Shown here: positions 1-64,000 of the stretch, piece after piece
Position numbering within the stretch: position 1 is the first letter of the stretch
Layout: each line of letters opens with the position of its first letter
Assembly (NCBI GenBank): GCA_006503475.1
Contig: RSEH01000154.1
Span: forward strand, 1-64,000
Origin: Stentor roeselii
Taxonomy: Eukaryota > Ciliophora > Heterotrichea > Heterotrichida > Stentoridae
Reading direction: 5' to 3'
DNA: 64,000 bases
Made by a program: the position numbers and the translations under genes
Notes under the pieces: generated by a model
What the model saw: only the letters and a program-made list of their open reading frames with translations
What the model was told of the DNA's origin: nothing
Database searches by the model: none

Positions 1-1029
1 GCATATCGACCATTTAAAGAGTAGTCGAAGAAATAGTTGTTGTAATCACGGTTGAATCGATATTCAAGCCATTTAGACGCCAACACAAGGCAAAATTTAA
101 AGAGTAGCTTTTCCATTTATATCGATTTTAAATTCACCAGACCCTAGGAATTGATAAACTTGACTAGAAAGGAACGAATATAATACAAAACTGGGCCATT
201 CTAATTCATATCCATGAGAATAGATTAATTTTTAGAGGAATTTTTGTTAGAATATCTTGAATTCAAGGAAATTCTTAATTTGGTTAATTCTGTGATTCGG
301 TTAAGCAATCATGATACTTTTTCATTCCCAGAATTTAGTTATTTAATTATGATTAGGCTTTGCATGATTTCTTTCCTATATCATTATCAAGGATATTAAA
401 GTTTAGTGGAAATGATTTTTTTTTTTAGTTTTAATTGAATAGTCAGTGATGTGATTAATACTTGGATCTTTACACATGAGATTAATAAAATTGATCATAA
501 GAGATAAACTATTTAAAAAATCTTAATTCTCAAATAATTCAGATGAACTTGAAGGGTGCTAATAATTGGCAAATCTCTAAAACTGCAAATAAATTCTTAT
601 TTGAGTATTCTAATCAATAGATAATAATTACTTATATTGATTAGGTAAAGTTTTTACAAATATTTCCTGAAATTTTCTCATAAAGGATTAAACATTCTAA
701 AAATTTTCAAATCTATCATAATAAAGTGCCTAACATTGAGCCCAAATCAAATCCTTATGAACTCACTAAAATCCTTCAATATTCCTTCAAAGTAAGAACT
801 CTACTCAGTAAACCTAAAATAATTATAAAGAAATTCAAGATAATGAAAACATAATAATCCCTAAATAAAAACTCTAGATCCAATAAAATCTCAAGCTTTT
901 CTCACTATCACTAACCTAATCAAGTCATTTGTTCTTTCTTAACTTCTCAGTATTCAATATCAATAAACTATCTTATAACTTCAATCTCTTCAAATTCTAG
1001 CTAAAGGCTCTTAACGATAAGAATAACAA
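1..1029. other. AT-rich intergenic stretch, no gene seen
   Basis: I find no supported gene here. Frames on both strands carry stops at about the density expected of AT-rich non-coding DNA. The stretch from about 480 to 920 looks protein-like only if its stops are read as Gln or Trp, which any AT-rich sequence does. Confidence 0.6.
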
Positions 1030-1476
1030 TTAAAATAGTTTAAATTTATTACAAAGTAAGACCAAATTCAATTTTAAATCAGCAGCAACAGACTCAACAG
1101 AAGGAGGATCATAAAATTTCTCCCCATGCAAAAATTTTTCATTTTGAATAAGTTGCTGATTTTTCGGCTTTTTTAGGTGATTCATTATTTTTTCTTTTAT
1201 CAGACTTTCTTGAGATTTGAGTAAATTTTGAAGTTTTTCATAGTGAGACTTGTCTTCTTCGCAGCTTAAGCTTTGAATAACTGTAAATTGAGACAAAAAG
1301 TTTAAGGGTGGCTCATTTTGGCATATTTCTGAAATTCTTTTGTTGTTGAAGTTGATGCAGGACTTGTGAGGAAAGGAATTCAGAAGGTTCATAGTGAGTC
1401 TGTCATAGGCTGAGTAGATTTCAGAGAAGTCTTGTGAGGAAATCGGGACTAAGAGGAGGATAAAGGTAGGAATCAT
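1030..1476 (-). CDS. Small predicted secreted protein, unknown function
   Basis: The 148-residue product starts with a short hydrophobic leader (MIPTFILLLVPISS) that looks like a signal peptide, probably cleaved after residues 14-16. The rest is hydrophilic, rich in Lys, Asn and Ser, with a likely helical stretch around residues 75-105. There are four scattered Cys after the leader. I recognise no domain. The ATG is at 1474-1476 and no in-frame ATG lies closer to a conserved segment. The gene stands alone, with AT-rich DNA on both sides. It could be a secretory-granule or extracellular protein, but that is inference from the leader alone. Confidence 0.6.
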   Translation of the reverse strand: MIPTFILLLVPISSQDFSEIYSAYDRLTMNLLNSFPHKSCINFNNKRISEICQNEPPLNFLSQFTVIQSLSCEEDKSHYEKLQNLLKSQESLIKEKIMNHLKKPKNQQLIQNEKFLHGEKFYDPPSVESVAADLKLNLVLLCNKFKLF

Positions 1477-2498
1477 TTAACGGCACTTATAGAAAGTATT
1501 GAATATTTGATAAAGGTCCTGAATAAATGGAAAGGATGATTATTCAACTCTAGTTAATAGTTGATGGAAGGTTAGAGATTAAGTAGTTGATAGATGGATA
1601 AAGATTATTTTATATGATTTTTTTGGTAGGCTATCATAAATAAAGGTATATAAAGAACTTGCTATTCAATTAGGATTAAAATTGTTTTAATATCGGTTAA
1701 TTTTTTTGTAATTATTAGACTTTAAGTAAGATAATATTTCTATGAATTTATGAGTTAGTGATAATTCAAAAGAAATTTTTATTAATTAATCTAATCAGGA
1801 AAGACCAATTATTATAGAAACTTTCTCAATAATGATCATGAGAAACACTAATAATTCTTTTTAAAGACAATCTTTATATATGATATATTGTTTTGATTGA
1901 TATGCGGAGATCGTATGGAAATAGTGTTTCATGAATGATATGCCCATTGAATAGAAAGTCATAATTAAATTCTTTTATACTTAAACTGATTTATATACTG
2001 ATATATAGAAAATCTTAGGAATCAATTTAAAGTGCAGTTGATCTCTTGAAAAAAAAAAAACTAAAAAATGATAACCATTATTTTGTTTATATGGATAAAT
2101 GAACAAGTATAATTATTAAGATACCTAATTGTTTCCCTTCTTACCTATATCAACTTGAGATTTAATTAATATATAATTTAAATTAAATTTAAAACCAGTA
2201 TAAGTTTGAACTAAATAAAACTTTCATCTCATCTTCAATCCAGCTAAAATTTAATCAACAAGACTTTAATTACTCTTGAAAATTTTGCATAATATTTTAA
2301 ATAAATCCTAAAAACTCTAATTTCTATTCAACTTTCACCAGGTAGGCGGAGATATTTTTTTTATTCTTACTTATGAAATAATCAAGAATAGTAAAAACTA
2401 TCAATACTAATAACATTAGACTGCTTTCCCAGTTCGAGATGATTAAAATATGATAATTCATAATTTAATCAATCTTTCAATTGTTTTGATATTTATAA
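1477..2498. other. AT-rich intergenic stretch
   Basis: About 1 kb of AT-rich DNA lies between the small secreted-protein gene and the 56-residue MGC gene. I see no coding frame, repeat or RNA gene. Confidence 0.55.
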
Positions 2499-2669
2499 AT
2501 GGGATGCAACTGTTTCACTTCAGAGAGCTTAAAATCTGAAGAATCTTTTCAAGTCACTGATAATGTTTCTACCACAGTTCATCCAAACTTAATCAATAGA
2601 AGGCTGTTTACTGTTCGAGAAGAAAATCTAGAAAGTTCTGAAACTAAGAGTTTTAGTTATTTAGACTGA
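2499..2669 (+). CDS. 56-residue MGC microprotein, likely N-myristoylated
   Basis: A short open frame starts ATG-GGA-TGC, giving Met-Gly-Cys-Asn-Cys-Phe, followed by a hydrophilic Ser/Glu-rich tail and ending with TGA. Gly at position 2 with Cys at 3 and 5 is the classic pattern for N-myristoylation plus S-palmitoylation, which would put the protein on a membrane. The ATG sits directly after TTTATAA, a context shared with other starts in this window, including the other MGC gene at 34785. Codon composition is less AT-rich than the flanks, which supports coding. It has no known domain. Two DHHC S-acyltransferases in the window could be of the type that modifies such proteins, but no direct link is shown. 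The main doubt is length: a chance 57-codon frame is possible. Confidence 0.6.
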   Translation: MGCNCFTSESLKSEESFQVTDNVSTTVHPNLINRRLFTVREENLESSETKSFSYLD

Positions 2670-2823
2670 GTCAGTTTGTTAAATAATTTAATTATCTTTT
2701 AGTTGTACCCTAAATGTTTAGGTTTAATATGCAAATTCACTTCGATTATTCCATGAAGAAGTCTCCAATTGTTTAATTTTTTAGCTACCAAATATTTTAC
2801 AATAATTTTATCCAATTAATACC

Positions 2824-4188
2824 TTACGAACATTTTTTCTTCAGTCCTTCCGCAATCCAAGGATGTTCAAGTCCTTCCAAAGGTTTAAGTCGTGACTCAG
2901 GGTCCCAAGTCAAGCACCTGCTGACAAAGTCAACAAAAAGCGGAGAAGGACAATTAAGTACATCATCCAATCGCCTTTCCAAGAACACATAATCCTCATT
3001 TTTCTTATTGATAAACTTCCTCGGTTCCATATTTGAGTCAAAAAATTGATCCCATTTTGAAGCCTTTTTCAACATTTCCAAAGGCGGTTTACCAATCAAT
3101 TCAATGATTTTCAACAACTGGTGAAGTTCAGTTTCCCCAGGAAAAACCGGCATTCCAGTGAACAGTTCAACAAGAATACATCCAAAACTCCACATATCAA
3201 TAGAATAATCATATTTGCAACCTAAAATCACTTCAGGGGCTCTGTAATATCGACTTTGAATATAAAATCCTTTTAAGTCGTTCTCGTAACTTGCTGAGCC
3301 GAAGTCAATCACGCTGATCATTGGCTTGTTTGTGGACCTTAACAAAATGTTCTCAGGTTTCAAGTCGCAATGGACGATTCCGTATTTTTTTATGTACTGA
3401 AGGCAGACTAGGATTTGGACTGCGAATCGATGGATGAGGATTAGGTTCAATCCTTCGAAATTGTTTTGAACTATCAGTTCATAGAGGTTTATGCTTAGAA
3501 GCTCGAAGGTTATACATACGTGCTTTCGGAACATGAAGTAATTCTTTATACGGACTACGTTGTAAGTGTTTTCTCTGTCGTTTTGTCTTAGTTTTTGAAG
3601 GATTTTTAATTCGATTAGAGCTTGGGTGTAGAATCTTTTCTTGTTTTTTATTACTTTTACTGCTACTTCTTCTCTTCTTTTGTGGTCGAAACATTTTACT
3701 ACCTGCCCGAAGGTCCCTTTTCCCAAAATCTGAAGAATCTCATATCGATAAGCCAGATGATCATGAATCCTAATATTATAGTCTCCATCATTATTGTCAT
3801 ACAACTCTTCATCAAGTGAGATCTGAATCTTATCATTAAAGTAAAAAACTTCTTCATGATCACCAAGTTCTTTAATCTCAGCCGATGACAGACTCGATGC
3901 AAAAGTGGACAAAAATATTTTCACAGGCAAAGGAAACTGAACCTGTGCCTTCAAATTAGAAGCCGTCTTGAAAGATGGAGGCGAGTTCGACGAGAACCTT
4001 CCAAGTTGCTTTGAAGTAGTTTTTGACTGATCATGTCCTAAAACCTTATCAGGAGTGATGTCAAAACTTCCAGTAGGGACCTTTTTTTGACTTTTCGATC
4101 CAGGAAACGAGAAAGAAACAGGAAATGAGAAAGGAGACCCGGCATGTTTCCCTTGCTGATCTTTGAATGTGAAAAGACTTGGATTCAT
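2824..4188 (-). CDS. DYRK-family protein kinase (dual-specificity Tyr-regulated)
   Basis: A kinase of about 454 residues. A basic, Ser-rich N-terminal segment of about 140 residues is followed by a full catalytic domain. Visible motifs in order are the glycine loop GKGTFGQVVK, the VAIK-type lysine in VAVKVI, the catalytic loop HCDLKPENILL (near residue 272), the magnesium loop IDFGSAS, and the activation segment YIQSRYYRAPEVILG. HCDLKPEN plus the YIQSR-type segment is diagnostic of DYRK kinases. The activation loop keeps the second, essential Tyr of the family YxY pair but has Gly in place of the first. The start is set at ATG 4188, because the frame extends 18 codons further only from a GTG; the upstream neighbour then ends 72 nt away. 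DYRKs autophosphorylate on the loop Tyr during folding and then act on Ser/Thr. Likely role is growth, division or regeneration control, by family. Confidence 0.93.
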   Translation of the reverse strand: MNPSLFTFKDQQGKHAGSPFSFPVSFSFPGSKSQKKVPTGSFDITPDKVLGHDQSKTTSKQLGRFSSNSPPSFKTASNLKAQVQFPLPVKIFLSTFASSLSSAEIKELGDHEEVFYFNDKIQISLDEELYDNNDGDYNIRIHDHLAYRYEILQILGKGTFGQVVKCFDHKRREEVAVKVIKNKKRFYTQALIELKILQKLRQNDRENTYNVVRIKNYFMFRKHVCITFELLSINLYELIVQNNFEGLNLILIHRFAVQILVCLQYIKKYGIVHCDLKPENILLRSTNKPMISVIDFGSASYENDLKGFYIQSRYYRAPEVILGCKYDYSIDMWSFGCILVELFTGMPVFPGETELHQLLKIIELIGKPPLEMLKKASKWDQFFDSNMEPRKFINKKNEDYVFLERRLDDVLNCPSPLFVDFVSRCLTWDPESRLKPLEGLEHPWIAEGLKKKCS

Positions 4189-4260
4189 ATTTATCACTCT
4201 GCTGAATAAGTTTAATGAAAAGATTTTATAAGAAGTCCTCACATTAGGGCTTACATTAGT

Positions 4261-5829
4261 CTATTGGGATCTATTACTAAAGAACTGCGACAGGAAAGTA
4301 GAAGATGAGGCACTTTCACTGTTGCTATCCAAAGTCGCTTTAATGAACATCGAGGCCGTATCAGAAGTCGCTTCATTTTCCAGGTCTCGAAAGCCTTTCA
4401 AATGGTCAACATTTGCAAGCAGCGGTTCTTTCGGCACCTGTTTATTAACTTTCTTAAAATCTTTACTTCTTTTACACAGCTTGAAGGCGACAGGCAAAAC
4501 GACCATAACTAAAACAACATCAACAAAAACCGCATAAACTTCCAAATACAAATAAAAAAGACCAAAACTCGGCCTTTGAACTAATTCACTCCAGTTGATC
4601 CGCCTTTCGAAAACTGAGAAAAAACAGTAAAACAAGACATCAACCAAGACATTACAAAGAATTGAAACAAGAAGTGCAATGAAGAGTTTCAGGTTGTTTT
4701 TTCCAATGCAATTATTGATCCATTTGCAGTGATGGTCGTATTCCCTGACACATTTCAAGCAAGTATAGCAGTGCTTTGTGCCCTTATGCTTCTTGAGTGC
4801 GCAGTAAGGACAGACGTATTCAGGAATGTACTTCAAGTAGAGGTCCTAAATGTTTTTTACCATCAAAGTCACTTTTTCATTTCGCACCTCGGTACCAGGG
4901 TCGATCTGATTTAAAACTAAGACAAGGACCAAAGTAATGAAAAGACTCACAAGTTTCGCTGAGTTTATTGAAAAAGAAATCATCTCGAAGTAGTCCTGGT
5001 CTTTGAATAAGATAAAGTAAACTGTTGAGGAATACTTCGTCAAAAGTCCGAAGATTAAGAGAAAAAAAAACTTTAAAGACTTTTGATCTGCTTTTGGATT
5101 GTTCTTAGTAAGAATTACCAATAACTTGTTAATTGCTTTATCATCACTTTTTTCTAAGTTTTTCACGTCAAGGCTTTCTTCTCTTCGGTGAAGGAGAAGA
5201 TTTCTAGTGATTTTGTAGTTTCCGGTTTGAACTGCGGCTTGCATGGCGAGTTTGACATCGACTTTAAGTCCTTTAGAAAGAGAAAGAATGAGTAAGGCCA
5301 TATCTTCTCTTCTTTCACTGATTGCCAGGTAAAGAGGACTGAAGCCTTTGAAGTCCTTTTCATCCAAATCAAGGCCGTACTCATCTCTGATAAACAAAAA
5401 AAGGCCCATTAAGCCAGTTTCAGCACATAAATGAAGACAATTCCGCCCTTTTCCAGTTTTCACGCCAGGATCAGCACCGTACTCGACCATCTTCTTCGAT
5501 AAGCCCTGTCTGAAGCTTACAGCTTTCGCTCTTAAAATACTGACATGAAGTGGAGAAAACTTGTCTTCAAGATTCACCTGCGAGTTCAACATTATCAACA
5601 AAGTGTTTGTTGAAAGTCTTGACTTGATGACTTGTACAGTCTTTTCAAGGAAAGGAATCAAGTACTTTTCATTCAACTTACTGTTGGCGATTTCGTGGAA
5701 TATGTTATAATTGAACTCGCTTGTAAGACTTTCTGAACTTACCAGGTTTACTTCGAAGATATCGGAATAATCTTGTGAGTCGTTGTTTTTAAGAGCTTCT
5801 GATAATTTTAGAAAAAGAGCTGGATGCAT
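4261..5829 (-). CDS. Ankyrin-repeat DHHC palmitoyltransferase (HIP14/ZDHHC17-like)
   Basis: One gene of two exons separated by a 15-nt intron (4846-4860). The spliced product is about 517 residues. Residues about 60-215 hold ankyrin repeats (for example FSPLHVSILRAK, NCLHLCAETG, FSPLYLAISERR). Hydrophobic membrane segments follow around 250-310. The second exon gives the Cys-rich zinc domain CPYC...KHCYTCLKC and the catalytic REYDHHCKWINNCIG, then two more membrane segments. The layout ANK-TM-TM-DHHC-TM-TM matches the HIP14/ZDHHC13/17 branch, although fewer TM segments are visible than the usual six. It would transfer palmitate to Cys of membrane proteins, probably at Golgi or endosomes, with the ankyrins binding substrate. 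Without the splice each half would look like a separate truncated gene. The C-terminal tail is acidic and Ser-rich. Confidence 0.9.
4846..4860 (-). other. 15-nt intron in the ankyrin-DHHC gene
   Basis: On the minus strand the intron reads GTAAAAAACATTTAG. It lies in phase 0 between the codons for ...TLM and DLYLKY. Retaining it would put an in-frame TAG between the ankyrin half and the DHHC half, whereas removal joins them in one frame with no ATG needed for the second half. Length and ends match Stentor introns. Confidence 0.9.
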
Positions 5830-5991
5830 TTATATTAATGGTTGAATCAACTAGAAGAGGAACTATCAGGTCAGTGAAAATTTGAATGGATTTAAACTTC
5901 AGCATTATTAAAGTTTAAGTAAAGTTAACTTTCTTCCCTGATCTAGAAAACTTAAACAAATGAAAATCCTTAAAACTATCTCCATTATCTA

Positions 5992-6717
5992 TTATCCAGC
6001 TTTTTCCAAGTTCTGCAAGAAAGTGCCCAGATGCTTTCCCTGATAATCCAAAAAGTCTAATTCCACTTTCCTCTTCGCTTCATCAGCAGCTCTTTTTTCT
6101 TCATACTTCCTCAAAAGTGCATCTTTTTTATTCATCATTTCCGCTTTTTGGTTCTCAAGTCTTATTTTTTTCTTTTCAAGTTCTTCTTTTTTCTCTTGCA
6201 TCTCAGCTTTTCCTTCTTCAGCTTGAAGTTGTTTACGAGTTCCAAAAGTAACAGAGCTTTGATAAAGAGTTTGATAAGCAGCGATGGTCATTTTAATCTC
6301 ATCTCTTACCCGCATCAGGAGCAGGCCGCGTTCAGGACATTTCATTGTGACTTGTCTGATGATTTCGTCGAAGCATTGGGAATAAAGCTCTTCTCGGACT
6401 GGGCAAATTCCTGAGTCTCTTGCCTGCCGTTCCATGAGTTTCTGGTCAAGTTTTTCCTTTAGAGTGATGACGTCTTGACGTGAAGAAGGCTGGTTCGAGA
6501 CGTATTGAATGAATCTTTTTAGTTCTTGGGTCCATTCTCGGGGAGGAAGAATCGAGTTCAGGTATTCTTCTATTGAAGGCTTGCTCTCCATTGGCGGCAA
6601 TGAACCTTTTTTCTTACCTGATGGACCTAGGTTCTTTTTTTTTATTGGCACGAAATCAGCTGAGACTTCTATTGGAGGGTCGTAGTTTACTAGAGTTTCA
6701 CGAGGTGGGCCTTCCAT
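5992..6717 (-). CDS. DNALI1: Axonemal inner-arm dynein light chain p28
   Basis: The 241-residue product matches the p28 / DNALI1 family in length and layout. A Pro-rich N-terminal segment includes VNYDPPIEVS. Next comes the family block around IEEYLNSILPPREWTQEL, then CPVREELYSQCFDEIIRQVT and ERGLLLMRVRDEIKMTIAAYQTLYQSS. The C-terminal half is a long charged coiled coil (about residues 165-235) rich in Glu and Lys. p28 binds single-headed inner-arm dynein heavy chains with actin or centrin and is needed for ciliary waveform. The ATG at 6715-6717 is the only sensible start. The gene is divergent from the first kinase of the trio, with about 540 bp between them containing a strongly G/T-rich tract. 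Confidence 0.95.
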   Translation of the reverse strand: MEGPPRETLVNYDPPIEVSADFVPIKKKNLGPSGKKKGSLPPMESKPSIEEYLNSILPPREWTQELKRFIQYVSNQPSSRQDVITLKEKLDQKLMERQARDSGICPVREELYSQCFDEIIRQVTMKCPERGLLLMRVRDEIKMTIAAYQTLYQSSVTFGTRKQLQAEEGKAEMQEKKEELEKKKIRLENQKAEMMNKKDALLRKYEEKRAADEAKRKVELDFLDYQGKHLGTFLQNLEKAG

Positions 6718-6735
6718 AACTGTTTATTATTTAAT

Positions 6736-6905
6736 CATTGTTGGAGTTTTTTTTGAAGGTTGCGAGATCAAAAGTGGAATTTTTGGGATTTTTTTGGAGA
6801 TTTTGGGTTTTTGGGGGTTTTTTTTAGGGGTTTTTGAGGTTTTTTTGGGGGTTTTGAAGGGGTTTTTGAGGGTTTTAGAATTTTTTTTTTTGGAAGGGTG
6901 GAGTT
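6736..6905 (+). promoter_or_regulatory. G/T-rich (C/A-rich on gene strand) tract upstream of the p28 gene
   Basis: The plus strand here is a run of T stretches broken by GGG, GGGG and GGGGG blocks, with almost no C. Read along the p28 gene strand it is A and C only. It begins about 20 nt upstream of the p28 ATG. Similar but weaker G-poor, C/A-rich leaders precede other genes in this window (upstream of 25039, 26868, 42752 and 57310), so it may be an exaggerated form of the normal promoter composition. Several GGG blocks lie close enough to fold as a G-quadruplex. I cannot show a function. Confidence 0.45.
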
Positions 6906-7259
6906 GGAAGGTTGGGGAATTTAGAGATTTTAAATGATTTGTATGATTGGAGGATTTTAAATTGAGAGATATTTGGAGAGATTGTTGTTTGGAAATTTTA
7001 TGTTTTTGAAGTGGAATTATTTGAGTTGGTTTGAGATGGGTTGAAATAAAACTAGTCAGATTTGAAAATGATCATTATTTCTGAGATAAGTAAGTAGCTA
7101 TTGGAGTTTTTTTAATTTATTAGAGATATTTTGATTCTTTATTGGTGAGTGTTTTACGGGATTTGGGATTTTTTGATTCAGAGAGGTTTTTTTGATTTAG
7201 TTAATCATGCTTTTAAAAAGGAATTGGCTCATCATGATCTATTTATTACTGTCTATAAA

Positions 7260-8999
7260 ATGGATACCGGGTTAAGCCTTCGAGCATCAGAACTTCGTAC
7301 AAAGCTTCATCAATCAGGTTACGCAGAACACCATCTTCTATCTCTAACCTCCTCAACCCCTTTAGAGTCTCTAAAAGACTGGGGAGGCCACCTAGCCTCA
7401 TATCCAGAGGCATTAGAATACTGGTCCTGCATATTCCTCCAAAGCTGCGAAGTCAGTGAATCCCCATCAGAAAAGTTAACTTTCAAAGATTTCCTCTCAA
7501 ATTTCACATGGGCAACCTACGGGGCCTCTCAAAGTCCAGACCCCTCAGCCCTGTCCTTATACGCAGAATTAATTGACGATATCATATCAGACGAAATAAC
7601 AAAACTCGACCAAAACGACCAGATCTCCGAAATACTTCAACTCATTCAAGCTATTAAAACTTATGAAGTCAAGTTCAACGATTACAACTTCATTTATTTA
7701 AAAGTCGCAAATATTTCTATGAATAATCTTTTTACGAAGATCAATAAAATGATTGATGCACAGAAACCTCCTGAGGGTATTGTTGAAGTCGCAGAGCAGC
7801 TTGAAGTCAGTTCGAGATTAGGACTCGATGTGCAGGACTTGGCTTTTGTTTTAGCTGATCTGGTTAATGACTTTGTAGATACTTTAGTGGAAAATTGGCA
7901 GAATCCGTCGATGGGGAATGTGGATTTAAATGATGCTAAGCAGGCGCTTTTGGTTTGTAATAAATTGGGTGAGTTTGTTGGGAGTGAAAGTAAGGTGATT
8001 GTGGAGGAATGTATTGAAAAATTAAAAGTTTTTAGGATTGATTTGAGTTCGAATCTAGCTCATGTTCAAACACCTCCACAATCTCCCAAACCTTCAAATC
8101 AACCTCCTCCCCCACCCTCCGACCTTTATATTATCGACAAATCTCTGGTCAAAATTGAATACCCACCGAAATATACAGTTACTCACGGCAATCTCAGAAC
8201 AAATATTCATCATGCTACATACTACGAAGGCATAGTTTGTGTGAAAACTTACGAGTTTTTAGATAGTATTCAAAACTATGAAAAAGCTTACAATGAGATT
8301 AGGATTTATGAGAGACTTAGCAAACTAGCGAATAACAACAACTGTTTTTTATTGTATTACGGAACATTCATTGAAGGAAATAAGATATACATGGTGATGG
8401 AGTATCATGAAAGCAATTTAATGGTATGGATTAACTATTTTGAAACCAACAATCGATGGTTAAACGAAGACATGTTTTTGAATATTGCTTGGAAAGTCCT
8501 TGACTCATTCAATATCATGGTTCAAAACGGAATTCTTCATGGTGATATAAAGCCTCAAAATATGCTGGCTGATCAAAACTGGAATATAAAAATTATTGAC
8601 TTTAATGCTTCTCTCACGAAAATACAAGAAGTTGCGTTACTTAATACCGGATTCCATGTTGTTAAAGGAACTTTGGGGTACATGGCTCCCGAACTTAAAG
8701 CTGCATTAGCTGTGAATCAAGAGAAAACTAACTATAATATGGAAAAATCAGATGTTTATAGTCTTGGAGTGGTTTTTTATCAACTTTTGACTCATCAGAA
8801 TATTGATGAATTGAAGGCTGATTATATGCAGGCAGTAATTAAGAATTTTCAAGGTTTTTGTAATGATACTAAAAGTTTTTTGATTTTACTTCTAACTGAG
8901 GATAGACATGCACGGCCTACTTTCGGTGAAGCTTTAGCATCTTTTAAAAAGATTCCAGCGACTAAGACTTTTACTTTTTCACAACAAAAAAGTACTTAA
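7260..8999 (+). CDS. Atypical protein kinase with conserved N-terminal domain, paralogue 1 of 3
   Basis: A 579-residue product with two parts. Residues 1 to about 270 form a helical domain with an EYWSCIFLQSCE motif (near 60), shared with the two neighbouring genes and not recognised by me. A Pro-rich linker (near 275-285) leads to a kinase domain at about 300-570. Catalytic residues are present but the motifs are unusual: no clear glycine-rich loop (YTVTHGNLRTN), Lys in VCVKTY, Glu in NEIRIYERL, HGDIKPQN (H427, D429) in place of HRD, IDFN (D447) in place of DFG, and GTLGYMAPEL. Lys, Glu, Asp, Asn and Asp are retained, so activity is plausible. The frame stays open upstream to a GTG, but ATG 7260 aligns with the starts of both paralogues. 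It diverges from p28. Confidence 0.85.
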   Translation: MDTGLSLRASELRTKLHQSGYAEHHLLSLTSSTPLESLKDWGGHLASYPEALEYWSCIFLQSCEVSESPSEKLTFKDFLSNFTWATYGASQSPDPSALSLYAELIDDIISDEITKLDQNDQISEILQLIQAIKTYEVKFNDYNFIYLKVANISMNNLFTKINKMIDAQKPPEGIVEVAEQLEVSSRLGLDVQDLAFVLADLVNDFVDTLVENWQNPSMGNVDLNDAKQALLVCNKLGEFVGSESKVIVEECIEKLKVFRIDLSSNLAHVQTPPQSPKPSNQPPPPPSDLYIIDKSLVKIEYPPKYTVTHGNLRTNIHHATYYEGIVCVKTYEFLDSIQNYEKAYNEIRIYERLSKLANNNNCFLLYYGTFIEGNKIYMVMEYHESNLMVWINYFETNNRWLNEDMFLNIAWKVLDSFNIMVQNGILHGDIKPQNMLADQNWNIKIIDFNASLTKIQEVALLNTGFHVVKGTLGYMAPELKAALAVNQEKTNYNMEKSDVYSLGVVFYQLLTHQNIDELKADYMQAVIKNFQGFCNDTKSFLILLLTEDRHARPTFGEALASFKKIPATKTFTFSQQKST

Positions 9000-9167
9000 T
9001 TTAGATTAGTTTGATATTAATAAAGTCTATGTAGCTCTGTTTTTATATATTAAAAGATTTTTTAGTTTGGAGTTGACAAGCGCCTATTTCTAACATTCAA
9101 TAAAAATAGAGTGTTTTACATAATAAAATTCTATGAAACCTAATTATTAATAATAAACATTACTAAC

Positions 9168-10859
9168 TTATCCTGTAAAACTCACAGTCTCCGGGATCAA
9201 CTTGAACAAACTAAGAGCTTCTCTAAACAACGGCCGATTAGATGGATCCTCTAAAAGCATAGTCTTTAAAAACCTTTTCGTATCGCTTGAAAAATTAGGA
9301 TAATTCTCAATATCTGCATACATGATTGCAGTAGTCAAGTTCTCCACAGATTTAAAAAGAAGCAGCTGGTAAAAGACCAGTCCGAGGCTATAAACATCTG
9401 CCTTTTCTCTATTAAATTGGAATTTTTTCACCCCATCAGCTAAGGCTTTCTTTTGTTCAGGTGCCAGGTACCCTTGAGTTCCTTGTATATCAAAAACTCC
9501 GGACTGTGAAAAACTGGTTTCTTGAATTTTTGTCAAAGAAATATCGAAGTCGATAATTTTTATGTTCCAATCATTATCGGCAAGCATATTATGAGGCTTG
9601 ATATCATTATGTAAAATTCCATGAAAAGCCATAACTGAAAAAGACTCAAGCAACTTCCAAATGATTTGAAGATACATGAGTTCCTGAAAGACATATTTCT
9701 GTTCTTTCAAATTATTAATCAAATCCATAAGGTTAATTTGATACAAGTCCATGATCATATAAATCGAAGGCCCATCAATGAAACTTCCATAATAAGTAAG
9801 AAAACAATTATTCTCTTTAGACAAAACACTAAGTTGCTCATAAATTTTTATTTCATTAACAGCTTTGCTAAGTTCTTGAAGATTTCCAGTAGTAGAAGTA
9901 TATATCTTGACACAAACAGGAGTTTCATAATAAAATCCATCATGAATACTTGTTCTAACATTCCCTCGAGTCACTGTATATTTCGAAGGCTGGGTAATAA
10001 CAACAAGATTTTTTTCAATAAAATAAATATCTAAATTCAAAGGATAATCATTAGGATCTACATGAACAGGAGGTACATACTTGTAAAATAAATCAAGTTT
10101 TCCTTTATACTCTTGAATATTATTCTTAACTTCTTCATCATTAGTGATATATTCTAACATCAATATCAATTCATGGCACTCTTGAATAACACCCTGTTCT
10201 TGTTTAAAACTCGTGCTATTCAGCTGGTAATTCGTAACCAAATCGACATACTCGAACACCCAATCAGCTAAAATCGAAGCCAGTTCTTTAACATCAATTC
10301 CAGCGCTATGTGCAATCACAAGTAGATTCGTCATACTAAAAACTTCTCTTGAAGGAGGCTTTCCATTGTTCAATTCCCCAAACTTACCCCAAAGTGAGTC
10401 AATAGCGATTCCAGCTCTTTTTTTATAAAGATATTCAAATTTTCCTAGTTTTTCTTCATATCGAGTCATCAATTCTAAAATTTTCGAAACTTCTTCAATC
10501 ATCTTCATTTCGTCAAGTTCAATTATTTCATTTGCCAAAAGGGTATCTATGCATTCAACGTAAAGTGGAAGGACTGGGTTGTTTTCTGTACAGACTCCAT
10601 ATAAAGCCCACTCTAAATTCTCTAAAAAGACCTCGAATTTGATTTTTGGGAAGCATGGGCCGAAGTCTTCACAACTTAAAAGGAAAATACAGGACCAGTA
10701 CTCGAGAAGGTCGGGAAAGTCTTTGAGTACTTTTCCGATATTGATTAAGTTTTCTGGCTTGGTGTCGTAGGTGCTGCTGAAGAGAGAGTAATCTTCGGAA
10801 TATTTTGTTTGAAGAGATGATCTCAGGCTTGATGCGTGGATGTAGAGACTGGTAGCCAT
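9168..10859 (-). CDS. Atypical protein kinase with conserved N-terminal domain, paralogue 2 of 3
   Basis: 563 residues, same two-part layout as its neighbours. The N-terminal domain carries LLEYWSCIFLLSCE and LEWALYG near residues 50-95. The kinase domain begins near 290. Its motifs are CVKIY for the ATP lysine, NEIKIYEQLS for the alpha-C Glu, ILHNDIKPHNML for the catalytic loop, KIIDFDISL for the metal loop (DFD instead of DFG) and GTQGYLAPEQ for the activation-segment end. HND in place of HRD and DFD in place of DFG are shared with paralogue 3, so these two are closer to each other than to paralogue 1. It points towards paralogue 1 (convergent, about 170 bp between stops) and away from paralogue 3. 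No intron is needed. Confidence 0.85.
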   Translation of the reverse strand: MATSLYIHASSLRSSLQTKYSEDYSLFSSTYDTKPENLINIGKVLKDFPDLLEYWSCIFLLSCEDFGPCFPKIKFEVFLENLEWALYGVCTENNPVLPLYVECIDTLLANEIIELDEMKMIEEVSKILELMTRYEEKLGKFEYLYKKRAGIAIDSLWGKFGELNNGKPPSREVFSMTNLLVIAHSAGIDVKELASILADWVFEYVDLVTNYQLNSTSFKQEQGVIQECHELILMLEYITNDEEVKNNIQEYKGKLDLFYKYVPPVHVDPNDYPLNLDIYFIEKNLVVITQPSKYTVTRGNVRTSIHDGFYYETPVCVKIYTSTTGNLQELSKAVNEIKIYEQLSVLSKENNCFLTYYGSFIDGPSIYMIMDLYQINLMDLINNLKEQKYVFQELMYLQIIWKLLESFSVMAFHGILHNDIKPHNMLADNDWNIKIIDFDISLTKIQETSFSQSGVFDIQGTQGYLAPEQKKALADGVKKFQFNREKADVYSLGLVFYQLLLFKSVENLTTAIMYADIENYPNFSSDTKRFLKTMLLEDPSNRPLFREALSLFKLIPETVSFTG

Positions 10860-11459
10860 TTATTGGGAATGGTTTGATTCAACGGTTTTTATGGAAAGTG
10901 GATGAGGAGAAAATCAAGAAATTTTTAGAGTTTTAGGTTGATTTGATTTGGAATGTATAAAGTTTAATGTGATAGGAAAGAAAATGTCTACAATTAAATT
11001 TTTATTATTTGAAGGGTTTTTTAGTTTTTCAAATCTTGATGTTTATAGGGTCGGTTCTAATATTGTTTGGTTTCTTCAAAGGGGAAGATTTTTTGATGTA
11101 AATCTTATAAGGATTCTCAAAAATAGATTTATTAGGGAAAATTCAACTAGATAGTGAAATCAACTAAAGTGAAATTAAATTAATAAAGTTGATAATCCTG
11201 AGATAAATACATAATTCATATGTAATCAGTAATAAACTCAAAAAATATAATCTCAAACAGTCCAATAAACCCTCCCTTCTTCATCTTTAATAATCTTATC
11301 TAAAAGCAATCAATTCTCTAATATCTTAATTTATAGACAATAATAAATAAACCATAAAATCCATCTAAACCTCTCATCCTACTCCAACAATCACAAGACT
11401 ATCAACTCCTTCACTACTAAATTCAATCTAATCCAAACTATAAAAATTCTTTAAAATTA
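10860..11459. promoter_or_regulatory. Divergent promoter region of kinase paralogues 2 and 3
   Basis: A 600-bp AT-rich spacer separates the start codons of the two closest paralogues. The half next to paralogue 3 (about 11230-11450) is C/A-rich and G-poor on the gene strand. The half next to paralogue 2 shows the mirror composition. I see no coding frame with an ATG and good composition. Confidence 0.4.
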
Positions 11460-13163
11460 ATGGCTAGTGACCTTTACTCCTACTCCAGGAGTCTTCAAGC
11501 AGAACTAATAAACAATTACCAATTAATCCCAGTCCTTCAATGCGACTACAGCTCTCCAATCTTGACAATATACAACCTCTTAGGCCAAGTAAGCGACGAT
11601 AAAAACCTGCTTCGATATTGGTCGACTATTTTTCTGTTAAGCTGCGAAAATTCAGCTCCTTGCATAGCGACTTTGGGGTTCGATCCCTTCTGCCAAAGTT
11701 TCAACTGGGCTTTAAATGGAGCCTTGAGTGAATGCCACCCGAATAGTGCTTATTATTATGCTCAATGCATTGATAGCATTTTGATCAGTGAATTTTCTGA
11801 AATGGAAGAAAAAGTCGCTATTTCTTATGCTTTGACTTTAGTTGAAATCGTGAAAAGCTATGAAAATTTTCTTGGAAACTTTGAATTTTCTTTTAAAAAA
11901 CTAGTCAATATTTTACTGGCTTCACATTGGGGAACTTTAAAAGCAATTTGTCAGGATGATGGTCCTTGTCATCAAGTTAAAGTTGTGATTGATCATCTTG
12001 TTAGGGCTTTTCGCCTTGGGTTGAATGTGAAGGAATTAATCTTTGCTGTTACAGATTTTGTTTTTGATTATATTAAAGAATTGAATTCGAATAAGCTTTA
12101 TGACCGAACTTTCAAACATAAACCTGAAAAAATTCAAGTCTCTCATGATTTAATCATGAAGCTCTATGAAATAACTGAAGATGAAGGATACAAAATAGAA
12201 ATAAATGAATACAAATTACTTCTTGACAGTATCGCTTCATATGTGCCTCCTCAAAAAGTAACTCAGAAAAAAGAAGAAGTAGTAAAGGTCCCTCCAGTTC
12301 TGAAAGACATTACAATGATTAAGATTTCTTCAGTTACCTTCAATGAGACTTTGTATAGCGTGAAAAAAGGTAACGTGAATATCAGTGTTCATAAGGGGTT
12401 ATATCAAGGTGTTAAAATCTGTATAAAAATGTACTCTTCTGCTAGAGAAAACCTTGATGATCTCAACAGAGCGAATAATGAGATCAAAATTTACGAAAAA
12501 TTATCTAAATTCGCAGATGATACGAACTGTTTCTTGAAATACTTTGGAACTTTTTTTGATAATGGAAAAATCGGTATGGTCATGGAATGGTATGAGTATA
12601 ACTTGTCGGAATATATTAACATATTAAAATCAGACAATTATCAGTTTGATATAAAATATTATTCCTTTATGACGTACAAATTGTTGAATTCTTTCAAGAT
12701 TATGGCTGATAATGGTATTCTTCATAATGACATCAAACCTCATAACATGCTAATCAATGACCAGCTGAGTATAAAAATCATAGACTTCGATATCTCACTT
12801 ATTAAAATACAAGAGGAAAACCTTTCCAGGACTGGATATTATGGAATTCAAGGCACAGACGGATACTTGGCACCTGAACAGAAAGCTGCTTTAAACGCAG
12901 GTCAAAACGTAGCAAATTACAACAGAGAAAAAGCTGATGTATACTCCTTAGGTCTTGTGTTTTACCAGCTGCTGACATATAGAAATCTTCAGAATATAAC
13001 AACTGAAATTATAGAAAAAGATATCGATGATCATCTGGTGTATAACCCTGATATAGGAGAATTTTTAAAGGCTATGCTTAATCCTGACCCGACTAATCGT
13101 CCTAATTTTTCACAAGCTTTAGCCATGCTAAAAAATGGCCCAACAACTCGTAGTTTTAGTTAA
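11460..13163 (+). CDS. Atypical protein kinase with conserved N-terminal domain, paralogue 3 of 3
   Basis: 567 residues. The N-terminal domain again has LLRYWSTIFLLSCE and FNWALNG (near residues 45-90) and ends in a Lys-rich linker near 265. The kinase domain shows ICIKMYS, NEIKIYEKLS, ILHNDIKPHNML, KIIDFDISL and GTDGYLAPEQ. Thus HxD, the Asn of the catalytic loop and the first Asp of DFG are kept, while the Arg of HRD and the Gly of DFG are replaced. ATG 11460 (MASDLY) aligns with MATSLY of paralogue 2. The three genes end alike (…TKTFTF, …TVSFTG, …TRSFS), which supports recent local duplication with inversion of the middle copy. Substrate and role are unknown. Confidence 0.85.
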   Translation: MASDLYSYSRSLQAELINNYQLIPVLQCDYSSPILTIYNLLGQVSDDKNLLRYWSTIFLLSCENSAPCIATLGFDPFCQSFNWALNGALSECHPNSAYYYAQCIDSILISEFSEMEEKVAISYALTLVEIVKSYENFLGNFEFSFKKLVNILLASHWGTLKAICQDDGPCHQVKVVIDHLVRAFRLGLNVKELIFAVTDFVFDYIKELNSNKLYDRTFKHKPEKIQVSHDLIMKLYEITEDEGYKIEINEYKLLLDSIASYVPPQKVTQKKEEVVKVPPVLKDITMIKISSVTFNETLYSVKKGNVNISVHKGLYQGVKICIKMYSSARENLDDLNRANNEIKIYEKLSKFADDTNCFLKYFGTFFDNGKIGMVMEWYEYNLSEYINILKSDNYQFDIKYYSFMTYKLLNSFKIMADNGILHNDIKPHNMLINDQLSIKIIDFDISLIKIQEENLSRTGYYGIQGTDGYLAPEQKAALNAGQNVANYNREKADVYSLGLVFYQLLTYRNLQNITTEIIEKDIDDHLVYNPDIGEFLKAMLNPDPTNRPNFSQALAMLKNGPTTRSFS

Positions 13164-13933
13164 TAATGAAATTTATTGATATTAATATTTGGATAAGATC
13201 AAAGTTGGAGGTTTGGAAAAGTCTTTGTTTTAGTTTGAGAGAATTATATGATGATGGATAGTTGATGAATGAAGAGTTAATAATTTTAGGATTTTAGTGT
13301 TATGATTGGCGGAGTTAGCCAAGGTTTTATGATATTTAATATTTTCATCATAGGTTTAAAAGGTTAATAACGATAGTGAATGGATAGACTATAAAATTTA
13401 GCTTGATTTTACTAGAGTTCGATTTTTCACTCTTTTAATCGGTAATTTATTTATAAGGTAGTTTTATCGAATTTATCATTAACTTCTCATAAGAATAGCG
13501 GCTTAGATAATGAATCTCAGTGATTCTAAACTATTACCTACTTTCAATAATCACCTTCACTTGAAATTTCATGATGACGATACAAAATTTCTATAATTTT
13601 TCATCACCCAAAAGATGCAAATTTACCAAAAAATTGATTCATTAGAATAAATCAACTTTCACACAGCTCCTCCAAATCTAAAAATTTGAAACCTTGGGAA
13701 AAAAAATTTTACAAAAATGAAGACTTGCCATTTATATGCATCTATTAATAGCTACAATTTTTGATCCTATCAATTAATTCTCAAACCAAAGCCAAAAGTC
13801 TCCAAAAATATCTAATTTTTCAAAAAATCCAATACATCAAGAACTTTTTCATAGTGTCTACAATTACAAGTCTACTCTTTAAAATCATCAGGATTAACCA
13901 AAAAATTTATCAAAATTATATTATCTTAAAAAT
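13164..13933. other. Intergenic stretch between kinase 3 and the RING-UBL gene
   Basis: 770 bp of AT-rich DNA between convergent genes. I see no coding frame with ATG and coding-like composition, and no repeat. Confidence 0.5.
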
Positions 13934-14410
13934 TTACCCTCCAAAACTTCTAACAACAAGATAAATGATATCAAGTTCATTGATTCCCGCATCATCTAAA
14001 GTTTCATCATTTTTCAAAGGTTTTCCATTCAGAAGAAGCCACTGAGCGCCCACAGGTAATTTTTCAGCTTCTTGAATCATTTCCTTGATTTTCAAAACAC
14101 AATCATCCTTATTCGCTGAAAATTCCAAAACATGTCCCTTCAAGTTTCGAACGATAAAACTAACTTTTGACTTATTTTGACTAGTTTCTACTGCATGTTG
14201 ATTTTCTTTTGCAAGGATGATATTTTCTATCGTTTGGCATTTGTTAAGGTCTTGAATGTTGAAAGTTTTTCTCAGACATATGGGACAACTTAAAACTTTA
14301 CATTTTTCGAGATGATTTAAGCAGATTCGGCAAATTGTGTGAGCGCAGGATAACTTTATTGCGATGTTTTTGACTCGATCGTAAAGACTAAAACAAACTG
14401 GGCATTCCAT
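13934..14410 (-). CDS. RING finger fused to a C-terminal ubiquitin-like domain ending in Gly-Gly
   Basis: 158 residues. Residues 3-45 are a RING of the C3HC4 type (C3, C6, C22, H24, C27, C30, C42, C45). A linker of about 35 residues follows. Residues 83-158 align without a gap to all 76 positions of ubiquitin: L90 matches Leu8, L126 the Ile44 position, K130 Lys48, V152 Val70, R154 Arg72, and G157-G158 the terminal pair. There is no tail after Gly-Gly. Ub residues Leu73 and Arg74 are Ser and Phe here, and K11, K29, K33 and K63 are replaced. A RING would recruit an E2; a free Gly-Gly end could in principle be activated by an E1. It may be an E3 with a built-in modifier or an autoinhibitory UBL. 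This RING-then-UBL order differs from Parkin and UHRF, where the UBL comes first. Confidence 0.88.
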   Translation of the reverse strand: MECPVCFSLYDRVKNIAIKLSCAHTICRICLNHLEKCKVLSCPICLRKTFNIQDLNKCQTIENIILAKENQHAVETSQNKSKVSFIVRNLKGHVLEFSANKDDCVLKIKEMIQEAEKLPVGAQWLLLNGKPLKNDETLDDAGINELDIIYLVVRSFGG

Positions 14411-14928
14411 TTTATATTGATGATTAATAAGTGGATTAAAATTTTTTTTTTATTGTAGATGCCTTTTGAAGTAGCTAGTTCAGATGTAGACTTTGATTAT
14501 AAGCTACAATTATTTGAAGTAGAAATTTAGAGAGTAGAAAAAAAAATTCTTGGGGTTTAGATCAGGTTTATAGATTTGGTATTGATTGAATGATATCAGG
14601 TATAAGTTATTTTTTTTTGTTAATGATTTTATGAATTTTGGTGGAAGAAGGAGAGGTTTATTGATTTATTGTGTTGAAGAGTTGGTTAAATATGTTTGGA
14701 TAATTAAGAATTAACTGAATTTAATAAAAAAAATGCTATTGTTATAAGGGTAGTCAAATTTGGTTATAATTTGCGTATATATGATTAAATTAGTTTAGAT
14801 ACTTAAAATCATTGAATCTATACACTTATTTGGGTAATTTATATATAAAGTGAAATAAATTTTTGTGAAAAATTCACTTACTAATAATCTATTATCAGTC
14901 CAGATATAAGAGTGTATTCTTTCCCAGA

Positions 14929-15090
14929 ATGGTGAATTGTATCATAAATGGTCCTCAATCTTCTAGTAAATCAACAGTGTTAAGAAGATTATCTTGCCTG
15001 GGCTTTGAATATGAACCCTTGGGCTTGTATATCAGAAATATTATATATATAAATCATAAAATTAGAGTTTTATGTGTAATTTGTATCTAG
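14929..15090 (+). CDS. Possible 53-residue ORF with a P-loop-like N-terminus
   Basis: The frame opens MVNCIINGPQSSSKST, which resembles a Walker A loop (GxxxxGKST) except that the second Gly is Ser. After about 34 residues the composition becomes AT-driven and the frame ends at TAG. It could be the remnant 5' end of an NTPase gene, a tiny protein, or chance. There is no further support in the flanks. Confidence 0.22.
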   Translation: MVNCIINGPQSSSKSTVLRRLSCLGFEYEPLGLYIRNIIYINHKIRVLCVICI

Positions 15091-15331
15091 TTGGAATATT
15101 TTAATGATTGATATCTAAGTTTATTCATATATTATAATAAAAAGATCTTGAAAATGTAGAATTATCTTGGTCCTTATTAACAATTATCATCTTTTAATGT
15201 TAACAGATTCATAATGTAACTATATATATGATTCAAATAATCTTAGTTATAAACAGAAAAAAATTTCCACTAAATCTAGCAGATTCATGAACTAATTGAA
15301 AACTAGCAGGGTATGTTAAAAAACCTTTCAT

Positions 15332-15438
15332 GATCTTTTTAATTCTGTTCTATATAAAGCACTTAGATGAAAATTGGTTAAATTGATCTTTTTAATTCTG
15401 TTCTATATAAAGCACTTCAGATGAAAATTGACTAAATT
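15332..15438. repeat. Two-copy tandem repeat, unit 53-54 bp
   Basis: Copy one is 15332-15384 and copy two 15385-15438, beginning GATCTTTTTAATTCTGTTC in each. They differ by one inserted C and two or so substitutions. It lies in non-coding DNA between the RING-UBL gene and the giant membrane-protein gene. Confidence 0.85.
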
Positions 15439-15937
15439 CAAATTTTCAAAATTTCGATATATTCCCAACGATTATTCTGAAATCTGGATTCATTTAAAAA
15501 ATTACAAATATTTTTCCTTTCTAGAATTTTTTTCATTATTCCATCAAGTAAGAAATACTTAAAAGTCAACTATTTACTAGCAGTGAAATAAGTTGAAGCA
15601 TCAAAGTAATTAAAACTGAAAAAGACAATTGTCTTGCTTTAGAAATTCCTTTAATTTACTAAATCTTTTTCATCAAAAATCAATCAAACGTGGCTATATC
15701 CTAAGTAGTTCATTATTAAAAATAAATCCTTTAACACCTATATACCAATCTCACAATTCTTCCACTTTTCAGTCACAGTAAAGAATATAAATCTTCAATG
15801 TCTTGAATCCGCTATCAGTCCTATGAATACCCAGTTCGAAATGATACTTATGAAAGATCCTAAAGTTTAATGTGGGTTAGGAGTAAATTTTATATAAGAA
15901 GCTAGGAATTTATAGGAGTCGTAAAAATAACTTAATC

Positions 15938-16132
15938 TCAATAGTCCTGCCTGTTTTTATCGCAAAACCTTTGATGGTCGAATAGTCTTTTAGAACTAAA
16001 GAATGACTCATTTTCATGTGAGAATGATCTTCTGTGAATGACTGAAATGAAAGACTTAAACACCAAAGTGACCATTACGGAGAATAAACTTGATAAAATA
16101 AAATTAAATCTATAAAGGTTAGCAAATATCAT
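15938..16132 (-). CDS. Possible small single-pass membrane protein
   Basis: A 64-residue frame starts with ATG at 16130-16132. Residues about 8-30 are hydrophobic enough for one membrane span, followed by a basic, Ser- and Phe-rich tail (HRRSF, SSKRLF). Base composition is less AT-rich than the flanks. It would be divergent from the giant membrane-protein gene with 72 nt between start codons, a normal distance in this window. No family is recognised, and its length leaves real doubt. Confidence 0.38.
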   Translation of the reverse strand: MIFANLYRFNFILSSLFSVMVTLVFKSFISVIHRRSFSHENESFFSSKRLFDHQRFCDKNRQDY

Positions 16133-16204
16133 TCCTCACCCTTTGATTGAAATATTCCTCCTAAACCTTATAAATTTCTAGATAATTAAATAGCTACTAT
16201 AATA

Positions 16205-19200
16205 ATGAATGACCAGGGTAAAGAAGAAGTGATTCCAGTCACCCTTGAAAACAATTCACTAAAGAAGTTCCTAAAAAATCACTTTAACTATCCATTTACA
16301 AGACTGGAGTACTTTTCAATATTTTTCATTCAATTTCTAGGAATTTGCAACTGCATAATCTTCAACAGGTACCTTGAGTTCTCATCAGTGAAAAGCAATT
16401 CCAAGCGATACTCTTTAATAATGACCTTATCATCAATTTCACCAGTGCTTGGGTTCTTCGGGTTGATAACATGGAAGCTTTCACAAGGCCTTTACATGAA
16501 TATGATTATTTTGCCTCTGTTGATACTCATCCCTTCAATCATCTTATTGGTCTTGATCTTGAAAGAACTTTCTTTCGAATACTTAGAACTAACTGTGACT
16601 TGTGTATTTTTTCTAGTTTCAATCATTGGCTTTCAGATTTTAAAGCTGATTCGAAGAAAAGTTCAAGAAATTGTTGGAAGGAACAATGGAGAAATTCTTG
16701 CAATGGTCTTGGTGATTTGTTGTAACTTATTGTTTAATTTACTGGTTTATGCTCTGGTTTTATATCAGGATTCGGGAAATGAAGTTATTATAAAATTTGC
16801 AGCTGGTACCTGGATCATTATTTTAATTATTCTTTGCGTTGTTTTACACTTAGTTGTGTTTAAAAAACAACCTAATAATATTCAAGCTTTGAAAGATGAG
16901 ATCTTGATGAATTATAATCATTCGATCAAGGTTCAGATTATTTTACATGAAAATCCAGAAGTATTTTCAGGTAGAAATGAAGGATTTTTTCAAAGTCACG
17001 GGCATTTTATTGCATCTTTAGGGATTTTTATTCCTTTTTTAAGTGTTCAAATCTGGTTGATTAGCATTCTTTCTGATTTCAAAGCAGGAAGATACCCAAA
17101 TTCAATTTTTTATCTTTCAATGTTTTATGTTATAGTTTCTCCATTGTTTCTATTTACAGGAATTGCATTCAGCTCATGTAAGCTAATAGTTCATGATAAA
17201 TATTTAGTTATTTTAGTCTTTTTTGCTTTGTTTCCAACAATATTTGTTGAATGGTTAAGCTTTTACCTCTGCTCTTTTGAAGGGACTTATTATCTTGGAC
17301 TTGTGCTTGGAATTGGATTTCCTGCAGCTTTGGTCTTTTGGCTCTTTATGGCTACGATTTTTCAGTACCATAAGAAGACTTTTCAATATCTTTCTTCGAT
17401 ATGCTGCTTGATTTTTGTTTTGCCTTTTGGATTGGTTTTACCTTTTAGTTATGCTGGTGGAATGAATCAAATGACTTTATGGGTTACTGATGGTGCTTTA
17501 CTCAGCTTTGGGATAGTTTTTATGAGTTTTTGGGTATTTCAGGTTTTGATTGTCGTTAATAAACAAATTTGTAGCCTGATTCGAGTTATAAGTAGATTTC
17601 ATATCGAAGATCTATCACTCTGCCTCTATTGCTATAGCTTCTTACTCGGATACTCTCTGATAGTCTGGATGACCTTCAAAAGAATAAACATAAAAAGTGA
17701 CTGGAAGGCAGGATTGCTATTCGAATCTTTCCTAATCCTAGGCTTAATTTTATTAAGTTCACTATTCACCCAAAGACTTGAACTTCATCAAAAAGACGAA
17801 GAAATCCCAGAAGAAAACATAACAGAAATTATTTTCAGTCAATCAAAACAACTATCCAAAATACAGTCCTTAAAACAAAAACAAAAAAAGAAGTATCAAT
17901 TAATATTAACCTTATTTAGCATATTTTTGATCCTAACAATAAGTATTACACTATTACTATCAAATCCATTTAAATCATCAGAGCTTTCAGGAAAAATATT
18001 TATGATAGGAGGCTTCATATCTCTTCTTGTCTTCTTGATACTAATCGAACTTAAACACTTTTTAAAGCAATTCGGTCAGTCAGTCATATCTTTTATTCTA
18101 GGGTACTGCTGGTTATTCTGCTTTATTCCTCTTACTGTGATTATTCCAGTAAGTCTTGGAAGTGCATCAACTGAGGCAGAACAACAAAAAATCATTTCTT
18201 GGAGTATTGGTATCATCCTTTTAATCTTCATGATAGGAGTAAGTATCCTTAGCATCACTTTTAATTTACTTCTCAAAAAGTTAGAATATGAAAAAATCGC
18301 AAAGTTCTGTTGTCTTTATGTTCAAGAGGTACTTCATTTTCATGGAATGAAATCAAGTTTAATTGATCTTAGAGATATTTATGATTGTTTTTTTCATACT
18401 TCAGCTGATGCTATTGAAAAAGTTTTACTTGCACAACATGTTTACTCGTATCGAAAACTTGAAGAGAATGAAAAAGACGATTGTATTGAATTGATAAACA
18501 TTAAAAAAATTAGTAGAATAAAAAATTTACAATCGGATAATGGACAAGAAGATGAAAATGGTCTGAAAATTTCTGATATCTGTAGAAAAATGTGCAGGAA
18601 AAGGAAAGGAACTATATTTCAGGAGGCTAAGTTATTACCTGATGAACTTGGAGATATTATTAACGAACAACATGAACCAAAAAACAATGAAAATAATGAA
18701 TTAACGACTAATATTTTTCAACAAAAGTTTGAATCTAAAAAAGAATCAGAAATTCTAACAGAAAATAAAAATGAATTCGAAGCTAATCATCATGTTAAAC
18801 TTGAACTGATTTCTGCCTTGAAACTAAAAAAAAAGAAAAAACTTGTACTTCAAAATTCTCCAGAATTAAAAAAGATAATTGAAAACTTAAATATTCGATT
18901 AATGTGGACTAAAGCTGTTTTTGCTAAGTTCAGTAATGGAATGATATCAAAAGATGGAGAAGCTTGGATGAACTTAAGCGATTTAAGGCAATTTGTAAGT
19001 CTTTCTGGACTTCAGGACATTATCGATAATGCTGTTGTTGATATATTATTTGTTAAAATTACTAAAAGATATTATATGGATACTAATTCAATCACTCATC
19101 GGAAAATAAATTTTGAAGTGTTTTTAGAAAAAGTTCTACCTGAACTTTTAACACTCGCGAATGCGAAAATTAAAATAATTCAAACTCAAGAAGATTTAAT

Positions 19201-20746
19201 TAGAGAAAAAATTTTTCCATATCTTGTTAATGTTTTTCCTTCACTTATGAATGTTATTCAGAATTTTGAAGACCAAAATATTGAAGAAAAAGAGGAATTT
19301 TTGAAAGGGGATCTTGATGTGAAGGATTTAGAAAATACTGATGAACAGAGGGTACTGGATAAATATTTACAATCTTCTAAACCTATAGAGCAGAATTTGA
19401 ATGTTGTGAAGAAAATAAATCAACAAAAGGAAAAGAAGCGAATATGCTCATCATTTCTTGATTACTTGTCTTTATGTTTTTATTGTTTTTTCAGGGTTTT
19501 GATCAGTTGCTTTGGAAAAATATTATATTCCTGTTTCAATAATCTACACAAAATCCCTGAATACACAAATATAAACCAAATGACAAGCCAATTATTTTCT
19601 CCAAATGAGATACCATCATGGGAAAATCTATGCAAACTAATATCATCTAAATTCGAAGAAATTGATGCAGAAGCTCGTAAAAACCATGCAAAAATGACCG
19701 TTTTCCTCAGCATAAACCTAACAAACGCCTTCGCAATTCTAGAGCACTTATTAGACCTGTACAGTTTCTCATCAATAAGTCTTTTAAAAGAAATAGGCTG
19801 GTTTGATGAGAATCCATTATCTGAAGTAAGCCAACTAATAATGGCCTTCAACAAATATTGGCTGCAAACTTTTTGGACCTGTTTTATCTGCAGCTTAATT
19901 TTTGTAATTTTACTAATCCCAGCATTAAAACTGATAAAACAAAATCGATTTGGCTTAGAATATGATTTTACAGTAGCCAAATTTCCTTCACCTAACTTTT
20001 TCTTAAGCAGGTTAATTGGATTATTCGGTAACAGTTTTTATTTGACTGTGATGTGTGCAATGTTGAGTTCTTTTTCATGTATCAATGAAGATGACTCTTG
20101 GAAATTAATGAGAAGTCCGAATATTGAATGCTTTTCAGCTGATCATCTGCCTTATTTTCTGATATCGATACTTACTATTATTGTTTATTATCCAGCAGCG
20201 ACATTAGTATTGCCGAGTATTTCATATCAAGATAAAGTTCTAGATATTAAATATGATACTACTTACTTGGTACTTGAGTCACAGGGAAAGATTCTTATAG
20301 CAGCCGTAGCTGTTTTTTTTAATAAGGAAAAATATATCTGGATTATGTTAGTTGTTTCTGTTTTGGTCTCTGTTTTACTGTTTTTTACTTGTTTGAAGAT
20401 GAAACCATGTCTTGTTCAGTCTTATAATTTGTGGAAAACTGGAGGGTTTTTAGTACCTGCATGGATTGGTTGCTGCTCTTTGGTTAAGTTGTATACTCAG
20501 GATGATTTCTTTAGCTTTTGGTTACTTGTTGCGGGTCTTGGAGGTATTTTAAGTGCTTTGATTTTCTTGTATGGTAAATTTTATGGATGTCGAAGAAGGC
20601 GAAGAACTCGCATTCAGAAGAAAATGTTGGAAGAGCAGGTAAATATTAGTAAAATCAAGGGGTCTCAGAAAGTTTCTAAATTGAATGATACTGTTGTTCC
20701 TGAAGTTTATAATGATAGCAAGAGTTCTATGAAAATAACAACTTGA
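16205..20746 (+). CDS. Giant multipass membrane protein (1513 residues), unknown function
   Basis: A single open frame without introns. Residues about 35-545 contain some 14 hydrophobic spans; about 570-690 four more; about 690-1100 is a long charged cytoplasmic block; and about 1115-1470 has some eight further spans, followed by a basic tail with a Cys-Arg cluster (YGCRRRRRTR). This gives roughly 26 spans in three blocks. Within the cytoplasmic block, residues about 915-980 (MNLSDLRQFVSLSG to INFEVFLEKVL) resemble a degenerate EF-hand pair, suggesting calcium or conformational sensing. I find no channel pore, transporter or GPCR signature. Ciliates have many large membrane proteins of unknown role, and this looks like one of those. 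ATG 16205 follows CTATAATA. Confidence 0.85.
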   Translation: MNDQGKEEVIPVTLENNSLKKFLKNHFNYPFTRLEYFSIFFIQFLGICNCIIFNRYLEFSSVKSNSKRYSLIMTLSSISPVLGFFGLITWKLSQGLYMNMIILPLLILIPSIILLVLILKELSFEYLELTVTCVFFLVSIIGFQILKLIRRKVQEIVGRNNGEILAMVLVICCNLLFNLLVYALVLYQDSGNEVIIKFAAGTWIIILIILCVVLHLVVFKKQPNNIQALKDEILMNYNHSIKVQIILHENPEVFSGRNEGFFQSHGHFIASLGIFIPFLSVQIWLISILSDFKAGRYPNSIFYLSMFYVIVSPLFLFTGIAFSSCKLIVHDKYLVILVFFALFPTIFVEWLSFYLCSFEGTYYLGLVLGIGFPAALVFWLFMATIFQYHKKTFQYLSSICCLIFVLPFGLVLPFSYAGGMNQMTLWVTDGALLSFGIVFMSFWVFQVLIVVNKQICSLIRVISRFHIEDLSLCLYCYSFLLGYSLIVWMTFKRINIKSDWKAGLLFESFLILGLILLSSLFTQRLELHQKDEEIPEENITEIIFSQSKQLSKIQSLKQKQKKKYQLILTLFSIFLILTISITLLLSNPFKSSELSGKIFMIGGFISLLVFLILIELKHFLKQFGQSVISFILGYCWLFCFIPLTVIIPVSLGSASTEAEQQKIISWSIGIILLIFMIGVSILSITFNLLLKKLEYEKIAKFCCLYVQEVLHFHGMKSSLIDLRDIYDCFFHTSADAIEKVLLAQHVYSYRKLEENEKDDCIELINIKKISRIKNLQSDNGQEDENGLKISDICRKMCRKRKGTIFQEAKLLPDELGDIINEQHEPKNNENNELTTNIFQQKFESKKESEILTENKNEFEANHHVKLELISALKLKKKKKLVLQNSPELKKIIENLNIRLMWTKAVFAKFSNGMISKDGEAWMNLSDLRQFVSLSGLQDIIDNAVVDILFVKITKRYYMDTNSITHRKINFEVFLEKVLPELLTLANAKIKIIQTQEDLIREKIFPYLVNVFPSLMNVIQNFEDQNIEEKEEFLKGDLDVKDLENTDEQRVLDKYLQSSKPIEQNLNVVKKINQQKEKKRICSSFLDYLSLCFYCFFRVLISCFGKILYSCFNNLHKIPEYTNINQMTSQLFSPNEIPSWENLCKLISSKFEEIDAEARKNHAKMTVFLSINLTNAFAILEHLLDLYSFSSISLLKEIGWFDENPLSEVSQLIMAFNKYWLQTFWTCFICSLIFVILLIPALKLIKQNRFGLEYDFTVAKFPSPNFFLSRLIGLFGNSFYLTVMCAMLSSFSCINEDDSWKLMRSPNIECFSADHLPYFLISILTIIVYYPAATLVLPSISYQDKVLDIKYDTTYLVLESQGKILIAAVAVFFNKEKYIWIMLVVSVLVSVLLFFTCLKMKPCLVQSYNLWKTGGFLVPAWIGCCSLVKLYTQDDFFSFWLLVAGLGGILSALIFLYGKFYGCRRRRRTRIQKKMLEEQVNISKIKGSQKVSKLNDTVVPEVYNDSKSSMKITT

Positions 20747-21051
20747 GTAGATAGTTTAATTAGATTTTGATTATCTAAAAATTTCAATTTTTTAATATTT
20801 GGAATATGAATAAGGAAAAAATATTCGAATATGAAAAAAAAACAATATTGTAATAGACTTCAGTAATTCAGTTAATAAACAAGAAGCAGTTAAAGGTGAA
20901 TTATTAATCTTCAACCTCCAGAAGTTGAAATAAAAAAGCTCTTTTAGTAAGAATTATTAAAAATCAATACAAAAATTGAAATTATAATAAATAAACTAAT
21001 GACTAATGATGAAAAATATTGAGCTTATTGTGTGTGATATAATTATAAAAT

Positions 21052-21199
21052 AATTAGGATATTATATACATGGAAGAATAAATCGGTACAATATTTTAAG
21101 AAATCTTAAACAAAGGCCAAATTTTAATTAGGATATTATATACATAGAAGAATAAATCGGTACAATATTTTAAGTAATCTTAAACAAAGGTCAAATTTT
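21052..21199. repeat. Two-copy tandem repeat, unit 74 bp
   Basis: Copies 21052-21125 and 21126-21199 are directly adjacent, equal in length and differ at three positions only (71 of 74 identical). Each begins AATTAGGATATTATATACAT. The close identity implies a recent duplication. Confidence 0.93.
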
Positions 21200-21873
21200 A
21201 AATGATCAAAAAGCATTTAATTGCGAAAAGATTGTTAATTATTAAGTTTATTGACTGAATTAATTAGAGAAATCTTTTGTCATCATAATAAAGAAATAAA
21301 ATTCAAGCTTGAAATTAATGAAAATCTTGCAATTATTGGATGATAAATATATCAAGTATGCCTCTATTTTCTTAAATTAGGATAAGTAAAATAACGGAAG
21401 ATTTTAAATTGATGCTTATAGTGTATAAGGTAGTCATAATTCAAAAATATAAATTTGAATTTTAGAAGATGACAAAGTAATTCAAATTAAGGATGCAAAT
21501 TATAGAAATTACCTGAAAACGAGCTTATTGTAGGTAGGTGGTCAATAGTTTATTTTCAATCAGATGATCTTAAAACCATAATTATCATTCAAATGTATCA
21601 AAGGGATAAATTTTTTCTACTTTATAAAAAATTTGATCTTCATGATAAACCTTTACTTATAAATATATCATTTTTCATTATAATATATAAAACAATCACT
21701 AAAATTTTATCAATCTATCGAAGTCGAATGTTTTATCACGGGATTCTTTGGAATATTTAAAAAAGATATTAAATTAGGCAGAATTCAAATGAAGCATTTG
21801 ATTTTTCTAACGTTGTAAGAGCACCTTCGATGATGAGGTTAAAATACGAAAATGAGGAATTTTTTTCCAGATG

Positions 21874-22006
21874 TTAATAAATTAAATATCTGTTATTTAG
21901 ACATGAAGAAGCTTAAGAATTCGAAAATTTTAAAAAGCTATTAATAAATCAAATATCTGTTATTTAAACACGAAGAAGCTTACGAATTCGAAAAATTTAA
22001 AAAATA
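21874..22006. repeat. Two-copy tandem repeat, unit about 67 bp
   Basis: Copies 21874-21940 and 21941-22006 share TTAATAAAT, AAATATCTGTTATTTA and GAAGAAGCTTA, with about six differences. It is the second such duplication within 1 kb. Confidence 0.88.
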
Positions 22007-22273
22007 AGACTTTATATGACTAGAGAGATTTGCAGACTTAGTAAATTCCCTAATTCTTATAATATAATATCGCCAGTTATTTAAGTAAATATGTCATTAA
22101 TCTAATTTATCCTATAAAAAATTTCGATATTTTTAAGAGAAAATTTCAATCATTTTACCTAAATCAAGGTTATAGTTTAGAAAACTATTCTTCCTTTTGA
22201 TTCCCTTCAAAACTTCAAAATTATCTAGAATATCAAGTTATAAACCATTATAAAATACTTTCTTTATATAAAA

Positions 22274-23368
22274 ATGACTGAAAGCAGAGAATCTAAGTCT
22301 TCATCAGAAATTCCAAAGAATTTAACTAGAAATATTCCAAGATCGCATCATTCAAAATACCCAGAATCAAGTCTAAACGAACCAATTCACGACATTCAAA
22401 ATCAAAGTTCAAATGTAAATAACCGAAAATCCTTAGAACCGAAAAAAAATCTCGGCCAAATAAAGATCGGTGATGACCAAGACTTAAGCATGATCCCGTT
22501 TACCCAAAAAGAAGACAACTACAATTATATTAATCTTATAGTCAGGCGAAATCAACTTTCATTATCTTCTAATTATATCAAGAAACAAAAAAGTAATAGT
22601 GAAATGCTTGCTGATTATCTAAATCTTCATACCAGACCTAAGAATATCGACTTATCTGCAAGCTATAGTCTTAAAAGTATATCGATGTTCTTCAACGATA
22701 TTTTAATCCAGAATCATTCTGAAGACAATATCTTCGAACGAAAAATCGGTTTCTTAGAATTACTTAAAAATTGTTTTTTAAGAAGGAAAAATGTTAAAAT
22801 ATTGAATCATGAGGTCGAAAGTAACTTGGTTAAACTTTTTAATTATTGTAAGAAGGATTTTGGAATTATGCCTGAACTTAGCTTATTATATGGACTGAAT
22901 CTAACAGTTTTCGGAAATGACGAACTTTTGATATCTAAAGATTTCTGTGAGAAACTTGGATGCTTTCAATTTGACGATCCTAATTACATACCTTGTCAAG
23001 AGTTATTTACGGATTTCGCGATAGGAGTGGTTCTTCATCAGTATTACTTAATCACTGAAAACCGAGATTTGATGGAAAAATTTTATTATAAAAATGGAAA
23101 TTTTCAAAATTCCCAGATTTTGATGAGAAAATGTTTTAAATTACTGAAAAATTCCAAGTTACAGGTCATGTTTTCTAATGTGCAAGATGTCAAATCTGAT
23201 CAGCCTTATAGAATTTTTTTTGATTTCTTTACTAAAGTTCTTAAAAAGTTCTTTGAAATAGCTCACGTTAAGTCTGAGAGAAAGAGAATTAAAATCACGA
23301 TTAAAGAATCTTTGATAGAACTAGAGACTAGTTTACGTAATGAGAGTTTACAAGAACTAATCAATTGA
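22274..23368 (+). CDS. Unknown 364-residue cytosolic protein
   Basis: Residues 1-130 are polar, rich in Ser, Asn and Lys, and probably disordered. Residues about 135-355 form a compact, mostly helical domain with alternating hydrophobic and charged stretches (for example FLELLKNCFLRRKN, LVKLFNYCKKDFG, ELFTDFAIGVVLHQYYL). There is no membrane span and no signal peptide. I do not recognise the fold; Cys residues do not form a zinc pattern. The start follows TATATAAAA directly. Intergenic DNA of more than 1.5 kb on both sides gives no functional context. Confidence 0.75.
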   Translation: MTESRESKSSSEIPKNLTRNIPRSHHSKYPESSLNEPIHDIQNQSSNVNNRKSLEPKKNLGQIKIGDDQDLSMIPFTQKEDNYNYINLIVRRNQLSLSSNYIKKQKSNSEMLADYLNLHTRPKNIDLSASYSLKSISMFFNDILIQNHSEDNIFERKIGFLELLKNCFLRRKNVKILNHEVESNLVKLFNYCKKDFGIMPELSLLYGLNLTVFGNDELLISKDFCEKLGCFQFDDPNYIPCQELFTDFAIGVVLHQYYLITENRDLMEKFYYKNGNFQNSQILMRKCFKLLKNSKLQVMFSNVQDVKSDQPYRIFFDFFTKVLKKFFEIAHVKSERKRIKITIKESLIELETSLRNESLQELIN

Positions 23369-25038
23369 GCAAACTTAAGTGTTGATAATCCATTATTTAA
23401 AGTATATATAATTCTAATTCTTATGAAATAACAATAATTTCTATTCTTCTTCATATTGTTGAATGAATAAACAATCTTTTGTTTGATTTGTGATATAAAG
23501 TATTAAGAAATTACACTGATTAGTTTTTGATATTCTTCGAGGATTTAATCCGATGAAAAACATTTAAGAAAGTTGGTTTATATTAATAATTAGAGATATC
23601 TTAGTCATTTGTAAATATTAATTTTTTAGTCCTATAGTCTAATTAATCCTGACTATAAAAAAGCATAATTTACTTAGATATCGAATATTAAATTTGTTAT
23701 AATAAAAAGTAATAAGAACTTGGATATTCATTCAGAATAATACATATATCAACACATCTCAACTGTATTAATTATAAACTATTAAAATTTTATAACTTAT
23801 ACTTTCATAATTTGATTAAATGAATGTTTTTAGAGTAACAGATTTAGTCTTACTATCAGAAGGATGATTAGAAGTTCTTAATCTCTAACAAGGCTTGACT
23901 GGGAGTTTTATATTCTTCGAAATCAAACTACCTAATTTATTTCTATTCTAATCATCATCTGAATTCCAATAATGGAAAAACTTGAAGCTAATGATTAGTA
24001 TAATATATCAACTCAATCAGCTCATCTTATAAACTTAAATATTGAAATTTTAATAGCAGTGACTAAGAATAGTAATTTAATTAAGACTTATGACAAGAGA
24101 TTGAAATTCTTGAATCTGGATACTTATTCTTTAGTAAGTTTAGAAAACTTAAAAAAGTTTTTCCAAATCTTTGGTGATGAAAATACCAAGTGAAATATAG
24201 ATATTCTTTTAATCTTTGAATAAATATCGTTTTCTTATTCGAATTTAAAAGATTATGTATTAAAATGTGATATATTTCACATTAAAGATTGAAATTGCTG
24301 CTTTGTTTTTTCGAAAAGCAGTCATTATTTTCTAATGATTTGATTTAGTCAATATGTGAAAATGAAGAATTAATTTATCCATGCTTTATAAGAAAGAATG
24401 TTTAGATTTTATATATTAAGCTAATATAATTACATTTTTGTTATTGCCAAGCAAATAAGGAATCAAAGCTTTTCTTCTTTAGTGGTATTTTGAGAAAATG
24501 AGAGATAAGATTTCTGATGAAATATTTGAACAATTAATACTCATAAAATTAATATCTTTATCAAATGAAAAAAAAAATTTTCCTAGAGTCTTATTTATTG
24601 TTTTATCGAAGTAATCGACAAGGAAAATATTAAATCATTTAAATTATGATCTATATCTTCAAATAAATCATATTTTTCTTATACAATATACAATTTAAAT
24701 GTATAATTACCTTAATAGTCTTCGATATAATTTAAATAATATAATACCCGGCTATTCTAGTCAATGATTTCAATCTTGTAATTGCTAAAACTTACCCCAA
24801 TCATCCAATTATCAAAAACTGAAAACCCTTAGTCTAAATCCCAAAAAATACATATTCAATAAATAATCCATCAAGACACTAAAAAAGCTAAAAAAACTCC
24901 CATTCTTATTTCAGATCCAACCCAAATAAAAAAAATCCATAATCTTTAAAAATCCAATCACACAAAAAACCCAATCACCAAGAATTCACTTCCAACTCCT
25001 TTTGTTCCATAAGTTTCCTTCAATCACATAAATCCATC
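23369..25038. other. AT-rich intergenic stretch
   Basis: 1.7 kb with no supported gene. A run at about 23971-24190 looks protein-like, but its 69-codon open length is what chance gives in DNA this AT-rich. The last 200 bp before 25039 turn C/A-rich and G-poor, like other leaders here. Confidence 0.5.
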
Positions 25039-25788
25039 ATGGCATCTCAATCTGACCCAAGGCCGTCATCTCCAAATGCAGAAAAATTCGACGAACTTCA
25101 AAAAATTTGCCGCATTTGTTTCGAAGTCGCGACAGCAAACAACCCAATAAAATCTCCATGTTCTTGCAATGGTTCTGTGAAATACGTGCACGATGAATGC
25201 CTCAAGAAGTGGATTCTCTTTATGAAAAAAGACTCAAAAAGCTTCAAATGCGATTTATGCAAAGACTCTATGAATATACAGATAAAATTTAAATGTGTGA
25301 TTTCGTTTCAAAGGTTAAAATCTGAGATAATTAAAATCCTGATATTTCCTTTGATTTTGATTCTGTTGAATTGTTTTATTATAATTATCCTTTGTTTTTT
25401 TTATGAATCAACAACTGACCCGAAGGTTCCTGTTGTTGCAAAGATTTATATTTTGCTTTTTTTTGTTTCTTGCATTATAATGAATGTAAAGATTACAAGG
25501 GGATTATTTTCTGCTGTCAAAAATGGATGTTTCGAGAGGAAGATTAATAGTTGGATATTATTTAACAAGAAAAATAAGGAGAATCTTGATGTTACTGTTT
25601 TAAGTGAAAGTAAGCAAATGGTTCAGGGGTCTTTTAGAGATCTAAATGATTTTCAGGCTTTGCAAGATACTTCAGATCGCATTGGGTTTAATAGTAAAGA
25701 GATTTTGAAAATTGATCATGAAGGTTTGGAGATGAAAGGAAAATATGTTCCTTGTTGTAGGAACAATAACTTAGTTCAAGATTTATAA
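25039..25788 (+). CDS. MARCH-type RING-CH membrane E3 ligase, copy 1
   Basis: 249 residues. Residues 24-74 are a RING-CH (C4HC3) domain: C24, C27, C41, C43, H51, C54, C71, C74, with the typical SPCSCNGS and VHDECLKKW. Two membrane spans follow at about 98-122 and 133-152. A Lys-rich cytosolic tail ends the protein. This is the standard MARCH layout, in which the RING ubiquitinates membrane proteins to direct their endocytosis or turnover. The gene faces its paralogue at 26107-26868: the two stop codons point towards each other 318 bp apart, so the pair is an inverted duplication. Confidence 0.92.
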   Translation: MASQSDPRPSSPNAEKFDELQKICRICFEVATANNPIKSPCSCNGSVKYVHDECLKKWILFMKKDSKSFKCDLCKDSMNIQIKFKCVISFQRLKSEIIKILIFPLILILLNCFIIIILCFFYESTTDPKVPVVAKIYILLFFVSCIIMNVKITRGLFSAVKNGCFERKINSWILFNKKNKENLDVTVLSESKQMVQGSFRDLNDFQALQDTSDRIGFNSKEILKIDHEGLEMKGKYVPCCRNNNLVQDL

Positions 25789-26106
25789 TTTAGTATTAGA
25801 AATCAATTCATGGATTATAAAATTTACTTTAATTACAATTTTGAATGATCTTATAGCATTTGATATAGCTATTTGAAAAGTGGTTTTCTTATTAATTTTA
25901 TTTGCTTGATAATATCATTTAAGAGATCTATTCAATCATTAAAATACCATTCTTTAACTGTCCTTATTTGACCACAATCATTTATATTACCTCAACTATA
26001 ATAACAATGACAATGAAATATCCTTGAATTATGATATAGCCATGAATATTTATATAATAATTCATATCTTTATCTTTTAAACTAAAATCAAATAATCTAA
26101 GCTAAC
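25789..26106. other. Spacer between the convergent MARCH genes
   Basis: 318 bp of AT-rich DNA holding both 3' ends. No other signal seen. Confidence 0.5.
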
Positions 26107-26868
26107 TTAAACACCTTCTTTTTGAATAGTCGGAGAAGGACACTCAGTAATTCCACTCTCAAGTCTATCTCTAATTTTAAATACAATATCCTTCCCTCCA
26201 CAACAATCCTCCACAACCTGAGAATCCTCAAGTTTTCCACAATCATCCTTCACATCTTTAATCCCTTCACCAGCCTTTCCTCCAGTTTCATTTAAAATAG
26301 TATAATCAAGGCACTCAATTTTCCTTTTATCAAAAATTTTCCAAGAAACAATTTTCTTCTGAAAGCATCCTTTTTTAAAAGCTTGAAAAAGATTCCACAA
26401 AATGACCAAGTCAATAACAATACAAGAAATCAAAATAAGCAGGACATAAGCCTTCGCGAAAGATGAAATCTTTGGATTAGTGAAAGATTTACTCAAGAAA
26501 ATGACGATAAGGACTATGAAGTTGCTGAAAATAAAAAAAATGATAGGAAGCAGGATGATTTTTAGAATTTCATATTTGAGTCTTTTACAGGAAAAAACTA
26601 ACTGAGAGCTAAATTCCATCTTCAGGCGTGCTTTACATAAGTCGCATTTGAAATTTGATGGGTCTTTCTCCATCATGAGAATCCACTTCTTGAGGCACTG
26701 CTCGTGGATGTATTTTATTGAACCACTGCAACTACATGGAGACGTGATTGGGTTGTTTGGAGACCCAACGTCAAGACATATACGGCAGAATTCTTTTGGG
26801 TCTTCTGATGTTTTATCTAAGTTTTGGAACTTTGATGGAGTCTTGGTCTGGGAGTTTTCAGATTCCAT
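26107..26868 (-). CDS. MARCH-type RING-CH membrane E3 ligase, copy 2
   Basis: 253 residues from ATG 26868 (MESENS). The frame runs 12 codons further upstream but only from a non-ATG codon, and MESENS corresponds to MASQSD of copy 1. The RING-CH domain has the same C4HC3 pattern (CRICLDVG, SPCSCSGS, IHEQCLKKW, CDLC). Two membrane spans follow, with matching polar residues and a closely related juxtamembrane segment (FKKGCFQKKIVSW against VKNGCFERKINSW in copy 1). The tail diverges, being Cys- and Asp-rich here. It should act on membrane cargo; the divergent tail suggests a different partner. Confidence 0.92.
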   Translation of the reverse strand: MESENSQTKTPSKFQNLDKTSEDPKEFCRICLDVGSPNNPITSPCSCSGSIKYIHEQCLKKWILMMEKDPSNFKCDLCKARLKMEFSSQLVFSCKRLKYEILKIILLPIIFFIFSNFIVLIVIFLSKSFTNPKISSFAKAYVLLILISCIVIDLVILWNLFQAFKKGCFQKKIVSWKIFDKRKIECLDYTILNETGGKAGEGIKDVKDDCGKLEDSQVVEDCCGGKDIVFKIRDRLESGITECPSPTIQKEGV

Positions 26869-28019
26869 GAATATTATTATTGGATTTGATTGATTATTAT
26901 ACAAGCTGAAATCTTGTTAATTTTAGTATTTAGGGGTTTTTAGGATGGGTTGAATTTTAGATATTTTTTTATTTTAGAGGGTTGTGGGTTGAGGGGTTGT
27001 CATTCTTGTGATTTTTAAATGAATTTTGGATTTATCTGGGTTCTTATTGTTTATTACTTGTTTTTTGAGTATTATAGAAAGATTTTCAAATAATATTATG
27101 TAATGAATTAATAAATATGTTTGACTTTTATATGTTTTTGGATAACATCTTTAGCTTTTGTTTGATTAATAAGTACTTAAGCTATGGATTTGAATTATAT
27201 TCTGAATTTTTTTAAAGGATTAGGATAGTTTAGAGTCGAATATACGATATATAAGCTTTTCGTTGAACAAACTCGAATTTCGATATTTGATTATTTCTAA
27301 ATCGTCTTTTTGTTTATTGGATTGTCTTACTACGAAGACTTGAACACTATGGTAATAACTTTTGACATATTTGATCAAAGTTCACTCATCATTCCTCAGA
27401 AAGAAAAACCATAGAGCCAGAACTGCTAGATATAAAATTTTACTTACTTTGATTTAATTGGATGTGTAAATATGATTAAAACTTAAATCTCGTAAACTTA
27501 GCAGTGATAATATGAAGAATTAGAAAACTGATGCTATTTGTGTTAATAAATTTATTAATATATATAATTATCACATATCTAGACTCTATCTATTTATCTA
27601 AACTATTTGATGATTGTTTACAATTTAATTAATTCTTAAAGAATCATTCTTTGCATCTCAAAATTATCTTGAGGTTTTTCTATGATTAACTCGTAGAAAA
27701 TTCTCAATCAAATTATTTCTCAGAGATATTTATCCAAAAATATCCACCTTCATATACATTAAAAGTAATTGAATTTAATAATTAGAAGAGAATCAAATAG
27801 TGAACTTAAAAAATTTGAAAGAATCATCAATCAAGTAAAATCTTCTGTTAATAAACAAGTTTCCAATTCACAAATCACTAAACAAATTTCTACTAATTAA
27901 TGGATAGATTACAATATATGCTTGAAAAAAGGACTTTGATTGCATTTACCCTTTAAAATAATTCTATTTTTATCTAAGAGCTCATTTATATCATCATGGT
28001 CAAAGAGATTTTTATTCAT
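26869..28019. other. Intergenic stretch, C/A-rich leader then AT-rich DNA
   Basis: Next to MARCH copy 2 (about 26905-27010) the gene strand is C/A-rich and G-poor, the promoter-like composition seen elsewhere. The rest is AT-rich without a supported frame. Confidence 0.45.
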
Positions 28020-29318
28020 ATTCGTTCTTAGTGTAACGAACTTCAGCTTTTATCTATTTGATGGACTATTATTTTTACAGCTTCTTTCGCTTGGTTAAGT
28101 TTCCCATTTTTAGATAAAGCCTTTTTAAATCATTCTAAGAGGAGCTCGAGTGAAGGCTACTTTGAGCTTTTTTGGCTTTCTCTGTTTTAAGAAACTAGCA
28201 TAGAGCAAATGCCACCTCAAACACGTTCCTTTGATTTTATCGCTTCTTCCAGTAACTATTTGAAGAGGGTTCCTCATGTTTCAAGCAGGTACTCGATTAA
28301 ACAAACTTTTACTCGTTCCAATTTGATAGCATTGATAAATCTTCTTTTTTTTTAAACAACATAAATCTTCTATATCCTGAATGATTCTTTCGTTTTATCA
28401 ATTAACTGAGTGATTCTTTGAGTGATCCTAATATCTTTAACAAGTAAAATATTCTTTGATATGTGCCTCGGATGGTTCTTTTAATCATGTAAGAGAGAGC
28501 TTTCTTGAATTTTTCGAAAGAATATTATCGATTATTGCAACTTGCTTGATTTTATTAGCATAACCTCCCAAATCTTATTTACTTTTTTCAATTTTTCTAG
28601 TCAAGATTTGAGCAGCTCCTTGTTTTTATTAGGTCCACCAATTAATTTTTAATCTTATTAAAAATCCTATTCCAACTTCCCTTTATTCCAAGGTACAGAA
28701 ATTAAATTCTATAGTAAATAGAAAATATCGGATTCTATTACTTTTAATGATTACTAGTCTTTTGAATTTATGACTTGAATATAAAAAGTTTTAGTTTTTT
28801 TTGAAGATTATTTGAACTTTCTTTGTTTTATCGAAAATTTTAAGTTCTTTGATCTTCATCAGCTCTTCAATTCACTTCTCAAACTATCCTTCTTTATGTC
28901 TTTTCATTTGCAGCAGCCTCTAAAATGCTTTTTCCCTGATTTGTGAGACTTTCCTCGATTCTTGTTCTTTTAGTCGAAATTTTTCTAAATTTTCTGGACT
29001 TTGAAGCGATTTCTCACTTTTTAAGTTTTATTAAATTGGTCTTTCTCGTTCTGCTAGCTGGGGCGGGCTAAAGTCGAAAGAGTCGTAAGGGTTGGAATAG
29101 ATTTGGACTGAGCTCATCTTTCAGTTGGCTTCGCTCATCTGGTAAGGTCCTGGTTTCTTCCTTCTTGCACTGTTTGCTGAGAGCACTGCCCTTGTGGAAT
29201 GATTCGCTGCAATAACTAAAGCGAAATTTGAAGCCTCATTCTTTGCAGATTGATTGGATAATTTTTTTCTCTGTATTTCAATCTGCTTAAGGACATCATT
29301 GGAAGTTAGGCTTTTCAT
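28020..29318 (-). pseudogene. Probable decayed host gene, Lys/Glu-rich coiled-coil type
   Basis: From ATG 29318 the minus strand reads 65 codons of normal composition (MKSLTSNDVLKQIEIQRKK...) to a TGA at 29121-29123. The same frame continues with MSSVQIYSNPYDSFDFSPPQ, whose DNA is nearly half G+C, then an E/K/R-rich helical stretch to about 28800. It is interrupted by TAA TAA, TAG, TAG and TGA, with no frameshift in that part. From about 28700 to 28020 coding-like pieces appear in a shifted frame (for example NGKLNQAKEAVKIIVHQ). No GT-AG intron of 15-16 nt can remove these stops. The first 65 codons may still be a small functional gene. Recognition rests on composition and frame persistence, not on a known domain. 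Confidence 0.42.
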
Positions 29319-29563
29319 TGTTTTTTGTTTGATTTGAATTTCAGATATTTTGGAAACAGCTTTTTAAAAGTAGAGATATCAGGTCAAGATCTAGATAAAG
29401 TGAGAATTATTATTTTGGATAGTTTTAATTAAGCATCTGGATGGGGTGAAAGTGGGTTTCATTATATCAGTAGACAAAACAATATTCCAAATCTTTATTA
29501 ATCCTCATATCAAACCCTTCAAACCCTTCAAAAACACTAATCTCCAAACCGACTAAAAATAAA

Positions 29564-31045
29564 ATGACTTTAAACCCAAAGATATCCCAACCGTCCTTAC
29601 TCTTATCAACCTCTCCAAGCAACTCTCCATCCAACCAATACCTAAACCATCCTCCAAGCCCTTCAAAGTTGCCGTCATTGCATCCCTCTCTAAACCGTTC
29701 ATTCAACAACGAATCTCTAATAAAGAACCAAAAGTCTCTCCAACTATCAAACAAGCATTCAATCCTTCGAAGTTTCATGAAAGTAGACAAAGAAGAAGCA
29801 TCATTACGCGACGAGTCATCTTTAAACCGTTCCTTCAAACGAATGTCAGCGGCAATGAAACTGATCGGTCCAAATCCAACTTCGCCTTCTTCTCTAGAGT
29901 CATCAATAGTTTCCTCATTATTACCAATAAACGACACAAAAATCCGGAGTAAATGTCGAAGCGTTGACCTTGCACAGCAGAAATGGTTGGAAGAATCTTC
30001 TCATTCTTGGCGTGCAAAGTTAAATTCAACTCCGAAATCAAGAAGTAAAACTTTCCAGGCCTTTCTTCTTGAACTGTTCGAGGCACTTGATGAAGACCAT
30101 AGCAATAAATTGACGGCAGATGAATTCATCATGCCTTTACTTGCTTATGGCATTTCAAGTGACCCGAAGTATATTGAAAAAGCTCTGATTCAGATGTTTT
30201 CAAAGGATTTATCAGAGATTTTCATTGAAAAAGAACAATTTTTAAGACTTTTTGTTGAAGACCCGAGGACTGAGAATATTTTAAAAGCTTTAGAGTTTCA
30301 TACTCGTTGTTATTTAAATGACGTTGAAAAAGCTCGTGTTGCCAGAAGGAAAAGTTTAGGGATTCTTACCAGGACTGAAACAAGAATCGAAGAAGTAGTT
30401 CCTAAAGTCTTCTGCACAATCGACCAGTACCTTCTAATCATAAAAAAGTGGTGGAAAGAACTGACCCTTTGCAAAAACTCTTTACAAGACGAAAACGAAA
30501 AGATTCATAAAAGCAAATTCATGGATTTTCTCACTGGCAAAAATTTAGTTTCTAATAAAATCGAAGCTTTTCGCCTTGCAACGACCAGTGAAAGAATGGG
30601 AATGATCGACTTTGAAAGCTTTGAAAAAATCTTCTTAAAAGCTATTCTCAAGTCTGCTCTTATCAACTTAGCAGAAGGTTTAAATAACAAAAAATTCGCA
30701 GGAGAAGACTCGCTCGCCATTCGGCTCGCAAGATGTCAGAGAAAGTTCATGGTTTCTGGAGTTGGACAAAAAAATACTGTCTTAAGTCTTCAAGGACGAC
30801 AGGCTCTTCAGGCAGTTTCTAGATTTCAGACTTATCATATTCAATCCGCCAGAAATAAAGCAATGGTCGATGTTCGCGAAGTTCTTAGAAAGGATGAAGA
30901 AGATGCTGATGATAAACTTTTAGGCTATCTTTATAAAATCAATGAGGATGCAGAAAAGTTCTTGGATCCGTGGGGAAATTTGAAACATGGGCAGAAAACT
31001 TGGGAAATTAGGGAAAAAGTTAGGAATAGTTTTGAGAAGTTTTGA
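29564..31045 (+). CDS. EF-hand protein, 493 residues
   Basis: The first 130 residues are Ser/Pro/Asn-rich and probably disordered. Residues about 160-240 hold an EF-hand pair: the first loop DEDHSNKLTADEF (near 174-186) has good calcium ligands, the second is degenerate. Further helical segments around 280-370 include a possible second pair without ligands (KIHKSKFMDFL, GMIDFESFEKIF). The C-terminal 100 residues contain RNKAMVDVREVLRKDEEDADDKL. I do not know the family; Stentor-group ciliates use many EF-hand proteins in cortical contractile fibres, so a cortical or ciliary role is possible. The next gene starts 59 nt downstream on the same strand. Confidence 0.85.
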   Translation: MTLNPKISQPSLLLSTSPSNSPSNQYLNHPPSPSKLPSLHPSLNRSFNNESLIKNQKSLQLSNKHSILRSFMKVDKEEASLRDESSLNRSFKRMSAAMKLIGPNPTSPSSLESSIVSSLLPINDTKIRSKCRSVDLAQQKWLEESSHSWRAKLNSTPKSRSKTFQAFLLELFEALDEDHSNKLTADEFIMPLLAYGISSDPKYIEKALIQMFSKDLSEIFIEKEQFLRLFVEDPRTENILKALEFHTRCYLNDVEKARVARRKSLGILTRTETRIEEVVPKVFCTIDQYLLIIKKWWKELTLCKNSLQDENEKIHKSKFMDFLTGKNLVSNKIEAFRLATTSERMGMIDFESFEKIFLKAILKSALINLAEGLNNKKFAGEDSLAIRLARCQRKFMVSGVGQKNTVLSLQGRQALQAVSRFQTYHIQSARNKAMVDVREVLRKDEEDADDKLLGYLYKINEDAEKFLDPWGNLKHGQKTWEIREKVRNSFEKF

Positions 31046-31104
31046 TAGGTTTTAAGGTTTTGGAGACTAGGGTTAGTCTCATATTTTTTGGATTTGCTAT
31101 TGTC

Positions 31105-31785
31105 ATGAGTCTGCCCCCAATCAAGTTGAAAGGTAGGGGATCCTTATCTCTTCCAAAAGCCTTGCAATCAAATTTTACATCATCAAACGATTACAGGTAC
31201 TACGAACCCCAAATCCCAATAATAAGACTAGACAAAAAGATGCGTCCAGAGATCAACGTAAAAAAAATCTACAGCAAAAGATCAGTCCCATCAATCGAAA
31301 ACATAAAAATGACAGGTTCCCGACTGTCTCCAATTCTACCCTCTCCAGGACTACTCGACACAAACAAGAAAAGCACTTACCTTAAAAAGAAATACGTTGA
31401 CTACATCCAAGACAGAAGAGTTTCTGAATATGCAAACGACTTTACTAAACCAATCAGAGACTATTTCAGTGTTTCTCCTCCTTTGCATAAGTCTTTCATT
31501 GAAAAGTCTCAGGTGAAAACAACTGTCATTGAAAAAAAACCTGAAAAAAATACACATTTCGAAAACTTGGCATATGTCCCTGAAGCGAAATTATATGAAA
31601 GTTATAATGAACAACCTCATCAACGGGTTAGAGTTGTTCATAGCAAAAGAGCTCCTCCTGAAGCTAAGACTAGCATGAAAAAGCAGAAGGTTGAAATTAG
31701 CTTTAGTAGGTTTATGAATGAAAACTTGCAAACTGACTGGAATTCTTTTGATCTTGAAGAATGGGAATTGGACCCTGATGGATAG
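31105..31785 (+). CDS. Basic, disordered protein of unknown function
   Basis: 227 residues from ATG 31105 (MSLPPIKLKGRG); an upstream extension of the frame lacks an ATG. It is rich in Lys, Arg, Ser and Tyr, with short motifs such as PPIKLKGRG and SRLSPILPSPG, and an acidic C-terminus (SFDLEEWELDPDG). There is no membrane span or known domain. It might bind microtubules or another acidic polymer, judging only by charge. It lies between the EF-hand gene (59 nt) and the prenyltransferase gene (62 nt), all on the plus strand. Confidence 0.72.
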   Translation: MSLPPIKLKGRGSLSLPKALQSNFTSSNDYRYYEPQIPIIRLDKKMRPEINVKKIYSKRSVPSIENIKMTGSRLSPILPSPGLLDTNKKSTYLKKKYVDYIQDRRVSEYANDFTKPIRDYFSVSPPLHKSFIEKSQVKTTVIEKKPEKNTHFENLAYVPEAKLYESYNEQPHQRVRVVHSKRAPPEAKTSMKKQKVEISFSRFMNENLQTDWNSFDLEEWELDPDG

Positions 31786-31847
31786 TTTGGTTTTAGTAAA
31801 GCCAGTTAAACCCTTTATTAAATTTTTCATTCCCAACATCATTAAAA

Positions 31848-32549
31848 ATGGGTCTTTTAAAGTTAATGCGAAATGGTTCAGTTCCTCGTCACATCGCATT
31901 CATCATGGATGGCAACCGAAGATGGGCTGTTCGTTCGGGTATGCAAAAGCACAAGGGTCACAGTTTTGGACTAGAAAAGCTGATTGAAGTAATAAACTGG
32001 TGTCTCGAACTTGGAGTAGGAATCTTGACCGTCTTCGCCTTTTCAACTGACAACTTCAACCGAAGCCCAGAAGAAATAGAAGAACTGATGAGTCTCTTCA
32101 GAAAAGGCTGTGAAAAGCTTCAAAAAACCAGCGAATCCGTGATAACCAAAGGAGTTCGAGTAAAAATCATCGGAAACATCGAAAAATTCCCAGAAGAAAC
32201 TAAAACCTCTTTAATAAACCTAGAAAAAACAACAGAAAACAACAATCTCTGCACTTTAAACATCTGTCTAGGCTACGGCAGCGCCGAAGAAATTCTAGAT
32301 TCCATTGAAAAATGTCGAATTCGCTTTAAAAACGGAGAAGAAGCGACTGAAGAGATGTTCGAAGAAGAACTTTCAATAAAAGATCCTGTTGACTTGATGG
32401 TAAGAACAGGTGAAAGCCGCTTAAGCAACTTTTTGCTTTACCAGTGCTCAAAAAACACGAAATTTCTAATGATGAAAGACATTCTCTGGCCAGAGCTGAA
32501 GATCTGGCACATGTTTTACATAATCTTCAGCTACCAGTACTTGCTTTAA
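31848..32549 (+). CDS. cis-Prenyltransferase (undecaprenyl/dehydrodolichyl diphosphate synthase family)
   Basis: 233 residues, full length. The substrate-binding motif is HIAFIMDGNRRWA (D21), followed by GHSFGLEKL, VFAFSTDNFNR and the C-terminal DLMVRTGESRLSNFLLYQ and WPELKIWHMFY. These are the conserved regions of the UPP/DHDDS family. The enzyme adds isopentenyl units in cis to farnesyl diphosphate, making the polyprenyl precursor of dolichol for N-glycosylation and GPI anchors at the ER. Eukaryotic enzymes often need a NgBR partner; the RxG end motif typical of active single-subunit enzymes or NgBR is not evident at this C-terminus. The stop codon touches the stop of the PTEN-like gene on the other strand. 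Confidence 0.93.
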   Translation: MGLLKLMRNGSVPRHIAFIMDGNRRWAVRSGMQKHKGHSFGLEKLIEVINWCLELGVGILTVFAFSTDNFNRSPEEIEELMSLFRKGCEKLQKTSESVITKGVRVKIIGNIEKFPEETKTSLINLEKTTENNNLCTLNICLGYGSAEEILDSIEKCRIRFKNGEEATEEMFEEELSIKDPVDLMVRTGESRLSNFLLYQCSKNTKFLMMKDILWPELKIWHMFYIIFSYQYLL

Positions 32550-33734
32550 TCATAAAAATTTCAACTCTTCATCTAAAGTATTCTCAAATTGCTCTAAAAC
32601 CTCTTCCGAGTCGTCTTCACCCATTCCAAAAAGATTTTCCTTTCCATCTAAAATACTTCTCCCTTCAATCACTCTACAAATTCCTTTCCATTTTTCAATT
32701 TCATTTGAATCAAGCATTTTCAGGCAAATTTCACATCTTTTTTCAACTGGAGTTTCACTTTTACATTCGCAGATCTGCTCGAAATTTAAGATTATTGAAA
32801 AGTTTTCGCTTACGGTTGAAGATTTTTGGAACTTGTAAGGGTCTAGCTCGTATTTTCGTAGAACGAGGACCTTGTTGTAAGGGATAAAACCTGTGTTGAA
32901 TGAAAAACGACAGATTTTTGATTGGCGGAACTTTCCCCAGTGAAGGATTTTGCAGAGGATGTCGCCTTGGAGGAAGACTGGATGGAAAACTGTCACTGTG
33001 TGAAGACGGTTGCTTTGCCAGTCATCTGTTAAGTGAACTTGATGGTCTCTTTCGATTTGCTTGCTTGTGTAGATTAAGGATTTTTCGTAGTATAACTCGA
33101 TTATTGGCTTGCAGGAACTTTCTTTTAGGTGAGGAGAGGTCCTGAATTGTAGAGAAACTGGTTTCAAAATCAAAGGACTTCTAACATTCCCTTCAAGTAT
33201 CGAGCAAAAATACCTAATATATCTAACTTGTGAAGGCTGAGTGACTCCTCCTCCCTCCTTAAAACGTTTAACCTGATAATATCTCATCGCTGAGTCAGCA
33301 TCTCTAAAGAATCCAGTAAAGAGCAGATAACAACAAATCAAAGTTCCAGTCCTTCCTTTGCCTGCTCGACAGTTGACAGCAACGATATTTAAAATATCTG
33401 ACTCAAGCCAAGTTTCAATCGACTTGCAAGCTCTGAATAGTAAATCTATTGGGGGAGGGTAGTGGTCCTGCCAGGGGAATTCTTTGACTTGTTCTGCGAA
33501 TTTGTCGTAGTTATAAGGAATCCCGCTCAGGTTGTAGACTTGGTACTTGTTTTTATGATGACTTTCTAGGAAATCTGAGACCAGGTTCAAGTTGTTCCGA
33601 TATAATTTTGAAATGCCTTCTCCTGGAATAGACATAGCGATGATTCTTGGAGTAATGTAGCTAAGATCAAGGTTGTAACCTTCTTCTTTGTATCTTTTCT
33701 TTTTACCTGAGACTATTGATCTTATGTAGTCCAT
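32550..33734 (-). CDS. PTEN-like phosphatase with C2 domain and altered P-loop
   Basis: 394 residues. The phosphatase domain spans 1 to about 180, with IPYNYDKFAEQVKEFPWQDHYPPP (D90 as general acid), the P-loop NCRAGKGRTG (C122, R128) and the following GVTQPSQVRYIRYF loop. A C2-like domain follows at about 190-330 and an acidic tail ends the protein. The two Lys/Arg of the P-loop that favour 3-phosphoinositides (R123, K126) are present. The odd point is N121 where the family has His (HCxxGxxR); nucleophile Cys and Arg are intact. Activity is likely but perhaps reduced. It would oppose PI3-kinase at the plasma membrane. The residues around 335-350 contain CECKSE and CEICLKM, a possible small metal site. 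Confidence 0.92.
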   Translation of the reverse strand: MDYIRSIVSGKKKRYKEEGYNLDLSYITPRIIAMSIPGEGISKLYRNNLNLVSDFLESHHKNKYQVYNLSGIPYNYDKFAEQVKEFPWQDHYPPPIDLLFRACKSIETWLESDILNIVAVNCRAGKGRTGTLICCYLLFTGFFRDADSAMRYYQVKRFKEGGGVTQPSQVRYIRYFCSILEGNVRSPLILKPVSLQFRTSPHLKESSCKPIIELYYEKSLIYTSKQIERDHQVHLTDDWQSNRLHTVTVFHPVFLQGDILCKILHWGKFRQSKICRFSFNTGFIPYNKVLVLRKYELDPYKFQKSSTVSENFSIILNFEQICECKSETPVEKRCEICLKMLDSNEIEKWKGICRVIEGRSILDGKENLFGMGEDDSEEVLEQFENTLDEELKFL

Positions 33735-34127
33735 ATAATTATTTAGAGTTTATAGGTTTATATCAATACTTTGAGATATGGTTTGGTATTGTAAAGAAGA
33801 GTCAAAAGTTTCTTAATTATAAAAATAGAGACTTTTTCCTTTCAGTAAATTTGAATATTTTTTATTTTAGTTTAGTTAACTTAAATACTAGTTAATATAT
33901 TCATAATATTCATGAAAGATTGATGAGCATTTCAAATATTTATTCGTATTGATGAGCATTTCAAATATTAATTCATGTAACAATGATTAACCTAGAACTT
34001 AATTAACTTCATCAAATTTCTATAACCTAAAAAAACAATAATTAAACAACTAAATCAATAATTCGAACACTTTCCATCAAATTTATCTAAATTCAACTTA
34101 CTTTCCTTACTTTTCATAATATTTCAT
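33735..34127. other. Divergent promoter region with a short tandem repeat
   Basis: About 390 bp between the PTEN-like start and the next plus-strand start. It carries the 29-bp tandem repeat at 33919-33976; the remainder is AT-rich with A/C bias towards 34128. Confidence 0.45.
33919..33976. repeat. Two-copy tandem repeat, unit 29 bp
   Basis: Copies 33919-33947 and 33948-33976 share ATTGATGAGCATTTCAAATA with two mismatches over 29 bp. It lies inside a divergent promoter region. Confidence 0.85.
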
Positions 34128-34775
34128 ATGTCGAAAAAAAACTCACAAAAGGGAAAATCTAAACCAAAACCATGTCAAAAGTTATCATCAGCTGAGAACT
34201 CATTTTTAAATGAAACAAGTTTCATAAGCGAGATCGATCTCGACATCAGACTAGAAATCGAGAAGAAATTCAAAAAATCTTCTGTCAATTCAAAATACGT
34301 GTTTCCACGAGTCCAGTCAAAAGCCTTTAAACCCACTACAAAAAAATCGACTTCAAGACCAAATTCAAGATCAAAGCTTCAGCTTTTGAAGTCCCTTCCA
34401 GTCATGCACAAGTTTACGAAATCAACTTTTGACGTGACTAATTTAGTTTCAAACAACTTGAACTTGAAAAAGATGCATCGAGCAACTTCGAGTATCAAGA
34501 TTTTGAAGGAAAAGGAAAAAAAGAATATTCATTCAAGACACTCTAGTCATTTGGCTAGGTCTAAAAGTCCTATGGAGACTAACAAGGTGAAAAGCAGAGA
34601 AAGTTCTGCCCGTGATACTAACAGACATAATAGAAATGCTAGTTCTAAACGAGGGTATTATGATGGTATCTTGATCAAACAGAAATCAGGACTTAAGAAA
34701 TCGAATCATTTATATACTGCTTCTATTGAATCAGTTGTGCCTGGTGATATTATCAAGACGGTATCTTACTATTAA
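34128..34775 (+). CDS. Basic Ser/Lys-rich protein, unknown
   Basis: 215 residues, strongly basic, with Ser/Lys/Arg runs (KKSTSRPNSRSK, HSRHSSHLARSK) and little hydrophobic content apart from residues about 95-115. It looks intrinsically disordered and likely phosphorylated. No domain is recognised. Only 9 nt separate its stop from the next start codon (34785), so the two could share a promoter or the second promoter lies within this coding region. Confidence 0.7.
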   Translation: MSKKNSQKGKSKPKPCQKLSSAENSFLNETSFISEIDLDIRLEIEKKFKKSSVNSKYVFPRVQSKAFKPTTKKSTSRPNSRSKLQLLKSLPVMHKFTKSTFDVTNLVSNNLNLKKMHRATSSIKILKEKEKKNIHSRHSSHLARSKSPMETNKVKSRESSARDTNRHNRNASSKRGYYDGILIKQKSGLKKSNHLYTASIESVVPGDIIKTVSYY

Positions 34776-34784
34776 TAATTATAA

Positions 34785-35258
34785 ATGGGATGCGATTTTT
34801 CTACTCTTGTGAAGCAAGATTTCACCGAAAAATTTTCAAACTTGCAAAAAACTTTACAAAAGATCCACAAGAAACAAGAAAGAATCTCAAAGCAACTAAG
34901 CCACTACAAAAACGAAAACCTTCCCCAACTCGAAACAAATCAAATCCGTTCAACTCTCTGGAGCCAACTAGAAGACCTTCAAAACCTAATAAGCGACTTT
35001 TCCAGAGTCCCAGAAGAAGAAAAAGAAAGTCTTTCCTTAAGCATCAGCAGTTCATTCGAAGAAGCTCCACGTCCTCCAATTTCGGTCGAATCTCGTGAAA
35101 AGCTGAGAATATCAAAGCAAGATTCTGACATTTTGACTAAATCAGCGAAAGGTCAAAACGTGAAGCTTTACACGACTGAGTCAATCTTAGAAGACCCAGA
35201 GATCATGGCTTTAATCAGCAAAAATCGAGATAAACTGATGAAAAAGTTAACCAAATAA
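34785..35258 (+). CDS. MGC-type membrane-anchored coiled-coil protein
   Basis: 157 residues beginning Met-Gly-Cys-Asp-Phe, a probable N-myristoylation and palmitoylation signal. Residues about 10-70 form a coiled coil (NLQKTLQKIHKKQERISKQL). The C-terminal half is acidic and then basic, with Ser clusters. The ATG follows TTATAA directly, as in the 56-residue MGC gene at 2499. By charge and layout it may be a peripheral membrane or cortical scaffold protein. The stop faces the stop of the 35277-35759 gene across 18 nt. Confidence 0.72.
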   Translation: MGCDFSTLVKQDFTEKFSNLQKTLQKIHKKQERISKQLSHYKNENLPQLETNQIRSTLWSQLEDLQNLISDFSRVPEEEKESLSLSISSSFEEAPRPPISVESREKLRISKQDSDILTKSAKGQNVKLYTTESILEDPEIMALISKNRDKLMKKLTK

Positions 35259-35276
35259 TAAAAACATTAAAATCAC

Positions 35277-35759
35277 TTAGAATTTCAGGTATTTTCTTGA
35301 AATCTTACCTCGAAACATCCGGTCGTATTTTTTTCGGTAGTCTGGGGCGAGGAGGTTGTTGTTTAACATGCACAGGTCTGAAAATTCCTTCTCGTCGTAT
35401 GGGATTGAGTCTGAGGTTGAGTTTATTTGGAGGTCTATTACTTGGTTTATTGAAAGTTTTATTGAGGATACTTTGCTGGATGAACGTGAATCGCGCTTTA
35501 GCAACGGCTTTCTTTTTGTGGGGGAACAGGAACGTAGGAATTGATGAGGGTCACGATTGTGCTTATTTAACGGGTTAGGTGAAGGTATCGGGGTTGAAGG
35601 CTTCGAAATTGCAGGATTATTAGATAATTTGAATGCATTTAACCTCATAAACGAATAGAAATAATCATTTGTCAGTTTTTGAGGGCATAGCTTCAGCTCA
35701 CAGACAGCTTCTTTTCTGATGTTTCTAAGAGATTTAATTTTCTTGTTGTTGAAGTCCAT
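35277..35759 (-). CDS. Unknown 160-residue basic protein
   Basis: A Lys/Asn-rich N-terminus (MDFNNKKIKSLRNIRKEA) is followed by a Ser/Pro-rich segment (ISKPSTPIPSPNPLNK) with several proline-directed phosphorylation sites. The C-terminus is compact with hydrophobic and basic residues (YRKKYDRMFRGKISRKYL). No known domain is seen. Composition is coding-like throughout, and the ATG is clear. Its neighbour on the other strand ends 18 nt away, so the 3' ends must overlap. Confidence 0.62.
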   Translation of the reverse strand: MDFNNKKIKSLRNIRKEAVCELKLCPQKLTNDYFYSFMRLNAFKLSNNPAISKPSTPIPSPNPLNKHNRDPHQFLRSCSPTKRKPLLKRDSRSSSKVSSIKLSINQVIDLQINSTSDSIPYDEKEFSDLCMLNNNLLAPDYRKKYDRMFRGKISRKYLKF

Positions 35760-36170
35760 TAATTAATTATAGTAGTGATTTGGCAGTTTTTCTTAAACAT
35801 GAAATCAACTTTAAAGCCTTTTTACGCTATGAGATAAAAAATTAAATGAATAAAAATTGAGAATTAATCACTCTATATGTTTAGTCCTCGTAAAATCACG
35901 ATATTTAAATGATTTAATTTATTGTTAATTTTAAATTATTACCTTCGAAAGTACTCCTTAGTAAGGTACTTGGATTTAAATATTAAAGCAAAATATTTGT
36001 TCGATCGTAATATACAATCGGAGATAATTGAACAATGAATGTTTTTAAAAAATTTTAACTCCTTATAAATAACATCAATATAGACTTTCATCTTCTACCT
36101 TTACCCAAAGTATTCTATAAAACCTGAATAAAATTCTAAATTCTATCAAAAATTCTAATAAAATAGGGCA
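35760..36170. other. Divergent intergenic stretch with a small inverted repeat
   Basis: 410 bp of AT-rich DNA. An imperfect 24-bp palindrome lies at about 35949-35972 (AAGTACTCCTTA / GTAAGGTACTT). No coding frame seen. Confidence 0.45.
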
Positions 36171-37244
36171 ATGATCCTTTTTATAACCCTATATCTACAA
36201 CAGGTCTCATCTTTCCAAATTTTCTGCGAGCAAGTCCTAAACATTTCATCAGAATCCAACAAAAAGTACGAAATTTCTCTAGAAAACCCTCCAGACTCCC
36301 CCTTCTTCATCATCGGTCGAAAATCTTCAGACCCTATTCTTTCAATTTCTGATTTCGGTGACTGGAAAAGCATTCTCGACATTTATTCCCTGTCATCATT
36401 CAACACTCAATCACGCCTTTTATCTTTTCATTCCCCTGAAAATTTAAATCGTCTTTTTTTTTCTGTTTGCAGTTTTGAGTCTTTTGAAGAGTTTCCAGTG
36501 TTGACTTATTCAGAAAAAACTGAAACTTGTGAACCTTCATGTGTTAAAAAGCAGGGAAAATGTGAAAAAGGACGATGTTTTTGTGAAAAAAGGTTTACTG
36601 GCGATATTTGCGAAATTAAAAACATTCGTGTCACTGAAGGATATTCGAAAAGATTTAAAATTCCTGAGTTTTCATTCATTTTTTTTGAGTGTTCTGAGGA
36701 TTTAAAGTTGGAGTTCAAGGATAAATCTGGAAATATTCATTTTTTTACTGATAAAAAAGCTTTTCCTAGTTTTTTTGGATTTAAAAAGTACGCAAATGAA
36801 TTCAAATCGTTTTCTGGCATTGAAACATGCCCTTATATTACAGCTTTTTGTGCAGGGAAAGAATGTGAATTCAAAGTTGTGGAAGAAATTGAAGATTGGT
36901 TTAAAAGTCAAGAGGCGATTATTATTACTTCAACGGTTTTAGGGATTTTTGTTTGTTTAGCTGCCTTTTGCAATTTAATCAGGTATTTTCGTAGCAAAGA
37001 ACCAAAGAAAATCGATATCAGCGAAACTGAAATTGATTCGCTGGCTCCAATGAGAAACTTTGAAGAGATTGGAGAATCTGGAGCATGCTCTATTTGTTTA
37101 TCTGACTTTCAGATAAATGATGATATAAGAAGCATTTTGAAATGCATGCATTACTTTCATGCAAGTTGCATTTCTGAGTGGTTTCAACGTAAAATAGTTT
37201 GTCCTAATTGCAACTTAAGCATAATGGACGAGAATAAGATTTAA
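36171..37244 (+). CDS. EGF-like, transmembrane RING-H2 E3 ligase
   Basis: 357 residues. A signal peptide (about 1-15) leads to a luminal domain of unknown fold. A Cys-rich EGF-like module lies near residues 119-148 (CEPSCVKKQGKCEKGRCFCE to GDIC). A second Cys-containing luminal segment follows; one membrane span at about 250-272 (IIITSTVLGIFVCLAAFCNLI) precedes a cytosolic RING-H2 near 305-347 (CSICLSDF, CMHYFHASCISEWF, CPNC). Luminal domain, TM and cytosolic RING-H2 is the layout of endosomal PA-TM-RING (RNF13-type) ligases, but here an EGF module stands in place of the PA domain. It probably ubiquitinates membrane or endolysosomal proteins. Confidence 0.88.
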   Translation: MILFITLYLQQVSSFQIFCEQVLNISSESNKKYEISLENPPDSPFFIIGRKSSDPILSISDFGDWKSILDIYSLSSFNTQSRLLSFHSPENLNRLFFSVCSFESFEEFPVLTYSEKTETCEPSCVKKQGKCEKGRCFCEKRFTGDICEIKNIRVTEGYSKRFKIPEFSFIFFECSEDLKLEFKDKSGNIHFFTDKKAFPSFFGFKKYANEFKSFSGIETCPYITAFCAGKECEFKVVEEIEDWFKSQEAIIITSTVLGIFVCLAAFCNLIRYFRSKEPKKIDISETEIDSLAPMRNFEEIGESGACSICLSDFQINDDIRSILKCMHYFHASCISEWFQRKIVCPNCNLSIMDENKI

Positions 37245-37301
37245 AAATTCTTATTAATCATTGATAAAAAAATCTTAAATATATCTGATAAAAAGAAAAC
37301 T

Positions 37302-38627
37302 ATGCTGTCTATTCTAAAAGACAGCCAAATGTTAATCTCAGAAAAAATCTGTTCTTTAGCCAAGCATCATTCATTTTATCTTGAAGGCCATTCAGATACT
37401 ATCAGCTTAATATGCATCTCAAACGACAAATCCCTTTTAGGAACAGGTTCGATGAGTCGTTCATTCCACATTTGGAGTACCTCAAAACGATGTCAAGAAT
37501 CAGTTTTCAGAGAAATATCGGGCGGAATCCACTCAATCGCGATTTCTGATTCAAATAAATACGGGATTTGCGGGACAGGTGCCAAAGAGGTTAAAGTCTT
37601 CAACCTTTTCACAAAAGAAGAAGAGCATAGCTTCGACGTTGATTCAAGACTGATATGGAGACTAGCTTTGGTATCAGACTGCAAATTAATCATTTCGGCT
37701 GGTATTACAAGTTCAATCCACGTGTACAACTTTTATAAGAAAGTGGAAGTCGCAAAGTTAAAGGGTCACAAATCAGGAATCACTGAATTACTCGTCATCA
37801 ATGATCGAGGACTGGTTTCAGCTTGTTTTGATGGCTTCATTATCTTCTGGGATCTATTTCACATGAATGCGAAAAAAAGCTTCAAGGCTCATTCAGGCTT
37901 TATAAATCAACTCTTGTTTTTCAAGCAGGCTGGAATAGTTGTGTCTTGCTCGAAAGACTCTACTGTTAAACTTTGGGATTTGGAACAAGGTCAAATAGTT
38001 TCAAGTTTTTTAGAGCATCATGGTTCTGTTAATTCTTGCAGTTTGAATTTTGATGGTACTTTGATGGTTACTGCTGCTGGTGATGGTGTTTGTGTCTGGG
38101 ATTTGAGATTGATGAAGATGAAAAATAGAACTTGGGAATCTCAGAGACTGGTATTTTTCGCTGACTTCCTTGAAAATGACACGTTAATCGTTTCTGCCTC
38201 ATCACGTTTGATAAAAATTTGGAATCGAGAGTCAGATGAAACAATAAAAAACATTGAAACCCCAAGACTTGAGTTTCTGAAAATAGTGAAATTTAATGGT
38301 TTCATAATCACAGCCTGCAGTGATTATTCTATAAAATCATGGGACCAGCAAGATCTGAAAGAATTCAACTTTCAAGGCCATCTAGACTACGTTTCTTATT
38401 TAAGAGTCGAAAATGATAAAGTTTTGGTAACTGGGGGAAAGGATGGAACTGTGAGAATCTGGAACTTGAGAGAAAAAAAAGAAATGATTTGTCTTTCTGG
38501 ACATAAAAGATTCATTAAAAAAATAGCTTTTACAAAAAACTTCAAATTTTTTGTTTCGGCTTCGAATGATTTAATGTTTTGTATTTGGAGAAATAGAGAA
38601 GTTGAATTATTGTTCTCGGTTAAGTGA
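37302..38627 (+). CDS. WD40-repeat protein (about nine repeats)
   Basis: 441 residues almost entirely made of WD40 repeats. Typical GH...D and W-D endings are visible: LEGHSDTISLI with FHIWST, LKGHKSGITELLV with IIFWDL, CSKDSTVKLWDL, LEHHGSVNSCSL with GVCVWDL, SSRLIKIWN, CSDYSIKSWD, GHLDYVSYLRV with KDGTVRIWNL, and LSGHKRFIKKIAF with FCIWR. The product should form one or two beta-propellers acting as a scaffold. The nearest known group cannot be told from sequence alone. The gene starts 57 nt after the EGF-RING gene on the same strand. A broken WD40 gene of similar type lies at the window's end. Confidence 0.93.
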   Translation: MLSILKDSQMLISEKICSLAKHHSFYLEGHSDTISLICISNDKSLLGTGSMSRSFHIWSTSKRCQESVFREISGGIHSIAISDSNKYGICGTGAKEVKVFNLFTKEEEHSFDVDSRLIWRLALVSDCKLIISAGITSSIHVYNFYKKVEVAKLKGHKSGITELLVINDRGLVSACFDGFIIFWDLFHMNAKKSFKAHSGFINQLLFFKQAGIVVSCSKDSTVKLWDLEQGQIVSSFLEHHGSVNSCSLNFDGTLMVTAAGDGVCVWDLRLMKMKNRTWESQRLVFFADFLENDTLIVSASSRLIKIWNRESDETIKNIETPRLEFLKIVKFNGFIITACSDYSIKSWDQQDLKEFNFQGHLDYVSYLRVENDKVLVTGGKDGTVRIWNLREKKEMICLSGHKRFIKKIAFTKNFKFFVSASNDLMFCIWRNREVELLFSVK

Positions 38628-39988
38628 TTAAAATTATTTAGGCAATCATAAAAGAATGCATATAAATAAGTTATTTTAAATAAGTTTTAGAGAGATTTAT
38701 AATAGAGTTACTTGAAATATTTTACTATTGATTCATTCTTAACTTCAAAGTTTCATTTCATTAGTGATTGGCTTTTGATCTTAGACTGTAAAGATTTATT
38801 TGAAGATTTCACAATTTAAAATAAAATAATGACTATAAATTCTAATTTCATGTTATACAAGAATAAGGGAAAAATACTGATTGATTATATTGAAGAGTAT
38901 GTAGTGCTAATATAAAAATTAGAATTCAGATCAAAATGATGAGCTATAACAATAGGAAAAAATTTAAGAGAAAGATGATTTGATTAATCATCACTTTTTC
39001 TTCTGGTATTTTATTCACCTGTAAAAATATCAGTCTGATGGAAAAATCATAATTTTATCCTAATTTAAATATTCATATGTAATGATAATTGATGAATGAA
39101 ATTAAGCTACTATTTAATTAGTAGTATCAAATTTATCTAATACCAATCAATTTGTTAATTTACTCCTAATTTCGGGAATTTCTACCTAGAGTGAATTCAA
39201 AGGTATGCAAAAGTTTATTCAATATTATTATTTATATGGCTCTGAAATTTTGAATGATTTAAGATTTAGTACTATTTTATAATAGCTTGAAATGCACAAG
39301 TATGCACAAAGTAGTGAAATATTATTAATTTGTGTAAGTATTTTGGTTTTATGAGAATTTAGTTATTTTTTACTGGAAATTATCATTCAGATATTTAATA
39401 AATAAAGAAATAAGTCAAAAACTATATTTTAAGTTAATATATCATTATAATTTAACCTTCTGATAAACTAGTTCCTGCAATAATATCAAATCTGAGTTCT
39501 TTATGTTTTTGTGATAAGCTCATCAATTATATTATCATTTTAATCATTAATAAAAAGAGTGATTTTTTTAGATTTTCTTTTAATCTGTTCTTGCTTTGCT
39601 AATATCCGTAGTGTTGCTGATTTTTATTACTTTCAAGGACTTCCCAGCCTAGTTACTTTTTCTAATAATTATATTTAAAAAGTTGAACTGTTGTATTTAT
39701 AATTTGTCTTGCTATGCCAAATTATTTAATGAAAAATGAATAGTTTTATAGATAAGAAGTTTAAACAGCCCCAAATCCTAATCTCAATAAAAAAATTAAA
39801 ATAATCTTTTCTATACTTATATTAACATATCACAATCAAAAAATTAGTCTCAAATCTATAAAGTATAAAACCTAAAGTCCTCCCCACCAAAAGCCCCTCC
39901 CCTAAATCCATCCTTTAATCTTTAAACCTAAACTATTCTACTTACAAACTAAAATACCAAAATTCCTACTACTTCCCAAGATATTATA
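38628..39988. other. AT-rich intergenic stretch between convergent genes
   Basis: 1.36 kb of AT-rich DNA. I see no supported frame, tandem repeat or RNA gene. Confidence 0.55.
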
Positions 39989-41125
39989 TTAATTATTCTG
40001 TATTTTCGTATTTCCTCTCGATTTCCTCTTCGCAGTATTCATAAACATATAATATTTCATCAGATACTCAGCACGAGCCCGGGTAGATTTTTCAATTCCA
40101 TTACTTTCAAAAACATGTTCAAGCTGGTCCAACTCAGGTCTCGGGGTGAGACTTGTATACCCTCCAGAGCCCCGAACAAACAACTCCCTGATCTTCCCTT
40201 CAGCCTCCCTAAGTTCCTCACAAAGTCTTAAATTTTCCTTATTAATCGCTTTAGTCTTCGCAATCAAAGCCTTGACATAAACATTCATTTTCTTATTTTC
40301 TTCAGAACTTTGCGATATCTTTTCTTTTAATTCCTCAATTTCATCTTTCAAAACTTTTACTTCTTGATTGAGTTTAAAAATAACATCATCTCGCTTTTTT
40401 ATCTCGTCTTCTTTGCTGAGGAGCTGGTTGTTGATTTCGTCGATGTTTTCTGTCAAGTCTTTTATTTTTTTTTCACTGTTTTCTTTGTTTGATATGATTT
40501 TGGCCAGGGCGAATTTTAACTGATTTTTTGCTTCAGCTCCGTCGTTTTTCTGTTCAAGGAGTCTGACGTATTCATGCTTTAAACTATCAATTTCTCCACT
40601 TTTTTCCTGGATGTTCTGTTTAAAACTCTTGATTTTTACATGAAGTTCTTTGTTTTGACTTTCGAACTTCTCTAAAGTACTTGAAAGGTACTCAGAAATA
40701 TAGAAAAAAAGTACAAGATTGTCATTTTGAGCTGCAGAGTCATCGTATTTGTCATAAATCCAGTCGATTATCTCTACTTTTAATAACTTTTTATCGCAGA
40801 ATAAACTTGGAAATATCTCATCGAGGCAAATTTTCAGTTCTTTTTGGAAGAATGTTGAATTTGATGCGAATAGTTCTAAAGTTTTAAAAGCGATTCTTGT
40901 TCGTGATGAACGGTCTGACTTTCCTTGAAGGCCGGAGACTGACTGTACTAAAGCTTGTTTTAGTTTCAATGACTGGGAACTAGTTTTTTCTTTTGGCGTG
41001 AAAAGAATTTCACGGTTTGGAGACTTGAAGAGGAATTTTTCGGAGTTGTGAGGGTCGTGAATTGGAAAAGATCCAAGACTTTCTGATTTGTAGTTGCTTG
41101 GCTGGAAGAGTTTTGGGGTTTTCAT
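39989..41125 (-). CDS. Coiled-coil protein, 378 residues
   Basis: Residues 1-60 are basic and Ser-rich. Residues about 60-150 form a small helical domain (FKTLELFASNSTFFQKELKICLDEIFPS to LVLFFYISEYLSSTLEKF). Residues about 155-320 are a continuous coiled coil rich in Glu, Lys and Asn (for example KDEIEELKEKISQSSEENKK). The tail has a Tyr-Ser-Leu motif and a basic end (RSRGNTKIQ). It looks like a centrosomal, basal-body or ciliary scaffold, an inference from layout only. The ATG at 41123-41125 is clear. Confidence 0.82.
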   Translation of the reverse strand: MKTPKLFQPSNYKSESLGSFPIHDPHNSEKFLFKSPNREILFTPKEKTSSQSLKLKQALVQSVSGLQGKSDRSSRTRIAFKTLELFASNSTFFQKELKICLDEIFPSLFCDKKLLKVEIIDWIYDKYDDSAAQNDNLVLFFYISEYLSSTLEKFESQNKELHVKIKSFKQNIQEKSGEIDSLKHEYVRLLEQKNDGAEAKNQLKFALAKIISNKENSEKKIKDLTENIDEINNQLLSKEDEIKKRDDVIFKLNQEVKVLKDEIEELKEKISQSSEENKKMNVYVKALIAKTKAINKENLRLCEELREAEGKIRELFVRGSGGYTSLTPRPELDQLEHVFESNGIEKSTRARAEYLMKYYMFMNTAKRKSRGNTKIQNN

Positions 41126-41493
41126 TTGTTTTTAGAGGTTTTTAATAAGATTTGATTGTATTGTGTAGTTAAGGCTTGTGAATTATTGATTGATTAGATC
41201 TTAGAAGTTTATTAATATTTAAGAGAGATTTTTTGAGATTTAAGATAGGAGATTAATATGAACTTAATATAGATTGAGTGTGAGTTTTTTTAATAGCATC
41301 TTTAATTCAACCAATCATTGATTTTATTTATGAAACAATTGATTTAGAATTGAAATTGAACTTTAAGAAACTGATTTCTTTGTTTTTAGATATTTATATA
41401 ATTTAATTAGCTTAATAATCTATGTATTTATCTTCGAGCCAGTTCCAATTATCTTGAAATAAAAAGAGCTCGACTATTGAGTAGATATTTGGT

Positions 41494-41646
41494 ATGGGGC
41501 TACTTAAATATTTGGATTTTAAAAGGAAAAGGGTACAAATGGATAGAGTTTATGAGGAAGTTATAGATACTTTTAATAATAAAAATTTGTATGAAGCAAT
41601 TATTCGATCATCTGGGTACTCTGAACTGATTAAAGCCAAAAGATAA
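41494..41646 (+). CDS. Possible 50-residue microprotein
   Basis: A short frame starting Met-Gly-Leu-Leu-Lys encodes a charged, helical peptide with ordinary coding composition (YEEVIDTFNNKNLYEAIIRS) ending KAKR. Gly2 might be myristoylated, although the Cys of the MGC type is absent. The flanks are AT-rich. Evidence is limited to composition and the ATG. Confidence 0.42.
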   Translation: MGLLKYLDFKRKRVQMDRVYEEVIDTFNNKNLYEAIIRSSGYSELIKAKR

Positions 41647-41692
41647 AAAATCATTATTATTATTCATTGTACCTAACCCATGCTTTTTAACA

Positions 41693-42530
41693 TCAAGCCC
41701 CTTCATAAGTTCCGATAGACACTCTTGAAATGTTCAAATCAATTTTTGAATCCACAGTTAAAATTTCATTGAAATCAATTTTTATTAAGTTCCATGAAAA
41801 TTCCTTCGCCTTCGAATTCCCCATTTGAAGGCTTCCCTAATAAATTACCTTATTATTATAAACGATTTCTACATATCAATAAAAAACTATCAACGAAGAT
41901 GCACTTATATTGAAAATTTTTCTTAACTCGCATTTTTCACATGATTATTTTTATCATTTTCTAAAACTGAGAATATTGACATTATTTGCCATAGTCTTAC
42001 TTTTGCAATTTTTCCAAAAGCACAGATTAACAAGAGTCGTTCCTGCTGATGGCCTGAAAAAGACACCCTGAAGCCAGAATTTTTCACTATTTTCATGTTC
42101 AACGAGCCTGTTCTGGATGAGTTCAAAATAAGCCTCGATGAGACTCCCAAACTTATTTTATTTCGAAAACCATTCATGTCTCTTTAAAGACACCCTCGTA
42201 AAGATAACTGAAAAATATTTCGATAGTTTCGCTGTTTTCTCGATCATTAATAAGCTGCTAAAATAAAAAAGATAATTGATAACTCCAGGTTATAATTTCT
42301 TCGCAGTTCTTTATCAATTCGCTTTTTTCATCATTCTGAACTCCCTGATGTGATATTTTTGTTATTCTTAATTGAAATTTTTTCTTTTTATTATTATTCC
42401 AGAAATCGCATCAGGCTAGCTTTATAATTTTTCTGAAAAATTTATCTAGTTCATCACATTTGCCTTATTTGTTTTCTTCGAAAATCTTCTAATGATCAAA
42501 CAGTTCTCTATTGTAAAGCTCATGAATTCT
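41693..42530 (-). pseudogene. Probable decayed host gene, unrecognised family
   Basis: From about 42530 downward the minus strand keeps one frame for about 220 codons with only four stops (TAG, TAA, TGA, TAG), where chance would give many more. It reads HELYNRELFDH, KCDELDKFFRKIIKLA, NDEKSELIKNCEEIITW, DRENSETIEIFFSYLYEG, and then a 113-codon open stretch ending KNNHVKNAS. Beyond the stop at 41923, coding-like pieces continue to about 41693 (MGNSKAKEFSWNLIKIDF) in a changed frame. The open part includes an ATG (42177), but the coding signal clearly starts upstream of it. No 15-nt intron removes the stops. The predicted fold is helical; no domain is recognised. Confidence 0.48.
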
Positions 42531-42751
42531 CCAACTAAATTAATAATCAAGACAAATGCAAACATCTTGAATGCGAATCACAACTAATTCATTTAAACTC
42601 AATTTATACTAAACAACAAAAGATTAATTGAATGATTGAACAACGTCCACTCCATACAATCAATAAAATCTCTCCAAAAACAAAATCCTAAAATCCTTAA
42701 ATCCTTAAATATCTCCATTCCCCAAACCCTAAAAATCCATCTAAAACTAAA

Positions 42752-43708
42752 ATGGACCTTGAAGAAAACCTGAACATCTCAAATTCCTGGATCCCAGTAA
42801 AAGCCCTTCGAAACGCTGCAGACATAAAAGACTCTCTAAAGCGTGGATACCACCGTAAAACAGCATCATCGCCTTCAGCAAGTCCAAGTAAATCCTCAAT
42901 TTCCGTGGAAGTAAAAGCGAACTCTCCAAGTTCAAACACGATTCACTTCAACTCTCTTCACAGTCGTTACAACACTGCATCTCTCGACTTATGCCCGACA
43001 CAGTTCGACCATTCAGAGTCAACCGAAAAACGGTACATCTCAAACATTTCTCGTCTAAACGAAGAGCTTCAAATAATGAGCACGCAGTTGAAACAAGCAC
43101 ATGAAACCATCGCAAGTCTCACGAAAAAAATAAACGACTCGAACGGTCAACACGCGCTTCACCTTCAGTCACTTCACGAGCGCCATGAGCAGAAAATGAG
43201 AAGAAACAAGCAAGATATGGATGACCTGATCAAAGAATTTCATATCAAATCACCAAACCTTGCACTGGAAAAGATCATTTTAGAGAAAAACCTGGAAATT
43301 GAAGTGCAAAAAAGAAAGTTTCAGGAACAGGTTGAAGATATGAGCAGAAGATTTGATTTGCAAATGGAGAGTAAAGAAAGGTTGCATAAGGACCAGATTC
43401 AGATGTTAAAAGATCAGTTTTTAGATGTGGTTGTTAAGATGAAGGAGAAGTTTTGTAAGGATGTTGAAGGACTTCAGGCGGAATTTAGACTGGAGGTTGA
43501 CAGGGTCCAGACTTCTTTTGACGGAATGAAAGAAAAATCAGAGGAATTTAATGAAATCGATGATGACCTTCATATTGAGGAAATCAGTGAAAACGCTTTA
43601 AGCAAAAGACAATTCGCTGACTCTGACCTTGACTTGTCACTTAAACATTTGATCAATCAGATTAACTTGGAAAATGACGGCTCGATTTCTGACTTGCTAC
43701 GTAATTAA
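42752..43708 (+). CDS. Coiled-coil protein, 318 residues
   Basis: Residues 1-85 are polar, with Ser-rich stretches (SSPSASPSKSSIS). From about 90 to 265 the protein is a long coiled coil (RLNEELQIMSTQLKQAHETI, KIILEKNLEIEVQKRKFQEQ). The C-terminus is acidic and ends LINQINLENDGSISDLLRN. No other domain is seen. It is the first of four plus-strand genes with gaps of 20, 21 and 6 nt, and the leader before its ATG is C/A-rich and nearly free of G. Confidence 0.85.
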   Translation: MDLEENLNISNSWIPVKALRNAADIKDSLKRGYHRKTASSPSASPSKSSISVEVKANSPSSNTIHFNSLHSRYNTASLDLCPTQFDHSESTEKRYISNISRLNEELQIMSTQLKQAHETIASLTKKINDSNGQHALHLQSLHERHEQKMRRNKQDMDDLIKEFHIKSPNLALEKIILEKNLEIEVQKRKFQEQVEDMSRRFDLQMESKERLHKDQIQMLKDQFLDVVVKMKEKFCKDVEGLQAEFRLEVDRVQTSFDGMKEKSEEFNEIDDDLHIEEISENALSKRQFADSDLDLSLKHLINQINLENDGSISDLLRN

Positions 43709-43728
43709 AGTTGTAATTAATAAGTTGA

Positions 43729-44430
43729 ATGAAAGAAAACTCTTTGATTCAATGTTTGCTTAAGGAAGACTCGAACTTTTGCAAAGGGCGCAATGGTTGT
43801 GTTGGGGAAATTTCTCACTGGTCTTATGAGGAAAATAAGGTGTTGAACTCGGATGTTTATAGAAAAAATAAGTTAAAGGTCTCTCCTGGTCGACTTCCTA
43901 GGGTGTTAGATGTTTCTGATGATAAAAACTGGAATGTTACAAACTTTAATCAGAAAATTGAACAGTGTAAAGGGTTTGATTATGTTGGAAGGAGGAGACT
44001 TGATCAGTTGTGTTTGAAACTGGTCAGGGGCCTTGTTAAGGAGTTTGATACGGAAAATTATGATGTTGGGAAAAAGTTTGATGGAAGTAGCTTGAAAAAA
44101 GTTTTTGTTAAAGGTGTTGGGCATGACCGGTCAAGGTCGTTGCAGTTATACCCAAACGAAAAAAACCAAATCAAATCCACTCTTGAAGACTCAAGATCAC
44201 GAAAAGACTACATAAAACTAACTCTATCAAAAAAAAACTGCAAAACAGAAGATCTGAGTCTTATTCTCGAAGGCAAAGGTGAGGTAAAATACGAAAAGTC
44301 TCAAATATCAAATACGAAGCGAAGTTCAAGTAACATATCTTCAACTGTTCTGCCACAGATACGGTCTAAGTCAACGATTACTAATTTTTCTCTGTTTAAC
44401 TCTGGAGTGCCGACGATATATCGCTTTTAA
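43729..44430 (+). CDS. Unknown basic protein, 233 residues
   Basis: A hydrophilic basic protein with no membrane span. Residues about 75-125 contain a possible folded segment (FDYVGRRRLDQLCLKLVRGLVKEF). The C-terminal third is Ser/Lys-rich, ending VPTIYRF. I recognise no family. Coding composition and ATG 43729, 20 nt after the preceding stop, support it as real. Its own stop lies 21 nt before the ADP-ribosylglycohydrolase start. Confidence 0.7.
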   Translation: MKENSLIQCLLKEDSNFCKGRNGCVGEISHWSYEENKVLNSDVYRKNKLKVSPGRLPRVLDVSDDKNWNVTNFNQKIEQCKGFDYVGRRRLDQLCLKLVRGLVKEFDTENYDVGKKFDGSSLKKVFVKGVGHDRSRSLQLYPNEKNQIKSTLEDSRSRKDYIKLTLSKKNCKTEDLSLILEGKGEVKYEKSQISNTKRSSSNISSTVLPQIRSKSTITNFSLFNSGVPTIYRF

Positions 44431-44451
44431 TAGAATGAAATAGTTATTACA

Positions 44452-45495
44452 ATGATTTTTCCTGATAGTCTTTCAAGAAGTATCGGCTGTGTACTTGGAG
44501 CCTGGGTCGGAGATGCCAGCGGATCAATCCTCGAGCATCGAATAAACATATCAGACTCAGAAGTAGACTACGCACTAACCCTCCCAGGAGGTGGAATATT
44601 CAATCTAGGTCCAGGTCAAATAACAGACGACGGTGAGTTAACCTGCAGCCTTCTCCGAGGTTTAATAAATTCTTCAGGTTCCTTAAACCTGAACAAAATA
44701 AGTGAAAGTTACTCAAAGTGGTTCCTTTCAAAGCCCTTCGACGTGGGAGGGACTCTTCGAAAGTCAATTCCAAAAGCCTGCAACATGAAGACTCACCAAG
44801 CCGAGTTAATGCGTCGAGGTGCAAAAAAATCAGAAAATTCTCAAAGCAACGGTTGTTTAATGCGAATTTCTCCTTTAGCAGTTTGGAGTCATCGCCTTCC
44901 GCCGGAAGAAGTCTTCCAAGCAGTGAGTGAAGAAGTAAAACTGACTCATCCTAATGTAACTGTTCAACTTGCCTGTTGTTTTTACGTCATCCTCGCAGGG
45001 CAACTGATTCGAGGCGTTGATAGAGAAGATGCTTATCAATTCACAAAGGACTTTATCATGCCCAGGGCCAATCAGGAGTTTAGAGAATGGGTCATGATCA
45101 TTGAGGAAAAGGACTGTCAGCTTATTGTACATAAACCTGCTGGGTGGGTTAAAATTGCTTTTGTTTATTCTGTTAGGATTTTGAGAAGTCGAATGGAATT
45201 TTTAAGTGCTTTGAGGGAAATTGTTAAGAAGGGAGGAGATACTGATACTAATGCTTGTATTGTTGCTGCACTTGTTGGAGCTGCTGATGGGGTTCAAGGA
45301 ATTCCGGTCGCTTTGGCCGAGAAGGTCAAATGTTGGGAACCTAGCATGGGTGGAGTTAAAAGGCCGAAGTTCTTGCAGGTTAAATATAATTGGGAATTAA
45401 TTGAAACCTTGCATGGGCTGTCTCCAGAATCCTTAACAATAATAGGCGGAAGTTCTGCAATCCCTAATCCCCAATCTAACCCTACCAAACCTTAA
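44452..45495 (+). CDS. ADP-ribosylglycohydrolase family protein (DraG/ARH-like)
   Basis: 347 residues of the ADP-ribosyl-(dinitrogen reductase) hydrolase fold. Metal and substrate motifs are visible: IGCVLGAWVGDASGS (near 11-25), GQITDDGELTCSLLRGL (T58-D59-D60), SNGCLMRISPLAVW and, near 261-280, GGDTDTNACIVAALVGAADG (D263, D265). These acids hold the two Mg2+ ions that position ADP-ribose. The enzyme would remove ADP-ribose from Arg, Ser or a small molecule; the class cannot be chosen from sequence alone. The last 20 residues are Pro-rich. The MFS gene begins 6 nt after its stop. Confidence 0.93.
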   Translation: MIFPDSLSRSIGCVLGAWVGDASGSILEHRINISDSEVDYALTLPGGGIFNLGPGQITDDGELTCSLLRGLINSSGSLNLNKISESYSKWFLSKPFDVGGTLRKSIPKACNMKTHQAELMRRGAKKSENSQSNGCLMRISPLAVWSHRLPPEEVFQAVSEEVKLTHPNVTVQLACCFYVILAGQLIRGVDREDAYQFTKDFIMPRANQEFREWVMIIEEKDCQLIVHKPAGWVKIAFVYSVRILRSRMEFLSALREIVKKGGDTDTNACIVAALVGAADGVQGIPVALAEKVKCWEPSMGGVKRPKFLQVKYNWELIETLHGLSPESLTIIGGSSAIPNPQSNPTKP

Positions 45496-45501
45496 TAAAT
45501 A

Positions 45502-46752
45502 ATGGGTAAAAAACTCACATTCGTCGGTCTCTACATAGCAAACGCTTTAGGATGTTCAATCTACAGCGTGCTTCCTCCTTACCTTCCAAAGCAAGCAGAA
45601 CGTAAAGACCTAAGTTCAACGATGACAGGTCTGATTCTTTGCGGTTACCCGATCACCGCATTTTTATCCTCAATCTTCCTGGCGAACTACGTCGGGCGGA
45701 TCGGTAAGAAAAGGGTTCTTCTCGTAGGTTCATTCGCTGAATTTGTCGCGACTCTCGGTTTCAGTTTCATGCCAGTTCTTGACCAAAGCTCTTTTATCGG
45801 CTTCGGAATTGCGATGCGACTTCTTCAAGGTCTTGGAGCAGGTTTCATGGGAGTTGCAATATTCGCTATCATTGCCAGTGAGTTCGCAGACAACTTGCAG
45901 GCTTATTTAGGAATTTTGCAGACTTCAAACGCGGTTGGATTCATGGCTGGACCTTTTGGAGCGAGTTTACTTTACAGTATTAATGGCTTTTCATTGATTT
46001 TTCAGGTTTATGCTGTTATTTTCTTTGTTATGACACCTTTTGTGTGCTTTGCTATACCTGCTGATAGCAAAAGTGAGGAAACTCAGAATCCTTTGGGTAG
46101 TGGAAGTATTATGAAACAGAAAAAAGTGATGGTTTATTTTGTGGCTTTAATTGCGAGTTATACTACTATGTGCTACTTGTCACCGACTTACTCTTTGCAT
46201 TTGGAGAAATATGATGTGCCTGAGAGCTTGTATGGGATTATTTTTGGATTACCGACTATTACTTATGCTCTTACTATTGGATTAGTCACTAAATCAAAGT
46301 CCAGAAAAAGCTCAATAATGGTTCTAGGCCTTGTAATCCTAACTCTTTCCTGCTTCCTGGCGGGTCCATGGGAGCCGACTCAATTACCTCACAGCGTTTT
46401 CATCTCAGTATCAGGAGTGATGTTGATCGGTATCGGTCTTTGCGCAGTGCAACTAACAGCGATTCCCGAGATGATCGAAAAGTCCCAAGGAATTTTCAGT
46501 GAGTACCCAAAAGAGCAAGTATCTGACATTTGTTCAGGAATAGCGAGCGCACTGGCTTTTTTTGCAGAGCTTTTCGCTCCTCCTTTATCAGGAGTCTTGG
46601 CGGATCAGATTGGGTTTAGCGACTCCGAAGCGGTTTTAGGAGGCGCTTTTGTGTTGGTCACTGCTCTGGTCTGGCTTGTCGTGAGGAGAGAAGCCCCTGC
46701 CAAGGTGAATAAGCTCCTTCCTGATATGGAATTGGGAGATATTCAAGAGTAG
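45502..46752 (+). CDS. MFS transporter, 12 spans, SLC18B1-like
   Basis: 416 residues with about 12 membrane spans in two bundles split by a hydrophilic loop near 190-205. Motif A of the major facilitator superfamily is clear between spans 2 and 3 (NYVGRIGKKRVLLVG). The first span begins at residue 6, so the start at 45502 is correct even though it leaves only 6 nt after the preceding stop. Span 4-5 motifs (RLLQGLGAGFMGVAIFAI) resemble the SLC18/DHA1 amine and drug transporters. A C-terminal acidic tail follows the last span. Substrate is unknown; an organellar polyamine or organic-cation antiporter is a reasonable guess by family. Confidence 0.9.
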   Translation: MGKKLTFVGLYIANALGCSIYSVLPPYLPKQAERKDLSSTMTGLILCGYPITAFLSSIFLANYVGRIGKKRVLLVGSFAEFVATLGFSFMPVLDQSSFIGFGIAMRLLQGLGAGFMGVAIFAIIASEFADNLQAYLGILQTSNAVGFMAGPFGASLLYSINGFSLIFQVYAVIFFVMTPFVCFAIPADSKSEETQNPLGSGSIMKQKKVMVYFVALIASYTTMCYLSPTYSLHLEKYDVPESLYGIIFGLPTITYALTIGLVTKSKSRKSSIMVLGLVILTLSCFLAGPWEPTQLPHSVFISVSGVMLIGIGLCAVQLTAIPEMIEKSQGIFSEYPKEQVSDICSGIASALAFFAELFAPPLSGVLADQIGFSDSEAVLGGAFVLVTALVWLVVRREAPAKVNKLLPDMELGDIQE

Positions 46753-46881
46753 TTAATAGTTAAGGATTGAATTCGCATTTTGTTATTTTTACTTTTTGAG
46801 GATTATTTTTTTTTGGGTTGTGGACGGGTTGCATTGATGAATGACTTGTGGATGGCAGAGTAATGCTAAGCTATTGATTAT

Positions 46882-47211
46882 CTAAAACGCGATTCCAAAT
46901 ATATTGACGATGCAATACATTGAGTTGTTCTCACATTTAATCGCAACACTTCCATCCTGGTTACTATCCCAATAGCAAGTGGTGCTAATATGCATTCCAG
47001 CGTCTCCCTTCTGCAAGATCATGCAAGAAACACAAAACTTGAAGTTAGAGCTCATCGTTTTTAAAGTCTTCACAATTTCTTCAGAGAGCGAGGCAGTCCA
47101 TTGTTGCACTTCATCTTGGTTGTATTCTTTACTTGAAAGAAAAGAATTAACTAGTTTATTGACTGAAGTGGCTACTTCTTCTTTAAGTACTGCGAAAGAC
47201 TCGTGCTGCAT
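46882..47211 (-). CDS. Tctex1-type dynein light chain (DYNLT)
   Basis: 109 residues from ATG 47211; the frame extends 16 codons further only from a non-ATG codon. The C-terminal half carries the Tctex1 signature CVSCMILQKGDAGMHISTTC, then YWD, DGSVAIKCENNSMYCIVNIFGIAF. Length fits DYNLT1/3 (about 113). The family forms a homodimer on the dynein intermediate chain, in cytoplasmic dynein and in ciliary outer and inner arms. With p28 at 5992-6717 it is the second dynein light chain in this window. The upstream nucleotidyltransferase gene stops 76 nt before its ATG. Confidence 0.95.
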   Translation of the reverse strand: MQHESFAVLKEEVATSVNKLVNSFLSSKEYNQDEVQQWTASLSEEIVKTLKTMSSNFKFCVSCMILQKGDAGMHISTTCYWDSNQDGSVAIKCENNSMYCIVNIFGIAF

Positions 47212-47287
47212 TTTATAATGAACTATAATAAAAGATGACAACGAAATAAATACACCCAATACAAAGAGTCCTATTAACTAAGCGGTA

Positions 47288-49309
47288 CTATCTAAGGTTT
47301 TCTAATGTCAGCATGTTGAAGCGAGTCTCATACAAGATCTTTATCATGTAATTCGAACATTCTGAACACTCACACATCGAGTTCCGGTAAATGAAACAGT
47401 TCGCTGTTTGAAGGATGTTCTAATTGGATATCACAAAAAGAGTGTCGAGTTTCGTGTAATGCGCGATGTTGTTCTTTGGATTTAAAGGGTCAGGAATGCT
47501 AAGAGTTCTGAAGACCTATGTTTTTTTTACTGTCTTACTGCGGTATTCTTTACTGTCGAAACCTTCATATTCCACTGTGATGCATCTCTGATAATCAAAT
47601 CGACCCAAGTAAAATTCAAAAAACTGTGACAAAATATGAGCTGACTTTCCATCTTTATCATGAGCTGAGAACTGCCAATTACTGTAGTTTTCTTGATAAA
47701 AATAAGCTACCATTAAAAACAAGCCATAACTTCCAATCCCTCCACGATAAGGTTCATGAAAATTACAGAAATAAATAAGTTGTTTTAACACAAGGTACAC
47801 ATGTTTAATAGTCTTGTAAGTCCCTAGAAACTTTTTGATTAAATTTCGACATTCGACTCCTTTATGTTTATTTTCTTGGACTGTGATATCGATTTTGATT
47901 TCTTCTCCTTTGTTTTTATGGTCTAAGCTTACTTTAATGACGGGGATGCTCGCTGTGAAGATCTTGTCAAGTTTCTTAATTCCTCTCATTGATTCAATAT
48001 GGGGAAGAAGGTCTTTAAGTAGGTCGATAGGAGCAGTTGTGGTATGAGTGATGACCAAGTCGATATCAGAATAAGGCAACAGCAGGCCAGTTGAGAACGA
48101 GCCAAAAACTTCAACGTCTACTTCAGGGATAACCTGTTGTATGAGATTTTTAAACACGTCAACCGCTTCAGAGTACTTAAACTCTGCATTTGCTAGAAAG
48201 CGTTCCTGATCTCTTACAAATCCAAGGATATCATTTTGAAGAGCTGCAAAGATGACCTCAGGACTCTTTTCATTAAACTTCCTCATATAAAGCGGGGATA
48301 ACTTCGACTTCACATTATATCCAGTGGACTTATTTCCATGTCCTTCTCGGAATTCATTCAATTCTTTCTCAAGTTTCTGAATATGAGTCGCTTGCACCCT
48401 GCTAATCTCTTCCAACTCTTTAAACCCTTTCTTATCATTCGGTTCATTTTTATCAGTCCAAAACACTTTCGCACATTCTCTACAAAAGACTTCAGTTTGT
48501 TGTTTGCAGTTAAAACAACATGAAGGGTCTTTATCAGTTTTCCGGGTGTTAGGGTAAGTCCGAGGGTTTTTGCCTTTGCCTCTCGAACGGTCCCACCCTT
48601 CTTTCTGAAACTTTTTCTTATCGTCTTTCGCGAGGACTTGCACACTATGAGAGTTGTGAAGACTGTTTGAATAGTCCTGTGCACCGTGAGTTGAATGACT
48701 GGAAACTTGCTTTAATTTGTTGGTCAAAGGACCCAAGATCTCAATGCAGGCCTTTTTGTCTTCAGCTATTGCAAGGTTATAAGCGGTGCAGTTGTCAAGG
48801 TTGCGAATGTTCGGGTCAAGACCTAGACTTAAAAGATACTCTAAAGACCCTTTGTGCCCATTTAATGCTGCGTAGTGAAGAGCTGTCGACTTTTTTATGT
48901 CGCTTTGAGAAGCGCTTGTACCGTGAGATATCAAAACCTTTAAAAGGTCTAAAGGCTCTCGGGTCTTGTGTGAGAGACTTAACATTAAAAGGCTTCGTTG
49001 TTGATGGTCAAGTTCTTGAGCATTCGCATTGTGTGCTAAAAACAACTTGACTGCTTCGAGAAAGCCTTTTGAACAGGCTTTTTGAAGAGCACTCATTGAG
49101 TTTGGCAACTTTGTTGATAAATCTGCACCGTTCTGAAGCAGAATACGAATTGTCTGCATATGGCTCTCCGTGAAGTCGTTCGTGTCAAGACACTTAAGTA
49201 TTGCTGAGGAAAGAGTGACTTTGTCAGGTGGCTGGTTGTTTTTAAAATACTTTTCCAGTTCTTCCACCTGAGCGCATTCTGAGAAATCAAGTAAATCTTT
49301 TCTATACAT
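47288..49309 (-). CDS. Ankyrin-repeat TRF4-type nucleotidyltransferase
   Basis: About 663 residues after removal of two 15-nt introns near the 3' end. Residues about 30-195 contain ankyrin repeats (STALHYAALNGHKGSLEYLL, SALQKACSKGFLEAVKLFL). A small zinc-like Cys cluster (CCFNCKQQTEVFCREC) lies near 262-277, then a coiled coil. The nucleotidyltransferase domain at about 365-600 has EVFGSFSTGLLLPYSDIDLV (GS and D-x-D) and the third acid in KIDITV, followed by the PAP-associated domain (YRGGIGSYGLFLMVAYFYQ) and IPDPLNPKNNIAHYTKLDTLF. These are TRF4/PAPD5-type motifs. It would add A or U to RNA 3' ends, as in TRAMP-like surveillance or tailing. The ankyrin fusion is unusual and suggests a protein-guided substrate. 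Confidence 0.9.
47420..47434 (-). other. 15-nt intron 2 of the ankyrin-TRF4 gene
   Basis: Minus-strand sequence GTGATATCCAATTAG, phase 0, with a GTG rather than GTA start. Removal joins ...KLDTLF to NILQTANCFIYR and carries the frame another 43 codons to TAG at 47288. Retention would stop at its own TAG. Confidence 0.8.
47516..47530 (-). other. 15-nt intron 1 of the ankyrin-TRF4 gene
   Basis: Minus-strand sequence GTAAAAAAAACATAG, phase 0. Removal joins YRSKT to VFRTLSIPDPLNPKNN, restoring the conserved end of the nucleotidyltransferase domain. Retention gives an immediate TAG. Confidence 0.9.
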
Positions 49310-49346
49310 TACTAAAGAATGGATTTATAGCCTCTTTAATAGAACC

Positions 49347-50114
49347 TTAATTTTCCGAAGTATTTTGAATAATCGCTGTTTTTAACTCCAACATCGGAGA
49401 AAAGCTACAAACTCCTTTACTAAAATAATTTTCATTTGCCTTTTCGATGTCACCCACAGTTTGACGAAGGTAGTTTTTAAACATCTCAGCTTTAGTGAAA
49501 CCTATTTTAACCCACAGGTTAATCAAAACATCGACACTATCCCTAAAGAGCCCTGAAGTCCTAATCGGCCAAGAGTGGTTTAAAACATTTTTAACATGAT
49601 GAGCCTGGACCCTGAAGTCCTCTATTTTCGACTCATAGTTTTCCAGACTGGTCTTCAAAAGACTGGCTTTAATTTCTTGATAATAAGGCAAAGCACAGAA
49701 CTCATCAAGTGAAAAGTCGATGAATTCATCATAAAAGAAAGAAATAACTCGAGTTTCTTTTCCTGTAAAAACAACGATTCCTATTGAGTCAAATTCACTT
49801 TGACGGTAAAGGTCGACCTGGTTCTTTTTAATGACTCTTCTTTTGTAAAACTTGTGTGTGAAACATTTAACGATGTGACTAGGACTGAAGGACTTTGAAC
49901 ATTCATGTTTCAAGAAAAGTAAATCTCCAGCTTTTAAAGAGTTTTTAACAGATTCATTAATTTCGCGATTTTCAGTCTTTTTCAGCTCGAATTCATCTTT
50001 CGCCTTGTTGCTGAGATAGAGAAAATAACTGAAAGTTCCAGCTGAAAGAGACCCGAACAAGGAAAAAACTCGAAAAAGTCTTTTTCCTAATTTCGAAATT
50101 TTTTCCTGAAACAT
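49347..50114 (-). CDS. Membrane-anchored protein, possible NlpC/P60-YiiX-like papain fold
   Basis: 255 residues. One hydrophobic segment near 15-34 may anchor it. Residues 60-130 show GDLLFLKHECSKSF and, after about 35 residues, FDSIGIVVFTGKETRVISFF, which recall the GDLIF...DHVGIV pattern of permuted papain-fold (YiiX/LRAT/NlpC-P60) proteins. The His that usually precedes GIVV is Ser here, so peptidase or acyltransferase activity is doubtful. The C-terminal part is helical. It starts 44 bp from the divergent IQ-protein gene and ends 37 nt before the nucleotidyltransferase start. The family call is tentative; the gene itself is solid. Confidence 0.6.
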   Translation of the reverse strand: MFQEKISKLGKRLFRVFSLFGSLSAGTFSYFLYLSNKAKDEFELKKTENREINESVKNSLKAGDLLFLKHECSKSFSPSHIVKCFTHKFYKRRVIKKNQVDLYRQSEFDSIGIVVFTGKETRVISFFYDEFIDFSLDEFCALPYYQEIKASLLKTSLENYESKIEDFRVQAHHVKNVLNHSWPIRTSGLFRDSVDVLINLWVKIGFTKAEMFKNYLRQTVGDIEKANENYFSKGVCSFSPMLELKTAIIQNTSEN

Positions 50115-50158
50115 TAAGATTCTATTCTTGAGATTTCAATTTAACAGACTGGATATAA
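50115..50158. promoter_or_regulatory. 44-bp divergent promoter
   Basis: This is the whole distance between the ATG of the minus-strand papain-fold gene and the ATG of the plus-strand IQ gene. It contains TATTCTTGAG and GGATATAA. Both promoters and any 5' UTRs must fit here or overlap the coding regions. Confidence 0.6.
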
Positions 50159-51730
50159 ATGGAAACTCTTCATTACCCGAAGCAGTCTAGCATGACATCA
50201 AAGATTCAAACAGTTCAAATATCTCAGGTCTCTCCGAAATACTCCAACTTTGCATTTAAATCTTTTCTTTCAGATACAACTTTTGAGTCCGCTTCACTGA
50301 ACAAAGAAATTCTTAAAAAAAACTTGCAAACAAAAAGACTGGCGAAACTAAAAACGCAACATGAAGAAGCTGTTGAAAAAGTGAGACAAGTTTCGACTGT
50401 TCATTCAAAAATTCGAAAATATATGCAACAGGTCCAAGTCTTTAAAAATCGACAAAGAGATTTTTTTAAGATGCAGGAAAAAATGAATGATTCTGTTGTT
50501 TTGATACAAAAAGTAGTCAGAGGGTTTTTAACTAGGAAGAAAATCGAGGAAGTAATTTAAAAATAGAGAATTATACCTGTTTATCAGAAGATTTTAAATA
50601 AGGATTTGGATGATATGTTGAAAAATGACAGGTTTTGCCTGTTTTTTGTAGGAAATTCAAGTCTTGAAGCGATTATCGTCTTGCAGAGGTTCTTTCGAAG
50701 ATGTCTATTTTTGAAGAAACTGATGAAATTTGCAAAAGCTTTTAATTTACTTCAGAACCAGCAAGAAAATCGTAGGTCTTTACGTTTCCATCCATTTTTC
50801 CTTTGTTTTCACTGCAAAATCAAGGTAAACGAGGCAAATGAAGCAAAAGTTTTACATTTAAAACTAAGAAAAATCCGTCAAAACCTTGCAATTCTTTCCA
50901 TAAAATCAAAACTAAAGCATTTAAAACTCAAAATGAAAACAGTTCGATATCGAGTCAAGCGATACTCAAAGCGTTTCGCTATAAAAGAAGTAGAAACACT
51001 TTTTCCAATATCAATAGAAAAGTCTTTATCAAACACAGACGCTTTAATTCCAATTCTAAAACTCGAAGAATCCGTGATTCAAACTGAAAAAGCAAAGCAG
51101 CCATCTGTTGATCGCTTTTCTCATTCAACAGAATTTTACATCCAACAAGACCTGATAAAAAAAGAAAGAATTGACAAAGGAAGAATCGTTTACGGAATTA
51201 AAAATAAATCGCCTTCAGTCTTGAGACCAATTTTTTCAGCGAAACAGGAAAAAAGACCTCAGACTACGAATGTGTTAACAATTCGCATGAATTTAGTGAA
51301 ACCTGTAAGACCTGTCTTGAGACTTTCACCGAAAACTGAAAGTCCTTCTTTTCAGAAAAGCAGAAAAAGACATAAAAGGTACTCGGAAGGAGACTCGCCT
51401 CCTTATATGAGACAAACTGAAAATTCTAAGGCAAAGTTTCAAAATACACCTTCACCGGAAAATAGTCAGAAAAATTTGAAGGCTTCTGGGAATAATAGTA
51501 TCAGGTATCCTACTTTTTCTTATGCTCAGAAAGTGAAAAATAAGGAGAAAGGTGAAGTTAAGGAAAAAAATAAGGAAAGACCTTGCACTGGATTTAGGAT
51601 TAAGAGAAAGGTTGTTAGAAGTAAACAGATTTCTTGTGCTAGTTTTATTGACTTTCAGTTTGAACCACCGTTGTTAGATGTGCCTGATATGCAAAAGCAG
51701 ATTTTTAGGCCGTTTTACTCGAAAGGGTAA
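50159..51730 (+). CDS. IQ-motif protein, two exons
   Basis: About 518 residues after removing the 15-nt intron 50552-50566. An N-terminal coiled-coil segment (about 40-100) leads to a calmodulin-binding IQ motif spanning about 115-130 (VVLIQKVVRGFLTRKK), which ends just before the intron. A second, IQ-like motif appears soon after it (EAIIVLQRFFRRCLFLKKL). The rest is very basic, with Lys/Arg/Ser-rich disordered segments and a Pro-rich C-terminus (FEPPLLDVPD). IQ motifs bind calmodulin or centrin-like EF-hand proteins; a cytoskeletal scaffold role is likely. Without the splice the gene would look like two ORFs with a non-IQ second half. Confidence 0.83.
50552..50566 (+). other. 15-nt intron in the IQ gene
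   Basis: GTAATTTAAAAATAG, phase 0, between ...RKKIEE and RIIPVYQKIL. Retention gives an in-frame TAA and TAG; removal joins both halves in one frame across 39 nt that precede the next ATG. Confidence 0.88.
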
Positions 51731-51786
51731 TTTTGTAATTTAAGGTTGATGATTTAGTAAATGGTAGGATTTTTAGTATTTGTGGT

Positions 51787-51900
51787 AGAAGTGAGTTTAT
51801 AGGAAATTATGTAAAGTGAATTAATAATTAGTGCATTAGAAGTGAGTTTTAGTAAATTAAGTAAAGTGAATTAATAATTAGTGAATTAGAAGTGAGTAAA
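51787..51900. repeat. Tandem repeat, unit about 50 bp, 2.2 copies
   Basis: Units 51787-51837 and 51838-51887 begin AGAAGTGAGTTT and share GTAAAGTGAATTAATAATTA; a third copy stops after AGAAGTGAGTAAA. It fills much of the 300-bp gap between the convergent IQ and TRIM-Kelch genes. Confidence 0.88.
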
Positions 51901-52033
51901 GTAGGAAATTTATTAGTATGGTGACTAAAGGGCTAGTGATTTGGAATAGGGAGAAGTAGATTATGTAATAGAAGTTAGTACATCATTCAATTCTAAACAA
52001 TCTAAATGAAACTTAATAAAAATAGAAAATTAA

Positions 52034-53827
52034 TCACCCAAGGTCAGCTAAGCTCCATTTATTGTCAGTAATCGAATACTTGACAAGAGTTTTTTCCTTA
52101 TTAATAGTCAACAAGTAGTCCTCATCCCGAATCACCTGTATCCAAAAATACAAATAAACCGGAATATTTTCAATACTAGTTGTCGAGCTAAACCCTTCCT
52201 TTCCCGTATCATAAATAAACGAAATCTTATTCGGTTCTTCCGAGTCCTTCTCCCCTCCAAACACTAAAATTTTCTTAGAATCCAAAGCAAAGCATCCATG
52301 TTGCCAAATTTTTTCAGGTAACAAAGTCGGCAACAATGTCCAAACATTTAAATTAACACTGAACTTTTCAATAGAATTACTAACCGCATTTTGAAACCCT
52401 CCAAGAACATAAATCGATTCATTCAAATAACACCCAGCAGCACAAGTCCTTGGAAAATTGATTCTTCCAATAGGATTCCAATTTTCCGTATAAGTATCAA
52501 GAACTTCACAGAAACTATCACAAATATTTTCCTCATTTTTCCCTGAAATAATATAAACTTTATTCATGACCCTTAAAGAAATATGAGAAGAATGTCCTCG
52601 AAGCATAGGGACTCCATAGTTATACTGAAGCTTCACAGGATCGATGTACATGCAAGTCCTGTGAGATCCTGAATTCCTTTCAACTTTTCCACCTGTTACT
52701 AAAATGCGACCGTCAGCGAGGGTAGTGAATGAACTCCATCTGGATATATGAGGAGAGTTTGCTGGAAGTTCTTTTACAAGAAGTTCTTTTGTTGCAATGT
52801 TATAAGCGTAGAACTCTGTTGTCCCTCGATTCATGTAGTATAGAAATTTACTTGGAGCTGATAATTCAACTACTGGAAGTTGTTGAGGGGTAAAGACTAT
52901 TGCTGGCAAAATCACATCTCCACTTATTGGCTTTATTGCTGTGTAATAAACTGAACTTTGAAGTAATTCTAAACCGTCTTCTACTAGCATTAAACGTTTC
53001 AAGCCTTGTTCTGCTAGTTCTAAAGTGTTTTGCTTTTGAAGGACTTGAAGTTTGATGCCGTTGAAGGTTTCTTGGATCTTTTTGTGAGTTGTGTTCTTGA
53101 ATTGGATTATTTCGTCTACGGCCTTTTCGCAGAGAACATCTAAATCGGTTAAACTTTTCTCTTCGGCACTTTGGACCACGTCTGACATGTTTAGGATTTT
53201 TACTTGGTTTTCTTTTAAGGTTGATTGAAGAGTCTTTAGCTGGTCTTTGCAGATTTCGATTTCAGATTTTAGTAATTCTTCAGCTTTGCTTCTGGGAATT
53301 ACTGTGTGGTCTGCATGCTTTTTTATGCATTGGGGGCAGATTAATAGTTTGTCTTCCCTACAAAACTGACTAAGTTCCTGCATATGAGCAAGACAAAAAA
53401 GGTTTTTCGACTTTCCAATAGGAAGTATTTTATGATGGGAAAAACGCGGTTTAGACAGATGAATAGCCGAGCAAGTTTCACAACAAGGTGCTTCACAAGC
53501 AATACATTCATTAGTAGCAGGAAAAGGCGAGTCTTTACAAAGTGAGCAAAGAATCGAAGAGCTTCTAGCATTCATAATCCGATACTCTCCAATAAGTGCT
53601 TCAAGTGCTTTATTCTTCGGAAGTCCTTCAGCAGAGGAATAAGCCAAAGGAGTTTTATTTCTGCAATAAGGACAAATAAGACTACTCACAGGGTCTTGTG
53701 AAAGCTTACTAAGCGAAATGATCTGACTTGCGCACTCATAGCAGAGGTTATGCGAACACTGTAAAATCACCGGATTTCTCAGTAGTTCCAAACAAACCGC
53801 GCAGGTGCATATTTCATCGATGTTCAT
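52034..53827 (-). CDS. TRIM-type RING/B-box/coiled-coil protein with Kelch propeller
   Basis: 597 residues. RING at 9-55 (C9, C12, C24, H26, C29, C32, C52, C55). Two B-box-type zinc modules follow: CSLCKDSPFPATNEC to HLSKPRFSHH (about 94-135) and FCLAHMQELSQFCREDKLLIC to HADH (about 148-180). A coiled coil spans about 185-290. The C-terminal half (about 320-590) has Kelch repeats (GRILVTGGKVERNSGSHRTC, SIYVLGGFQNAVSNSIEKF, KKILVFGGEKDSEE). This is the tripartite TRIM architecture with a propeller as substrate-binding end. It should act as an E3 ligase. Only 26 nt separate its ATG from the stop of the patatin-like gene upstream. Confidence 0.92.
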   Translation of the reverse strand: MNIDEICTCAVCLELLRNPVILQCSHNLCYECASQIISLSKLSQDPVSSLICPYCRNKTPLAYSSAEGLPKNKALEALIGEYRIMNARSSSILCSLCKDSPFPATNECIACEAPCCETCSAIHLSKPRFSHHKILPIGKSKNLFCLAHMQELSQFCREDKLLICPQCIKKHADHTVIPRSKAEELLKSEIEICKDQLKTLQSTLKENQVKILNMSDVVQSAEEKSLTDLDVLCEKAVDEIIQFKNTTHKKIQETFNGIKLQVLQKQNTLELAEQGLKRLMLVEDGLELLQSSVYYTAIKPISGDVILPAIVFTPQQLPVVELSAPSKFLYYMNRGTTEFYAYNIATKELLVKELPANSPHISRWSSFTTLADGRILVTGGKVERNSGSHRTCMYIDPVKLQYNYGVPMLRGHSSHISLRVMNKVYIISGKNEENICDSFCEVLDTYTENWNPIGRINFPRTCAAGCYLNESIYVLGGFQNAVSNSIEKFSVNLNVWTLLPTLLPEKIWQHGCFALDSKKILVFGGEKDSEEPNKISFIYDTGKEGFSSTTSIENIPVYLYFWIQVIRDEDYLLTINKEKTLVKYSITDNKWSLADLG

Positions 53828-53853
53828 TTATCCTGTTCATTAAACTAACTAAA

Positions 53854-54789
53854 CTAAGGACTTACTGCAGCTTTACCCGCAAGGATGCCTTGAGAGAACT
53901 CTTGGTATAAGTGTCTCTTTGAATCATAGCTGAAAGGAAAGGCGTCTTTTTGAGATATCTTTTCGGGTAAGACTATTTCAGTCCTGAAATAAACATTTTT
54001 ATAGTTGGTTTTTGAGTTCTCGATTCTTTCGAATACGTTGTGGAAGTTCACGATTTCGAAGTACCTTATTCCCATCTCTAATGCATTCTTTCCAGCAGCG
54101 TTGAAAGGAGCGAGTTTTCCATTGGTGACTAAAATGATATCGACAGTGATGTGAAGATTAAGATAACCAAGATCTTGACAGTAGTTAATAGCTGAAGCGA
54201 CATCTACTCCAAACATTACTTCTCCTGATACAAATTGATGCTGGTCAATGTCAACAACAGGGAAATTCCCGTGATTATTCAAAGAAGCCCTGACAGCTCC
54301 AAGGAGTTTATCAGTGGAATATGAGGAGTTGAGAAGGTAATATTTACTTTCGTATAAATCAGTCACACCGACCAAGAAGAACCTGTCAAAAGTCCCGTCA
54401 AATCTATTTTTAATCGTTTGGCTCAAAGGGTAGTCATTATAAAGACCTGTCTTGAAAAAGTACCCAATCATTCTCCCCCCCCACCAAGACTTGTAAACTT
54501 GGGACCTTCTGAAGTTCAACCAAAAGTCACTCAGGGTGCTGTTCAAGCTCTGCTCTTCACCGAATAACGTCTGAGCCACAAACATGCCATTAAGGGCTCC
54601 TACTCCATTTCCAAGAACCACATCCCACATTGCCTCTCCTTGTGGCAGGTAAGTGATCAGACCTGATATCGCACCGGCTTGGAAGGCTCCTCGGTCGCTT
54701 CCTCCTCCTAAGACCAATGCTCGGCATCTCCCGTTTATCGCTTCGGTCACTTGAAATAAGGCAACAACTGCAAAGTACAACATAATCAT
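53854..54789 (-). CDS. Secreted patatin-like protein lacking the catalytic Ser-Asp dyad
   Basis: 311 residues with a signal peptide (about 1-17). The patatin fold is recognisable: the oxyanion loop LVLGGGSDRGAFQAGA (27-40), the elbow segment WDVVLGNGVGALNGMF and, further on, VDIDQHQFVSGEVMFGVDVASA. In active patatins the elbow is GxSxG with the nucleophile Ser; here the position is Gly (G60-N-G62-V-G64). The DG[GA] motif with the catalytic Asp reads SGE (188-190). Both catalytic residues are therefore gone while the scaffold is kept, which suggests a non-hydrolytic lipid-binding or structural role in the secretory path or outside the cell. The gene is intact otherwise. Upstream lies a G-rich minisatellite. 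Confidence 0.88.
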   Translation of the reverse strand: MIMLYFAVVALFQVTEAINGRCRALVLGGGSDRGAFQAGAISGLITYLPQGEAMWDVVLGNGVGALNGMFVAQTLFGEEQSLNSTLSDFWLNFRRSQVYKSWWGGRMIGYFFKTGLYNDYPLSQTIKNRFDGTFDRFFLVGVTDLYESKYYLLNSSYSTDKLLGAVRASLNNHGNFPVVDIDQHQFVSGEVMFGVDVASAINYCQDLGYLNLHITVDIILVTNGKLAPFNAAGKNALEMGIRYFEIVNFHNVFERIENSKTNYKNVYFRTEIVLPEKISQKDAFPFSYDSKRHLYQEFSQGILAGKAAVSP

Positions 54790-54821
54790 TATTAAAAAAT
54801 ATGCAACAGATTTTCTATGAG

Positions 54822-54903
54822 GAGAGATGGGAGATGGGAGATGGGAAGATGGGAGATGGGAAGATGGGAGATGGGAGATGGGAAGATGAGAGATGGGAAG
54901 ATG
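54822..54903 (+). repeat. G-rich minisatellite (GGGAGAT / GGGAAGAT units)
   Basis: About eleven 7- or 8-bp units (GGGAGAT, GGGAAGAT) in tandem on the plus strand, with eight or more GGG runs 4-5 nt apart. That spacing allows G-quadruplex folding. It starts about 32 bp upstream of the patatin-like gene's ATG, so the G-rich strand is the template strand of that gene. Confidence 0.92.
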
Positions 54904-55129
54904 GCGTGATTGGAATTTGTGGATTATCGGAAGAGAAGAATTTTTTCTCTGAATATTTTGAATGGATTTTTTAAGAGTTGGGATTTGATTTTTTTTGGTT
55001 GGGAAGTCTTGAAGTTAAGGGTTTTTTGGTGTTATTGTTATTATTAGATTAGTACTCATCAGTTCTTTACTGATCTTTTCATTCATCATATCAAGATTTT
55101 TAAGTGTTAATCCTAAGTCTCCCTAGGTT

Positions 55130-56491
55130 TTATTTACCGATTCCAACAACTCTTACCACTTTCTCCTTCTTGACCTCGATTTTCAGTACTTTTTCAATAA
55201 AAGCTCTACAAATAACGCACTTTTTCTTAATTCCAACTAGTTTCCCAGAGCACTGAATACAGATTCCTCCATGTCCACAAGGTAAAAACACAGCATTACA
55301 TTCATGTTCAAAGCAAATGCTGCATTTTTTATTGATGAAAGAAGATTCAGATTCCTCAATCGCAGGACATTCTTCTCCCTGCTCAGATTCTAAGACTATG
55401 GGCAATGTGCAGCTTCTGATGTGTCCAGGGCCTGAATCATCGATTGGCACTTCAGACATGGTCCTTCCCTTAAAGTTTGCTGCACAAGGTTTGAAATAAG
55501 TACTCGTGATTCTTTCTAAAGTCACTGGAGGAAAAAAGGCCAAAAGTGACTTTTCTTCTGAAGAACTTCTTGAAGGACTTTGTGGTTGTCTTTGAACTGT
55601 TCTTGAAGGAGATGGACTGTAAAGTTCTTGGACTATCCATGAAAGGAGCTGACTGTACATGAAAATTGAGAAGAGGACTAAAGGGATTAGGTATATTTGA
55701 AGGGGTAATAAACTTTTCCATGAGTTTTGAGGAAGTAACATGAAAACTAGACCGCTCGATCCTCCTCCTGTTGTTAGGTAGAAGAACCAGAGAGATGAGA
55801 ATAGATCTTGTTTTGATCTACCTATATAAATGAATCTCACAGTTGATGTTATCAGACGGCCCAGAGCTACTGCTGATCCTAAAAAGAAAAACGAAATCAT
55901 CACCCAAACTGGCCAAATAGTTGCTTTCCATGAACAAGAAATCACCCCAGTTTTTTTAAGTCCAGCTGAAAATACCAGAAGTGCCAAACAAAGTCTAAAA
56001 AATATTTCAAACTACCTGAAAATTACAATCATTAAATACCTGCAAATCGAATATTTTACCTTGAAAGTCTGAAAAACCAAGAAAACTCCAGATACCGTCA
56101 CAGGGACCATCAAAATAAACACTGGAAATCCTTTACTTTTCATGTAAATAATCATGAAAATCCAGAAAACCATATCAAACATTCCAAGTAGAAGTTGACA
56201 AAAAGTCCACTTTTTATTTTCAAAGAAAGCCAACTTGAAAATCTGCACAAATGCAAGTCCTGCTTCAATTAACACAAACGGAACAAATATAACAGAAAAG
56301 TCAAACTTATAAAAAACATTGAGGCCTACAAGAGAAAAACAACAGATCATTCCAAGTGAAGACGTTACTAGTTTCATTAAAAATCCTCTAACAATAGTTT
56401 TCACATCTTTCACTACTTCATCTTCCTGACTTTCCAAACTTCTGCTATCCTCTGCCCCGTTTTCCACGTTTAAATTGCTGGCAGTATCCAT
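55130..56491 (-). CDS. Multipass membrane RING E3 ligase, two exons
   Basis: About 448 residues after removal of the 15-nt intron 56012-56026. Residues 1-35 are acidic. About eight membrane spans lie between 36 and 280 (for example SLGMICCFSLVGLNVFY, VFWIFMIIYM, VWVMISFFFLGSAVAL, YLIPLVLFSIFMYSQLL). A Ser/Pro-rich cytosolic linker follows, then a C-terminal RING near 385-425 (CSICFEHECNAVFLPCGHGGICIQC to CVIC), with the CGHG spacing of RING-HC domains such as MULAN and IAP. The second exon has no ATG at its start, and its hydrophobic N-terminus continues the first exon's last span, which supports the splice. It probably ubiquitinates proteins at an internal membrane. Confidence 0.85.
56012..56026 (-). 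other. 15-nt intron in the multipass RING gene
   Basis: Minus-strand sequence GTAATTTTCAGGTAG, phase 0, joining ...CRYLMI to FEIFFRLCLALL. It contains an internal AG (CAG) 11 nt from its start and ends in TAG, an in-frame stop if retained. Confidence 0.85.
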
Positions 56492-56545
56492 TAATATTAT
56501 TAAATCTGAGAAAATTCATCTTTCTCAATATTCTTACTTAAATAG

Positions 56546-57310
56546 CTATTCTATCTGGAAGTACCCTTCAGGCCAATGAATTCCATCAAAACTAAGTTCA
56601 AAAAATCTGGGCAAGAAAGCCTTTCCCAAACTTCGAGTTCCAAAAACAATTTCAAGATTTGCCCTCCAGTCCAAATGAATGACTTTAACCCGATTTTCAA
56701 GTATTTCAATAGAAGTGAGTCCTTTAACTACCAGAAACCAATGCCAAGCTGCGAACCCTGAAAAGATAACAGCGAAAACTGAGAACATGAAAAAAGTGAG
56801 TTTAAAAATCGAGTCATTTGACAAGTCATCGTAAAAGGCAAGACTTGAAATGAAGAAAGTTAAGCAACCAAGCCAGCAAAAAGTGATGAAAAGGACGAAA
56901 TAACTGTGATTTTTTAAACCTACACAGGTGTTTATCCATGGGCAGTGATGGTCCATCTTCAAAACACATCTTCCGCAGATTGAACAGTGATGGGATCGAT
57001 GAGCTTTACTGATTCCACATTTGGAACATGATGGAAGACCTTCTGTCATTGATGTGAAACCAGGACCTGTTGTTATTGACTTGTAGTAGTTGAAAATTAG
57101 GTTTAGAACTGAGAAGAGGAATAGGCTCAGAAGAAGCAAAGAGGTCGGAATTGATGAATTGTAGAGGAATGGAAATACTTTAAAGATGTAGCTGTAGGTT
57201 CCGCAAAGGATTAGCAGACTTGCGCAGAGGATTAACAGTGGACCTAGAATGCTCATGAAAAGTTTTTCACCGGAATCTTGGATTTGGACTTCTGTATCGA
57301 AATGGTTCAT
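56546..57310 (-). CDS. DHHC S-acyltransferase (ZDHHC16-like)
   Basis: 254 residues with four membrane spans, two on each side of the catalytic domain. The Cys-rich DHHC domain near 95-140 reads [32 protein letters not shown] and [12 protein letters not shown]. After span four come the conserved LTSIEIL (TTxE-like) and NLEIVFG (PaCCT-like) motifs. All are features of active DHHC enzymes, which first autoacylate on the DHHC Cys and then transfer palmitate to Cys of substrate proteins. It lacks the ankyrins of the other DHHC gene at 4261-5829, so the two would use different substrates. It stops 54 nt before the multipass RING gene. Confidence 0.93.
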
Positions 57311-58029
57311 TTTTAGGATTTTTTTAGGATTTGAGGATTTTGATGTGGATTAGAAGGTTTTGGAGGAAAGGGGATTTTTTTGATTTTTTTTTTGTGAGGA
57401 TTTTTTGGTGGGAGTTTATTAGAATGGAATTAGTTTTATGAAAAGATTAGGATTTTTTTGGAAGTGGAATAATTTGTGAAGGCTTTTTTGGATTTGATTA
57501 TAAATTGTTGGAAATTGGTTTGTTTAAATTCACTGTAAGCTTAATTTTCTTTATCTTAATCATTCATTTTGAGTATTAAAAATTATAAACTGAATTGTGA
57601 AAAAGTATCTTAATTTAAAAAACTACTTCAATACAACCTTTTTCAATACTTTTGGTGAATTAATTCTTATGAGTTAAATATCGTTAAAATGTTACTATAT
57701 TTCATGATGATTAGGCTTCATACTTTTTAGAATCTTTACTTGCTGCCTGAGGGCCTTATCTATTTGCCTTTGTTTTTATGAATAGGCCAATAATTTATAA
57801 GACAAATAATAGTGTATATTACAGCGTCGGGATAATCAAATTTAATAAAACATTTGAAGAAATCAACTCATTTAATCAAGGGTCAGTTTTTCTATTGATA
57901 TTTCAAGCATTGTTTATATATTCACTCCTTAAATTATTCTATAATTCTTCAAAGAATCATCAACGCAAGCACCACCTTTTACCAGAACTTATCATCTGAT
58001 CTAATAATATTAAACTACCTATTCTCTAA
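57311..58029. other. Intergenic stretch with G/T-rich leader of the DHHC gene
   Basis: The first 150 bp are T/G-rich on the plus strand, that is C/A-rich on the DHHC gene strand. A 73-codon AT-rich frame at 57778-57999 is not convincing. Confidence 0.45.
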
Positions 58030-59055
58030 TCACTGAACAAATGCATCATTTTCCCATACTCCTTCCGTTACTCTTCCATCACTCGAGGTCATCCTTCCAT
58101 TTCCATGTTTCTTATGATTGAGCCATCCTCCTTCATACTTGCCTCCAGCCGCAAAATAATAAACACCATGCCCACTCATTATGCCATTCTTGAAATCGCC
58201 ATCATATCTATCTCCATTAGCACAAAGCCATGTTCCCTTTCCATGTATCTGCGATTCCTTAAAGTTTCCTTTGATACTATCACCTTGAATATATTTTATG
58301 AGCCCATTCCCATGAAAATGACCATTAAAAAAGAATCCTTCATATTCATAATGTCCATTCAAAGTAATTTTTCCACACCCGCTCTTCTCACCATGTCTCC
58401 ACAAGCCTTCAAAAGTTCCAGGATTGTTATAATTGTCCTTCCATTCATAAACTCCAAAACCTGACTTAAAGCTATCCAAATATTCTCCAAAATAACGATT
58501 TCCTGCTTCAGTCACTGTGATCCCAATACCATTTTCTTTTCCTCCACCTATCATTCCAAAATATTTCCTGCCACTGTCATATAAAATCTCACCGAAGCCG
58601 TTTAATCTATCATCAAAAGTTCCAGAAAGTGTTTTGTTCCCTTCTATTTTAATCTTTGAAGAATTTTTAGGTAGTTTTATTTTTTTAAGGTAAAAAAGTG
58701 TGCGAATTGCAGAAGTAATAAAAAGTACCTCTTCACTTTCAAAGGATATGTTTAGTGCATCGATGTCATCATTCTTATAAGAATTTGTGAGACATTTTTG
58801 GAAATCTTGAGTTAAATTTTTTACGTTTTTTAGAATTTGGTTTGAAAAATTTACTAGTTTTGACATGCTTGATTGGTACTGAGTGATTAAGTTTTTCTTA
58901 TGTTCGTTTAAGTCTTGCATGTACTCAGAGACTTTAATGGGCTTTAAACCGCATTCATTTCTATGAGTTGCTTCATGGATGTGACAACCTGAATATTTAT
59001 GCTGCTGGCAAACTCCTGTTGCTGGGTTAAGGCAGCCTGAGTAAGAACAATTCAT
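58030..59055 (-). CDS. MORN-repeat protein with N-terminal B-box-like zinc motif
   Basis: 341 residues. An N-terminal Cys/His cluster (MNCSYSGCLNPATGVCQQH to CHIHEATHRNECG) resembles a degenerate B-box or other small zinc fold. A helical, coiled segment at about 45-105 leads to about eight MORN repeats over 130-340 (for example GTFDDRLNGFGEILYDSGRKY, YEGFFFNGHFHGNGLIKY, YDGDFKNGIMSGHGVYYF, YEGGWLNHKKHGNGRMTS). MORN repeats form an elongated beta-sheet used at membranes and the cytoskeleton. Zinc plus coil plus MORN suggests a cortical scaffold. The ATG follows TTATAA. Confidence 0.9.
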   Translation of the reverse strand: MNCSYSGCLNPATGVCQQHKYSGCHIHEATHRNECGLKPIKVSEYMQDLNEHKKNLITQYQSSMSKLVNFSNQILKNVKNLTQDFQKCLTNSYKNDDIDALNISFESEEVLFITSAIRTLFYLKKIKLPKNSSKIKIEGNKTLSGTFDDRLNGFGEILYDSGRKYFGMIGGGKENGIGITVTEAGNRYFGEYLDSFKSGFGVYEWKDNYNNPGTFEGLWRHGEKSGCGKITLNGHYEYEGFFFNGHFHGNGLIKYIQGDSIKGNFKESQIHGKGTWLCANGDRYDGDFKNGIMSGHGVYYFAAGGKYEGGWLNHKKHGNGRMTSSDGRVTEGVWENDAFVQ

Positions 59056-62000
59056 TTATAAGTAGCTAGATTAATCAATATGGGTGTAAATGTCTATATT
59101 TTTTTTAATTTTATCAATTTAGATTATTACTATCAGCTTAATTATCTAGGGCCAGTAGGTAATTTGAGTAAATAGTTTTATTGATTTGAGCTTTGGAATG
59201 GATTTTTTACAGCTTAAGTATCAAATATCAATTAATTATACTCTGATAAATCATAACAGTAGCTTTTCACTTGGGTAATATTAGTATTCTTGATAATTCT
59301 GATATCATTATAAGTTTTTTCCAATTCAATACTTCATTCTTCAAACTATTCTATCTATAAAAATCAAGATTTAATAAAAGGTTCTTTTCACGTTACTTCC
59401 TGGTACCCTCCTCAGCATTATCTTTCATTCACTACAGTGACGAAGTTTCAGGAATGATCTAATCGTGAACCTAAGAGAGATGAAATTTTGCTTATTATTT
59501 TATGCGCATCCTCCCTTGTAATCATCTTCACCCTCTTATTTCCTATGAATAAATTGAGAATCAGTCTTAAAGTTAGATTAAATCGAAGAATACCTGAAAA
59601 AGTGATTTTTTAACAGTTGTTCTTATTTTAGACTATTTTCAGCTATCTGTAGTGTTCTTTATTTTTTCAAGTACTTTAAGAGACTTCTGTGATACTTTAA
59701 CCTATTGTTTTGCATGAAAATAGCAAATAAGTCGCTATTAACTTGAAAATTAAGGTAGAAATAATTATGAGTTACTTGAACGTATTTCTTTACTGGATAC
59801 TTTAATACTGGAAACTTGCTGTTGGAGTTTCGAATGAAAACGCGTCATAATTGAGAAGACGTAGCGATTTTAACAAAATTGAAAGATTAGATTATTGATT
59901 AAGAGAAAATTTTAGTCTCAAGTACTTTGAAAAGGTGATTCAAGATTTAGGGTTGATAAATAATTTTATTTAGATTTAAGGGAAAAGTTTTAGATGAAAA
60001 AAGTTGAAATAATATGATCCTTAACAAAAAAAATTACTAACTTGATTATAATTTCTATATAGGTGAATAAGTATCATTAAAATTCTCATCATTAGTTCAA
60101 ACATTTCCTATAATTTATTTATTTTTAGTTAAATTCCGAGTAAATTAATTAGAAAAATTTGTGTCAAAACTCTAAAATTTTTCTAACTGGATATTTTTAC
60201 TCCTAGTGATCATTTTTGCATAATAAAATTAGCAGGACTTCATCTTTCATCTAAAAAGATCTCAGACTATTTTAATAATTCCTTTGTATCTAAAGTAGTT
60301 AGACTGTCTTGTGACTTGAACATTTAAAGATATATCAGAGTTGAACTCACGGAAGGACATGGAATATTACCAGGTAAGTGGAAGTGTGAACGACATATAC
60401 CTGCTGCTAAGACTGGAGTTCATGATCGGTTCTAGTTCGACAGTAAAAATATTTGTGCTCTGCTGATAATTCAAATACTGAATGGCTCTTGTTAGTGCCC
60501 TCAAACTTCCAGCTGGCATAATTCTGTACAGGAAAGGATCTGGTTAGGGTTGATACTTTTTATTTTGAGGGTCACTTATACTGTTGATGGAATCGAGTGG
60601 CTTGATTATAAGAATGATTTGTCTTTGGACTCAGGTTTTCAGATTCTGGATCTATTTGAGTTTCAATGTTTTTTTGATTTGAGTTTAAAGGTTTTTTTAT
60701 TGGACAACAGGATTTGAATGAGATTTAAAGCTTATCTATTGAGGATTATTTAAATATTAGAGAGATTAGTTTTAGTATGAGATAAGTTATGATTCGATTT
60801 TTATCCAATATAAATTATAAGATTGACAAAAATATCGAAATTTTTTATAAGAAATTACAAATTTTTTAATTAATTCAGAACTGAAATCATATATAAATAC
60901 TCAACCAATTTATTAAATCATGATTAAGTCTTTGAGATGAAAGGCTATATTCTATTCACTAGCTTTTATAAACAAATCAATTATTATTACTACTTAAAAG
61001 TTATATTCAATTTATTTGATTTTCTAACACAAAATATCTCCAACCCATAGTAATTTACTTATAATTCTCTAGATTAATTTTAACATCAATATCATTCATT
61101 GTAATTTAATAGTTAAAACTATGATTTGAAGACATTGAAATATCATTTCAAAAATTAATTGATCTTTTCGCATACTTGTTTCGATGTAACCATGTTTAAA
61201 TCATCGAATCATTGTATTTTCTAATAACTTTTAAAATAATGTCTACATTTTTATGGTATTCAAAAGTAGAAATTATTTAGATATTTTCAATGATTTTCTA
61301 CAAGTTTCGCTTTATATTGTATCTAACTTAAAAAAGATATATAATATATCTTATCTTTGATAAGTCTACATAATTGTCAAATATATAGAACTATATCTTT
61401 CATTTTTATTATCTTTCAATAAAATAAAAAATCCTCTGATTAAAAATAATCAAATGAATTTTCACTTTTATAACCAAAATCTGAAAGATAGACTAGAATT
61501 AACCGAATGTAAGCATAATAAAAATTCTATCAACCAAAATATTGAAAATTTATGAAAAAAATCACAAATGTTTTGTATTTAAATGTTGAAAATCGAAAAA
61601 AGTATCGATTGAAATAATTTTTCATTTCTAAATATAGCTTATGTATAATTAGAATAGTATAGATAAAATTTTTAAGGATTTTGAAATATAGGGTACAAAG
61701 ATAGAAAAAATAACATAGAAATAATCCTAGAAATTTAATAATACAGAAAGGAATCTTGGAAATTTAAATAAAGAAAGAATCCTGGAAATAATTTAAATAG
61801 AGAATGATACAAATGTTTTCAAATCAAATAATGGAGCTTTTCTGCTTTAAATTATTTAAGTGGCGACTTGGAACTTTCCATAAATTTCGAAAGCATTGAT
61901 ATATGGAGCTCTTATTAGTACTCAGGCATTAGTTTTTCCAGATCATCACTTAAATAAACCCATTTATGAAACATCAGGCATGACATGGTTCTTATCGTCT

Positions 62001-62587
62001 TTGTTTAACTTTAAACCTATTTCATGGAATTTTAAACATGTTTTTTATTGATTTAATTTACAAGGATTGAATCGGAATATTTATCAGATGTACATAATTA
62101 TTAAATCACAGAAAATTTAATATTAAGAAAGTGCAAAGAAATGTTTTCTTTTGTGTAAAAAACTGAAGATTTAAGTCAATATATATAAATTTATAAATAA
62201 TATATAAAAACTATTTCTCTCACTAAATTTCTTAATATCTTCTTTAGTAATTGATTAATTCTTGATAAATAACATTTTAGAATCGATTTATTTGTTCTTT
62301 AAATATCATTTTTTAGACAGAATATGTGACTGTCCTATTTCGATGATGCTCTTTCTAACTAAAAGATAAGCTTGACCATACTAAACGCTTTAAATGTTTT
62401 AATATTCACTGTTTATTAAAAAATAAAAATTCTAAAATTGAACTTTAGGTAATTAAAATAAATTACGCAAAATTTTATTAATTTAATCCTAAAGTAGTTA
62501 TCATTTTCAGGATTCCTTGTTTTAGGTACTTATTTCGAGTGTGTTTGATATAGTTTATTCATTATAAAATATTCTATTATAATAAAT
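59056..62587. other. 3.5-kb AT-rich stretch without a supported gene
   Basis: The longest gene-free part of the window. Two patches are richer in G+C (about 59390-59880 and 60300-60720) and show coding-like pieces in more than one frame, for instance NSRKDMEYYQVSGSVNDIYL near 60345-60400. They could be old gene remnants but are too weak to call. The rest is AT-rich single-copy DNA. Confidence 0.45.
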
Positions 62588-64000
62588 ATGATGAAAATGA
62601 TGTCAAAAAATCGATTATTCAGATGCATTTGTCAAATTAACGACATAAATTCTTCTCAAATAAGAGCTCATATAAAAATACCTAAAAATCATAGAATCAC
62701 TCTAATTAAACCTGAAAAAACCAAAAAAGAAATCAAAAATGTGCAAATTTACTTAAGAATCATATTTTTAAAGTCTTCAAATCCTCGAATACAACAAACA
62801 AACAACCAATTAATTTCAAATCTTTCAAAAAATTTACTTTCATTAATTCAAGAATTTCACAATCATTCAAACTCCCATGAATCTTTAATTTCAACTTCTA
62901 AGCCAAACCTAATCATTCCAAAAAATTCAAAGAACACCAAATTTTTAATCCAATTCTACAATCAAAATTTATTCAAAGAAACTTCAAATTTTAAATACCT
63001 CAAACACAGAACTCATCAAGGAATGAACCAATTTTTAATATCTCATATCACTGGAATAGAAAAAATTTCAATAGAAGAAAATTTGAAAGTTTTGGTCACT
63101 GGAGGCTGGGATTGAAGTATCAGAATTTTTAACCTTGAGAGTCTTTCACAAATTTCTTGCTTTTGGTTCCATGAATCATGTGTCAGATCAATCGATATAA
63201 AATCAAATCTTTGTATAACCGGTTCAGATGATTCAAAAATTTATTTGATCAATCTTAAAACAAAAAAACTTAAAACTTGCTTTAAAGGGGAACATACACA
63301 AATTTATCATTTGATGTTATCTGGGAACTCAGAGTTATTCTTGAGTGCATCTTTCGAAGGATATATCGAAATATGGTCTATTTCTCAGAAACAAATTTTA
63401 AGAGAAATGATTGCTTTTGATTCTGTTATTTTTGCAAGATTTATTCAAAATGATCAATTCTTAATATGCTCAACTTATCAAGGATATATTCAAAAGTTCT
63501 CATTTGAACACCAGCTTCCTGTAATTAAAGAACAGTTTAAAGATGATATAAGGTGCAGTAGTTTCATTGAAGAAAACAATATTTTTTAACTGGACATCAA
63601 GATGGATGCATTCAAGTTTTAAAAAATTTGAAACTCTTCAAAACTATTCAAGCCCATTTGAAAAGGGTATATTCAATAGACTACTGCTTAAAAAGTGACA
63701 AATTTGTTTCAGGGTCTTCTGATAAAACGGTAAAAGTTTGGAAGTTATCTTTGTTTTCACCTCTAAATGTACTTGATCATTTCAAACAAGAGATTTTGTG
63801 TGTAAAACTCTTGAATAATCAAATTTATTCAAGTGATTTAGGATATAGTATTCAGAAATCTAATATTTTATCACCCGAAGTGATAAAAACAAAACAAAGA
63901 GAATTTGGATGTTTTTATTTCTCGATTTCAATAAAGCGTATGTTAATTGTTTATGGAATTAAAGAAGTTTTCTTGCATAGTTTATGTTCGAACTCTGATA
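62588..64000 (+). pseudogene. WD40-repeat gene broken by a TGA and a frameshift, runs off the window
   Basis: The first 175 codons end in a WD40 unit, LVTGGWD, at TGA 63113-63115. The same frame then continues the unit (SIRIFNL) and gives further repeats: ITGSDDSKIYLINL, LSASFEGYIEIWSI, CSTYQGYIQKFSF. At a run of six T near 63580-63585 the frame shifts by one base and the repeats continue as LTGHQDGCIQVLKN and VSGSSDKTVKVWKL to the window's edge. No 15-16-nt GT-AG intron removes the TGA or restores the frame. It may be a pseudogene, or the T-run shift may be a sequencing error; the TGA is harder to explain that way. The intact WD40 gene at 37302-38627 is of similar kind. Confidence 0.8.

Follow-up and report, generated by a model that had tools for sequence, protein, structure and literature searches.

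RING finger proteins with a C-terminal ubiquitin-like domain in Stentor roeselii: a five-member family that ends in Gly-Gly in three copies

Introduction

In the conjugation pathways that we know of, modifier and ligase are separate molecules: ubiquitin, ISG15, FAT10 and NEDD8 carry, to our knowledge, no RING. Parkin and UHRF1 have a RING and a ubiquitin-like domain (UBL) in one chain, with the UBL at the N-terminus and no usable Gly-Gly. A survey of the beta-grasp fold describes eukaryotic proteins in which UBLs are combined with E3 ligases, most often RINGs (PMC1949818). In the RING proteins of PRC1 (Ring1A/B, Bmi-1), the RING is N-terminal and the C-terminal part is a UBL, RAWUL, that has no diglycine (PMC2447854). 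A survey of ubiquitin genes lists fusions of ubiquitin with a zinc ring finger, containing one or two ubiquitin domains, for Bigelowiella natans and Guillardia theta; one of the G. theta genes has a single N-terminal ubiquitin (PMC6332867).

Here we describe a gene from the ciliate Stentor roeselii, situated in a 64,000-nucleotide stretch of contig RSEH01000154.1 (the whole of this stretch is called the window), that encodes a RING and, behind it, a UBL ending in Gly-Gly. A search of open PMC full text found no description of a natural protein of this kind. New here are the five-member family to which the gene belongs, the split retention of Gly-Gly within it, and the conservation of the tail in the three copies that have kept it. 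Going by sequence, these three members are possibly RING proteins with a conjugatable UBL tail, a reading to which we give a little under an even chance.

The gene and its product

The features are collected in Table 1. An earlier note on this DNA, silent on the strand, had proposed a RING ahead of a complete UBL with a free C-terminal Gly-Gly, and the translated ORF, on the minus strand, has this layout. The coverage of all 76 ubiquitin positions by residues 83–158, gap-free and ending in Gly-Gly, was borne out as well by alignment to the ubiquitin of the same genome's Ub-eL40 gene, to which 23 of the 76 positions are identical; 20,000 composition-preserving shuffles gave at most 16 identities. 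Alignment with PDB ubiquitin took in ubiquitin residues 3–76, again without a gap, and the Pfam ubiquitin model PF00240 matches residues 86–154 (E 5e-16, 58.7 bits, cut-off 25.4). A helix is predicted in the linker at residues 61–73, beside a KC-x-TI-[ED] stretch common to four of the five paralogues.

Table 1. Positions of the gene, its parts, its paralogues and other loci discussed in the text. Coordinates without a contig are those of the window.
Feature	Position	Strand	Remarks
RING-UBL gene	13934..14410	minus	single unbroken ORF, 158 codons + TAA stop
RING finger, residues 3-45	14276..14404	minus	C3HC4, eight zinc ligands; L46 directly after last Cys
Linker, residues 46-82 (37 residues)	14165..14275	minus	
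Ubiquitin-family domain, residues 83-158	13937..14164	minus	ubiquitin positions 1-76, gap-free
C-terminal tail LVVRSFGG, residues 151-158	13937..13960	minus	R154 = ubiquitin R72; G157-G158 = G75-G76
TAA stop	13934..13936	minus	directly behind Gly-Gly
Paralogue L002	contig C3		51% to window protein
Paralogue L003	contig C137		42% to window protein
Paralogue L004	contig C508		37% to window protein
Paralogue L005	contig C432		34% to window protein
Tandem single-UBL genes / divergent E1 region (L077)	C77:127312-128581	minus	
Tandem single-UBL genes / divergent E1 region (L081)	C77:141436-144306	plus	

A structure model of the window protein (pLDDT 78, pTM 0.50, five sequences in the alignment) has a UBL that matches ubiquitin in comparison with PDB structures. 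The modelled fold supports the UBL; the predicted pose of RING and UBL relative to each other is not backed. Almost all structure matches are to ubiquitin or UBL chains, and the RING half is hardly probed by them. Ranks 1–3 of the viral structure matches are ubiquitin-domain proteins of Pandoravirus (164–177 columns aligned), and rank 7 is a 434-aa Barrevirus "Ring and ubiquitin domain protein (Fragment)".

The zinc ligands of the RING are C3, C6, C22, H24, C27, C30, C42 and C45. Six Pfam RING models match the window protein with E-values of 3e-5 to 4e-3, all below their gathering cut-offs, and such models match all five family members at E up to 1. Since the eight C3HC4 ligands are invariant in all five paralogues, including those that lack Gly-Gly, we argue that the RING is in use. 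Among solved RINGs, the nearest in sequence is Roquin-1, followed by TRIM32 and TRIM21 (E 2e-5 to 5e-4 for these TRIM-type RINGs).

A cationic linchpin directly after the last RING cysteine is common, if not universal. In the five copies this residue is L, S, L, T and L, and none has the Arg or Lys, compared with an Arg in seven of ten other RINGs of the same genome (Fisher P 0.026; 15 non-family RING loci were taken, of which ten fitted the eight-ligand pattern). As the linchpin is missing throughout the family, intrinsic E3 activity may be weak, which counts against the conjugatable-tail reading. RINGs with another residue at this position can be active, like TRIM32 with Ser and XIAP with Tyr (where Arg brings an improvement); the missing linchpin is part of the reason why TRIM6 and TRIM22 are pseudoligases (PMC12326332, PMC11992055).

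Could the protein end elsewhere than it seems to? An intron or an assembly correction extending the C-terminus had been considered in the earlier note; neither finds support, and in three paralogues the TAA occupies the same position. No GT..AG strings of 14–16 nt overlap the stops of the window gene, L003 or L004, and one GTT...GAG 15-mer overlaps the stop of L002. A 16-nt GTT...GAG string, which counts against the conjugatable-tail reading, lies inside the tails of the window gene and L003 and is absent from that of L004; these 16-mers are unlike the GTAA...TAG of three candidate introns of 15 nt, found among GT..AG strings of 10–59 nt that join long open frames. The length of 45 nt also gave three candidates, only strings of 14–17 nt having been inspected by sequence, and when the GTA..AG strings of the window were sorted by length, there was no excess at 15 nt. 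Introns of Stentor are 15–16 nt long (PMC9505925). In form and size the three candidates agree with such introns, but the counts, taken by themselves, give 15 nt no special standing. An artefact in which a stop codon is read as sense was ruled out: the three copies with Gly-Gly all end in TAA, with unrelated DNA behind. Over 60 nt past the stops, similarity is no higher than in shuffles, from which it follows that conservation stops at Gly-Gly. The 35 window ORFs of at least 150 aa that start with ATG end in TAA (20), TGA (8) or TAG (7).

Several other genes of the window were assessed by eye. Adjoining the RING-UBL gene are three similar kinase-like ORFs of 563–616 aa (7149–8999, plus; 9168–10859, minus; 11460–13163, plus). 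Two similar ORFs that face each other (25039–25788, plus; 26107–26904, minus) have the look of membrane RING-CH proteins of MARCH type. Two ORFs at 4261–5829 (minus) resemble the two portions, ankyrin and DHHC, of a single palmitoyltransferase gene, split by a 15-nt candidate intron, GTAAAAAACATTTAG. A WD40-like ORF at 62588–63115 (plus) has a TGA stop, after which the frame is free of TAA and TAG for about 158 codons and is again WD40-like; a frame break, read-through, an intron or a decaying gene would each account for this.

A family of five paralogues

Searching the assembly (44.4 Mb in 522 contigs) with the window protein gave 95 matches with E-values no higher than 10, and in five of them the matched part of the query is 150 residues or longer. 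These five full-length paralogues have an identical order and spacing of RING, linker and UBL. With L003, L004 and L005 as queries, these five loci again rank first, and no sixth near-full-length member appeared in genome searches with four of the five members. The copies that end in Gly-Gly (window, L003 and L004) are 35–42% identical to each other. Weaker matches take in the RING and extend over a portion of the UBL, at query residues 1–111 (C302), 1–118 (C31) and 1–125 (C247) with the window protein, and 1–140 (C34) with another family member; these four were not counted as members, being absent from the PF00240 matches. A chance ORF was ruled out by the four paralogues, by dN below dS and by the shuffles. 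In all ten pairs dN (0.38–0.84) is lower than dS (at least 1.27, saturated in two pairs and high in the others).

In a tree of 28 UBLs of the genome, made with the five tails cut off, the family forms one clade (99/99) in which the window copy and L002 are sisters (95/84), the bootstrap being unsettled; the full-length tree of the five supports no inner branch. Because the five UBLs form a single clade, the family likely arose from one fusion of a RING with a ubiquitin-derived domain, followed by duplication and divergence, and not from repeated capture of ubiquitin. No relatives were confirmed among viral contigs and other genome contigs (48 and 4 pattern matches), in scans that each depended on one short N-terminal peptide pattern and had low sensitivity, and PHROGs gave no match below E 0.08.

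Other UBLs and E1s in the genome

PF00240 has 118 matches in the genome at E up to 0.01, and divergent or partial ubiquitin repeats abound. The census of UBLs took in 72 of these, of which 70 were placed in examined loci, and among these 70 the strict eight-ligand RING pattern occurs in the UBL frame of the five family members only. A UBL match ends at most eight residues from the stop in 19 ORF rows, and six of these end exactly in Gly-Gly: three of the five RING-UBL rows versus three of the 14 other C-terminal UBL rows, a difference that is no statistical proof. Gly-Gly is not kept by default in the C-terminal UBLs of this genome.

The three Gly-Gly ends outside the family (RNRGG, RNKGG and RYRGG) belong to small single-UBL genes in tandem on contig C77. 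This trio lies about 13 kb from a divergent UBA1-type E1 (957-aa frame), the second of two E1_UFD matches in the genome; the first is a 1023-aa frame on C196. The best PDB matches of the C77 E1 are UBA1, then UBA6 and UBA7, and the stretch around its expected active-site Cys appears shifted by eye. The trio and this E1 are possibly a dedicated modifier-E1 pair, or the E1 may be degenerate.

At another locus (C204:36417–36632 and the preceding frame), a stretch of Cys and His that resembles a B-box by eye is followed by a central region and then by a C-terminal UBL with the ending LVLRPR; this is a further fusion of a zinc finger and a C-terminal UBL, without Gly-Gly. Numerous ubiquitin-like arrays, divergent and truncated, are found on contigs C80, C288, C50, C453, C471, C202 and C384, and frames on C288, C453 and C471 have a similar ending, IYVKEH[HS]E, after the last UBL.

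The Gly-Gly tail

The C-termini of the family read VVRSFGG (window), VVRSFGG (L003) and VIRTFGG (L004), each with TAA immediately after; L002 ends in VDRSCRR, then TGA, and L005 in VSWIRIKKV, then TAA, with no Gly-Gly. The earlier note had counted orthologues without a terminal Gly-Gly against its reading, and among the paralogues this objection holds in part: L002 and L005 lack it, and the other three of the five have kept Gly-Gly directly before the stop. As these two have lost it and still have RING and UBL, the diglycine is dispensable for part of the family and does not define it; this speaks against the conjugatable tail, as does the position of L002 as sister to the window copy.

In tests that were chosen after the tail had been seen, on copies that are not independent, the eight tail residues proved better conserved than the UBL core wherever both copies have Gly-Gly: window versus L003, 8/8 in the tail and 25/68 in the core (Fisher P 0.0007); window versus L004, 6/8 (the changes being V/I and S/T) and 20/68 (P 0.017); L003 versus L004, 6/8 and 19/68. 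There is no such excess between the window copy and L002, which has lost Gly-Gly (4/8 and 35/68, P 0.67), a further point against the conjugatable tail. Six of the eight tail columns are identical in all three copies, compared with 11 of the 68 other UBL columns (hypergeometric P 0.0012, or 0.0037 against the whole protein, with the same reservations). On the UBL tree, the Gly-Gly end is probably ancestral and was lost in L002 and L005.

Is Gly-Gly then a functionless vestige of descent from ubiquitin, drifting and already lost twice? Its absence from two of the five copies, in a genome with so many divergent and partial ubiquitin repeats, would fit this explanation, which is nevertheless quite improbable: the tail is better conserved than the core in three copies, and Gly-Gly has persisted while the UBLs diverged by about 2.6 changes per column (3.6 if the stem is included). 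By a rough estimate from the branch lengths of the UBL tree, both glycines would have remained unchanged in three lineages with a probability of about 0.005 at the mean UBL rate and 0.27 at a quarter of that rate. It seems that the ending was retained in some copies for a purpose.

Since the tail has been kept in three copies, we argue that something reads the free end. One reader could be a KLHDC-type cullin ligase, with the terminal Gly-Gly serving as a C-degron or docking end that governs the protein's own turnover. A C-terminal Gly-Gly is the consensus degron of KLHDC1 and KLHDC2, and some UBLs with such an end are substrates of KLHDCX ligases, which ubiquitylate them (PMC11568203). On the other hand, a C-degron alone would need neither R72 nor a whole ubiquitin fold, and we regard this explanation as very unlikely; both it and the vestige rank below the conjugatable tail and the non-covalent role that is described below. 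The most economical reader, and the one that we favour from the sequence features, would be a ubiquitin-type E1. It is this economy, together with the kept tail and the E1_UFD frames on C196 and C77, that makes the conjugatable tail our favoured reading.

Lysines and surfaces of the UBL

The statement that R72 and K48 are kept while most other ubiquitin lysines are gone agrees with the position-wise alignment of the window UBL: K27 and K48 are present, and K6, K11, K29, K33 and K63 are replaced by R, H, M, A and E. V70 is also kept, I44 is L, R42 is W, and L73-R74 is SF. In the family as a whole, K27 is kept in all five copies, K6 is R in all five, and K63 is lost in all five; K48 is present in the window copy, L002 and L004. 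R72 is found in the window copy, L002, L003 and L004, and in L005 its presence depends on the alignment.

R42 and Q40 of ubiquitin are important for contacts with E1 or in the donor. With R42 replaced by W or L and Q40 lost in all five copies, these contacts could be weakened, and this too counts against a conjugatable tail. A surface patch of the L8/I44/V70 type is present throughout, with L, I, L, F and L at position 8, L at position 44 in 5/5 and V at position 70 in 5/5.

The presence of this patch also in the copies without Gly-Gly favours the main rival of the conjugatable tail, according to which the UBL would be a built-in ubiquitin that binds the RING, an E2 or the proteasome non-covalently and thereby activates or targets the ligase in cis, the Gly-Gly remaining unconjugated. 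The existence of two copies without Gly-Gly fits such a role, and a RING without a linchpin could profit from help of this kind. The diglycine-less C-terminal UBL of the PRC1 RING proteins (PMC2447854) is a parallel, and a mechanism is at hand in the regulatory ubiquitin that sits non-covalently on the RING of Ark2C and boosts transfer, as shown with an engineered ubiquitin-Ark2C fusion (PMC8897509). However, a non-covalent role does not explain why R-[ST]-F-G-G-stop, which lies past the last strand, should be better kept than any other stretch of the UBL in three diverged copies. We consider this role doubtful, if less so than the other rivals.

How might a conjugatable tail work? The RING would recruit an E2. 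In the copies that end in Gly-Gly, a ubiquitin-type E1 would read the UBL tail and hand it to an E2, and by way of its C-terminus the protein would become linked to a substrate or a partner, or in trans to itself, bringing its RING along. The copies without Gly-Gly would serve as docking or E2-activating modules, relying solely on the RING and on the surface of the folded UBL with its L8/I44/V70-type patch. It is also conceivable, but unlikely, that the protein is a modifier that carries its own ligase, in which the Gly-Gly-activated UBL on the E2 would be gripped by the RING of the same chain, so that donor and E3 form one molecule, and the tagged target would be left with an active RING; the sisters without Gly-Gly would then be regulators or antagonists.

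A natural protein that starts with a RING and finishes with a Gly-Gly of E1 type would be a minimal system in which to ask whether conjugation can deliver a ligase. It would also bear on how ubiquitin-derived domains shift between modifier and fixed module, and the three copies with Gly-Gly and two without, in one genome, are a natural experiment on the purpose of the diglycine.

Comparison with known systems

The RING of the window protein is close in sequence to those of TRIM32 and TRIM21 (after Roquin-1), and the protein, which has 158 aa and no Pfam match to a B-box, a coiled coil or a substrate domain, is not a TRIM protein. Unlike in Parkin and UHRF1, the UBL is C-terminal and has a free Gly-Gly; with this position of the UBL, a single RING and no IBR match in Pfam, the protein does not belong to the RBR ligases of Parkin type.

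The view in the earlier note that RING/UBL proteins carry the UBL at the N-terminus was too strong, given the C-terminal UBL of the PRC1 RING proteins, which has no Gly-Gly, and the fusions of ubiquitin with a RING-type finger in algae. The window protein shares the order of the RING-RAWUL proteins, with the RING first and the UBL last. It differs from them in that its UBL matches PF00240 and ends in the diglycine that RAWUL lacks, and the RAWUL profile PF16207 is absent from the 16 Pfam families reported for it at E up to 1. In the genome, PF16207 finds a single match (E up to 0.01), located on C75, where the frame has LRR- and FYVE-like parts by eye and is not one of this family.

The combination of a ubiquitin-type domain and a RING-type finger in one natural gene is shared with the ubiquitin-zinc ring finger fusions of algae, but a RING followed by a divergent UBL that ends in Gly-Gly is not mentioned among these as they are described in section 4 of PMC6332867. 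One ubiquitin and one RING per chain are found in the engineered fusions Ub-RNF165/Ark2C (7r70) and Ub-TRIM21 (7bbd), both of which occur among the PDB matches of the window protein. These are man-made, and their ubiquitin precedes the RING, which makes the diglycine internal, whereas in the window protein it is terminal. In the latter respect the protein resembles ubiquitin, ISG15, FAT10 and NEDD8, with which it shares the full ubiquitin fold and the Gly-Gly end, R72-x-x-GG being terminal as in ubiquitin itself.
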